Shown: positions 1 through 33,403 of the stretch, piece after piece
Layout of the letters: the number at the start of each line of letters is the position of its first letter
How positions within the stretch are numbered: the first letter of the stretch is position 1
Assembly (NCBI GenBank): GCA_020725465.1
Contig: DYEY01000048.1
Location: forward strand, 1 to 33,403
Direction of reading: 5' to 3'
From: Dethiobacter sp.
Lineage (GTDB): Bacteria > Bacillota > Dethiobacteria > Dethiobacterales > Dethiobacteraceae
DNA length: 33,403 nt
Made by a program: the position numbers and the translations under genes
The notes under the pieces: generated by a model
The model's database searches: none
The model's input: only the letters and a program-made list of their open reading frames with translations
What the model was told of the DNA's origin: nothing

Positions 1-484
1 CCCCTTTGCGGGTGTTGATGGACTCCTGGATGGCCACTTCATCCGGAGTTCCCCTGCGCAAAGTGCCGCCCGCCCCGGCATACAGGCCTTCGCTGTTTTC
101 CCTTATCACCACAAAGTCGATATCTTCTGGCCCCTTATCACGGAGGGGAGATTCCACCCCGGGGTACAGTTTTACCGGCCGCAGGTTTATATACTGGTCA
201 AGCTCGAAGCGCAGGCGCAGCAACAGGCCTTTTTCCAGGATACCGGGCTTTACGTCGGGGTGGCCGATGGCGCCAAGATAGATGGCGTCAAAACCGCGCA
301 GCTCAGACAGGACGCTTTCCGGCAGGATCTCGCCGGTGCGCAGGTAGCGTTCTCCCCCTAAGTCATATTGGGTCAAATCCAGCCTGAACCCTTCCGCACT
401 GCTTACAGCCTGCAGAACTTTAACTCCTTCGCGAATTACCTCCGGCCCTGTCCCGTCTCCCGGGATTACGGCGATTTTTATCAT
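1..484 (-). CDS. 3-isopropylmalate dehydrogenase-like protein, N-terminal part
   Basis: The first 161 codons of a beta-decarboxylating dehydrogenase (LeuB / isocitrate / tartrate dehydrogenase family) that runs off the left edge. The family oxidises a 2-hydroxy acid with NAD and removes CO2; LeuB acts in leucine synthesis. Seen here: the N-terminal [10 protein letters not shown] nucleotide-site motif, the substrate-arginine region [20 protein letters not shown], and [11 protein letters not shown]. The ATG at 482-484 is preceded on its own strand by GGGAGGT at good spacing. It diverges from the repair operon at 614; a weak -10 (TACAAT) with a poor -35 17 nt away can be read upstream on this strand. 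The substrate (isopropylmalate, isocitrate or tartrate) cannot be fixed from this part alone; no leu neighbours are visible. Confidence 0.85.
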
Positions 485-613
485 AAGGCAAACCTCCCGA
501 GCGCTATTACTTTTCCCATTGTAATATAAAAAGGACAAAAAGGGAAGCGACAGGACAAGAGGAATAAAGACAAAAAAGAAGAAATATAAAATGGCAGTTG
601 CGGAGGTGTGGGA

Positions 614-1654
614 ATGGCTGTGGAAATCGGGCCGCTTCTGGCCCGCCTGAAGAGAAGATATACGCGCCTCCCCCGTGCCGCCGGCCTCTGGTTTGACCCG
701 CGGGAACGGGCAGATGGCGTCTTGGTCAGGACGGCGGAAAACCGTTTCCTGGCGACGGCTTTTACCGGAGAGGACGACCTGAAGCGCCTCTTTGGGCAGG
801 TGGTTAGGCCGCACGTGCTGGTACTGGAGAAAGACACGGTACCGGATGGGGTGGCGGCTTTTCTTGGCCGCGAACACGAATCGGTTATTTACGCCGGACT
901 GTCATATGTGATGGCTGCACTGGGCCTTTCCGGTACGGCGGCGACAGCAGGGTGGTTTGCCTGCTGCGGCCTTGACCTGCGGCCGAAACCGCCGTCCGGG
1001 GGGGCTGTTTCTGCTTCTTTGCTGGCGTTGGCGGGGTTGTTCTACCTGGCGGATGAATACGAGTACCGGGACGGCGGCGTGGTGCCTCTCTTATTCGAAG
1101 GCAACCCCCTCTACACCTTTCTGCGCCTGGTGCCGTACGGGGAAGTTACCACTTTCGCCGAGATTGCCAAGGCACTGGGACTGCAGTGGACCGAGCAGCC
1201 GGTGATGGCTGAGGTGGCTCGCCTTCCCGGTGAGGCGGAGGTGTTCGGGCACCGGGTCGTGCACCGCGACGGCAGGTTGTCGGAACTATTCCCCGGAGGG
1301 GCCGCGCTGCAACGGGAGCTGCTGAAGTGGGAGATGGTGCCCTTTGTCGCCGGCGAGAGGGTAGACATGAAACGGGCGTTGTGGACAAGGCAGAAATACC
1401 GGGCGCTGACCGGCTACCTGCGCCGGGCCCTGCGCCAGGAAAGATTCATCGAGATGAGCTTCCCTGAACTGGAAAGGGTGGCGGGTTTTCCTCTGTCCAG
1501 AGCGGCCAGAAGACTGGGGTCGTGGTGGAGCAATGACAGGCCGCACGCCTGGATCTGGCAGGCGGCGGGCGGCAGGGTGGTAAATGTAAACATGAAGGCG
1601 GCTACGGTGGTGTTTGGCAGGGAGCAGAAAGGGGATGGGGAGGAGCGGGTTTGA
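614..1654 (+). CDS. alkyltransferase-like (ATL/MGMT-fold) protein with extra N- and C-terminal domains
   Basis: 346 residues in three parts. Residues 1-160 are not recognised. Residues ~164-245 match the DNA-binding half of O6-alkylguanine transferases: [21 protein letters not shown], then [12 protein letters not shown] where the enzyme has PCHRVV. The acceptor cysteine is replaced by Gly212, so methyl transfer is not expected; known ATL proteins likewise lack the Cys and bind alkylated DNA to flag it for repair. Residues ~281-335 ([12 protein letters not shown], then [12 protein letters not shown] and [12 protein letters not shown]) resemble a small uncharacterised domain I believe is DUF7662. 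The start is ATG 614, with GGAGG at 602-606; a GTG at 608 lies inside the ribosome site. The stop overlaps the TTG start of addB (TTGA), so the two are co-translated. The link to repair is inferred from the fold and the operon. Confidence 0.72.
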
Positions 1655-4600
1655 CGGTAAGGTTTGTCCTGGGCAGGGCGGGCAGCGGGAAAACAAGGTG
1701 GTGCCTGTCAGCCATAGCCAGGGAAGCAGCGGATGAACCGCTCGGACCCCCCCTGGTGATGCTGGTGCCGGAACAGGCCACTTTCCAGACGGAAAAAGCA
1801 TTGCTGGCACTGTGCGGCGGACTGACGCACCGTGCCCAGGTCCTTTCTTTCAGCCGGCTGGAGGGCAGGCTGCTCAATGCCGGCGGTGCCCCGGTTTTGC
1901 CTGAAATTAGCGAAACCGGCAGGCAGATGGTAATCAGAAGGCTGCTGCAGGAGAGAAAAGATGGGCTGGAAATATTTGAACAGTCTGCCCGTAAGGCCCG
2001 TTTCGCCGTAAAGTTAAGCGAGCAGTTCAGAGAGTTTAAAAACTACGGGATAACGCCGGAAGCACTGGCAGAAGCCGCCGCCGGGGAAGGGACGCCCCCT
2101 GTCCTGCAGGCCAAGCTGCGGGTGCTGTCCGCGCTTTACGGAGATTACCTGGAATACACGGGCGGTCGTTTCTCTGATCCGGAGGACGCGCTCAGCCGGG
2201 TGGCCTCGGTTTTGCGGACGGGGGCGCTCCCTGTGGGCACCCGGATCTGGATTGACGGCTTCTCCGGTTTTACACCGCAGGAATACAGTGTGCTGCGGGC
2301 TCTTTTTGGCGCGGCTGCCCGGGTGGAACTGGCGCTGTGCCTGGACCACACCCACACCGCCGGCGAAATTAAAGAGAATGACCTCTTTTTTCCCACCCAG
2401 GAGGCATACCGCCGCCTCAGAATCCTGGCTGGGCAGGCCGGCGTGCGGGTCCTGCCGCCGCTTGAGCTGCCGCTTTCAGGTCAGCCCACGCGCTACAGGC
2501 CGGGCAGCGGATTGGCCCACCTGGAGCGAAATTTCGGTGCCGGCGCAGCGGCGCAGTACCCGGCCACAGCCGGGGACGTCAGGCTTGTTTACGCCGCCAA
2601 CCGGCGGGCGGAGGTGGAGGCGGTGGCCCGGGACATACTGCACAAAACGCGGGAGGCTGGCTGGCGCTTCCGGGAGATGGCGGTTCTTCTGCGAGACATC
2701 AGCCCATACCGGGAACTGATTCCCTCGGTATTTGCCAGTTACGGCATTCCCTTTTTTCTGGACGGCCTGCGCCCGGTTTCCCACCATCCCCTCCCGGAGT
2801 TTTTGCGTTCCAGCCTGGCCGCGGTGCAGCGGAATTTCCGTTTTGAAGACGTCGCCTGCCTGCTGAAGACTGATCTTTTACCCCTGGACAGGTACGGGGC
2901 AGACTGCCTGGAAAACTACCTGCTGGAGCATGGCATCAGGGGGCTGCGCTGGCTGGATGACGAGCCCTTCCGGTTCCGGCGTTCCCTCTCCCTGGCGGAA
3001 GAAGACGAGATAATAACCGCCGGTGACAGGGAAAGGGATATCCTGGTAAACAGGGCCAGGGAGACCTTCAGGAGGGTTATTTTTCCTTTTTATAAGGCCG
3101 TAACCGCCGGCCGCCGCCTGGCAGCTTCGGATTACTGCCGGGCCCTGTGGTCGCTTCTGGAGTCGGTGGAAGCGTTAGCTGTGGTGCGGTCCTGGGCCGA
3201 TGGCGATGAAAGGGCGGGGGAACCGGAAAAGGCGGACTGGCACCGGCAGGTTTGGCAGGAAACGGTGGCATTGCTTGAGGAGATTCATACAGTAATGGGT
3301 GACTGCGCGCTGACCTTGGAGGAGTTTTCGGAAATCCTGCTGTCCGGGCTGGAAGGAATGCGGGCGGGGCTGGTGCCGGCAGGCCTGGACCAGGTGCTGG
3401 TGGGCGGTGTGGAAAGGTCACGCCAGCCGGCCCTGCGCGCGGTTTACGTGCTCGGCCTGTGCGAAGGGGAATTTCCGGCCCGTCTGGGTGAAAGCGGCCT
3501 CTTCGCTGACAGTGAAAGGGAGCTGCTGGCCGATTTTGGCCAAGAATTGGCGCCGTCAAGGCGCCGGCGGTTATTTTACGAGCAGTACCTGGCTTACATA
3601 GCCCTGACCAGGGCTTCGGAACTTGTTTTTGCCGGCTGCCCCCAAAACGCCGAAGACGGCAAGCCCAAGCGTCCCTCCTTGCTGTTTAACCACCTGTGCC
3701 GGATGTTCCCTGCCAATGGGACCGAGTTCTACGGTTTGACTCCGGACGGGGAAAACCGCCTGCATTTCCTGGCCGGAGGGGAACCGCTGGCAGCCGCCCT
3801 GCTAAAGGAGGCGGCCGGCATACTGGCCGGGGAAACCCCGGATGAGCTTTGGCCCGTCGTTTATGGTGAAGCGTTGCGGGACAGCCGCTTGCGGCGGCGC
3901 CTGGAGCTGATTTGGCCTGCCCTTACCTGCCATAACAGGGCGAAAAGGCTTTCCCGCCCACAGGCTGAGTCCCTCTACGGCTTTCCGGTCAAAAGCAGCG
4001 TTTCGCGCCTGGAACTTTTTGCGCGCTGCCCTTTCGCCCATTTCGCGCGTTTCGGGCTTTGCCTGCGGGAAAGAAGCGAGTTCGGGGTGGAAGCGCCTGA
4101 CATGGGCAACTTTTACCACGAAGCACTGCGCCTGTTTGTCTGTGGGCTGCAGGAGGACGGTATTGACTGGGGTTGCCTGCAACCGGAAGAAGCGGCGGCC
4201 AGGATGGAAAAGATCGTAGACGAGTTGGTGCCCCGGCTGCGCGGGGAAATTCTCCTCTCCAGCGCCCGTCACCGTTACCTGGCGCAGCGACTGAAGGAAG
4301 ACCTGGTCCGGGCGGCCCGGCGCCTGACCAGGCAGGCAGGATTCAGCACTTTCCGTCCCTGCGCCGTGGAAATGCCTTTTAACCTCAAAATCAGGGAAGA
4401 AGTGAACGGCGGCCTGGAGCTGTACGGCCGTATTGACCGGGTAGACCGGGCGAAGGGAGGAGACCGGGGGTTTATATCGGTAATCGATTACAAGGCCGGT
4501 CCCGCCGACTATAAGATTGCCGATACCTGGCACGGGTTGTCGCTACAATTGCCGGTTTACCTGGCCGCCGCGCTGCAGGAGGGCGGCGCGGGCGGTGGCG

Positions 4601-5073
4601 ACTGCGCAGCCGGTATGTTCTATTTCCCCGTATACACCCCCCCGGAGCGGGCGGACAACCCGGAGCAGGGCAGGGAGCCGGACGAGAACCCGGGAGACCT
4701 GCAGCTGTACGGCCTGGTCTTTGCCGACCGCGAGGTCTTTGAGCTCCTGGGCGGAAGGGAGGGGATCCTACCCGCTGCGCTGAAAAAGGACGGTTCCTTC
4801 ACGGCCAGGTCACGCATAGCGGACCGGGCGCAGCTAGCCGCCCTGACCGGTCTGGCCTTTGCGAAAATGGAAGCGGCGGCCCGTGCCATACTGGACGGTG
4901 ACACCGCTGTTTATCCCTACCGGCGCCCCAGCGGTGACAACGCCTGCCTCTTTTGCCGGTACCGCCCGCTTTGCCGCTTTGAGAACGGGGACGGCAACCG
5001 CTGGCGCCCGGTCAGGGATTTTTCGCACGGGGAAGTGTTGGAGATGCTGGCAAAGCGGGGTGGTGAGATATGA
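1651..5073 (+). CDS. addB: ATP-dependent helicase/nuclease AddB (RexB-type), subunit B
   Basis: 1140 residues, the usual AddB length. With AddA it resects double-strand breaks for RecA-dependent repair. The Walker A motif is GRAGSGKT at residues 8-15. The C-terminal RecB-type nuclease has VIDYKAG with Asp946 and Lys948. Four cysteines, C793 and C1099-x2-C1102-x5-C1108, form the iron-sulphur staple around the nuclease that marks AddB. Start is TTG at 1651 overlapping the previous stop, preceded by GGGGAGGAG. The stop overlaps addA by 4 nt (ATGA). This subunit normally recognises the crossover hotspot sequence and carries one of the two nuclease sites. No damaged motif was seen. Confidence 0.96.
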   Translation: MTVRFVLGRAGSGKTRWCLSAIAREAADEPLGPPLVMLVPEQATFQTEKALLALCGGLTHRAQVLSFSRLEGRLLNAGGAPVLPEISETGRQMVIRRLLQERKDGLEIFEQSARKARFAVKLSEQFREFKNYGITPEALAEAAAGEGTPPVLQAKLRVLSALYGDYLEYTGGRFSDPEDALSRVASVLRTGALPVGTRIWIDGFSGFTPQEYSVLRALFGAAARVELALCLDHTHTAGEIKENDLFFPTQEAYRRLRILAGQAGVRVLPPLELPLSGQPTRYRPGSGLAHLERNFGAGAAAQYPATAGDVRLVYAANRRAEVEAVARDILHKTREAGWRFREMAVLLRDISPYRELIPSVFASYGIPFFLDGLRPVSHHPLPEFLRSSLAAVQRNFRFEDVACLLKTDLLPLDRYGADCLENYLLEHGIRGLRWLDDEPFRFRRSLSLAEEDEIITAGDRERDILVNRARETFRRVIFPFYKAVTAGRRLAASDYCRALWSLLESVEALAVVRSWADGDERAGEPEKADWHRQVWQETVALLEEIHTVMGDCALTLEEFSEILLSGLEGMRAGLVPAGLDQVLVGGVERSRQPALRAVYVLGLCEGEFPARLGESGLFADSERELLADFGQELAPSRRRRLFYEQYLAYIALTRASELVFAGCPQNAEDGKPKRPSLLFNHLCRMFPANGTEFYGLTPDGENRLHFLAGGEPLAAALLKEAAGILAGETPDELWPVVYGEALRDSRLRRRLELIWPALTCHNRAKRLSRPQAESLYGFPVKSSVSRLELFARCPFAHFARFGLCLRERSEFGVEAPDMGNFYHEALRLFVCGLQEDGIDWGCLQPEEAAARMEKIVDELVPRLRGEILLSSARHRYLAQRLKEDLVRAARRLTRQAGFSTFRPCAVEMPFNLKIREEVNGGLELYGRIDRVDRAKGGDRGFISVIDYKAGPADYKIADTWHGLSLQLPVYLAAALQEGGAGGGDCAAGMFYFPVYTPPERADNPEQGREPDENPGDLQLYGLVFADREVFELLGGREGILPAALKKDGSFTARSRIADRAQLAALTGLAFAKMEAAARAILDGDTAVYPYRRPSGDNACLFCRYRPLCRFENGDGNRWRPVRDFSHGEVLEMLAKRGGEI

Positions 5074-8000
5074 GTGGCCACTGGACGGCGGAACAAAAAG
5101 AGGCTATATATACCAGGGACGGCAACCTGCTGGTGGCCGCCGCCGCCGGCGCCGGCAAAACAGCGGTGTTGGTAGAAAGGGTTGTGCGCCTGCTTCTGGA
5201 CCCTGCTAACCCGGTTGATATTGACAGGCTGCTGGTGGTTACCTTCACCGAGGCGGCGGCTTCGGAAATGAGGGAGCGCATCGGCAGGGCGCTGGAAGAA
5301 GCGATGGAGCGGGAGCCGGGGGATAACCTGGCCCGCCAGCTGGCATTGCTGCACGGCGCAGCCATATCAACCATTCACTCCTTTTGCCTGGATGTGGTCC
5401 GGCGCTACTTTTACCGCCTTGATATGGAGCCTTCCTTCCGGGTGGCCGAACCCCCGGAGAGCGATCTGCTGCAGCAGGAAGTGGTGGCTGAACTGCTGGA
5501 AGACTGCCACAACGACAGCACCCGTACCGTTTTTCAGCAGCTGGTGTGGGCATATGGCGGCAGGCGCGGCGATGAAGGGCTGGCCAGGCTAATCCTCTCT
5601 GTGTACCTTTTTACCCGGAGCACCATTAATCCCGGAAAGTGGCTTAAAGAGGCGGTTGAACCGTTCGCGTCTGCCGGGGACGGAGGGGAGCCGGCCCTGG
5701 CACGGTGGCTGGAACCTGTCCGGAGGCACCTGGGTCATGAGCTGCAAAGGGCAAAAGACCTGCTGCAGTCGGCCCTCCGCCTTTGCCGGCTTCCCGGTGT
5801 GCCGCCGGCGTACCGGCCGGTGCTGGAAAACGACCTTTCCAGCCTGGAGGAGCTGCTTGGCCTGCTTGGCCGTCCTTTAGACGAAATCCGCCAGGCCTGG
5901 CTGGACTTTGGCTTTGACAGGCTGCCAGCGGTCCGGGGCGTGGGTGAGGCGGTAAAAGAGCAGGTAAAAGAAAGGCGTGACGCGGCAAAGGCGGCGGTAA
6001 AGCGTGCCGGGGAGATTTTCCTGACCAGGGACAGCGGCAGCTACCGGGAGGAAATACGGCAGCTGGCACCGCTGGTGCAGGAGCTGGCGCTGCTGGTGGA
6101 AGAATTCTCCCGGCGCTTCGCCGGGGAAAAAAGACAACGCGGCCTCCTGGACTTCAGCGACCTGGAACATTTGTGCCTGCAGGTGCTGCTGGACGGGCAG
6201 CAGGACCAGGCCGGCCTTAGGCCTTCGGCGGAAGCGCTGGCCATCAGGGACTCCTATGACTATGTCCTGGTGGACGAGTACCAGGATATCAACCCGGTGC
6301 AGGACGCCATTTTAAACCTGGTTTCCCGGCAGGGTGCGGACAATCCCAACCTGTTCATGGTGGGAGATGTGAAGCAGAGCATTTATCGCTTCCGGCTGGC
6401 AGACCCGGGGATTTTCCTGGCGCGTTACCGTACCTTTCCCGAAGAGCCGGGCGGCAGGGAACGCAAAATCTGCCTGTCCTCCAACTTCCGCTGTGCCGCC
6501 AATATCGTAGAGGCGGTTAACTACCTTTTCCGGCGGCTGATGACCGGGGGCGTTGCGGGCATGGTCTATGACAGCAAAGCGGAGCTGGTTTACGGTGCCG
6601 GTTACGATGCCAAAGACGACCCGGTGGAAGTACACCTGGTGGACGGCGGCAGGGAAGCCCTTTGGACGGGGGAAGGCGCTGATGCCGAAGCGGATGAGGA
6701 GGCAGAACTCACACTCCTGGAAAGGGAAGCGATGGTGATAGCACGGCGCATCATGGAAATGACAGCGGGCGGCTGTGAGGTTTGCCTCCCGGGTGGAAAG
6801 CGGCCTGTCAGGTACAGCGATATCGCCGTGTTGTTGCGGGCCACCACCGGGCGGGCCAACCATCTGGTGGAAGTGCTGAGAAAAGCGGGAATACCGGCCG
6901 ACGCCGACCTGGCTACCGGTTATTTTCAGGCGGTGGAGGTGCAGACCATGCTGTCCCTGCTCAGCGTGGTGGATAACCCCTGCCAGGATATTCCGCTGGC
7001 CGCCGTCCTGCGCTCCCCCCTGGTGGGGCTTGATGAGGGGGAGCTGGCCGCGGTCCGGCTGGCCGGGGGGAAGGGCGGTTTTTATGAATGCGTGTCCTTC
7101 GCTGCCGCCGGGGACATACCCGGTGTCTCGGCCAGGCTGAGAGAATTTCTGGACAGGCTTGACCGCTGGCGTTCCCTGGCCAGGCGCGACACGCTGTCCG
7201 CCTTTATAGACACAGTTTACCGGGAAAGCGGTTACCTGGCGTATGTTGGCGGCCTGCCTGACGGGGCGCACCGCCGGGCTAACCTGGAGGCCCTTGTTGA
7301 GAGGGCCGGGGAGTTTGACCGGTTTTCAAAGCAGGGGCTGTTCCGTTTCCTCAGGTATATGGGGTTCCTGCAAAGATTCGGGCGTGACCTGGGAGCAGCC
7401 CGCTCCCAGGGCAGCGGGAAGGATGCGGTAACCGTTCTCAGCATACACAAAGCAAAGGGATTGGAGTTCCCGGTGGTCTTTGTCTGTGACCTGGGCAGGA
7501 AATTTAATTTTCAGGAAATGAGGGGCGAGGTGCTGGTCCACCGGGAGCTGGGTTTCGGTCCCCTGGTGGTGGACAGGGAAAGGCGCCGGCGCTATCCATC
7601 GCTGCCGCACCTGGCATGCCGGCTGAGCGGAGAAGCGGAAGCCCGGGCTGAAGAGCTGCGGATACTCTACGTGGCTCTCACCAGGGCCAGGCAGAAGCTG
7701 ATACTTTTGGCATCGGCCCCTGACCTGGAAAGGAGGCTGTCAGACTGGCAGGAAGCGGCGGCGGGCGGGTGGCCGCCGGATTACCGCCTGGCGCGGGCGC
7801 AGAGTTTCCTGGATTGGCTGGGGCCGGTTTTGTCGGCCCACCCTGACTGGCCCGGCAACAGGAGAGCCGGCGACCCGGAATGCTCCCGCTGGTCTGTTTC
7901 CATCTGGCGCGGCGGAGAAAGCGTGGCTCCGGTTGGGCGGGAGGCGGCCGAACCAGTGACCGGAGCGGCGCGCCTGCTGCGGCTGCTGCCGCTGCAGCAG

Positions 8001-8801
8001 GAAACGGACCCGGAGTTGGCCGGGGAAGTGCGTGCCAGGATAACTTACCGCTACCCGTATCTCAGCCTGGCCACAGTTCCGGCCAAAGTGGCCGCCGCTG
8101 CAGCAGGCAACCTGATATATGGTCGACGGGAAGACCAGGAAGCCGCCCTGTTCGAGGCGCCCTCCTGGCCCCGGCCCGCTTTCCTGCAGGGTGCCGGGCA
8201 GGCGGGAGTTGCCTGGCGCGGGCACGCCCACCACCTGGTAATGCAGCACCTTGATCTGGGGCAGTCCCTGGATGCCGCCGGTGTGAAAAAGCAGGTGGAG
8301 CTGCTGGTACAGAAAAAATTGGTCGGAGCGGAACTGGCGGAGCTGGTTGACTTTGGAGCGGTGGCCGCGTTCTTCGCCACAGAGGTAGGGCGGCTTGCCG
8401 TTGGCAACCGGAAAAATGTGCTGCGGGAGTGGCATTTCACCATGGCGCTGCCTGCGGCTGAGCTGTTTGACCCTGAGGGGGCACCAGAAGAAGAAGTGGT
8501 GGTGCAGGGCGTGGCCGACCTGGTGGTGAGGGAGCGGGACTGTTTTTACGTGGTCGACTATAAAACAGGGAAACCGCCGCTTCCCGGCGAAAAGGGAGAT
8601 ACACTGCACCGGCTGCAGCTTTCTCTCTATGCCCGGGCGGTACAGGGGATCCTGCAGCCGCCGACTGTAAAGGCATACCTCTACTACCTGGACAGCTGCC
8701 TGCTGGTGCCGGTGGAGACGGGAAAAATATTAAATTTTGAAAAAAATCAAAAAATCGGCCTGTTTCCGGTAGGAATAACGGCGGACCGGGGAGAAAATTA
8801 A
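5070..8801 (+). CDS. addA: ATP-dependent helicase/nuclease AddA, subunit A
   Basis: 1243 residues, UvrD-type superfamily 1 helicase with a C-terminal RecB-family nuclease. Motifs in order: AAAAGAGKT (Walker A, Lys30), VDEYQDINPVQ (Walker B, Asp402-Glu403), GDVKQSIYRFR (motif III region), VTVLSIHKAKGLEFPVV (motif V), EELRILYVALTRARQKL (motif VI) and VVDYKTGKP with Asp1163 and Lys1165 (nuclease). It unwinds and degrades DNA ends as a heterodimer with AddB and is the motor subunit. It starts at ATG 5070 within ATGA of the addB stop, so translation is coupled. AddAB instead of RecBCD fits a Gram-positive host. Confidence 0.97.
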   Translation: MSGHWTAEQKEAIYTRDGNLLVAAAAGAGKTAVLVERVVRLLLDPANPVDIDRLLVVTFTEAAASEMRERIGRALEEAMEREPGDNLARQLALLHGAAISTIHSFCLDVVRRYFYRLDMEPSFRVAEPPESDLLQQEVVAELLEDCHNDSTRTVFQQLVWAYGGRRGDEGLARLILSVYLFTRSTINPGKWLKEAVEPFASAGDGGEPALARWLEPVRRHLGHELQRAKDLLQSALRLCRLPGVPPAYRPVLENDLSSLEELLGLLGRPLDEIRQAWLDFGFDRLPAVRGVGEAVKEQVKERRDAAKAAVKRAGEIFLTRDSGSYREEIRQLAPLVQELALLVEEFSRRFAGEKRQRGLLDFSDLEHLCLQVLLDGQQDQAGLRPSAEALAIRDSYDYVLVDEYQDINPVQDAILNLVSRQGADNPNLFMVGDVKQSIYRFRLADPGIFLARYRTFPEEPGGRERKICLSSNFRCAANIVEAVNYLFRRLMTGGVAGMVYDSKAELVYGAGYDAKDDPVEVHLVDGGREALWTGEGADAEADEEAELTLLEREAMVIARRIMEMTAGGCEVCLPGGKRPVRYSDIAVLLRATTGRANHLVEVLRKAGIPADADLATGYFQAVEVQTMLSLLSVVDNPCQDIPLAAVLRSPLVGLDEGELAAVRLAGGKGGFYECVSFAAAGDIPGVSARLREFLDRLDRWRSLARRDTLSAFIDTVYRESGYLAYVGGLPDGAHRRANLEALVERAGEFDRFSKQGLFRFLRYMGFLQRFGRDLGAARSQGSGKDAVTVLSIHKAKGLEFPVVFVCDLGRKFNFQEMRGEVLVHRELGFGPLVVDRERRRRYPSLPHLACRLSGEAEARAEELRILYVALTRARQKLILLASAPDLERRLSDWQEAAAGGWPPDYRLARAQSFLDWLGPVLSAHPDWPGNRRAGDPECSRWSVSIWRGGESVAPVGREAAEPVTGAARLLRLLPLQQETDPELAGEVRARITYRYPYLSLATVPAKVAAAAAGNLIYGRREDQEAALFEAPSWPRPAFLQGAGQAGVAWRGHAHHLVMQHLDLGQSLDAAGVKKQVELLVQKKLVGAELAELVDFGAVAAFFATEVGRLAVGNRKNVLREWHFTMALPAAELFDPEGAPEEEVVVQGVADLVVRERDCFYVVDYKTGKPPLPGEKGDTLHRLQLSLYARAVQGILQPPTVKAYLYYLDSCLLVPVETGKILNFEKNQKIGLFPVGITADRGEN

Positions 8802-8824
8802 CATAAAAAAAAAGGAGACGGGTG

Positions 8825-9556
8825 ATGGAAATCAATAATGATTTTATCGTACTTTCCGCCATCCTGGAAGCGGACCACGCGGTAAGCCCAAGACACCTGG
8901 CGCCGCTTTTAAACCTGTCACCGGCGGAAATTGGGCAGAGCATCCTGTCGCTGCAGAAGTACCTGCGTGTCCATGCTTATGACAAAAACGCACCGGAGGG
9001 CGACTGCCGTTATTATGTAACCAAGGACAAGAGGCCTGAGGTCAGGGACCTGATCAGGGAGACATTGCGGCAGCTGCCGGAAAACCTTTATTTTTCTTAC
9101 GGCTCCAATATGGATTATTACCAGCTGTACCGCCGCTGCCCAAACGCCCACTTCCTGACCCGGGCCAGCCTGAAAGACCACACCCTTTCTTTCCCCCGCA
9201 AAGCATCTGCCTGGGGTAATTGCGGCGTAGCGGGATTTAAAGCGGAGCCCGGGTCAGAGTTGCCGGGAGTCATCTATTTCCTGCCCTTTGGTGACTTCGC
9301 CCGTTTGGACGGCTTTGAAGGTCACCCCAGGTTTTATGTCAGGAAAACAGTTACGGTACAGACGGCTGACTTTGGTGACATTGCTGTTACTACTTATGCG
9401 GCGGAAGAGCAGGGAGAGTTCTTTGCGCCCTCCCGAAAGTACATGGAGCAGATGACGACCGGGGCACGGCTGTTTAACCTTGATCCTGTTTACGTGCAGC
9501 GGTTGATGCGCATCACCACTGCAGTTGATACCTCCGGGGAGAGAAAAGAGGGTTGA
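8825..9556 (+). CDS. gamma-glutamylcyclotransferase-like protein with N-terminal helical (winged-helix-like) domain
   Basis: 243 residues. Residues ~89-215 match the GGCT/AIG2 fold: YFSYGSNM (89-96), then LDGFEGHPRFYVRKTVTV, where Glu165 is in the place of the catalytic glutamate. Members open gamma-glutamyl amines or peptides to 5-oxoproline, or act on related amides; the substrate here is unknown. Residues 1-80 are predicted helical with the pattern of a winged helix (HLAPLLNLSPAEIGQSILSLQKYL, then a basic strand CRYYVTKDKR). That is not part of ordinary GGCT proteins, so DNA binding is possible but inferred. ATG 8825 follows AAAGGAG at 8811-8817; a GTG at 8822 is too close. It lies 23 nt behind addA and probably ends the repair operon. 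Confidence 0.75.
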   Translation: MEINNDFIVLSAILEADHAVSPRHLAPLLNLSPAEIGQSILSLQKYLRVHAYDKNAPEGDCRYYVTKDKRPEVRDLIRETLRQLPENLYFSYGSNMDYYQLYRRCPNAHFLTRASLKDHTLSFPRKASAWGNCGVAGFKAEPGSELPGVIYFLPFGDFARLDGFEGHPRFYVRKTVTVQTADFGDIAVTTYAAEEQGEFFAPSRKYMEQMTTGARLFNLDPVYVQRLMRITTAVDTSGERKEG

Positions 9557-9581
9557 CAGCCGGCTTCACCATCAATATTAT
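9553..9581 (+). promoter_or_regulatory. sigma-70 type promoter for the riboswitch-cobT unit
   Basis: TTGACA at 9553-9558, a 17-nt spacer and TATTAT at 9576-9581. The -35 box overlaps the TGA stop of the preceding gene (9554-9556). The predicted start near 9588 lies just ahead of the cobalamin riboswitch, as expected for its promoter. Confidence 0.8.
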
Positions 9582-9596
9582 AGTGTTGAGAATAAA

Positions 9597-9772
9597 TAAC
9601 AGGCTGCGGTGCCGGCATGGCCGGAGAATAGGGAACCGGGTGCGATTCCCGGGCGGACCCGCCACTGTAACCGGGGAGGAATCACCAGAACCACCGGAGC
9701 CAGGTTCCGGGAAGGGGTGGCTACATTGAACCGGAAGCCAGGAGACCTGCCGCAACCGGCCGGAACTTAAGG
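9597..9772 (+). ncRNA. cobalamin (adenosylcobalamin) riboswitch
   Basis: This untranslated leader carries the conserved aptamer landmarks in order: GGTGCCG near 9608, GAATAGGGAAC near 9626, GGTGCGATTCCCGGGCGGAC, the core CCGCCACTGTAA near 9660, GGGAAGGGGTGG near 9710, and GAAGCCAGGAGACCTGCC near 9733-9751. It is followed directly by a strong terminator hairpin and cobT. In this family bound cobalamin favours the terminator, so the late B12 gene is switched off when B12 is plentiful. The ends are approximate. Confidence 0.95.
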
Positions 9773-9779
9773 ATGATGG

Positions 9780-9816
9780 AAAAATCCCTAAGCTTATCAG
9801 AGCTTGGGGATTTTTT
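9780..9816 (+). terminator. intrinsic terminator in the riboswitch expression platform
   Basis: A 15-bp stem (9780-9794 with 9801-9815, one G-U pair) with loop TATCAG, ending in a T6 run. It sits between the aptamer and the cobT ribosome site (AAGGAGG at 9824-9830), so control is by premature termination rather than ribosome-site masking. Confidence 0.92.
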
Positions 9817-9839
9817 ATTAAATAAGGAGGCTGAAAAGT

Positions 9840-10895
9840 ATGGAGAAACTGAGAGAGACTGTAGCCAGGATTGTTCCTCCCGATGTTCGGGCCATGGCTT
9901 GGGCGCAAAGGAGGCTGGACGACCTGACCAAGCCGCCGGGCAGCCTCGGTGTGCTGGAAAAGATGGCAAGGCAGATAGCCGGTATTACGGGGCAGCCAAG
10001 GCCGGCTTTGCCGGAAAAGACCTGTATCCTGATGGCAGGTGACCACGGTGTGACAGAGGAGGGGGTTTCCTCTTATCCCAGCGAGGTAACGGCACAGATG
10101 GTGCTTAACTTTCTGGCCGGTGGCGCCGCCATGAGTGTCCTGGCCCGTCATGCCGGCGCCAGGCTGGTGGTGGTGGATGTGGGAGTAAAAAGCGATCTTC
10201 CACAACACCCGTTGCTGCTTGGGCGCAAAGTTGCCCACGGTACCGCCAACATGGCGCTGGGCCCGGCCATGACCCGGGAACAGGCGGTGGCAGCCCTGGA
10301 GGTTGGCATCGGGGTGGCGGAGGAATGCATCAGGGACGGCGCCGGTATCCTTGGTACCGGCGAGATGGGCATAGGTAACACTACGCCCAGCACCGCCATA
10401 GTCGCCCTTTACCGCGGCTGCAATGTGGCCGAAGTCTGCGGTCGGGGTACCGGGCTCAACTCTGAACAGCTTAAAAGAAAAATATCGGTAATTGAAAAAG
10501 CACTGGCTGTAAACCGCCCTGACCCTGGTGACCCCCTGGACGTTTTGGCCAAGGTGGGAGGGTTGGAAATAGCGGCTTTGGCCGGAGTTATGCTGGCCGC
10601 CGCCGCCGGGCGGGTGCCGGTGGTGGTGGACGGCTTTATTTCCGGCGCGGCGGCGCTAATCGCCGCCGCTATTGCGCCTGTCTGCCGGGAATACATGATT
10701 GCCTCGCACCTTTCCGAAGAACCGGGGCATAAAATGATGTTGGAGCTGCTTGGCCTGGAGCCGTGCCTGCACATGAACATGCGCCTCGGCGAAGGCACCG
10801 GCGCTGCCCTGGCCATGCTGCTTATTGACGGCGCTATCAAAATTATAAATGAAATGGCCACCTTCAGCGAAGCCGGGGTAGCCAGGAGCGAATAA
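9840..10895 (+). CDS. cobT: nicotinate-nucleotide--dimethylbenzimidazole phosphoribosyltransferase
   Basis: 351 residues, the family length. It makes alpha-ribazole phosphate from nicotinate mononucleotide and a lower-ligand base, in assembly of the cobalamin nucleotide loop in the cytoplasm. Family motifs: KPPGSLGVLEKMA, MAGDHGVTEEGVS, GEMGIGNTTPSTA, GRGTGLN, VVDGFISGAAAL, SHLSEEPGHK and LGEGTGAA with Glu318 in the place of the catalytic glutamate. ATG 9840 follows AAGGAGG. It is controlled by the cobalamin riboswitch just upstream. No other cob gene is adjacent, so it stands as a single-gene B12 unit here. The actual lower-ligand base cannot be told from sequence. Confidence 0.97.
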   Translation: MEKLRETVARIVPPDVRAMAWAQRRLDDLTKPPGSLGVLEKMARQIAGITGQPRPALPEKTCILMAGDHGVTEEGVSSYPSEVTAQMVLNFLAGGAAMSVLARHAGARLVVVDVGVKSDLPQHPLLLGRKVAHGTANMALGPAMTREQAVAALEVGIGVAEECIRDGAGILGTGEMGIGNTTPSTAIVALYRGCNVAEVCGRGTGLNSEQLKRKISVIEKALAVNRPDPGDPLDVLAKVGGLEIAALAGVMLAAAAGRVPVVVDGFISGAAALIAAAIAPVCREYMIASHLSEEPGHKMMLELLGLEPCLHMNMRLGEGTGAALAMLLIDGAIKIINEMATFSEAGVARSE

Positions 10896-11037
10896 TAAAT
10901 AATTTGACAAAGGCGGCAGGAGTCGGGGGATTTTTACAGAAAAGGGAAACAGGGTGACGCACAGTGGTGAACATTGTTACAGTAACACTTTAAAAATTTG
11001 TGTTCATGGGTATTGATAAGCCAAAGGAGATGGTCAT

Positions 11038-11700
11038 CTGTTTCCCATTAAAGACTCGCCGGCAAGACGCCGTTATCCCATCGTTAATGTGATTCTTATC
11101 GCACTTAACATCTACGTGTTTGTGCAGCAGGTTATTATGCCCGACCCGCAGCTGCAGATGTTTGTGGTAGCCCACGGCCTGATTCCGGCCAGGCTGGTGT
11201 CGGAGCTTGGCGCCGGCCTGACGGCTGCTTTCCTCCCTCTGGTGACCTACCAGTTCCTGCACGGCGGCTGGCTGCACCTCATCGGGAACATGCTCTACCT
11301 TTGGGTTTTCGGTGACAACATCGAAGACCGGGTGGGCCACTTTAAGTACCTTCTTTTCTACCTGCTGACGGGAGCGCTGGCCGGTTTGATCCAGGTCTTT
11401 TTTCAGCCCGGCAGCGGTGTGCCCATCATTGGCGCCAGCGGCGCGGTGGCGGGGGTATTGGGCGCGTACCTGGTAAGCTGTCCCCGCGCCCGGGTGCTGG
11501 CACTGGTACCGTTTTTTTTCTGGATACCCGTTGAGGTTCCGGCGGTGACTTTCCTTGGTTTCTGGTTCATCCTGCAGGTTTTTTCCGGTATCGCTTCCAT
11601 CGGGGCGGAAGTGGCGGTGGCCTGGTGGGCTCACATCGGCGGGTTCCTGGCCGGCATGCTGTTGATTAATTATTTCGGAAAAAGGATTCACTGCGAATAG
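11038..11700 (+). CDS. rhomboid family intramembrane serine protease
   Basis: About 220 residues with six or so membrane segments. It cuts membrane-protein helices within the bilayer. Seen: the loop and helix HGGWLHLIGNMLYLW, the nucleophile motif GASG (Ser134) and the partner AHIGG (His199). Homologues begin near FPI(R/K)D; here the in-frame FPIKDS is preceded by CTG at 11038, with AAAGGAG at 11023-11029 and an 8-nt spacer. An in-frame TAA at 11017 leaves no ATG, GTG or TTG before the GTG at 11089, which would remove 17 conserved residues. I therefore take CTG as the start. The 142 nt upstream hold a TTGACA (10904-10909) without a clear -10 and an inverted repeat at 10975-10987. The next gene follows in 14 nt. 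Confidence 0.88.
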   Translation: MFPIKDSPARRRYPIVNVILIALNIYVFVQQVIMPDPQLQMFVVAHGLIPARLVSELGAGLTAAFLPLVTYQFLHGGWLHLIGNMLYLWVFGDNIEDRVGHFKYLLFYLLTGALAGLIQVFFQPGSGVPIIGASGAVAGVLGAYLVSCPRARVLALVPFFFWIPVEVPAVTFLGFWFILQVFSGIASIGAEVAVAWWAHIGGFLAGMLLINYFGKRIHCE

Positions 11701-11714
11701 GAGGTGTGTTGACC

Positions 11715-12248
11715 ATGCTCAGCCTGAAAGTGGGAGAATCAGTGCTGGAACTGGTGCAGGGGGACATAACCATGCAGGATACCGACGCCATTGTTAACGC
11801 CGCCAATAAGGAGCTGGCTCCGGGAGGCGGGGTCAGCGGCGCCATCCACCGGGCCGCGGGCCCAAAGCTCTGGGAAGAGACGGGGAAAATCGGCGGCTGT
11901 GCCACCGGTGAAGCCAAAATAACCTACGGGTATAATTTAAAGGCACGCTACGTGATCCACACCGTGGGGCCGGTATACTCGGGCAGCCCGGAAGACGCCC
12001 GCCTGCTGCGCTCCTGCTACCTGGAATCGCTGAAACTGGCCGCCGTCCACGACGTCAGAAGCATCGCTTTCCCGGCTATTTCCACGGGCATATTCGGTTA
12101 CCCGGTGGAGGAAGCGGCTAACATAGCGCTGGCGGCGGTAAGGGATTTTTTGCTGGAAAACAATAACATTTCCCTGGTGCGGTTTGTCCTGTTTGGCGAC
12201 AGGGATTTTGACGCTTTTCGCCGGGCGCTGGCCGGGCTGCGTAGCTGA
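11715..12248 (+). CDS. macro-domain protein (MacroD/YmdB-like ADP-ribose hydrolase)
   Basis: 177 residues, a single macro domain. The MacroD class removes ADP-ribose from proteins and deacetylates O-acetyl-ADP-ribose. Signature segments: LVQGDITMQDTDAIVNAANK, the glycine-rich ligand loop PGGGVSGAIHRAAG, GEAKITYGYNL, VIHTVGPVY, and the distal loop FPAISTGIFGYP. The stop of the rhomboid gene and GGAGG (11700-11704) precede it; ATG 11715 has a 10-nt spacer, and TTG 11709 is a less likely alternative. It probably shares a transcript with the rhomboid gene and ends at the hairpin at 12252. Its substrate in this organism is not evident. Confidence 0.9.
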   Translation: MLSLKVGESVLELVQGDITMQDTDAIVNAANKELAPGGGVSGAIHRAAGPKLWEETGKIGGCATGEAKITYGYNLKARYVIHTVGPVYSGSPEDARLLRSCYLESLKLAAVHDVRSIAFPAISTGIFGYPVEEAANIALAAVRDFLLENNNISLVRFVLFGDRDFDAFRRALAGLRS

Positions 12249-12251
12249 AGA

Positions 12252-12280
12252 GTAAAAAGGCGCCTGATGGCGCCTTTTAC
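12252..12280. terminator. bidirectional intrinsic terminator between convergent genes
   Basis: GTAAAAAGGCGCC-TGAT-GGCGCCTTTTAC: the arms pair to 12 bp with A and T runs on both sides, so it can stop transcripts from the macro-domain gene (rightward) and the DUF456 gene (leftward), whose stop codons flank it. Confidence 0.9.
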
Positions 12281-12283
12281 CTT

Positions 12284-12760
12284 CTAAATGTTCATGAAGA
12301 ACCAAATGATCATCAGAATTTCTACAGACAGCTTCAGAACAGTTCCGCCCACGAAACCGATAAGGGAACCAAATCCGGCACGTACCGCCTCGGCAGGTTT
12401 CCTGCCGCCTGCCAGCTCTCCCAGGACCGCACCCAGGAAAGGGCCGATAATTAAGCCGAAAGGACCAAAAAGCAGCGCCCCCGGCACGATGCCAAGGGCA
12501 GCGCCCCAGGCGGCGTACCTGCTGCCGCCGAAACGCCTGGCTCCGGTGGCGGTGGCCAGGTAGTCAAGGGAGAATACCAGGAGCAACGCTATGCCCTGGA
12601 TGAGAAAGAAAGCAGTGTTGAGGGTGGCGAATCTGGTCAGCAGCCCGTAAACCAGCATACCGGCATAGATAAGGGTAGCCCCGGGCAGAACAGGCAGCAC
12701 TGTGCCGGCCAGCCCCAGCAGAAACAAAACAACGGTAAGCACCAAAGCGAAAGTTGCCAT
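12284..12760 (-). CDS. DUF456 family membrane protein
   Basis: 158 residues, almost entirely hydrophobic, with about four to five membrane segments. The glycine- and proline-rich pattern LAGTVLPVLPGATLIYAGMLVYG near the N terminus and FGPFGLIIGPFLGAVLGE in the middle are typical of the DUF456 family, whose function is unknown. The start ATG (12758-12760) follows GGAGGAGGG on the minus strand; an upstream in-frame ATG would add residues with no ribosome site. It lies alone between a bidirectional terminator and the divergent phosphorylase gene. Confidence 0.85.
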   Translation of the reverse strand: MATFALVLTVVLFLLGLAGTVLPVLPGATLIYAGMLVYGLLTRFATLNTAFFLIQGIALLLVFSLDYLATATGARRFGGSRYAAWGAALGIVPGALLFGPFGLIIGPFLGAVLGELAGGRKPAEAVRAGFGSLIGFVGGTVLKLSVEILMIIWFFMNI

Positions 12761-12879
12761 AATCCCTCCTCCGGACCTTTTTTTTATATTATTCACTGAA
12801 AAGGCCCGTGTTCCTGCGCCGGGTATAATATGTTCCGCTCTTTTACAAAATAAGCATGACCAGAGAAAAAGGTGGTGTT

Positions 12880-12896
12880 AAGGCGTTAGCCTTTTT
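12880..12896 (+). terminator. small terminator-like hairpin in the phosphorylase leader
   Basis: AAGGC-GTTA-GCCTT followed by TTT. A competing pairing of AAAAAGG (12866-12872) with CCTTTTT (12890-12896) is possible. It lies between a TATAAT (12824-12829, no good -35) and the ribosome site of the next gene. It may be a weak attenuator. Confidence 0.4.
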
Positions 12897-12923
12897 ATGC
12901 TGCAAACAGGAGGATTGCCACGG

Positions 12924-14591
12924 GTGGCATATTTTTGCATGGAGTACGGCTTAAACTGGCGCCTCCCCATATACGCCGGAGGCCTTGGCGTACTGGCCGG
13001 CGATTACCTCAAAGCCGCCAGGGAACTAGGACTGCCCCTGATTGGTATAGGCATCCTCTGGCGCCAGGACTATACGGAACAGTTTATCGGGGCAGACGGC
13101 TGGCCTTATGATATTTACCCCAATTACGATTATGAATTCGTTAAGGACACGGGGCGCACAGTAACCGTCCAGGTGGAAGGCAGGAACGTGGTCTGCAAAA
13201 TCAGGCTGGTGGACCAGTACGACAACGCTCCGCTGTATCTGTTGGATACAAATTTCCCCGGCAGCGAGCACGGTTGGATAACAACCAGGCTTTACGGCGG
13301 AGGCTGCCGCGAGCGTATTGCCCAGGAAATAGTGCTGGGAATAGGCGGCGTGCGCCTTTTGCGTGCTCTTGGCATAGATGTGGATGTCTACCACTTTAAC
13401 GAAGGGCATGCGGTGCTGGCCGGCGTGGAGCTGATCAGGGAGAAGATGGAGCGGGGGATGCCTTTTCAGGAAGCCTGGCAGGCCACGCGCCGGCAGGTGG
13501 TTTTTACCACCCATACCCCGGTTGAAGCCGGAAATGAAAAACACAGCCACCACGACCTGCAGGCCCTTGGCGCCTACAACGGGCTCAGTTACGATGAAAT
13601 GTTCCGCCTGGGCGGTGATCCCTTTAATATGACCGAGGCTGCGCTGCGCCTGTGCACCCTGGCCAACGCTGTCTCCAACCTGCACGGCCACACAGCCAGG
13701 GCTATGTGGCGCCATGTGGCAGACACCGGGCCCATCATTTCCATCACCAACGGAGTGCACGTGCGCACCTGGCAGTCGCCGGACATCCATACCGCCTTTC
13801 GCCAGGGGCGTGACCTCTGGAAACCGCACATGAAATGCAAAAAAGAGTTGATCAGTTACGCCGGCGCCCACACCGACGCCAACATCAACCCCGATGGCCT
13901 GGTAGTGGGCTTTGCCCGCCGGGCCGCCGGCTACAAGCGATCAGACCTGATATTTCGCAACTCCGAGGTAATCGACCCGCTGCTGCGGGAAGGGAAGCTG
14001 CAGCTGATATTTTCCGGTAAAGCCCACCCCAACGACGAATACGGCAAGAGAATAATCCGCGACCTGGTCAGAATGGACCGTAAGTACAAGGACTCGGTTG
14101 TCTTCCTGGAAAATTACAACATGGAAATAGCGCGCCTTATGGTCCAGGGGTGCGATGTCTGGCTGAACAACCCCCTTAGGCCCCTGGAAGCTTCGGGCAC
14201 CTCCGGGATGAAAGCGGCCATGAACGGTGTGCTCAACCTGAGCGTGGTGGACGGCTGGGTGGGAGAAGGGCCGCAACACGGCGTATCCGGCTGGCTGCTG
14301 GATAACCTGGCGGCCAACCCTGACCCGGTAAAACAGGATGAGCAGGACCTGCAGTCACTTTACCACGTGCTGTTCAGCGATGTGGTCCCCACCTTCTATA
14401 CCGACCGTCACAGGTGGGTGGATATGATGAGGGCCAGCATAGATATGTCCCACTACCAGTTCTCGTCGCTTCGGATGATCAGGGAATACTACGAGCTTAT
14501 GTACCGTCCGGTTATGGAACAGGGCGACGAAATAACCGCTCCCTGGATGATTCCGGAGAGGCCCGCGGGCGAGCATACCAGATACCGGTAA
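12924..14591 (+). CDS. alpha-glucan family phosphorylase
   Basis: 555 residues, the short phosphorylase type. It releases glucose-1-phosphate from glycogen or maltodextrin with pyridoxal phosphate. Seen: AYFCMEYGL, YAGGLGVLAGDYLKAA, HFNEGHAVLAGVELI, FTTHTPVEAGNE, ITNGVHVRTW, GFARRAAGYKR, and the cofactor motif EASGTSGMKAAMNG with Lys430. The best start is GTG 12924: AGGAGG at 12908-12913 is 10 nt upstream and the protein then begins MAYFCMEYG, like relatives. An ATG at 12897 has no ribosome site and sits directly after a terminator-like hairpin. A terminator follows the stop. No other glycogen gene is nearby. Confidence 0.93.
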   Translation: MAYFCMEYGLNWRLPIYAGGLGVLAGDYLKAARELGLPLIGIGILWRQDYTEQFIGADGWPYDIYPNYDYEFVKDTGRTVTVQVEGRNVVCKIRLVDQYDNAPLYLLDTNFPGSEHGWITTRLYGGGCRERIAQEIVLGIGGVRLLRALGIDVDVYHFNEGHAVLAGVELIREKMERGMPFQEAWQATRRQVVFTTHTPVEAGNEKHSHHDLQALGAYNGLSYDEMFRLGGDPFNMTEAALRLCTLANAVSNLHGHTARAMWRHVADTGPIISITNGVHVRTWQSPDIHTAFRQGRDLWKPHMKCKKELISYAGAHTDANINPDGLVVGFARRAAGYKRSDLIFRNSEVIDPLLREGKLQLIFSGKAHPNDEYGKRIIRDLVRMDRKYKDSVVFLENYNMEIARLMVQGCDVWLNNPLRPLEASGTSGMKAAMNGVLNLSVVDGWVGEGPQHGVSGWLLDNLAANPDPVKQDEQDLQSLYHVLFSDVVPTFYTDRHRWVDMMRASIDMSHYQFSSLRMIREYYELMYRPVMEQGDEITAPWMIPERPAGEHTRYR

Positions 14592-14616
14592 GAGGTGAAA
14601 AGCCTCTTTTCTTTTT
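14590..14616 (+). terminator. intrinsic terminator after the phosphorylase gene
   Basis: AAGAGG (14590-14595), a 7-nt loop, CCTCTT (14603-14608), then a T-rich tail. It overlaps the TAA stop. The stem is only 6 bp, so efficiency may be moderate. Confidence 0.7.
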
Positions 14617-14717
14617 GCCACCGCTCACGGGCGTGTCAGGGGGACGCTTGTTGCTCCGGGAAGCAGGATAATGGGCGGTTTTGTTGAAACCTGTATCAGG
14701 AAGAGAGGTGTAGTTTT

Positions 14718-15506
14718 ATGAAAATAGTGTTTCATCCCAGGTTCCTGAAGAGCTATACCAGCGATCCGGCGGCGGAGGCGGGGAGGTTGGAGCCCTCACT
14801 GGCGCTGCTTAAGGATACTTTCCCGTTGGTTGAACCGGAAAGCGCCCGGGAAGAGGATATCCTGCTGGTACACACCCAGGGACACCTGGAAGGAGTGCGC
14901 CGTGATACGGTGGTTTTCCGTATGGCTCTGCTTGCCGCCGGCGCCACCATGGAGGCGGCCCGGCTGTCACTCTCCGGGGAGGCCGCCTTTGCCCTCTGCC
15001 GTCCACCCGGGCACCATGCCGGCAGGGATAACTGCTGGGGCTTCTGTTATTTTAACAACGTGGCGGTGGCGGTGGCCAGCCTGTTAAAAAACGGCGACAT
15101 CAGGAGCGCGGCAATTGTGGATTTTGACTTGCACTATGGCGACGGCACCGCCAATATTTTTGCAGGGAACAGAGAGGTTGCCTACTGCCATGTCAGGGGC
15201 AGCGGTGGTTTTGCCTTTGTGGAGAACCTGAAAAGATTCCTGGAAACCGCTGCCTTTGACATTATCGCCGTATCGGCCGGCTTTGACCGCCATGTCAGGG
15301 ACTGGGGAGGCCAGCTGTCAGACCGCGATTACGGCGCCATAGGCCGGGTCATCGGTGAGGCGGCGAAGGGCAGATGTGGGGGCAGGGTATTTGCCGCCCT
15401 GGAGGGGGGCTATAACGCCAGGTCAATGGCCACCGGCCTGGCAGCTTTTCTGGATGGGCTGGAAGCCGGGGGAGACCCTTGGCAGGAAGGCGGAAAAGAG
15501 GTATAA
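14718..15506 (+). CDS. histone deacetylase family protein (AcuC/HdaH-like amidohydrolase)
   Basis: 262 residues, shorter than the ~300-370 usual in bacterial members, with the core intact. Family members remove acetyl or similar acyl groups from lysine or polyamines using a zinc ion. Seen: RPPGHHAG (His99-His100 catalytic pair), DFDLHYGDGT (zinc ligands Asp137 and His139), SAGFDRH (third ligand Asp190) and LEGGYN with the catalytic-type tyrosine. ATG 14718 follows AGAGAGGTG. The 126 nt before it hold the phosphorylase terminator and no clear promoter. The next gene's promoter lies inside its last codons. Its position before acyl-CoA genes could mean removal of acyl marks from enzymes, but that is inference. 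Confidence 0.88.
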   Translation: MKIVFHPRFLKSYTSDPAAEAGRLEPSLALLKDTFPLVEPESAREEDILLVHTQGHLEGVRRDTVVFRMALLAAGATMEAARLSLSGEAAFALCRPPGHHAGRDNCWGFCYFNNVAVAVASLLKNGDIRSAAIVDFDLHYGDGTANIFAGNREVAYCHVRGSGGFAFVENLKRFLETAAFDIIAVSAGFDRHVRDWGGQLSDRDYGAIGRVIGEAAKGRCGGRVFAALEGGYNARSMATGLAAFLDGLEAGGDPWQEGGKEV

Positions 15507-15507
15507 T
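15479..15507 (+). promoter_or_regulatory. sigma-70 type promoter for the sigma-54 activator gene
   Basis: TTGGCA at 15479-15484, a 17-nt spacer, and a consensus TATAAT at 15502-15507. It lies within the last codons of the deacetylase gene; the TAA stop is part of the -10. The predicted start near 15514 leaves a ~27-nt leader to ATG 15541. Confidence 0.78.
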
Positions 15508-15540
15508 GAAGTTCATAAAAACGGTAACGAGGTAACGCGG

Positions 15541-16989
15541 ATGCTGAACACCGCCATATCAATTCAAGGCATTTTGTTCAATGAAGAAGAGAATAACGTC
15601 ACGCGCCTGAAAAAGGAACTGGAAGTTATTATCGAAACCATTTATGACGGTGTTATCTTAAGCGACGCCGAAGGGCGCATTTTCTGGGCCAACAGCGGCG
15701 TGGAAAGAGTCTCGGGTGGCATCATGATTGCCGATATCCTGGGTAAAACGGCGAAAGAGCTGGAAGAGGAAGGTATTATCGTTTCCCAGAGCAAGAAGAT
15801 ACTGGGCAAGAATCCCATGACCCTGAAGCAGAAGCTGCGGACCGGGGTGGAGCTTTTAATAACCAGCACCCGCGCCTACGACGATAACGGCAAGTTTATG
15901 TTTTTTGTGGCCAACCTCAGGGATATTACGGAACTAAACCGCCTGAAGAAAGAGATGGAAGAGACCAAGGACCTGAGCGACCGGTATTACCGGGAGCTGA
16001 CCGAGCTGCGCGACAGGGTGCTGCAACAGGGCCGTATTATTTTTAAAAGCGAGAAAATGCAGCAGGTGTGCGAGCGGGTCATGAAAATTGCCAGGACCGA
16101 CACCAACGTCTTGCTGACCGGGCCTTCCGGCGCCGGCAAAGAAGTTATCGCCAAGTTTATCCACCGGACAAGCAACCGGTGCAAAGAACCGTTTGTGCAG
16201 ATCAACTGCGGCGCCATCCCGGAAACGTTGCTGGAATCCGAGCTTTTCGGTTATGACAGGGGCGCCTTTACCGGGGCCAGCAAGCAGGGTAAAATGGGCC
16301 TGATGGAGATGGCCAACAACGGCACCATACTGCTGGACGAGATAGGGGATTTGCCGCTCAACCTGCAGGTAAAACTGCTGCGCGCCATCCAGGAGCAGGT
16401 GGTATACCGGGTGGGCTCCACCACCCCCATACAGCTGGACGTCAGGATTATAGCGGCCACCAACCGCAACCTGGAAGATATGGTGAAGAAAGGCCTGTTC
16501 CGCGAAGACCTCTATTACCGGCTGAACGTAATTCCCATCCATATACCGCCGCTGCGGGAGAGAAAAGAGGACATCCTGCCGCTGGCTTTCAGCTTTCTCG
16601 ACCGCTACAACAAAAAACACGGCACAGACAAATCTTTCTCGGTGAAGGTATGTAACCTCCTGGAGGCCTATGACTGGCCGGGCAATGTGAGGGAACTGGA
16701 AAACCTGGTGGAGAGAATGGTGGTTATTTCCGACAACAAGATCCTTACTCCGGACTGCCTCCCGCCCCATTTTCAGGCGGAAATACGGGAGAGCACCCTG
16801 ACCGGCGCACTCCCGGCTTCCCGGGAAAACTTATTGTTGCCGCTCCGGGAAGTAAGGAACCGGGCGGAACGGGAAGCTATCACCAGAGCGCTGGAAATTG
16901 GCGGTTCGACACGCAAGGCGGCAGAACTGCTGGAAGTTGACCATTCCACCGTGGTAAGGAAGGCCAGGCAACTTAATATTGTCATCTGA
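15541..16989 (+). CDS. PAS-domain sigma-54-dependent transcriptional activator
   Basis: 482 residues. A PAS sensor occupies ~25-130 (TIYDGVILSDAEGRIFWANS; DDNGKFMFFVANLRDITE), followed by a coiled linker ~135-175. The AAA+ domain has GPSGAGKE (Walker A, Lys200), GAFTGA (241-246, sigma-54 contact), LLDEIGD (Walker B, Asp266-Glu267) and LREDLYYRLNV-type sensor sequence. The C-terminal helix-turn-helix is ~448-480 (STRKAAELLEVDHSTVVRKARQL), of TyrR/Fis type. ATG 15541 follows GAGGT; the frame stays open further upstream but without a ribosome site and over the deacetylase gene. No receiver domain is present, so the PAS domain probably senses a small molecule or redox state. The palindrome and -24/-12 promoter right behind suggest it controls the acyl-CoA genes. 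Confidence 0.93.
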   Translation: MLNTAISIQGILFNEEENNVTRLKKELEVIIETIYDGVILSDAEGRIFWANSGVERVSGGIMIADILGKTAKELEEEGIIVSQSKKILGKNPMTLKQKLRTGVELLITSTRAYDDNGKFMFFVANLRDITELNRLKKEMEETKDLSDRYYRELTELRDRVLQQGRIIFKSEKMQQVCERVMKIARTDTNVLLTGPSGAGKEVIAKFIHRTSNRCKEPFVQINCGAIPETLLESELFGYDRGAFTGASKQGKMGLMEMANNGTILLDEIGDLPLNLQVKLLRAIQEQVVYRVGSTTPIQLDVRIIAATNRNLEDMVKKGLFREDLYYRLNVIPIHIPPLRERKEDILPLAFSFLDRYNKKHGTDKSFSVKVCNLLEAYDWPGNVRELENLVERMVVISDNKILTPDCLPPHFQAEIRESTLTGALPASRENLLLPLREVRNRAEREAITRALEIGGSTRKAAELLEVDHSTVVRKARQLNIVI

Positions 16990-16991
16990 CT

Positions 16992-17007
16992 GGTGCAAAC
17001 CTGCACC
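16992..17007. promoter_or_regulatory. palindromic upstream activator site, copy 1
   Basis: GGTGCA-AACC-TGCACC, perfect 6-bp arms, 2 nt after the activator's stop codon. Its centre is about 107 nt upstream of the GG of the -24 element, a usual distance for enhancer-binding protein sites. The TyrR-like helix-turn-helix of the neighbouring activator would favour such a dyad. An identical 19-base stretch occurs at 19113-19131. Confidence 0.65.
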
Positions 17008-17012
17008 GGTAG

Positions 17013-17050
17013 AATGCGCCTGCCCAAAAGAAAGGGAAGGCGCATTTTTT
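17013..17050 (+). terminator. intrinsic terminator of the activator gene
   Basis: AATGCGCC (17013-17020) pairs with GGCGCATT (17039-17046), with an inner CCC/GGG pairing, and ends in TTTTTT. It separates the activator transcript from the sigma-54 unit. Confidence 0.88.
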
Positions 17051-17104
17051 AATGGAAAAGCGAGACTGCTCTCTTTTCTGACATTTCTGACAATTGCCGA
17101 AAAC

Positions 17105-17121
17105 TTGGCATGTATCTTGCT
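17105..17121 (+). promoter_or_regulatory. sigma-54 (-24/-12) promoter
   Basis: TTGGCATGTATCTTGCT fits the consensus YTGGCAYGNNNNTTGCW at every defined position. GG (17107-17108) and GC (17119-17120) are separated by exactly 10 nt. The predicted start near 17132 gives a ~29-nt leader to the acyl-CoA dehydrogenase ATG. Confidence 0.9.
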
Positions 17122-17160
17122 AAGGATAAAAATCAAAATATCAGGAGGTGGTAGCACACC

Positions 17161-18294
17161 ATGTTTACACTGACGGCAGAACAGGCGGCAATACAAAAAA
17201 TGGCCCGTGAGTTTGCCGAGAAAGAAATCATGCCTGTAGCTGCGGAATACGATGAGCAGGAAAAGTTTCCGTTCCCCGTGCTGCGGAAGATGTGGGAGAC
17301 AGGCCTTGTCAACTACTCGGTTCCGGAGGAACTGGGCGGCGCCGGCCTGGACACTTTCACCTCCTGCCTGGTAACAGAAGAGCTGGGGCGGGGTTGCGCC
17401 GGCATCACCACCGCTGCTTCGGCCAACTCCCTGGCTTTTTACCCAATCCTCATCGCCGGTACGGAAGAGCAAAAGAAAAAGTTTATTCCTCCCATCACAA
17501 CGGAAGGAAAATTTGCCGCGTTTTGCCTGACTGAACCCAACGCCGGGTCGGATGCCGCCTCCGTGGCCACCTCGGCCAAACCGGTGGAGGGAGGCTATCT
17601 CCTGAACGGCAGCAAATGCTTTATCACCAGCGGTGACGTGGCCGACCTGTTCGTGGTGTTTGCCACCGTGGACAAAAGCAAGGGACTTAAAGGGCTGACA
17701 GCATTTGCCGTCCCCAAAACTGAAGGAATTTCAACGGGGAAAAAAGAAATCAAGCTGGGTATCCGGGCTTCCAGCACGGTGGTGGTTAACTTCGACAATG
17801 TGTTTGTTCCTAAAGAAAACGTGCTGGGTGCCGAAGGACAGGGTTTCAAAGTGGCCATGCAAACTTTGGACACCTCCCGGCCCATGATCGGCGCATTGGC
17901 GGTGGGTGTGGCGCGGGGAGCCTATGAAGTCGCCCTGAAGTACTCCAAGGAACGCGTCCAGTTCGGCCAACCCATAGCCAACTTCCAGATGATCCAGGCC
18001 ATGCTGGCCGACATGGCCACCCGGATTGACGCCGCGAGGCTCCTGGTCTGGCGCGCCGCCGCCATGATCGACAGGAAAGAAGTCCCCTTTGCCAAGGAGT
18101 CGGCCATGTCCAAGCTGTTTGCCGGTGACACCGCCATGGAGGTCACCACCAACGCTGTCCAGATACTGGGTGGTTACGGTTACTCGCGGGAATACCCGGT
18201 GGAAAAATACATGCGCGACGCCAAGATCATGCAGATTTACGAAGGGACCAACCAGATCCAGAGGCTGGTCATCGCCGGCAATATACTGAGGTAG
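17161..18294 (+). CDS. acyl-CoA dehydrogenase (short-chain type)
   Basis: 377 residues, the standard length. This FAD enzyme oxidises acyl-CoA to 2-enoyl-CoA and passes electrons to electron-transfer flavoprotein, the first step of beta-oxidation. Seen: FCLTEPNAGSDAASVATSA and KCFITSGDVADLFVVFA (FAD and substrate binding), RVQFGQPIANFQMIQAMLADMA, QILGGYGYSREYPVEKYMRDAKI, and YEGTNQIQRLVIA with Glu361 where short-chain enzymes have the catalytic base. ATG 17161 follows GGAGGTGG. It is the first gene behind the sigma-54 promoter. It resembles butyryl-CoA dehydrogenases, but chain length and substrate cannot be set from sequence. No etfAB is visible in the window. Confidence 0.95.
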   Translation: MFTLTAEQAAIQKMAREFAEKEIMPVAAEYDEQEKFPFPVLRKMWETGLVNYSVPEELGGAGLDTFTSCLVTEELGRGCAGITTAASANSLAFYPILIAGTEEQKKKFIPPITTEGKFAAFCLTEPNAGSDAASVATSAKPVEGGYLLNGSKCFITSGDVADLFVVFATVDKSKGLKGLTAFAVPKTEGISTGKKEIKLGIRASSTVVVNFDNVFVPKENVLGAEGQGFKVAMQTLDTSRPMIGALAVGVARGAYEVALKYSKERVQFGQPIANFQMIQAMLADMATRIDAARLLVWRAAAMIDRKEVPFAKESAMSKLFAGDTAMEVTTNAVQILGGYGYSREYPVEKYMRDAKIMQIYEGTNQIQRLVIAGNILR

Positions 18295-18303
18295 GTGAAA
18301 GAG

Positions 18304-19086
18304 ATGGAATTCAAATACCTGAAGCTGGATGTTTCGGATAAGATCGCTGTCCTCACCATCAACCGGCCGGAAGTATTAAACGCCCTGAACCCTTCGGTGC
18401 TAGAAGAGCTCATGGCGGCTTTCGCCGGCATGGCCAATGACCCGGAGGTAAAGGCGGTGGTTATAACCGGGGCCGGAGGCAAGGCGTTTGTGGCCGGCGC
18501 CGATATCGGTGCCATGGCCAAATTCGGGCCGCTGGAAGCCAGGCGCTACATTGTCCTGGGACATCAGACCTTTGATGCCATCGCCGCTTTCTCCAGGCCG
18601 GTTATAGCAGCGGTCAACGGTTTTGCCCTGGGCGGCGGGCTGGAGCTGTCACTGGCCTGCGATTTTATCTACGCGGCCGAAACAGCCCGCTTTGGCCTGC
18701 CGGAAATCACCCTGGGTATTATCCCGGGCTGGGGCGGCACCCAGCGGCTTACAGCTGCCATCGGCCCCGGCAAGGCCAAAGAGATGATCTATACCGGCAA
18801 AATTATCGATGCCGCCGAGGCCTCCGCCATCGGCCTGGTCAATTGCGTATTGCCTGCGGACGGTTTCCTGGAGGCGGTCCGGGAAAAGGTAAAGAAGATA
18901 GTAGCCATGAGCGTGGTTCCCCTGACCATGAGCAAGACCGCCGTCAACGCTTACCTGGAGGGAGGCGGGCAGGTGGGACGGGAAGTGGAGATCCAGTCGG
19001 TCTGCATCTGCTTCTCGTCGGAAGACCAGAAAGAAGGCATGGCCGCGTTCCTGGAAAAAAGAAAGCCATCGTTCCGGGATAAATAA
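18304..19086 (+). CDS. enoyl-CoA hydratase (crotonase)
   Basis: 260 residues. It adds water to 2-enoyl-CoA to give 3-hydroxyacyl-CoA. Both catalytic glutamates of true hydratases are present: Glu114 in GGGLELSLACDF and Glu134 in LPEITLGIIPGWGGTQRL; the oxyanion-hole segment is KAFVAGADIGAM. ATG 18304 is preceded by AGGTG and is 9 nt past the dehydrogenase stop; a GTG at 18295 is too close to the ribosome site. It forms a two-gene unit with the dehydrogenase. Behind its stop lie two palindromes, then a fresh leader before the transporter. Confidence 0.95.
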   Translation: MEFKYLKLDVSDKIAVLTINRPEVLNALNPSVLEELMAAFAGMANDPEVKAVVITGAGGKAFVAGADIGAMAKFGPLEARRYIVLGHQTFDAIAAFSRPVIAAVNGFALGGGLELSLACDFIYAAETARFGLPEITLGIIPGWGGTQRLTAAIGPGKAKEMIYTGKIIDAAEASAIGLVNCVLPADGFLEAVREKVKKIVAMSVVPLTMSKTAVNAYLEGGGQVGREVEIQSVCICFSSEDQKEGMAAFLEKRKPSFRDK

Positions 19087-19093
19087 CCTGACC

Positions 19094-19109
19094 GGTGCGG
19101 GTTCACACC
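19094..19109. promoter_or_regulatory. degenerate palindrome next to activator site copy 2
   Basis: GGTGCG-GGTT-CACACC keeps the GGTG and CACC ends and the 4-nt centre of the GGTGCA-N4-TGCACC site, 19 nt to the left of the perfect copy. It may be a weaker second half of a tandem site; by itself it is marginal. Confidence 0.35.
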
Positions 19110-19112
19110 GCC

Positions 19113-19128
19113 GGTGCAAACCTGCACC
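19113..19128. promoter_or_regulatory. palindromic activator-type site, copy 2
   Basis: CCGGTGCA-AACC-TGCACCGG, perfect 8-bp arms. It shares the 19 bases GGTGCAAACCTGCACCGGT with the copy at 16992. No -24/-12 element is found in the 138 nt to its right, so it may act elsewhere, or as an RNA hairpin (TTTAAT follows) partly ending the dehydrogenase-hydratase transcript. Confidence 0.55.
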
Positions 19129-19272
19129 GGTTTAATACGGGCGCAATAGTCAGAAAATAACCAAAATACAAAAAACAGGAGGTGGCCAGAAAGAAAATAT
19201 CGGGAAGAGATATAGGATACCTGTCAGAGCCGGAAAAGAAGGACATCAGGACAAAATGGGAGGAGAATGAAA

Positions 19273-20637
19273 ATGGCAATCAAAAGAGCTGAAGGAGCGG
19301 TACAACCCGGTATCAACTGGGGCCGCCGCTTCACCATCAGGATCCCGGGAATACACGTTTCAAACAGCTGGCCCGAGTCCATCCAGGGAGGCCTATTGAC
19401 TCTGGCCACCGCCGCCGCTGCCGCGCCTTTGTTCATGCGGGCGTTTGCCCTGCCGTTTGAGTACGCCTGGGCGCTGGCCGCCCTGCCGCTTTTCTGGTAC
19501 TACGTATCGGCCTGGCTGTTCGGCGAGCCCTTCGCCCCGGGCTGGATAACCCCGTCCATACCGCTGGTGCTGGTCTTCCTGGGCGGCTATGAGCCCGGCG
19601 TTCATGCCATCCAGGCCATGACCGCCCTGGCGCTCACGGTCTCCGCACTGTTTTTGGTATTCGCGGTAACCGGCCTGGGTGGCAAATTCTTCAGCTGGGT
19701 CCCGGCCGAGCTGCGTGCCGGCATTATTCTTGGCTCCGCCATTGCTGCCTTTAACGGCGAGTTCACCAGGCACGCCACCATGCCCAAAACCCTGACGGTG
19801 GTGTGGGCGGTGGTATTCCTGTTAATGTTCTCGGTCTGGGTGGCCAAAGGCAAAGAAACTAACAAGACCCTGCGCCTGGCAGCCAATATGGCTATGCTGA
19901 TCGGCTTCCTGGTGGCGGCGGTGGTGGGCCCGCTGGCCGGTGAAGTAAAGTTTGCTTTCAGCTCGCAGGTAATCCTTATCCCTCAGTTTGCCGCTGCTGT
20001 AAAGGCGGTTAACCCCTTCAGCGTGGGCTGGCCGTCCTGGAACATGTTTGTCAGCGCCTTCCCCCTGGCAGTCATGGTTTATGTCATCGTCTTCGGCGAC
20101 CTGGTGCTGGCTAACACGCTGCTGACCGAAGCCGACCGGATCCGTACCGACGAAAAGATCATCGTGGACCCCACCCGTACCCACTACACCCTGTTCTTCC
20201 GCAACATCGGCCAGATTCTTACCATCGGCCCGCTGATTCCCATGCACGGCCCCATCTGGACCGGCGTCACCGTCTTCCTGGTGGAGCAGTACAAGCAGGG
20301 ACGGCAGAGGATGGATTCAATCTATTCCGGCATCCTCAGCTGGTACTGGCCCGCGTTCATTCTGGTTTTCATCAGCCCGGTGGTGGATTTCATGCGGCCT
20401 ATCCTTCCGGTGGCTCTCTCCATCACCCTGATACTGACCGGTTTTGCCTGCGCCTACATCGCCATGCGCATGGTAAACACTCCCACCGGTCAGGGGTACG
20501 CTCTCTTTATCGCTCTCCTTATTGTGAAGTTCGGTCCCACCTGGGGACTTGGTGTGGGTATAGCGCTGTTCTTCCTGCTCCTGGTACAGCGTAAACCCAT
20601 GATCCCCATGCCTTACGACGTGGAGATGAAAGCCTGA
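19273..20637 (+). CDS. multi-pass membrane transporter, NCS2/SulP-like fold suspected (paralogue 1)
   Basis: 454 residues with about 11-13 hydrophobic segments. I do not recognise the exact family. The pattern FFSWVPAELRAGIILGSAIAAFNGEF resembles the P-x-x-x-x-x-G-I-x-x-G region of the xanthine/uracil, benzoate and sulphate permease superfamily, so a secondary transporter is likely. Conserved polar stretches include VFGDLVLANTLL, DPTRTHYTLFFRNIGQ and IPMHGPIWTGVTVF. ATG 19273 has AGGAG (19261-19265) 7 nt upstream; ATG 19267 is too close. Its paralogue at 26889 starts the same way (MALKR versus MAIKR). Flanking CoA ligases suggest a carboxylate substrate (inference). Upstream, 180 nt hold the two palindromes. 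Confidence 0.65.
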   Translation: MAIKRAEGAVQPGINWGRRFTIRIPGIHVSNSWPESIQGGLLTLATAAAAAPLFMRAFALPFEYAWALAALPLFWYYVSAWLFGEPFAPGWITPSIPLVLVFLGGYEPGVHAIQAMTALALTVSALFLVFAVTGLGGKFFSWVPAELRAGIILGSAIAAFNGEFTRHATMPKTLTVVWAVVFLLMFSVWVAKGKETNKTLRLAANMAMLIGFLVAAVVGPLAGEVKFAFSSQVILIPQFAAAVKAVNPFSVGWPSWNMFVSAFPLAVMVYVIVFGDLVLANTLLTEADRIRTDEKIIVDPTRTHYTLFFRNIGQILTIGPLIPMHGPIWTGVTVFLVEQYKQGRQRMDSIYSGILSWYWPAFILVFISPVVDFMRPILPVALSITLILTGFACAYIAMRMVNTPTGQGYALFIALLIVKFGPTWGLGVGIALFFLLLVQRKPMIPMPYDVEMKA

Positions 20638-20642
20638 ATTGC

Positions 20643-20684
20643 CAGGGGTTGCCCCGGCATGTTCCCCGGGGCAACCCTGCCTTA
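20643..20684 (+). terminator. GC-rich hairpin after transporter 1
   Basis: CAGGGGTTGCCCCGG (20643-20657) pairs with CCGGGGCAACCCTG (20666-20679), with one bulged G, followed by CCTTAATTT. It is a strong stem with a poor T run, so it may only partly terminate or protect the 3' end. Confidence 0.55.
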
Positions 20685-20700
20685 ATTTACCGGGGGTGAT

Positions 20701-22221
20701 ATGATGAATCTTCTGGGCAGAATGGCAGGGCTGGCAGAGGGGCAGCCAAACGCTTTGGCTATTGTTTACCATAGGGAAACTTTTACCTACCAACAGCTTT
20801 GGGACAAAGTCACCAGGTTTGCCTCTTCACTGACAGGTCTTGGCGTAAAGGAAAATGACCGGGTGATGGTGATGCTGGCCAATTGCCCGGAATTTGTAAT
20901 TTCTTATTACGGCATAATGGCTGCCGGCGCCGTTGTGGTGCCGGTAAACCCCATCTACACAGCCAAGGAAGTGGGCACCATAGTGGCGGACTGCGACCCG
21001 TCCGCCGTGATAACCAGCATGAAAACTGCTCCTGTGGTGGAGACTGCCCTGCAGGAAAATAATCTTCCTGCGCGAAATTTCATTATTACCAGGGAATTTC
21101 CTGCGGCTGACAAATACCATTCTTTTGACGCGCTGTCGGCAAAAGAGGCGGTTAATCCGCTATCAACAGACCAGGAGGACCATAAGGTGGTGGAATTCCT
21201 TTATACTTCCGGTACCACCGGTATTCCCAAGGGAGCCATGCTCACGCACCACAACCTTTACTCCAATGCCGCAGCATTTGCCGCTCTGACCGAGATGAGC
21301 AGCAGTGACCGCGCCCTGCTCAGTGCTCCCGCCTACCATGCCGCCGCCCAGACCTGCGTTATGAACAACACGCTTTATGCCGGTGGCACCCTGGTCATCC
21401 ACGACGGCTGGCTGGGGCCGGAGCCGGTCCTGAAGTCTTTTCAGGACGATAAAATAACCTTTTTCTTTGGTCCGCCCACCATGTATACTTTCCTGGTTAA
21501 TTTCCCCGATGTGGGCAAATACAACTGCCAAAGCTTGCGGCTGGCCTTTACCGGAGCCGCCTCGCTGCCGGCGGAGATATTCAGAAAATTCCGTGACCTG
21601 TTTGGTTTTGAAATAATGGAAGGGTACGGCCTGTCTGAAACCTCGCCGGTGGTGACCACCAATCCGTACCGCGGGGTAAAAAAGATCGGTTCTATCGGTA
21701 CCGCTATTCCTGGTGTGGAAGTAAAAATATTTGATGACAACGACCGCGAGCTCCCCCGGGGCCAGATTGGGGAAATCGTCGTAAGGGGGCCCAATGTGAT
21801 GAAAGGCTACTACGCCCGTGAGGAGGAAACGGCCGCTGCCATGCGCAGCGGGTGGTTCCATACCGGCGACCTCGCTTACATGGACGAAGACGGGTATGTA
21901 TTTATCGTCGACCGGAAGAAAGACCTGATTATCAGGGGCGGCATGAACATATACCCAAGGGAAGTGGAGGAGGTCATCTACGCCTTCCCCGGTGTACTGG
22001 AGGCGGCGGTGGTGGGCGTCAAAGACGAGGTTATGGGCGAGGAAGTCAAGGCTTACGTGGTGCCAAAACCCGGAACGGAACTGGACGGCGAACAGATCAA
22101 AGAACACTGCCGGGAAAAAATGGCCAGGTACAAAGTGCCCAGGTACGTGGAAATCGTTGACTCCCTGCCTAAAACCACCACCGGGAAGATACTGAAAAGG
22201 GAGCTCAGGGACAAATTATAA
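20701..22221 (+). CDS. AMP-forming acyl-CoA synthetase (FadD-like), first of three
   Basis: 506 residues. It activates a carboxylic acid with ATP and CoA through an acyl-adenylate. Motifs: YTSGTTGIPKGA (168-179), GYGLSETSPVV (A5), GWFHTGDLAYMDEDGYVFIVDRKKDLI (A7-A8) and the catalytic lysine in TTTGKILKRELRDKL (A10). Two ATGs (20701, 20704) follow CGGGGGTGAT; the second has the better spacing. It opens a run of closely spaced genes (15 nt to the next, then 29 and 20 nt), so an operon with the second synthetase, thiolase and dehydrogenase is likely. The acid it uses (fatty, aryl or other) cannot be told by eye. Confidence 0.92.
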   Translation: MMNLLGRMAGLAEGQPNALAIVYHRETFTYQQLWDKVTRFASSLTGLGVKENDRVMVMLANCPEFVISYYGIMAAGAVVVPVNPIYTAKEVGTIVADCDPSAVITSMKTAPVVETALQENNLPARNFIITREFPAADKYHSFDALSAKEAVNPLSTDQEDHKVVEFLYTSGTTGIPKGAMLTHHNLYSNAAAFAALTEMSSSDRALLSAPAYHAAAQTCVMNNTLYAGGTLVIHDGWLGPEPVLKSFQDDKITFFFGPPTMYTFLVNFPDVGKYNCQSLRLAFTGAASLPAEIFRKFRDLFGFEIMEGYGLSETSPVVTTNPYRGVKKIGSIGTAIPGVEVKIFDDNDRELPRGQIGEIVVRGPNVMKGYYAREEETAAAMRSGWFHTGDLAYMDEDGYVFIVDRKKDLIIRGGMNIYPREVEEVIYAFPGVLEAAVVGVKDEVMGEEVKAYVVPKPGTELDGEQIKEHCREKMARYKVPRYVEIVDSLPKTTTGKILKRELRDKL

Positions 22222-22236
22222 CTGAACAGGGGTGAT

Positions 22237-23874
22237 ATGATGACCATGGATGTTGACCGCTATTATTCGGAACTGAATAAAGAGAGCATTGGCTATCTGA
22301 GAAAGCGTTATAACAAGATTACCCGCTGGGTGGTTGCCGACCTACTCAAACGAAGCGCCTACCGTTATCCCGATAAAACCGCACTGATTTACAATGACCT
22401 GTCTTATACCTACCCTGAACTGGATGCCCAGTGCAACCGCTTTGCCAACGCCCTGCTGGCAGCGGGCCTGCAGCGTTATGACCGGGTGGCTATCCTGGCC
22501 CACAATACCGCCCACCACGTGATTACGTGGCTTGGCACCGCCAAGGCCGGTGGAATCTACCTGGCTATCAACTACATGCTCAAAGGCAAGGACATCAGCT
22601 TCTGCATTAACCATTCGGAAAGCAAATTCTTTGTGGTGGAAGATACCCTCTATGACCTGGTGAAAGACGTGCTGGACGAGATGCCAGGCGTTAAGACGCT
22701 GATCTGGTCCGACCAGGGCGCGGGCCTGCCGGCACCGGAAAATTTCCTGTCCTTCGACGACTGGTACCAAAAATACCCGGCTGACGAACCTGATGTGGAC
22801 CTGTATATCGAAGACCCGGTGCAGATGACCTACACCAGCGGCACCGAGACCCTGCCCAAGGGGGTGCTGCTCAGCAGCCAGTCACTCCTTTCCCAGTATA
22901 TGAGCTGCATTGTGGACGGCGAATACACCACCGATGATGTGAGTATAAATGCCCTGCCCATTTTCCACTGCGCCCAGCGCGACGTGTTCATGAACCCGGT
23001 GTTCTGGGTGGGAGGCACCAATGTGCTGCTCTTTGCGGCCGACCCAAAGAAAATTATGGAAGCCATCGTTAAATACAAAGCCACCCTGTTTTTTGCCCCT
23101 CCCACGGTCTGGATCGCCCTGCTGCGCCACCCGGACTTTGACAGCTATGATCTCAGCTCCGTCCAGAAAGGCTATTACGGTGCCTCCATCATGCCGGTGG
23201 AAGTGCTTAAGGAAATCTTCCGCCGTATGCCAAGCTGCCGGCGTTTCTATAACTATTACGGGCAGACCGAACTCAGCCCTTATCATACCATGCTGAAACC
23301 GGCCTATATGATTACAAAGCCCGGCTCCGCCGGCCAGGGCGGCCTGAATATGGAGACGGCTCTCCTGGACGACGAAGGGAACGAGATTACTGAAGCGGGA
23401 GTGGCGGGCGAGATTTGCGGCCGCGGTCCCCATGCCATGCTGATGTACTTCAAGGACCGGGAGAAGACTGAAAACGCTTTCGCCTACGGCTGGTTTCACA
23501 GCGGCGATATCGGCGTATTGGACGAAGACCGCTTTATCACCGTGGTGGACCGCAAAAAAGACATGGTTAAAACCGGAGGGGAGAACGTCGCCACCCGGGA
23601 AGTGGAAGAGGTCATATACCAGGATCCCCGTGTTTCCGAGGTGGCTGTGATCGGCTTGCCCCATGAAAAGTGGGTGGAAGCGGTAACCGCCATCGTGGTG
23701 CCCAAAGCGGGGCAGCAAATCAGGGAGGAGGAGCTGGCGGAATTGTGCAGGAAAAACCTGGCCATTTTCAAGGTCCCCAAAGGTTTTATCTTTACAGAGG
23801 CGCTGCCTAAGAACCCAAGTGGCAAAATTTTAAAGCGCGACCTGCGCAAGCAGTTTGAAAACTTCTATTCTTAG
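22237..23874 (+). CDS. AMP-forming acyl-CoA synthetase, second of three
   Basis: 545 residues. The adenylate-forming core is full length: phosphate loop YTSGTETLPKGV (199-210), YYGQTELSPYH (A5), GWFHSGDIGVLDEDRFITVVDRKKDMV (A7-A8) and lysine motif NPSGKILKRDLRKQF (A10). The loop has Glu-Thr-Leu where most have Thr-Gly-x, a form I recall from some FadD-like subfamilies. It carries an N-terminal extension of about 35 residues (YYSELNKESIGYLRKRYNK) compared with its neighbour. ATGs at 22237, 22240 and 22246 follow AGGGGTGAT. It is only distantly similar to the first synthetase, so the two probably take different acids. Confidence 0.92.
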   Translation: MMTMDVDRYYSELNKESIGYLRKRYNKITRWVVADLLKRSAYRYPDKTALIYNDLSYTYPELDAQCNRFANALLAAGLQRYDRVAILAHNTAHHVITWLGTAKAGGIYLAINYMLKGKDISFCINHSESKFFVVEDTLYDLVKDVLDEMPGVKTLIWSDQGAGLPAPENFLSFDDWYQKYPADEPDVDLYIEDPVQMTYTSGTETLPKGVLLSSQSLLSQYMSCIVDGEYTTDDVSINALPIFHCAQRDVFMNPVFWVGGTNVLLFAADPKKIMEAIVKYKATLFFAPPTVWIALLRHPDFDSYDLSSVQKGYYGASIMPVEVLKEIFRRMPSCRRFYNYYGQTELSPYHTMLKPAYMITKPGSAGQGGLNMETALLDDEGNEITEAGVAGEICGRGPHAMLMYFKDREKTENAFAYGWFHSGDIGVLDEDRFITVVDRKKDMVKTGGENVATREVEEVIYQDPRVSEVAVIGLPHEKWVEAVTAIVVPKAGQQIREEELAELCRKNLAIFKVPKGFIFTEALPKNPSGKILKRDLRKQFENFYS

Positions 23875-23903
23875 CCGAAATTTTATTATCAAGGAGGACT
23901 GTC

Positions 23904-25079
23904 ATGGAAAACATCGTAATCACAGCGGCGGTAAGAACAGCTATCGGCGACTTCGGCGGAGCATTCAAAGATGTCCTGCCCAATGAACTGGCCGCCACCG
24001 TAATCAGGGAGGCGGTAAAGCGGTCCGGCCTGGAGCCGGCTCAGGTGGATGAAGTGATCCTAGGCAACTGTATCATGAGGTCGGATGAAGCCAATATCGC
24101 CAGGATGGCCGCCCTTAAAGCCGGCATCCCCTACGAGACCCCGGCCTTCACTGTCCAGCGCCAGTGCAGTTCCGGCATGCAGGCCATAGCCAGCGGTTTC
24201 CAGGAAATCGCCCTGGGTGACAATGAGATTGTGGTGGCCGGCGGTACCGAAGGGATGAGTAGCGCCCCCTATATGCTGAAAAGCTCGCGCTGGGGGCAGC
24301 GCCTGCAGCACGGCGAGATGACCGATATGATGTGGGAGCTGCTGCATGACCCCAACTACAATATAATCATGGGCATGACAGCGGAAAACCTGGCGGAAAA
24401 ATACAACATCAGCCGGGAGGAGCAGGATGAGGTGGCCCTGCGCAGCCACCTGAACGCCGCGCGCGCCATCCGGGAAGGCTATTTTAAAGAACAGATTGTT
24501 CCGGTGGAAGTCAGGACCAGGAAAGGCGTCAAAGTGGTGGACACCGACGAGCACCCGCGTGCCGACCTGAAAGCAGAGGATCTGGCCGGGTTAAAGCCGG
24601 TCTTCAAAAAAGACGGCACAGTAACCGCCGGCAATTCCTCAGGCCTGAACGACGGTGCCGCCGCGGTGGTGTTGATGAAAGAGTCGAAGGCGGCTGAACT
24701 GGGCATCAAGCCGCTGGCCCGGATCATCAACTATGCCTGGGCGGGGGTAGAGCCCTGGCTGATGGGTTACGGTCCGGTGCCGGCCACGCAGAAACTGCTG
24801 AAAAAAACCGGCATCAGGCTGGAAGACATCCAGCTGATAGAGCTGAACGAGGCTTTTGCCGCCCAGTACCTGGCCTGTGAAAAGCTCCTTGGCCTTAACC
24901 GGGACATCGTCAACGTCAACGGCAGTGGTGTGGGTCTTGGCCACCCGGTGGGCGCCACCGGCTGCCGTATCGTGGTCTCCCTCATCTACGAGATGAAGAG
25001 GAGAGGACTGAAACTGGGTATGGCGTCTCTTTGTGTGGGCGGCGGTATGGGCATGTCCATCCTTATCGAGGATGTTTAA
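23904..25079 (+). CDS. acetyl-CoA acetyltransferase / 3-ketoacyl-CoA thiolase
   Basis: 391 residues, standard thiolase length. It splits 3-ketoacyl-CoA with CoA into acetyl-CoA and a shorter acyl-CoA, or condenses two acetyl-CoA. Catalytic residues are in place: Cys88 in [23 protein letters not shown], the histidine in [16 protein letters not shown], and Cys377 in [12 protein letters not shown] 23904 follows AAGGAGG. The next gene's GTG is 20 nt past the stop. With the dehydrogenase, hydratase and 3-hydroxyacyl-CoA dehydrogenase it completes beta-oxidation within this cluster. Confidence 0.96.
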
Positions 25080-25099
25080 GAAAACGGGGAGGTAGAGCA

Positions 25100-25954
25100 G
25101 TGAACATTAAGACTGTGGGAGTTGTGGGGGCAGGCACCATGGGCAGCGGTATCGCCACTGTGGCCCTGGAAGCGGGATTTTTTGTAATCATGCAGGATGT
25201 AGCGGAGGAATTTGTGCAACGCGGCCAAAAAGCTGTTGCCGCCAACCTGGGGCGGGGCGTTAAAAAGGGCAAATTGTCCCAGGAGCAGGCAGACGGGCTG
25301 CTGGCAAAACTTACAGTTACCACCGACCTGGCCGGCTTTGCGGATGCCGACGTGGTAATCGAAGCCATCTTCGAAAACATGGCCGCCAAAAAAGCGCTCT
25401 ATGCCGAGCTGGACCGCGTCTGCAAGAGTGATACCTGGTTTGCCTCCAACACCTCGGGACTCAGCATCACCGAGATGGCCTCGGCCACCAAACGGCCGGA
25501 AAAAGTAGTGGGTATGCATTTCTTTAACCCGGTTCCGGTAATGAAGCTGGTGGAGGTGATTCGCGGCGCCGCCACCACCGATGATATTTTCCGGGCGGCC
25601 ATGGAACTCAGCGTAAAATTGGGGAAAGAGCCTATCGCTGTTAACGAAGCGCCGCTGTTTGTGGTAAACCGTATCCTGGTGCCCATGATCAATGAAGCAG
25701 TTTTTGTACTCCAGGAAGGCATTGCTTCCAAAGAAGACATCGACAAGGGGATGATGCTGGGTGCCAATCATCCTATCGGGCCGCTGGCCCTGGCTGACCT
25801 GGTGGGACTGGACGTATTGATGATGGTTATGGATAACCTTTACGCCGAAACCGGTGATTCCAAATACCGGCCCTGCACGCTGATGCGGAAGATGGTGCGG
25901 GCCGGTCACTTCGGGCGGAAGACGGGCAAAGGCTTCTACGACTATAACACTTAA
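25100..25954 (+). CDS. 3-hydroxyacyl-CoA (3-hydroxybutyryl-CoA) dehydrogenase
   Basis: 284 residues, the usual single-domain bacterial length. It oxidises 3-hydroxyacyl-CoA to 3-ketoacyl-CoA with NAD(P). Seen: the Rossmann motif VGAGTMGSGIA (from residue 9), the NAD-pocket segment ASNTSGLSITEMA, MHFFNPVPVMKLVEVI with His140 as the catalytic histidine, and the C-terminal ANHPIGPLALADLVGLD. The start is GTG 25100, 7 nt after GGGGAGG (25086-25092); the frame is open further left but there it overlaps thiolase without a ribosome site. A GC-rich palindrome follows the stop. Confidence 0.95.
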   Translation: MNIKTVGVVGAGTMGSGIATVALEAGFFVIMQDVAEEFVQRGQKAVAANLGRGVKKGKLSQEQADGLLAKLTVTTDLAGFADADVVIEAIFENMAAKKALYAELDRVCKSDTWFASNTSGLSITEMASATKRPEKVVGMHFFNPVPVMKLVEVIRGAATTDDIFRAAMELSVKLGKEPIAVNEAPLFVVNRILVPMINEAVFVLQEGIASKEDIDKGMMLGANHPIGPLALADLVGLDVLMMVMDNLYAETGDSKYRPCTLMRKMVRAGHFGRKTGKGFYDYNT

Positions 25955-25959
25955 AAACC

Positions 25960-25983
25960 GGGGCGCCCGGTACCGGGCGCCCC
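25960..25983. repeat. 24-bp perfect GC-rich palindrome
   Basis: Reads GGGGCGCCCGGT on each strand, 2 nt after the codons of the dehydrogenase end and 14 nt before the next ribosome site. As RNA it forms a 10-bp stem with a GTAC loop. No T run follows, so a processing, stability or pausing role is likelier than termination. Confidence 0.6.
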
Positions 25984-26010
25984 TCCCCCGGTACGGAAGG
26001 AGGTGCCGTT

Positions 26011-26796
26011 GTGTCCGCAAATGTCCTTTTCGAGAGAAGGGACGCGGTGGCAGTGCTTACCATTAACCGCCCCCATGCTTTCAACGCGCTGAACGAAGCC
26101 ATTTTCAGCCAGCTCACCGCGGCCGTGGAACAGTGTGAGGACCACCGTATCAGAGCGGTCATGGTAACCGGCAGCGGCCGTGCCTTCTGCGCCGGAGGCG
26201 ACCTGAAGGAAATGCAGAGCAAAGGCCGGGAGCGGCTGCCGGAGCTGCTTGGGGGCATGAGCAAGCCGTTTCACGGGCTGATCAAAAAGATTCGGCTGCT
26301 GCCAAAGCCGGTGATGGCGGCAGTAAACGGTACGGCAAGCGGCGGCGGCATGAGCCTTGCCCTGGCCTGTGACCTGAGGATCGCGGCAAAGAGCGCCCGT
26401 TTCCGCCAGGCCTATACCGGCGTGGGTTTTTGCCCTGACGGAGGTCTTTCCGTTATGCTGCCCGCCCTGCTCGGTATTGGCCGGAGCAGCACCATGTTTT
26501 TTCTGGATCCCGTACTGAAGGCGGAGGAGGCTATGGCCATCGGGCTGGTGAACGGAGTCTTCCCTGATGAAGAATTCCGGGAAAAGGCCAGTGATGAAAT
26601 ACAGAAACTGGCGGCTGGGCCCACCCAGTCCTTTGCCATGGCAAAAATGCTGATGAACCGGATACTGATGCCGCTGCTGGAAAATCAGTTAGAGCTGGAA
26701 TGCCGGGGAATGCATAACGCCGGTAAAACCGAAGACGCCTGGGAAGGCATCAACGCTTTTGTGCAAAGAAGAGCGCCGGTGTTTGCCGGAAAATAA
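26011..26796 (+). CDS. crotonase-family protein, PaaG-like isomerase type (copy 1)
   Basis: 261 residues. The crotonase fold is clear (RAFCAGGDLKEM, TASGGGMSLALACDLRIAA). Both glutamates of hydratases are missing: GGGMSL replaces GGGLEL, and AYTGVGFCPDGGLSV replaces PEITLGIIPGWGGT. The retained Asp143 in CPDGG matches the acidic residue of PaaG-type isomerases (ring-epoxide or delta3-delta2 enoyl-CoA isomerases). Double-bond isomerisation is therefore more likely than hydration. GTG 26011 follows AAGGAGGTG. It is closely similar to the copy at 30061, down to the C-terminal DAWEGI pattern. It ends the first synthetase run and precedes the second transporter by 92 nt. Confidence 0.85.
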   Translation: MSANVLFERRDAVAVLTINRPHAFNALNEAIFSQLTAAVEQCEDHRIRAVMVTGSGRAFCAGGDLKEMQSKGRERLPELLGGMSKPFHGLIKKIRLLPKPVMAAVNGTASGGGMSLALACDLRIAAKSARFRQAYTGVGFCPDGGLSVMLPALLGIGRSSTMFFLDPVLKAEEAMAIGLVNGVFPDEEFREKASDEIQKLAAGPTQSFAMAKMLMNRILMPLLENQLELECRGMHNAGKTEDAWEGINAFVQRRAPVFAGK

Positions 26797-26888
26797 ATGA
26801 ACGGAGGTGACAGACAGGGGAGCTGCGCTGGTTACGTTAGTACTGATTGTAGCTTAATCGGATTAAAATTAGGATTGGAGGAATAGTG

Positions 26889-28247
26889 TTGGCTCTGAAG
26901 AGAGTAGAAGGCGGAGTTCAGCCCGGTATTAACTGGTGGAGGTTTACAACCAGGATTCCAGGCATTCATGTAGGTATTACCTGGCCGGAAGTTATCCAGG
27001 GCGGGTTGCTTTCTGTGGCAACCGGCGGCGCAGTGGCACCGCTGATGATGAGGTTTTTTGAAATACCATTTGAAGTGGCCTGGACTGTGGTCACACTACA
27101 GCTGTTTTGGGTCTGGTCCAGCACGTTCCTGTTTGGCGAGCCATATGCTCCCGGCTGGATCACTCCGGCGCTGCCGCTGGTACTGGTATTTCTCTCCGGC
27201 TTCAAACCGGGTGCGGAAGCGGTGCAGGCCATGACCGCGCTGACGCTTACCGTATCAGCTATTTTCCTATTTTTTGGGGTCACCAGATTGGGAGGCCGGT
27301 TTTTCAGCTGGATACCCAATGAACTTAAAGCAGGTATTATCATGGGGTCTGCGGTGGCAGCATTCAACGGCGAGTTCAACCGCATCAAGACCATGCCGGT
27401 GACGCTTACCGTCGTATGGGCAATAGTATTTTTGCTCATGTTCTCGGTCTGGTACGGGAAAATGAAAGAAAAAAACAAGCTGTTAGCCAGGCTGGCTTCC
27501 ATGGCCATGCTGGTGGGATTCCTGGCTGCAGCTATCGTAGGCCCCCTGGCCGGCGAGATGAAATTTGCCATTAAAATGGGACTCTCACTGCCGCAGTTCG
27601 GTCCCTTCCTGCAGGCGGTTTCGCCATTCTACGTAGGGTGGCCTGCCTGGGATATGTACCTGAAGGCCTTACCCCTGGCTGTGATGATTTATATAGTGGT
27701 TTTTGGTGACATTATCGTGGCCGACACGTTACTGCGGGACGCCGACCGTGTCCGGCTTGATGAGAAAATCGTGGTTGATCCCATCCGTACCCACTTTGCC
27801 CTTTTCTTCCGCAATATTGGCCACCTGTTGACGGGAGGCGTATTCATTCCGCTGCACGGCCCCATGTGGACCGGTGTTACCGTTTTTATCGTGGAGCGGT
27901 ATAAAGAAAGCAGAAAGAATCTGGATTCCATCTTTACCGGGACCATTAACTGGTACTGGCTGGGGTTGATCCTGATGCTGCTGACCCCTGTGGTCAACTT
28001 CATGATGCCCATGCTGCCGGTAGCCCTTTCCATCACCCTGATCTTAACCGGTTTTGCCTGCGCCTATATTTCCATGCGCATGGTAGAGACTCCCACCGGC
28101 CGCGGCTACGCCCTGTTTATCGGGCTGGTAACCGCGACCTTCGGTCCCGCTTACGGGCTGGGAGTGGGGATTATCTTGTTCTTCCTGCTCCTGGTGCAAA
28201 GAAAGCCGCTCATCCCCATGCCCTACGATGTACCTATGAAAGAATAA
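26889..28247 (+). CDS. multi-pass membrane transporter, NCS2/SulP-like fold suspected (paralogue 2)
   Basis: 452 residues, clearly a paralogue of the protein at 19273: the two align end to end without obvious gaps and share most residues in WITP-PLVLVFL, QAMTAL-LTVSA, TLTVVWA-VFLLMFSVW and the C-terminal RKP-IPMPYDV. It has the same membrane-segment pattern. TTG 26889 has GGAGG (26877-26881) 7 nt upstream; GTG 26886 is too close. Codon use looks slightly less GC-rich than paralogue 1. The substrate is unknown; it stands directly before a third synthetase and a second PaaG-like gene, as paralogue 1 stands before the first set. The 92 nt upstream show no clear promoter. Confidence 0.65.
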   Translation: MALKRVEGGVQPGINWWRFTTRIPGIHVGITWPEVIQGGLLSVATGGAVAPLMMRFFEIPFEVAWTVVTLQLFWVWSSTFLFGEPYAPGWITPALPLVLVFLSGFKPGAEAVQAMTALTLTVSAIFLFFGVTRLGGRFFSWIPNELKAGIIMGSAVAAFNGEFNRIKTMPVTLTVVWAIVFLLMFSVWYGKMKEKNKLLARLASMAMLVGFLAAAIVGPLAGEMKFAIKMGLSLPQFGPFLQAVSPFYVGWPAWDMYLKALPLAVMIYIVVFGDIIVADTLLRDADRVRLDEKIVVDPIRTHFALFFRNIGHLLTGGVFIPLHGPMWTGVTVFIVERYKESRKNLDSIFTGTINWYWLGLILMLLTPVVNFMMPMLPVALSITLILTGFACAYISMRMVETPTGRGYALFIGLVTATFGPAYGLGVGIILFFLLLVQRKPLIPMPYDVPMKE

Positions 28248-28255
28248 TCAATAAA

Positions 28256-28290
28256 GGCCGGGCAGCGGGGTTTGGGCCCTATGCCCGGCC
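28256..28290 (+). terminator. GC-rich hairpin after transporter 2
   Basis: GGCCGGGCA (28256-28264) pairs perfectly with TGCCCGGCC (28282-28290), with an inner GGG/CCC. No T run follows (AAACCAAAC), so it may be a 3'-end stabiliser rather than a full terminator, like the hairpin behind transporter 1. Confidence 0.45.
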
Positions 28291-28347
28291 AAACCAAACA
28301 ATGAGGAGGTGCAGACCCGTTGCCGCCAGTGGTAACGGGGAGAAACC

Positions 28348-29958
28348 ATGATGATGAATCACCCGCTTTTGATAAAAACAATGCTGGAAAGAGCACGCAA
28401 GCTTTTCCCCAAAAAAGAAATATTTTCCAGGTGTTTTGACAGGGACCACAGGCTTACCTACGGTGACGTGTATAAAAGGGTTTGCCGCCTGGGCAACGTC
28501 CTGCAGTCACTGGGGGCGCAGCGGGGCGATAAGATAGGGACTTTTGCCTGGAACAACCACCGCCACCTGGAACTGTACTTCGCCATAACCTGCAGCGATA
28601 TGGTCCTGCATACCCTTAACCTGCGTCTGTTCCCCGAACACCTGATTCATGTTATAAACCATGCGGCTGACAAAATTATCTTTGTTGACGAAGACCTTAT
28701 TCCTCTCCTGGAGAGGGTGGCAGACCAGCTGACAACGGTGGAGAAATACGTTATCATGACGGACAAAGAGGAGCTGCCGCCAACCAGGCTGTCCCCTGTT
28801 TTCCACTACGAGAAACTGCTGGCGGAAGCGCCGGAAAGTTTTAATTTCCCGGACGATATAGACGAAAACAGCCCGGCCGGCATGTGCTACACCACCGCCA
28901 CCACCGGGCTGCCCAAAGGGGTACTTTATACCCAGCGCTCCATTTACCTGCACAGCCTGTCTCTGGCTTTGCCTGATTCGCTCAGCATCTCGGAAAAAGA
29001 CGTCATTATGCCGGTGGTGCCCATGTTCCACGTTATGGCCTGGGGCCTGCCTTTCGCCGCCACCTGGCTTGGCGCCAAGATGGTTATGCCCGGCAGGGTG
29101 CTTACCCCGGACGCCCTCTGCAAGCTGATAGAGCAGGAGAAGGTAACCATTTCAGCCGGAGTGCCCACCATCTGGATGGGCATATTCCAGCACCTGGAGG
29201 CGGGCAACAAATACGATTTCAGCTCCCTGCGCTATATCGTAAACGGGGGGTCGGCTATTTCTGCCAACATGATTAAGCTCCTTGAGAAAAAATTCGGTAT
29301 CAGCGTTTTGCACGCTTACGGCATGACTGAAACTTCTCCTGTGGTGCTGGTCTCCCGTCTGAAGAGCTATATGGACGGGTGGGATGAGGACAGGCGTTAT
29401 GCGGTACGGGCAAAGCAGGGGTTGCTGGTGCCGGGGCTGGATATGAAAATTGTTAACGACCAAGGGAAAGAAGTGGCCTGGGACGGCAAGGAAATGGGCG
29501 AGCTCTGTGTCCGGGGCCCCTGGATAACCGGCGCCTACTACAACGAGCCGGAGCGTAGCAGGGAAAACATCAGGGACGGCTGGCTCCATACCAACGACGT
29601 GGTCACCATAGATGAGGAAGGCTACATCCTGATCCAGGACAGGGCCAAAGACCTGATTAAGAGCGGCGGTGAGTGGATATCCTCCGTGGACCTGGAGAAC
29701 ACCATCATGATTCACCCGGCGGTGGCGGAGGCGGCGGTTATCGCCATCCCTGACCCCAAATGGCAGGAGCGGCCCCTGGCCTGCGTGGTGCTGAAAGCTG
29801 CGGATAAGGGTAAAGTATCCGAGGAAGACATCCTGCGCTTCCTGGAGGATAAGGTGGCTAAGTGGTGGCTCCCCGATAAGGTTGTCTTCATTGACGAAAT
29901 TCCAAAGACCAGCGTGGGCAAGTTTAACAAAAAAGAACTGCGGGAAAGATTCGCTTAA
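28348..29958 (+). CDS. AMP-forming acyl-CoA synthetase (medium/long-chain AlkK-like), third of three
   Basis: 536 residues. The overall sequence (TYGDVYKRVCRLGNVLQSLG; PMFHVMAWGLPFAA; KDLIKSGGEWISSVDLEN) is of the AlkK / medium-chain fatty acyl-CoA synthetase type. A5 is AYGMTETSPVV, A7-A8 GWLHTNDVVTIDEEGYILIQDRAKDLI, and the catalytic lysine lies in TSVGKFNKKELRERF. The phosphate loop reads YTTATTGLPKGV (181-192), where relatives have YTSGTTGxPKGV; Ser-Gly is replaced by Thr-Ala. GGGGAGA precedes three adjacent ATG codons (28348, 28351) of which the first is taken. It probably serves the acid imported by the transporter before it (inference). Confidence 0.9.
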   Translation: MMMNHPLLIKTMLERARKLFPKKEIFSRCFDRDHRLTYGDVYKRVCRLGNVLQSLGAQRGDKIGTFAWNNHRHLELYFAITCSDMVLHTLNLRLFPEHLIHVINHAADKIIFVDEDLIPLLERVADQLTTVEKYVIMTDKEELPPTRLSPVFHYEKLLAEAPESFNFPDDIDENSPAGMCYTTATTGLPKGVLYTQRSIYLHSLSLALPDSLSISEKDVIMPVVPMFHVMAWGLPFAATWLGAKMVMPGRVLTPDALCKLIEQEKVTISAGVPTIWMGIFQHLEAGNKYDFSSLRYIVNGGSAISANMIKLLEKKFGISVLHAYGMTETSPVVLVSRLKSYMDGWDEDRRYAVRAKQGLLVPGLDMKIVNDQGKEVAWDGKEMGELCVRGPWITGAYYNEPERSRENIRDGWLHTNDVVTIDEEGYILIQDRAKDLIKSGGEWISSVDLENTIMIHPAVAEAAVIAIPDPKWQERPLACVVLKAADKGKVSEEDILRFLEDKVAKWWLPDKVVFIDEIPKTSVGKFNKKELRERFA

Positions 29959-29976
29959 CACGGAGGAACAGACCCG

Positions 29977-30011
29977 CATGATGCGCAGGCCGGATGTGCC
30001 TGCGCATCATG
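29977..30011. repeat. 14-bp perfect inverted repeat in the synthetase 3-crotonase gap
   Basis: CATGATGCGCAGGC, a 7-nt loop, GCCTGCGCATCATG. It is a very stable hairpin without a T run. A 22-codon frame (ATG 29978 to TGA 30046) with CGGAGG upstream runs through it, so it may be part of a translated leader. Confidence 0.6.
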
Positions 30012-30060
30012 ACTTAAACGGCGCCCTGCAAGGCATGAAGGCATGAAGGAGAAGAATGAC

Positions 30061-30846
30061 ATGGCTGAAACAGTACTGTTTGAAGTCAGAGGAAATATCG
30101 GCTATATCACCCTGAACCGTCCCGAAGCTTTTAACGCCCTGAACTTCCCGATGGGAGAAGGGCTGGTAAAGGCGGTGGAAGAATGCTTTGCCCCGGAAAT
30201 ACGGGCGGTGGTTCTGACAGGGGCGGGGAAGGCTTTTTGCGCCGGCGGGGATCTCAGGACCATGCTGGCTAACGGGCGCGCCGGCCTGCCGGCGTTCCTG
30301 CGCGACCTGACAAAGCTGCTGCACCGGGCCGTTACTGACATCCGGCTGCTGCCAAAGCCGGTGCTGGCGGCGGTAAACGGACCGGCCGGAGGGGCCGGGC
30401 TCAGCCTGGCCCTGGCCTGTGACCTGCGCTATGCAGCGGCCGGTCTTCGTTTCAGGCAGTCCTACACCAGTGTGGGCCTCTGCCCGGACGGGGGGCTTAC
30501 CGCGCTGCTGCCGGCCATAACGGGTCTTGGCAGGGCAGGTAAACTGCTCTTTGCCGACCCGGTATTCACCTCGGAGCAGGCGCTGGACTGGGGCATATTC
30601 GATGAATTGTTTGCGGCGGACGAGTTTACCGACCGGGTGGAAGAAATGGCACGAAAAAAGGCCGCTGGCGCAACTAAATCCTATGCCCGCGCCAAAGCAC
30701 TGCTAAACCAGTCGCTGTTGCCTCACCTGGAAAGGCAGCTGGAACTGGAACGCCAGGGCATGATTGAGGCAGGCGGCACAGACGACGCCTGGGAGGGCAT
30801 CAGCGCTTTTGTTGCCAAAAGACCGCCTGAATACATGGGCAGATAA
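30061..30846 (+). CDS. crotonase-family protein, PaaG-like isomerase type (copy 2)
   Basis: 261 residues, paralogue of the protein at 26011 with the same length. It has KAFCAGGDLRTM, PAGGAGLSLALACDLRYAA and SYTSVGLCPDGGLTALLP, so it lacks the hydratase glutamate pair and keeps Asp143, as in PaaG-type isomerases. ATG 30061 has AAGGAG (30046-30051) 9 nt upstream; an ATG at 30043 overlaps that ribosome site and is not used. The stop is followed by a strongly AT-rich promoter region, so this gene probably ends the second set. Its exact reaction is not known. Confidence 0.85.
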   Translation: MAETVLFEVRGNIGYITLNRPEAFNALNFPMGEGLVKAVEECFAPEIRAVVLTGAGKAFCAGGDLRTMLANGRAGLPAFLRDLTKLLHRAVTDIRLLPKPVLAAVNGPAGGAGLSLALACDLRYAAAGLRFRQSYTSVGLCPDGGLTALLPAITGLGRAGKLLFADPVFTSEQALDWGIFDELFAADEFTDRVEEMARKKAAGATKSYARAKALLNQSLLPHLERQLELERQGMIEAGGTDDAWEGISAFVAKRPPEYMGR

Positions 30847-30878
30847 CATTTAGCCGGGTCAAAATTATGAAAAATGTC

Positions 30879-30907
30879 TTTACAAAATCTTATTATTAAT
30901 CTAAAAT
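30879..30907 (+). promoter_or_regulatory. sigma-70 type promoter for the dehydratase/reductase pair
   Basis: TTTACA at 30879-30884, a 17-nt spacer and TAAAAT at 30902-30907, in a stretch much richer in A and T than its surroundings. The predicted start near 30914 leaves a ~58-nt leader. Confidence 0.75.
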
Positions 30908-30971
30908 TTTAAATACAGAAAAGTTTAAAAAGTTCAAATAATAAAGCCTGTACAACATGGAGGCAGCGGCA

Positions 30972-32069
30972 GTGCACAGATACCTGGAGAACCCTAACTT
31001 ATTCTGGCAGGAGGAAAACGCCGGTGGCCGGTGGCGCCCGGCCGGCTTCCTGTGCCCTTACCTTCCCGAGGAAATAATGGAGGCCGCGGGGCTCACCCCG
31101 CTGCGTATTCTCCCGCTGAAGAAACCCTCGGAAGCAGTTGACCGCCATCTGCCGCCCAATACCTGCTCTGTTGCCCGCTCCATGCTGAGCCAGGCACTGG
31201 ACGGCTCGCTGGCGGGGATGGCCGGCGTCTTTTTTGCCCACTCCTGTGACACTATGCAGTGTTTGTCCGATATCTGGCGCGTTAACCGGCCGGATGGCCT
31301 GACTTACAACCTGGTGGGACCGGTGGCGCTGCAGGCGGCGGGAGCAAAGGAATACCTGCTGGCCGAGCTGGCACTGTTCGTAAAATTCCTCGAAGAAAAA
31401 TTGCAGGTTGAGGTAACGGAAGATGACCTGTGGAGCGCTATCGGGCTACATAACAAGACCCGGCAGCTACTGGCAAAATTGGAGCAAAACAGGGAAAGTT
31501 ATACCGCAATGCAGTATTTTGCCCTGCTTGAGGCCTCTGTGCGACTGCCAAAAGAAATCTATAACACTTTGCTGGAAGATGAATTGAAACGCGAGAATAT
31601 ATATATACCGGGAACCGGGCCCCGGCTGCTGCTGGCCGGGGCGGTACTGACCGACCCTGCCATACCAGGTGTCATTGAAGAGGCCGGGGGCAGGGTGGTG
31701 GCGGATACGCTCTGCAGCGGTACGCGTTACTTTGACATGCCTGTCCCTGTTGACAGGACGGGCGGGCCGTTGCCGGCGCTGGCGACGCGATACCTGGAGA
31801 GACCTCCCTGCCCGGCCAGGCACCCCGAAAAAGGACTCATTGGCAGGCAGCTGTTGGCCCTGGCGGCAGACCGCAAGGTAGACGGCGTCATCTTCCTGCT
31901 TGATCCATTCTGCGACCCGCACGCCTTTGAAGTGGTGGCAACGGCCGCCGTCCTGAAGAATGCCGGCCTGCCAAGCCTGGAGGTGCAGGTAGACCATTCC
32001 GGTGTAACCGGCCAGCTGAAGACCAGGATCCAGGCTTTTGTGGAGCTGCTCCGGGGAGGTGAGCGCTGA
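30972..32069 (+). CDS. 2-hydroxyacyl-CoA dehydratase / benzoyl-CoA reductase family subunit (HgdB/BcrC-like)
   Basis: 365 residues. Family members carry an iron-sulphur cluster and use one ATP-energised electron to remove water from 2-hydroxyacyl-CoA or to reduce an aromatic ring. Cysteines at typical places: C65 (NTCSVARS), C92 and C97 (HSCDTMQC), C314 (DPFCDPHAFE). The C-terminal QVDHSGVTGQLKTRIQAFVELL is the family ending. GTG 30972 has GGAGG (30959-30963) 8 nt upstream; the in-frame ATG 30957 lacks a ribosome site. The next gene starts 1 nt past the stop. Size and order match bcrC-bcrB, but a dehydratase function cannot be excluded. Confidence 0.85.
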   Translation: MHRYLENPNLFWQEENAGGRWRPAGFLCPYLPEEIMEAAGLTPLRILPLKKPSEAVDRHLPPNTCSVARSMLSQALDGSLAGMAGVFFAHSCDTMQCLSDIWRVNRPDGLTYNLVGPVALQAAGAKEYLLAELALFVKFLEEKLQVEVTEDDLWSAIGLHNKTRQLLAKLEQNRESYTAMQYFALLEASVRLPKEIYNTLLEDELKRENIYIPGTGPRLLLAGAVLTDPAIPGVIEEAGGRVVADTLCSGTRYFDMPVPVDRTGGPLPALATRYLERPPCPARHPEKGLIGRQLLALAADRKVDGVIFLLDPFCDPHAFEVVATAAVLKNAGLPSLEVQVDHSGVTGQLKTRIQAFVELLRGGER

Positions 32070-32070
32070 A

Positions 32071-33273
32071 GTGACCGTCCGCTACCGCCGGCTGACTACG
32101 CTTAACCGCCTCCAGGGTATGATGACCCGTCATTACGCCGCCTCCCGTTACCTGGGCAAGTTACATCCTGTCGCCTGGCTCACCAGCGGGGCGCCGGTGG
32201 AAATAATCAGGGCCATGGGCATTATGCCGGTCTACCCGGAAAATTACGGCGCCATCTGCGGGGCCAGGCGCGTAGCCGCCGACCTTTGCCAGGAGGCAGA
32301 ACAAAGAGGATACAGCAGGGAGCTTTGTTCCTACGCCAAGTGCCACCTGGCCTCCCTGTACGTGCCGAAACGGGCGCCCATGGGTGGCCTGCCCCGGCCC
32401 TCGGTACTGGTGGCCTGCAACAATATCTGCGGCACGGTAACCAAGTGGTACCAGGCCCTGGCCAGGGAACTGGACGTCCCGCTTTTCCTGTGGGATACGC
32501 CCTTTTCCTCCGGCGGTCTCCGGTCCCATGCCATCGACTATGCCGTAACCCAGCTGGAAGATATGATCCGGTTTCTGGAGAAGCATACCGGACGGCGTCT
32601 CCGCCCGGAAAAGCTGAAAAAAGTAGTTGGCCTGTCGCAGCAGGCGTCTCGCCTCTGGCAGGAAATACGGGACATGGGCCGGCACCGTCCTTCCCCGGTC
32701 AACGCTTCGGACCTCTTTATAGCCATGGCGCCTATCGTTACCCTGCGCGGTACCAGGGAAGCGGTGGACTTTTACCGCGACCTGAAGGAAGAGCTGGCTG
32801 AGCGGGTAAAAAGGGGAGAAGGAGCGTTACCGGAGGAAAAATACCGGTTGGTCTGGGACAACATTGCCATCTGGCACAAGCTGCTGCAGTTTTACGGAAT
32901 CTTCATAAACCTCCGGGCCTGTTTTGTGGCAGATACCTACACCGGGGGCTGGGGGCATGACCTGGCAGGTGAAGATATCCTGGCCAGTCTTGCCCGGACC
33001 TATACCGGCGTATTCTTAAACAGGGGCCTGGAATACCGGGCTGAGCAAATGGTGGAGCTGGTACAGGATTTCGGCGCCCATGGTTTTGTGATGCACGCCA
33101 ACCGTTCCTGCCGTCCGTACACCCTGCTCCAGTATGACATCAGGCGCATAGTTACCCTCAAAACCGGCGTCCCCGGGTTGATTGTGGAAGCTGACATGTC
33201 GGACCCACGGCTATTTGCCGAAGAAGCGGTCAAAACCCGGATTCAGGCCTTCATGGAAACGCTGGAGGCTTGA
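32071..33273 (+). CDS. 2-hydroxyacyl-CoA dehydratase / benzoyl-CoA reductase family subunit (HgdA/BcrB-like)
   Basis: 400 residues, partner of the preceding subunit. Family features: WLTSGAPVEIIRAMGIMPVYPEN with C63 (AICGARR), ACNNICGTVTKWYQALARELDVPLFLWD with C116 and C120, HANRSCRPYTLLQYDI with C347, and the ending VEADMSDPRLFAEEAVKTRIQAF. The A. fermentans alpha subunit has a recognisably similar CNNIC-TKWY stretch. GTG 32071 is preceded by GGGGAGG 11 nt away and lies 1 nt after the first subunit's stop, so the pair is co-translated. The required ATPase activator is not in view: 130 nt beyond the stop show no gene. The substrate is unassigned. Confidence 0.85.
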   Translation: MTVRYRRLTTLNRLQGMMTRHYAASRYLGKLHPVAWLTSGAPVEIIRAMGIMPVYPENYGAICGARRVAADLCQEAEQRGYSRELCSYAKCHLASLYVPKRAPMGGLPRPSVLVACNNICGTVTKWYQALARELDVPLFLWDTPFSSGGLRSHAIDYAVTQLEDMIRFLEKHTGRRLRPEKLKKVVGLSQQASRLWQEIRDMGRHRPSPVNASDLFIAMAPIVTLRGTREAVDFYRDLKEELAERVKRGEGALPEEKYRLVWDNIAIWHKLLQFYGIFINLRACFVADTYTGGWGHDLAGEDILASLARTYTGVFLNRGLEYRAEQMVELVQDFGAHGFVMHANRSCRPYTLLQYDIRRIVTLKTGVPGLIVEADMSDPRLFAEEAVKTRIQAFMETLEA

Positions 33274-33286
33274 TATATATATCAAG
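33269..33286. repeat. 18-bp AT palindrome over the stop codon of the last gene
   Basis: CTTGATATA-TATATCAAG, a perfect dyad containing the TGA stop. The following 117 nt to the window edge are AT-rich and show no gene, clear promoter or terminator. Confidence 0.6.
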
Positions 33287-33403
33287 AGTAGTATCAGAAA
33301 GTCCCCTCGCGAAATATTGAAGGCAACCAAGGATAACTAACAATTAATAACAATATTAACATCAAGTAGTAAAAACGCTCTTTGATAAGCTCAATAGCGG
33401 CAG

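Follow-up and report, generated by a model that had tools for sequence, protein, structure and literature searches.

The first gene of the addBA row in Dethiobacter sp. encodes a three-domain protein, ATLF, which we tentatively read as a putative non-enzymatic, multi-module DNA-binding accessory that is made together with the AddAB helicase-nuclease. The window, a stretch of 33,403 nucleotides of contig DYEY01000048.1, carries this gene on the forward strand at positions 614–1651, with the stop codon at 1652–1654. An ATG at 614 serves as the start codon, the ribosome-binding site GGAGGTG lies upstream at 602–608 on the same strand, and the product has 346 residues; the assignment is based on the list of open reading frames, Pfam and homologues. 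Full-length homologues were found in three other genomes, all from the same family as the window (G011 with 53%, G002 with 45% and G009 with 47% identity); the carriers are related anaerobes. A chance open reading frame is ruled out, since 44–53% identity is kept across four genera.

Two of the three domains are recognized by Pfam. PF01035 matches residues 167–241 (E 6.7e-12, 45.5 bits against a cut-off of 27) and DUF7662 (PF24698) matches residues 265–332 (E 7e-8, 32.6 bits against a cut-off of 26), while the N-terminal ~160 residues have no family match in Pfam, NCBIfam or PHROGs. A first, sequence-only reading of this DNA had already described a three-part protein with Gly in place of the acceptor Cys. 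Both points stand: the architecture is the same in all four carriers, and Gly212 (codon 1247–1249, forward strand, motif VFGHRV), which is aligned with the acceptor Cys, is invariant among them. The absence of this Cys excludes an active alkyltransferase. The architecture is new, and no paper on an ATL-RuvC fusion was found in the literature. A role as a defence system was rejected, as PADLOC gave no match, and so was a mobile, plasmid or phage origin, with no phage match and a single plasmid match that covered DUF7662 only.

In all four carriers ATLF heads a row of genes and faces a divergent gene for an isocitrate/isopropylmalate dehydrogenase. Only the start of the latter lies in the window (1–484, reverse strand, partial; assigned from the sequence and from same-place orthologues, PF00180). 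Downstream of ATLF the forward strand carries addB (1651–5073; TIGR02773, E 1e-246, just under the cut-off of that model) and addA (5070–8801; TIGR02785, over its cut-off). The row reads ATLF-addB-addA in the window and in G011, and ATLF-sbcD-like-sbcC-like-addB-addA in G002 and G009, where the immediate neighbor of ATLF is thus the sbcD-like gene. The SbcD-like proteins score below the cut-offs of Mre11/SbcD models, and the SbcC-like proteins match Rad50/SMC models. The linkage with addBA, originally noticed in the window, therefore recurs in 4/4 carriers, and a check of the other genomes revealed no carrier lacking it. Translational coupling to addB had been proposed as well. The TTG start of addB at 1651 indeed overlaps the ATLF stop by 4 nt, but this overlap is specific to the window genome; in G011, addB starts ~48 nt downstream of ATLF with a ribosome site of its own. 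What is kept across deep divergence and gain or loss of the sbcDC-like genes is the place of ATLF at the head of the operon, with short gaps.

Directly after addA, a gene at 8822–9553 (forward strand) encodes a gamma-glutamylcyclotransferase (GGACT/AIG2-like) C-terminal domain with an unrecognized N-terminal part. A Cobalamin riboswitch (9590–9768, forward strand) lies directly upstream of a gene for a CobT-like phosphoribosyltransferase (9840–10892). At 14718–16986 (forward strand) the reading frame of a histone-deacetylase-like gene overlaps that of a sigma-54 activator, and this pair precedes a fatty-acid/2-hydroxyacyl-CoA dehydratase cluster reaching 33270.

The basic C-terminal region of ATLF (1355–1651, forward strand) contains the DUF7662 domain (residues 265–332, 1406–1609). 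The earlier assignment of this part as DUF7662-like is borne out, with PF24698 scoring above the Pfam gathering threshold in all four homologues (32.6–47.8 bits against 26). The full-length model shows a helix, a strand, two or three helices and a hairpin, an order that fits a winged helix, and a sequence search of the PDB gave nothing above chance. Our hypothesis, based on the predicted structure, is that DUF7662 may adopt a winged-helix DNA-binding fold. Outside ATLF, DUF7662 proteins stand alone or are fused to weak GIY-YIG-like, GNAT or DUF1653 domains. Such fusions were seen at L036 1483–1983, L051 1498–2304, L056 991–1776 and L052 949–1914, and the DUF7662-DUF1653 fusion adjoins a UvrD-like helicase. 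No paper on DUF7662 was found.

Conservation and charge are distributed unevenly over the protein. Pairwise identity among the four ATLFs is 58–74% in the ATL domain, 51–59% in the C-terminal region and 26–41% in the N-terminal domain, the least conserved part, compared with 47–51% for AddB relative to AddB of the window. The altered ATL domain is constrained and was repurposed, not decaying, since it is the most conserved part and exceeds even AddB. In three ATLFs the ATL domain has a pI of 5.5–5.7 and the C-terminal domain one of 10.2–11.6; the corresponding values for G009, whose copy has the more ATL-like residues, are 8.5 and 9.6. We infer that DNA contact may have shifted toward the DUF7662 side, a trend drawn from four sequences only.

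These properties also bear on the main rival to the accessory reading, according to which ATLF is an autoregulator of the addBA (or sbcDC-addBA) operon; its operator would lie between the dehydrogenase gene and ATLF and be bound by the DUF7662 and ATL-fold domains. A first gene facing a divergent one is a suitable place for a regulator, and a basic C-terminal domain with a predicted helix-strand-helix-helix-hairpin order, as in a winged helix, would be suitable as well. However, no inverted repeat is common to the four upstream regions, addBA is kept in relatives without ATLF, and helix-turn-helix (HTH) domains of the AGT type bind the minor groove non-specifically (PMC10779285). Autoregulation is regarded as unlikely.

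The middle domain (residues 163–247, 1100–1354, forward strand; PF01035) has the AGT fold, with a VIA Z of 10.5 to human AGT and of 9.8 to DNA-bound Atl1 (3gx4), and Atl1 from S. pombe is the best sequence match of ATLF in the PDB. The AGT/ATL fold is thus present in the model. Between the conserved Gly and the Cys position the alignment has no gaps, so that residues can be compared one by one (Atl1 numbering; order window genome G000, G011, G002, G009). Tyr25 corresponds to F/F/F/Y, the Arg39 finger to Q/D/K/R and Pro55 to F/F/F/P. Trp56 is replaced by Gly in all four, and at Arg69 the residues L/V/F/I are hydrophobic throughout. In addition, Ala38 corresponds to Glu and Gly42 to Met in 4/4, and Ala44 to E/E/E/H. 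In the window the rewritten recognition helix spans residues 192–205 (1187–1228, forward strand), with the invariant Glu194 and Met198 and with Gln195 at the Arg-finger position. On this helix, which faces the DNA, ordinary relatives have Ala, Gly or Ser in place of the invariant Glu and Gly in place of the invariant Met. The latter keep Tyr, Val, Gly and Pro in 11/11 and Arg in 10/11 sequences, a set that includes repeat fetches of some loci and hence fewer independent sequences. Only the ATLF of G009 retains Tyr, Arg and Pro together.

AGT/ATL proteins rely on the HTH Tyr and the Arg finger for base flipping, and their recognition helix binds in the minor groove (PMC10779285). Consequently, judged from the residues present, flipping of a lesion is unlikely in three of the four ATLFs and possible in that of G009. 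This speaks against a true ATL that would recognize an alkylated base such as O6-alkylguanine and pass it on to AddAB or nucleotide excision; ATLs bind O6-alkylguanine and recruit UvrA/UvrC. ATLF shares with ATLs (S. pombe Atl1, E. coli ATL; PF01035) the C-terminal AGT fold, the absence of the Cys and the His-Arg of the motif, Atl1 is its closest PDB match by sequence, and the G009 copy has Tyr, the Arg finger and Pro. It differs from them by a Gly where ATLs have Trp, by an Arg finger and a Tyr that are not conserved, by a DNA-facing helix that bears Glu and Met, by two extra domains and by neighbors from recombination rather than excision. Three of the four members have other residues in place of the Arg finger, Tyr and Pro, and in every one a hydrophobic residue stands at the equivalent of Arg69. 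Furthermore, all four carriers, the window genome included, encode an ordinary Ogt/alkyltransferase with PCHR elsewhere in the genome, which covers small O6 lesions, although an ATL would still be compatible with it. A lesion-flagging ATL, as originally proposed, is therefore not upheld for ATLF, the G009 copy excepted, because the Arg finger, Tyr and the Pro-Trp of the pocket are missing or variable and the minor-groove helix is rewritten with Glu and Met; we consider a true ATL to be quite improbable.

Other members of the AGT fold were encountered in the same family. Besides ATLF and Ogt, G011 holds a stand-alone ATL of 103 aa (L122 1444–1755, G011:C37) in which Ser replaces the Cys (PSHRV) and both Tyr and the Arg finger are kept. 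A protein of 158 aa from G012 (L125 1231–1707, G012:C40), which contains half of a DNA_binding_1 domain, lacks the PCHR motif (PYWRTLKKDG) and is another Cys-less branch of the fold.

Homologues were searched for in 120 relatives, then in the class (98 genomes) and in a draw of 398 genomes from the phylum. Neither the class nor the phylum set yielded ATLF outside the four carriers, and the remaining matches were ordinary AGT/ATL or DUF7662 proteins. A second phylum draw centered on G300, a sample largely the same as the first, added no members. A search of contigs with the single ATLF sequence gave no match, and one with the alignment retrieved only the G011 and G002 loci. Among the 16 other genomes of the family the dehydrogenase gene directly adjoins addB in 12, G012 has the order dehydrogenase-sbcD-sbcC-addB-addA without ATLF, and G010 and G016 have different genes upstream of addB. 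In G003, of the same family, the genome search gave no AddB match and an sbcD-sbcC-like pair is kept (L111, G003:C25:46000–64000).

Fifteen relatives have AddB without ATLF, and the distribution of ATLF on the AddB tree needs three changes. We infer one ancestral presence followed by repeated loss, because repeated gain at the same spot is unlikely. A single ancestor is thus the probable source of the shared position next to addBA; the linkage is genuinely conserved, yet it does not represent four independent events. On this basis ATLF could also be a general DNA-maintenance protein, functionally separate from AddAB, that occupies the same place by descent. Four carriers from one family with one locus, and a tree best read as ancestral presence with losses, would agree with such a protein. 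It is less easily reconciled with an operon-head place and short gaps that were kept over deep divergence and sbcDC-like gain and loss, and its probability appears to be low.

The N-terminal domain (residues ~19–155, 668–1078, forward strand) was described as unrecognized in the sequence-only reading. This holds for sequence families but not for the fold. Two models, with four sequences behind them, agree on it: one of the full-length protein (pLDDT 72) and one of the G002 domain by itself (pLDDT 83, pTM 0.84). Both begin with three strands, after which helices and strands alternate. The best match of the G002 domain model is RuvC from T. thermophilus (VIA Z 12.2, rmsd 2.8 over 130 residues), with a Foldseek E of 1.7e-4 for this model built from four sequences. 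MOC1, the connector domain of MutS and the YqgF domain of Spt6/Tex follow in the ranking, the MutS and Spt6 domains with Z of about 9–11. Sequence relatives in the PDB were only myosin light chains and calmodulin, taken as chance. In the four homologues the only invariant acids of the N-terminal part are residues 87, 148, 150 and 162 of the window protein. Conserved acids are absent at the catalytic places of RuvC, namely in strand 1 (22–25), in strand 4 (68–72) and at the start of the last helix (131–145). From the models we conclude that the domain has a predicted RuvC-like RNase H fold lacking the RuvC active site. The likeness to the resolvase lies in the predicted fold of residues ~19–155, whereas the catalytic acids are missing and no sequence similarity was detected; in lacking these acids the domain resembles the inactive RNase H-like versions in MutS and Spt6. 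A junction nuclease of the RuvC type, active and directed to its target by the remaining domains, is rejected as highly improbable: the conserved acids are lacking and the domain is the least conserved part of the protein, even though the RuvC-like fold covers all of it.

The N-terminal domain of MGMT is also RNase H-like and was considered as a possible source; AGT chains were not among the top rows of the fold search with the isolated domain. Archaeal AGT-EndoV and ATL-EndoV fusions exist (PMC10779285). Like ATLF, they join an AGT/ATL domain to a nuclease domain, but the RNase H-like domain of ATLF is N-terminal, RuvC-like and without an active site, and DUF7662 is added. EndoV is itself RNase H-like in fold.

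For the preferred reading as an accessory of AddAB we propose the following arrangement. The bulk of the DNA affinity would come from the basic DUF7662 domain. Alkylated bases would no longer be flipped by the ATL-fold domain, which may instead dock either on a partner or on DNA of unusual structure, and the RuvC-fold domain could act as a scaffold or as a grip on branched DNA. Jointly, the domains might guide AddAB resection, or hold it back, at certain DNA structures. In G002 and G009 ATLF would also be made with the Mre11/Rad50-like SbcD-SbcC pair. The accessory reading is supported by the operon-head place by addBA in 4/4 carriers, with or without intervening sbcDC-like genes, by the invariant Gly212, by the loss of the Arg finger, Tyr and Pro in 3/4 and the Glu and Met of the rewritten helix, by the charge difference between the ATL and C-terminal domains, by the RuvC-like fold and its missing acids and by the strong selection seen in the ATL-fold and C-terminal domains. 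Counted against it are a linkage that possibly reflects one inheritance, the fifteen AddB relatives without ATLF, and structure models and a charge shift drawn from four sequences.

A more specific form, whose probability is rather low, is a dedicated cofactor of resection nucleases in which an alkyltransferase fold and a dead RuvC-like domain read a lesion or structure and direct or limit processing by AddAB, and by the Mre11/Rad50-like pair where present. DUF7662 gains a testable context beside recombination genes. AddAB is usually portrayed as a heterodimer that works by itself; joint action with ATLF, if it occurs, would give this machine an uncommon accessory subunit and would mean that an alkyltransferase fold was taken from the repair of lesions into that of breaks.

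Follow-up and report, generated by a model that had tools for sequence, protein, structure and literature searches.

How the genes for anaerobic acid oxidation are switched on in Dethiobacter sp. is the question raised by the stretch of DNA analyzed here (33,403 nucleotides of contig DYEY01000048.1; hereinafter, the window). A sequence-only reading of this DNA proposed that a sigma-54 activator controls the promoter of an acyl-CoA dehydrogenase gene through a perfect palindrome located right behind the activator's own gene. The activator with its GAFTGA loop, the dyad, a terminator and the promoter ahead of the acyl-CoA dehydrogenase gene are all present where that reading had placed them, and the comparisons described below make it highly probable that the activator binds at 16992-17007 and turns on the promoter at 17105-17121. 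The features on which the argument draws are the following, where L002/G009 (apparently one and the same contig) is the orthologous locus of the MAG Bacillota bacterium HKB214 DDT21 and L005 that of genome G004.

15541-16989, forward strand: gene for a PAS-AAA+-HTH sigma-54 activator (enhancer-binding protein), 482 aa; Pfam domains, GAFTGA
16939-16962, forward strand: segment encoding the recognition helix DHSTVVRK, in which His as residue 2 predicts a G as half-site base 2
16992-17007, no strand: predicted operator 1, GGTGCA-AACC-TGCACC, center at about -132; perfect 6+6 dyad, arms kept in G009
17013-17050, forward strand: predicted intrinsic terminator of the activator gene; hairpin with T run
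17075-17092, forward strand: 9-bp direct repeat, two copies of TTTCTGACA; conserved in three orthologous promoters
17105-17121, forward strand: -24/-12 sigma-54 promoter TTGGCATGTATCTTGCT; pattern match, also in L004/L002 and L005
17161-18294, forward strand: acyl-CoA dehydrogenase gene, predicted first target; domain search
18295-19086, forward strand: enoyl-CoA hydratase gene; domain search
19094-19109, no strand: predicted operator 2a, degenerate dyad GGTGCG-GGTT-CACACC; pair conserved in L002
19113-19128, no strand: predicted operator 2b, exact second copy GGTGCA-AACC-TGCACC; genome pattern search
19267-20637, forward strand: membrane-protein gene without Pfam or NCBIfam match; its 64% identical homologue is the first gene after the G004 sigma-54 promoter

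The activator and the region behind its gene

The activator combines an N-terminal PAS_9 domain (28.8 bits, cut-off 27), a Sigma54_activat domain (239.8 bits, cut-off 20.2), an AAA_lid_14 domain and a C-terminal HTH_50 domain (35.9 bits, cut-off 27), all above the Pfam cut-offs, with the GAFTGA loop encoded at 16261-16278, an architecture that places it among the bacterial enhancer-binding proteins (EBPs). The genome contains one match to the sigma-54 DNA-binding domain (E 7e-61), and thus, sigma-54 and a -24/-12 promoter at the target occur together, as membership in this class implies. The best NCBIfam model, PrdR (NF041552), scores 426.6 bits over residues 14-476, far under the curated equivalog cut-off of 795, and hence the activator is not assigned to PrdR. 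A PDB sequence search with the HTH domain retrieved NtrX (5m7n, E 0.002) and two weak matches, a designed repeat protein and SETMAR. The preceding gene (14718-15506), which ends 34 nt before that of the activator, encodes a histone-deacetylase/AcuC-like protein (Hist_deacetyl); the gene in this position looks different in L002. Enzymes of this type can control acyl-CoA ligases via deacetylation, and an acyl-CoA ligase (20701) and two of its relatives (22237, 28348) are encoded downstream of the activator.

The dyad starts 3 nt past the activator stop codon and is followed by the terminator; folding of 16985-17056 as RNA yields two separate hairpins (-36.3 kcal/mol, z -6.3), and in L002, a second hairpin with a T run likewise lies 3' of the dyad. 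The promoter is the sole match without mismatches to YTGGCAYGNNNNTTGCW in the window, where the pattern at two mismatches occurs at the chance level (7 vs 6.0); the form TTGGCAYNNNNNTTGCW is found 5 times in the genome, with 2 for the control. Taking C17120 as -12, the transcription start is predicted at 17132, by position arithmetic that agrees with the start near 17132 proposed in the sequence-only reading and from which the dyad position given above follows. A ribosome site at 17143-17151 precedes the acyl-CoA dehydrogenase gene.

In the 2,913,134 bases of the genome, the exact dyad pattern is found at two places, both in this cluster, compared to one for the reversed control pattern. Dyads with three mismatches are at the chance level in the window (21 vs 21.1), and those with two mismatches are common genome-wide (139 places, control 42), so that the weight rests on the exact form and its context. 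A genome-wide search, which the sequence-only reading had called for, did not extend the regulon: with the pattern GGTGY-N6-RCACC (26 places, control 3), no further target was found among the 15 loci examined. Three of these are the window sites, and the remaining 12 are all without a sigma-54 site in the 300 nt around them. Each of the 12 falls within an open frame of at least 142 aa, a measure that says little on these loci because the window sites, too, lie in chance open frames, of 299 and 160 aa.

The orthologous loci present a mixed picture. In L002/G009, where the activator is 81-83% identical to that in the window and the promoter is TTGGCATATGTTTTGCA, site 1 reads GGTGCA-GTAA-TGCACC, with all 12 arm positions and none of the 4 spacer positions kept and the flanks partly diverged. 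In G004, the activator is 66% identical and has the same helix, but the good promoter TTGGCACTGCTCTTGCA precedes not an acyl-CoA dehydrogenase gene but one for a membrane protein, 77% and 64% identical to the products of window genes 26886 and 19267, respectively. At the site 1 position of G004, there is only the half-site TGCACC, and the GGTG-N8-CACC of this locus is part of the terminator stem, which counts against a simple picture. The persistence of the dyad in orthologous loci, on which the sequence-only reading had staked its proposal, is therefore borne out in the closer relative and fails in the more distant one, with its different target gene. A 50% identical activator of the same family, with the helix DHSTIVRK, is followed in L008 (2547-2610) by repeated GGTGCAAC/GGTGCACC/GGTGCAAT half-sites that precede what looks like a transporter binding-protein gene.

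The direct repeat is located 12 bp upstream of the -24 element. In L002, both copies carry the same T-to-A change (TTTCAGA), and in L005, the repeat is TTTCTGAAATTTTCAGA. Among 110 promoters with 60 nt of upstream sequence, at least two TTTCWGA motifs (on either strand) are present only in the window, L002, L005 and L048. Perhaps, the repeat is the site of a second regulator.

Recognition helices and operator bases in related activators

The analysis of related activators covered 188 proteins, namely, a first set from 101 of 104 listed activator places and a second set of 87 further activators; in 113 of the 188 cases, the stop codon of the activator gene is closely followed by a sigma-54 site. 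In the first set, a -24/-12 site with at most two mismatches lies within 420 nt past the stop in 64 of 101 cases, and for the 90 genes followed by 400 nt or more of sequence, there are 61 promoters on the strand of the gene compared to 2 on the opposite strand and 0.9 expected from Markov sequences. In the second set, 49 activators have a downstream promoter, 47 of these with a readable helix. When all gapped 4-base palindromes in 61 stop-to-promoter regions were counted against shuffles, the five leading ones, A/T runs aside, turned out to share a single 16-bp register, NNTGCA-N4-TGCANN: ATGC-N6-GCAT (11 regions, shuffle 0.2), TGCA-N4-TGCA (10, shuffle 0.5), GATG-N8-CATC (10, shuffle 0.2), AATG-N8-CATT (9, shuffle 0.6) and GGTG-N8-CACC (8, shuffle 0.025). 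Also enriched, outside this register, are TGCA-N8-TGCA, GCAT-N6-ATGC and AATG-N0-CATT, with 8 regions each. Given that whichever motif is most frequent in a shuffle turns up in 6-13 regions, raw counts of 8-11 mean little, and it is the per-motif excess that counts. Altogether, both a promoter and a readable helix are available for 103 regions, of which 44 contain a strict 16-bp dyad (41 unambiguous, 3 tied) and 59 do not. The operator-to-promoter distance in the window, 117, compares with a family median of 117.5 by the same measure (56 activators, relaxed sites).

In the 41 unambiguous dyads, base 2 of the half-site follows residue 2 of the recognition helix, with His paired with G in 10 of 10 cases, Gln with A in 23 of 23, Ala with T in 6 of 7, and Arg with G in the single case. 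All these pairings are textbook residue-base contacts. Across 40 HTH columns, helix position 2 shares the most information with base 2 (1.27 bits, shuffle 0.12, z 19.6), followed by a column with z 8.3. The apparent code was written down from the first set before the second one was taken. In the first set, the eight regions with GGTG-N8-CACC are without exception those of DHST helices, and of the 31 xQS regions, 15 contain a dyad, nearly always GA or AA, and 16 do not. In the second set, among dyads of the form XYTG-N8-CAyx, [DN]HS helices go with GG in 3 of 3 cases, QS helices with GA or AA in 10 of 15, and AS helices with GT in 6 of 9, and none of the S/T-HS (9) or HT (8) helices has a dyad. 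The limitation of residue 1 to Asp or Asn was added after seeing the data, and without it, the His-S helices of the second set go with GG in only 3 of 12 cases.

For both sets combined, a matching dyad accompanies 41 of the 62 helices of the form [DN]-x-S-[TNS], where x is H, Q or A, compared to a mean of 21.0 and a maximum of 33 in 20,000 label shuffles. By class, the match holds for 11 of 12 His-type, 24 of 41 Gln-type and 6 of 9 Ala-type activators, and a GG dyad occurs in none of the 41 Gln-type regions. Read backwards, the regions of this combined set contain one dyad in total. There are gaps and exceptions: 17 of the 41 Gln-type regions lack a strict dyad, and dyads of another class appear in four regions, beside the proper one in L017, L063 and L163 and instead of it in the Ala-type L173, which has an AA dyad only. 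In the case of the twelfth His-type activator, L101, a perfect GGTGCA-CCAT-TGCACC precedes the gene, and two His-type dyads (L005, L063) are located within terminator stems. The [DN]HS activators without a downstream sigma-54 site mostly lack a dyad there (0 of 6: L007, L043, L119, L161, L166, L176), the exception being L187, which has two. Four more activators are L238 (no promoter), L240 (SHTT helix), L243 (helix not parsed) and L241 (NQST helix and a promoter), the sole testable Gln-type among the four, in which the dyad is absent.

The relationship between residue 2 and base 2 seems to hold outside the TG core as well, judging from SHTT helices, of which 7 of 8 have TGGAA-N8-TTCCA in their region, with G as base 2, and SQPT helices, of which 3 of 6 have ATACA-N4-TGTAT, with A as base 2. 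A further position appears to matter in the His-type sites, where base 5 is A in 14 of the 16 half-sites that go with Lys at helix position 7 and in none of the 18 that go with Arg (11 C, 5 T and 2 G), with the reservation for both counts that half-sites from one dyad are not independent of each other. The window fits this scheme: its helix DHSTVVRK predicts GGTGCA half-sites, which are found at 16992 and 19113, and with a dyad between stop and promoter, and base 2 in agreement with residue 2, it belongs to the 16-bp XYTG-N8-CAyx class. We believe it likely, from these comparisons of proteins and sites, that this group of PAS-containing EBPs obeys a code whereby residue 2 reads base 2, with His or Arg specifying G, Gln specifying A and Ala specifying T, while base 5 is set by residue 7, as A with Lys and mostly as C with Arg (no A among 18 half-sites), so that operators and, hence, regulons would be predictable from protein sequence alone in hundreds of genomes, with GGTGCA-N4-TGCACC in the window being one correct prediction. 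Resting as it does on correlation, the one-residue recognition code is probable, not proven.

The correlation could, in principle, mostly reflect shared ancestry, in which case it would serve to find operators by homology and would be no proof that residue 2 reads base 2. In favor of this possibility, the tree of the part of the proteins before the HTH (AAA+) is weakly resolved, with only 1-2 supported independent pairs, and 6 of the 9 Ala-type activators come from one family (f22). The small number of supported pairs also ruled out a tree-based sign test of independence, which was replaced by the use of one representative per taxonomic family and residue class. Among the 33 such representatives, the match persists (22.1 vs 11.9 in label shuffles; p < 0.001 for every one of 100 draws). 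Furthermore, His-type and Gln-type activators coexist in six families (f1, f11, f34, f42, f45, f54), with each class having its own operator in at least one member, and the other HTH columns correlate much less than helix position 2. In the light of these observations, we consider descent a rather unlikely main source of the correlation.

A model of the switch, and a second pair of sites

The observed anatomy of the locus, its conservation and the helix/operator correlation suggest a model in which we infer the binding, the contacts, the hexamer activation, the start site, the signal and the use of the second pair. A dimer of the activator would bind the 16-bp dyad behind its own gene, with each recognition helix positioned on one 5'-GGTGCA-3' half-site, where base 2, a G, would be contacted by His at helix position 2 and the TGCA core by the S-T-x-x-R-K frame. 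Upon taking up a signal through the PAS domain, which the sequence-only reading proposed to be a fatty or aromatic acid, its CoA ester or a redox signal, the activator would form a hexamer and loop to the sigma-54 polymerase at 17105-17121. Promoter opening at the expense of ATP would then lead to expression of the acyl-CoA dehydrogenase and enoyl-CoA hydratase genes and, probably, of further genes in the cluster. The message of the activator itself would end at the terminator between operator and promoter, and the tandem pair at 19094-19128 would be a second binding place of the same activator.

The key element of this model is the identity of the dyad. Because base 2 matches helix residue 2 across the relatives, and the helix encoded in the window predicts GGTG, as found, the dyad is very probably the operator of the activator, and this proposal of the sequence-only reading is well supported by comparison of sites and proteins, with the 12 arm positions retained in G009 next to a spacer changed at all four. 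The position of the dyad, 3 nt past the stop codon and next to a terminator, and its very stable predicted RNA fold could instead point to a hairpin at the 3' end of the activator message, that is, a stabilizer or one part of a two-hairpin terminator, rather than to a protein-binding site; moreover, dyads follow stop codons at both places in the window, and small hairpins are predicted at both in L002, too. Yet a separate terminator hairpin follows the dyad, and the single large hairpin predicted for the second place in the window corresponds to two small ones in L002. It is the letters, not just the pairing, that are kept across relatives, with a recurrent TG/CA core and base 2 following one helix residue, and the perfect copy of L101 precedes the activator gene, all of which renders an RNA role very improbable. 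TetR- and GntR-type regulators commonly bind short palindromes near beta-oxidation genes, and another regulator of that kind, for example, one responding to fatty acids, could occupy the dyad at the same promoter. The location at about -132 is, however, typical of an enhancer site for a sigma-54 promoter, and in a set spanning 25 taxonomic families, base 2 of the dyad tracks the neighboring activator's own helix; such recurrence of the letters, with one base following one protein residue, leaves a site for a different regulator with hardly any probability.

The sequence-only reading did not include the second exact dyad at 19113-19128 or its degenerate partner at 19094-19109. The two lie 19 bp apart behind the enoyl-CoA hydratase stop codon, in keeping with a spacing of 19-21 bp that is the commonest between successive relaxed sites in the family (20 of 60). 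In L002, the second place is kept as a pair, GGTGCG-TTAT-TGCACC and GGTGTA-TTGG-GACACC, again 19 bp apart. In this part of L002 (8767-8870), most of the enoyl-CoA hydratase gene has been deleted, so that a C-terminal remnant runs into the tandem pair, and the membrane-protein (19267) and ligase (20701) genes of the window are missing behind it. No sigma-54 promoter was found between the pair and the next gene, either at up to two mismatches or on reading 19128-19270; a two-mismatch match at 19730 was rejected as a second promoter, being inside the next gene. The pair could assist the 17105-17121 promoter by looping from 2 kb downstream or could hold the activator in reserve; alternatively, it could be a remnant from a time when the membrane-protein gene, which is the first target in G004, had a promoter of its own that was later lost.

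The acid-oxidation cluster contains genes for two related membrane proteins of about 455 aa (19267-20637 and 26886-28247), both without a Pfam or NCBIfam match; perhaps, these represent a so far undescribed family of acid transporters. The cluster ends (30957-33273) with two adjacent genes for HGD-D subunits (2-hydroxyacyl-CoA dehydratase/benzoyl-CoA reductase-like), hinting at an unusual acid substrate.

Relation to known systems

For Dethiobacter sp., these findings provide a concrete predicted switch that would control the anaerobic oxidation of acids. Should individual operator bases indeed be determined by individual helix residues, regulons could be read from sequence, and the rule could be tested by swapping a single residue; if true, the code could also guide the construction of activator/promoter pairs free of mutual interference. 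Bacteria can carry at least 35 such activators (PMC6615313, PMC4641369). Our search of the open-access literature found no report of a residue-level EBP code or of a GGTGCA-N4-TGCACC operator, a weak form of evidence of absence.

The comparisons that follow pertain to the portions of the cited papers considered here. Nie et al. 2019 (PMC6615313) reported upstream activating sequence (UAS) motifs for 263 EBPs in 39 groups from Clostridiales, with this same layout, that is, PAS-type one-component EBPs encoded beside their targets, with the UAS mostly 100-250 bp upstream of a TTGGCATNNNNNTTGCT promoter, and several of these groups control bcd/crt/etf genes. Unlike the window site, the motifs of fifteen groups are TGT/ACA repeats with 10-12 bp spacers, and fifteen more are called 'distinct' without being spelled out; the text of that paper, as opposed to the motifs in its Fig. 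3, contains neither a residue-level rule nor GGTGCA-N4-TGCACC. Motif similarity follows HTH similarity in that work, but is not always in step with overall HTH similarity in a Desulfovibrio study (PMC4641369). The TGCA core is shared with TTGCAWWWTGCAA, the UAS of LuxO of Vibrio (PMC10162802), in which the essential residues V420, S423, R427 and K428 (PMC11407668) have the same spacing as V-x-x-S-x-x-x-R-K of the window helix; LuxO differs in its 3-bp rather than 4-bp spacer, in the outer bases, and in being a response regulator rather than a PAS protein. The NtrC site of Salmonella, TGCACC(A/T)4TGGTGCA (PMC4987338), has the same half-site letters and also serves sigma-54 activation from upstream, but the order of its half-sites, TGCACC...GGTGCA, is opposite to the GGTGCA...TGCACC of the window, and we rejected the dyad as an NtrC-type operator. 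Acyl-CoA dehydrogenase genes are enriched among sigma-54 targets in Clostridia and Bacilli (PMC12316311), and sigma-54 control of such genes in Clostridia is already in print. The circuit is of a known kind; the new part, beyond what the sequence-only reading had found, is probably the one-residue code.
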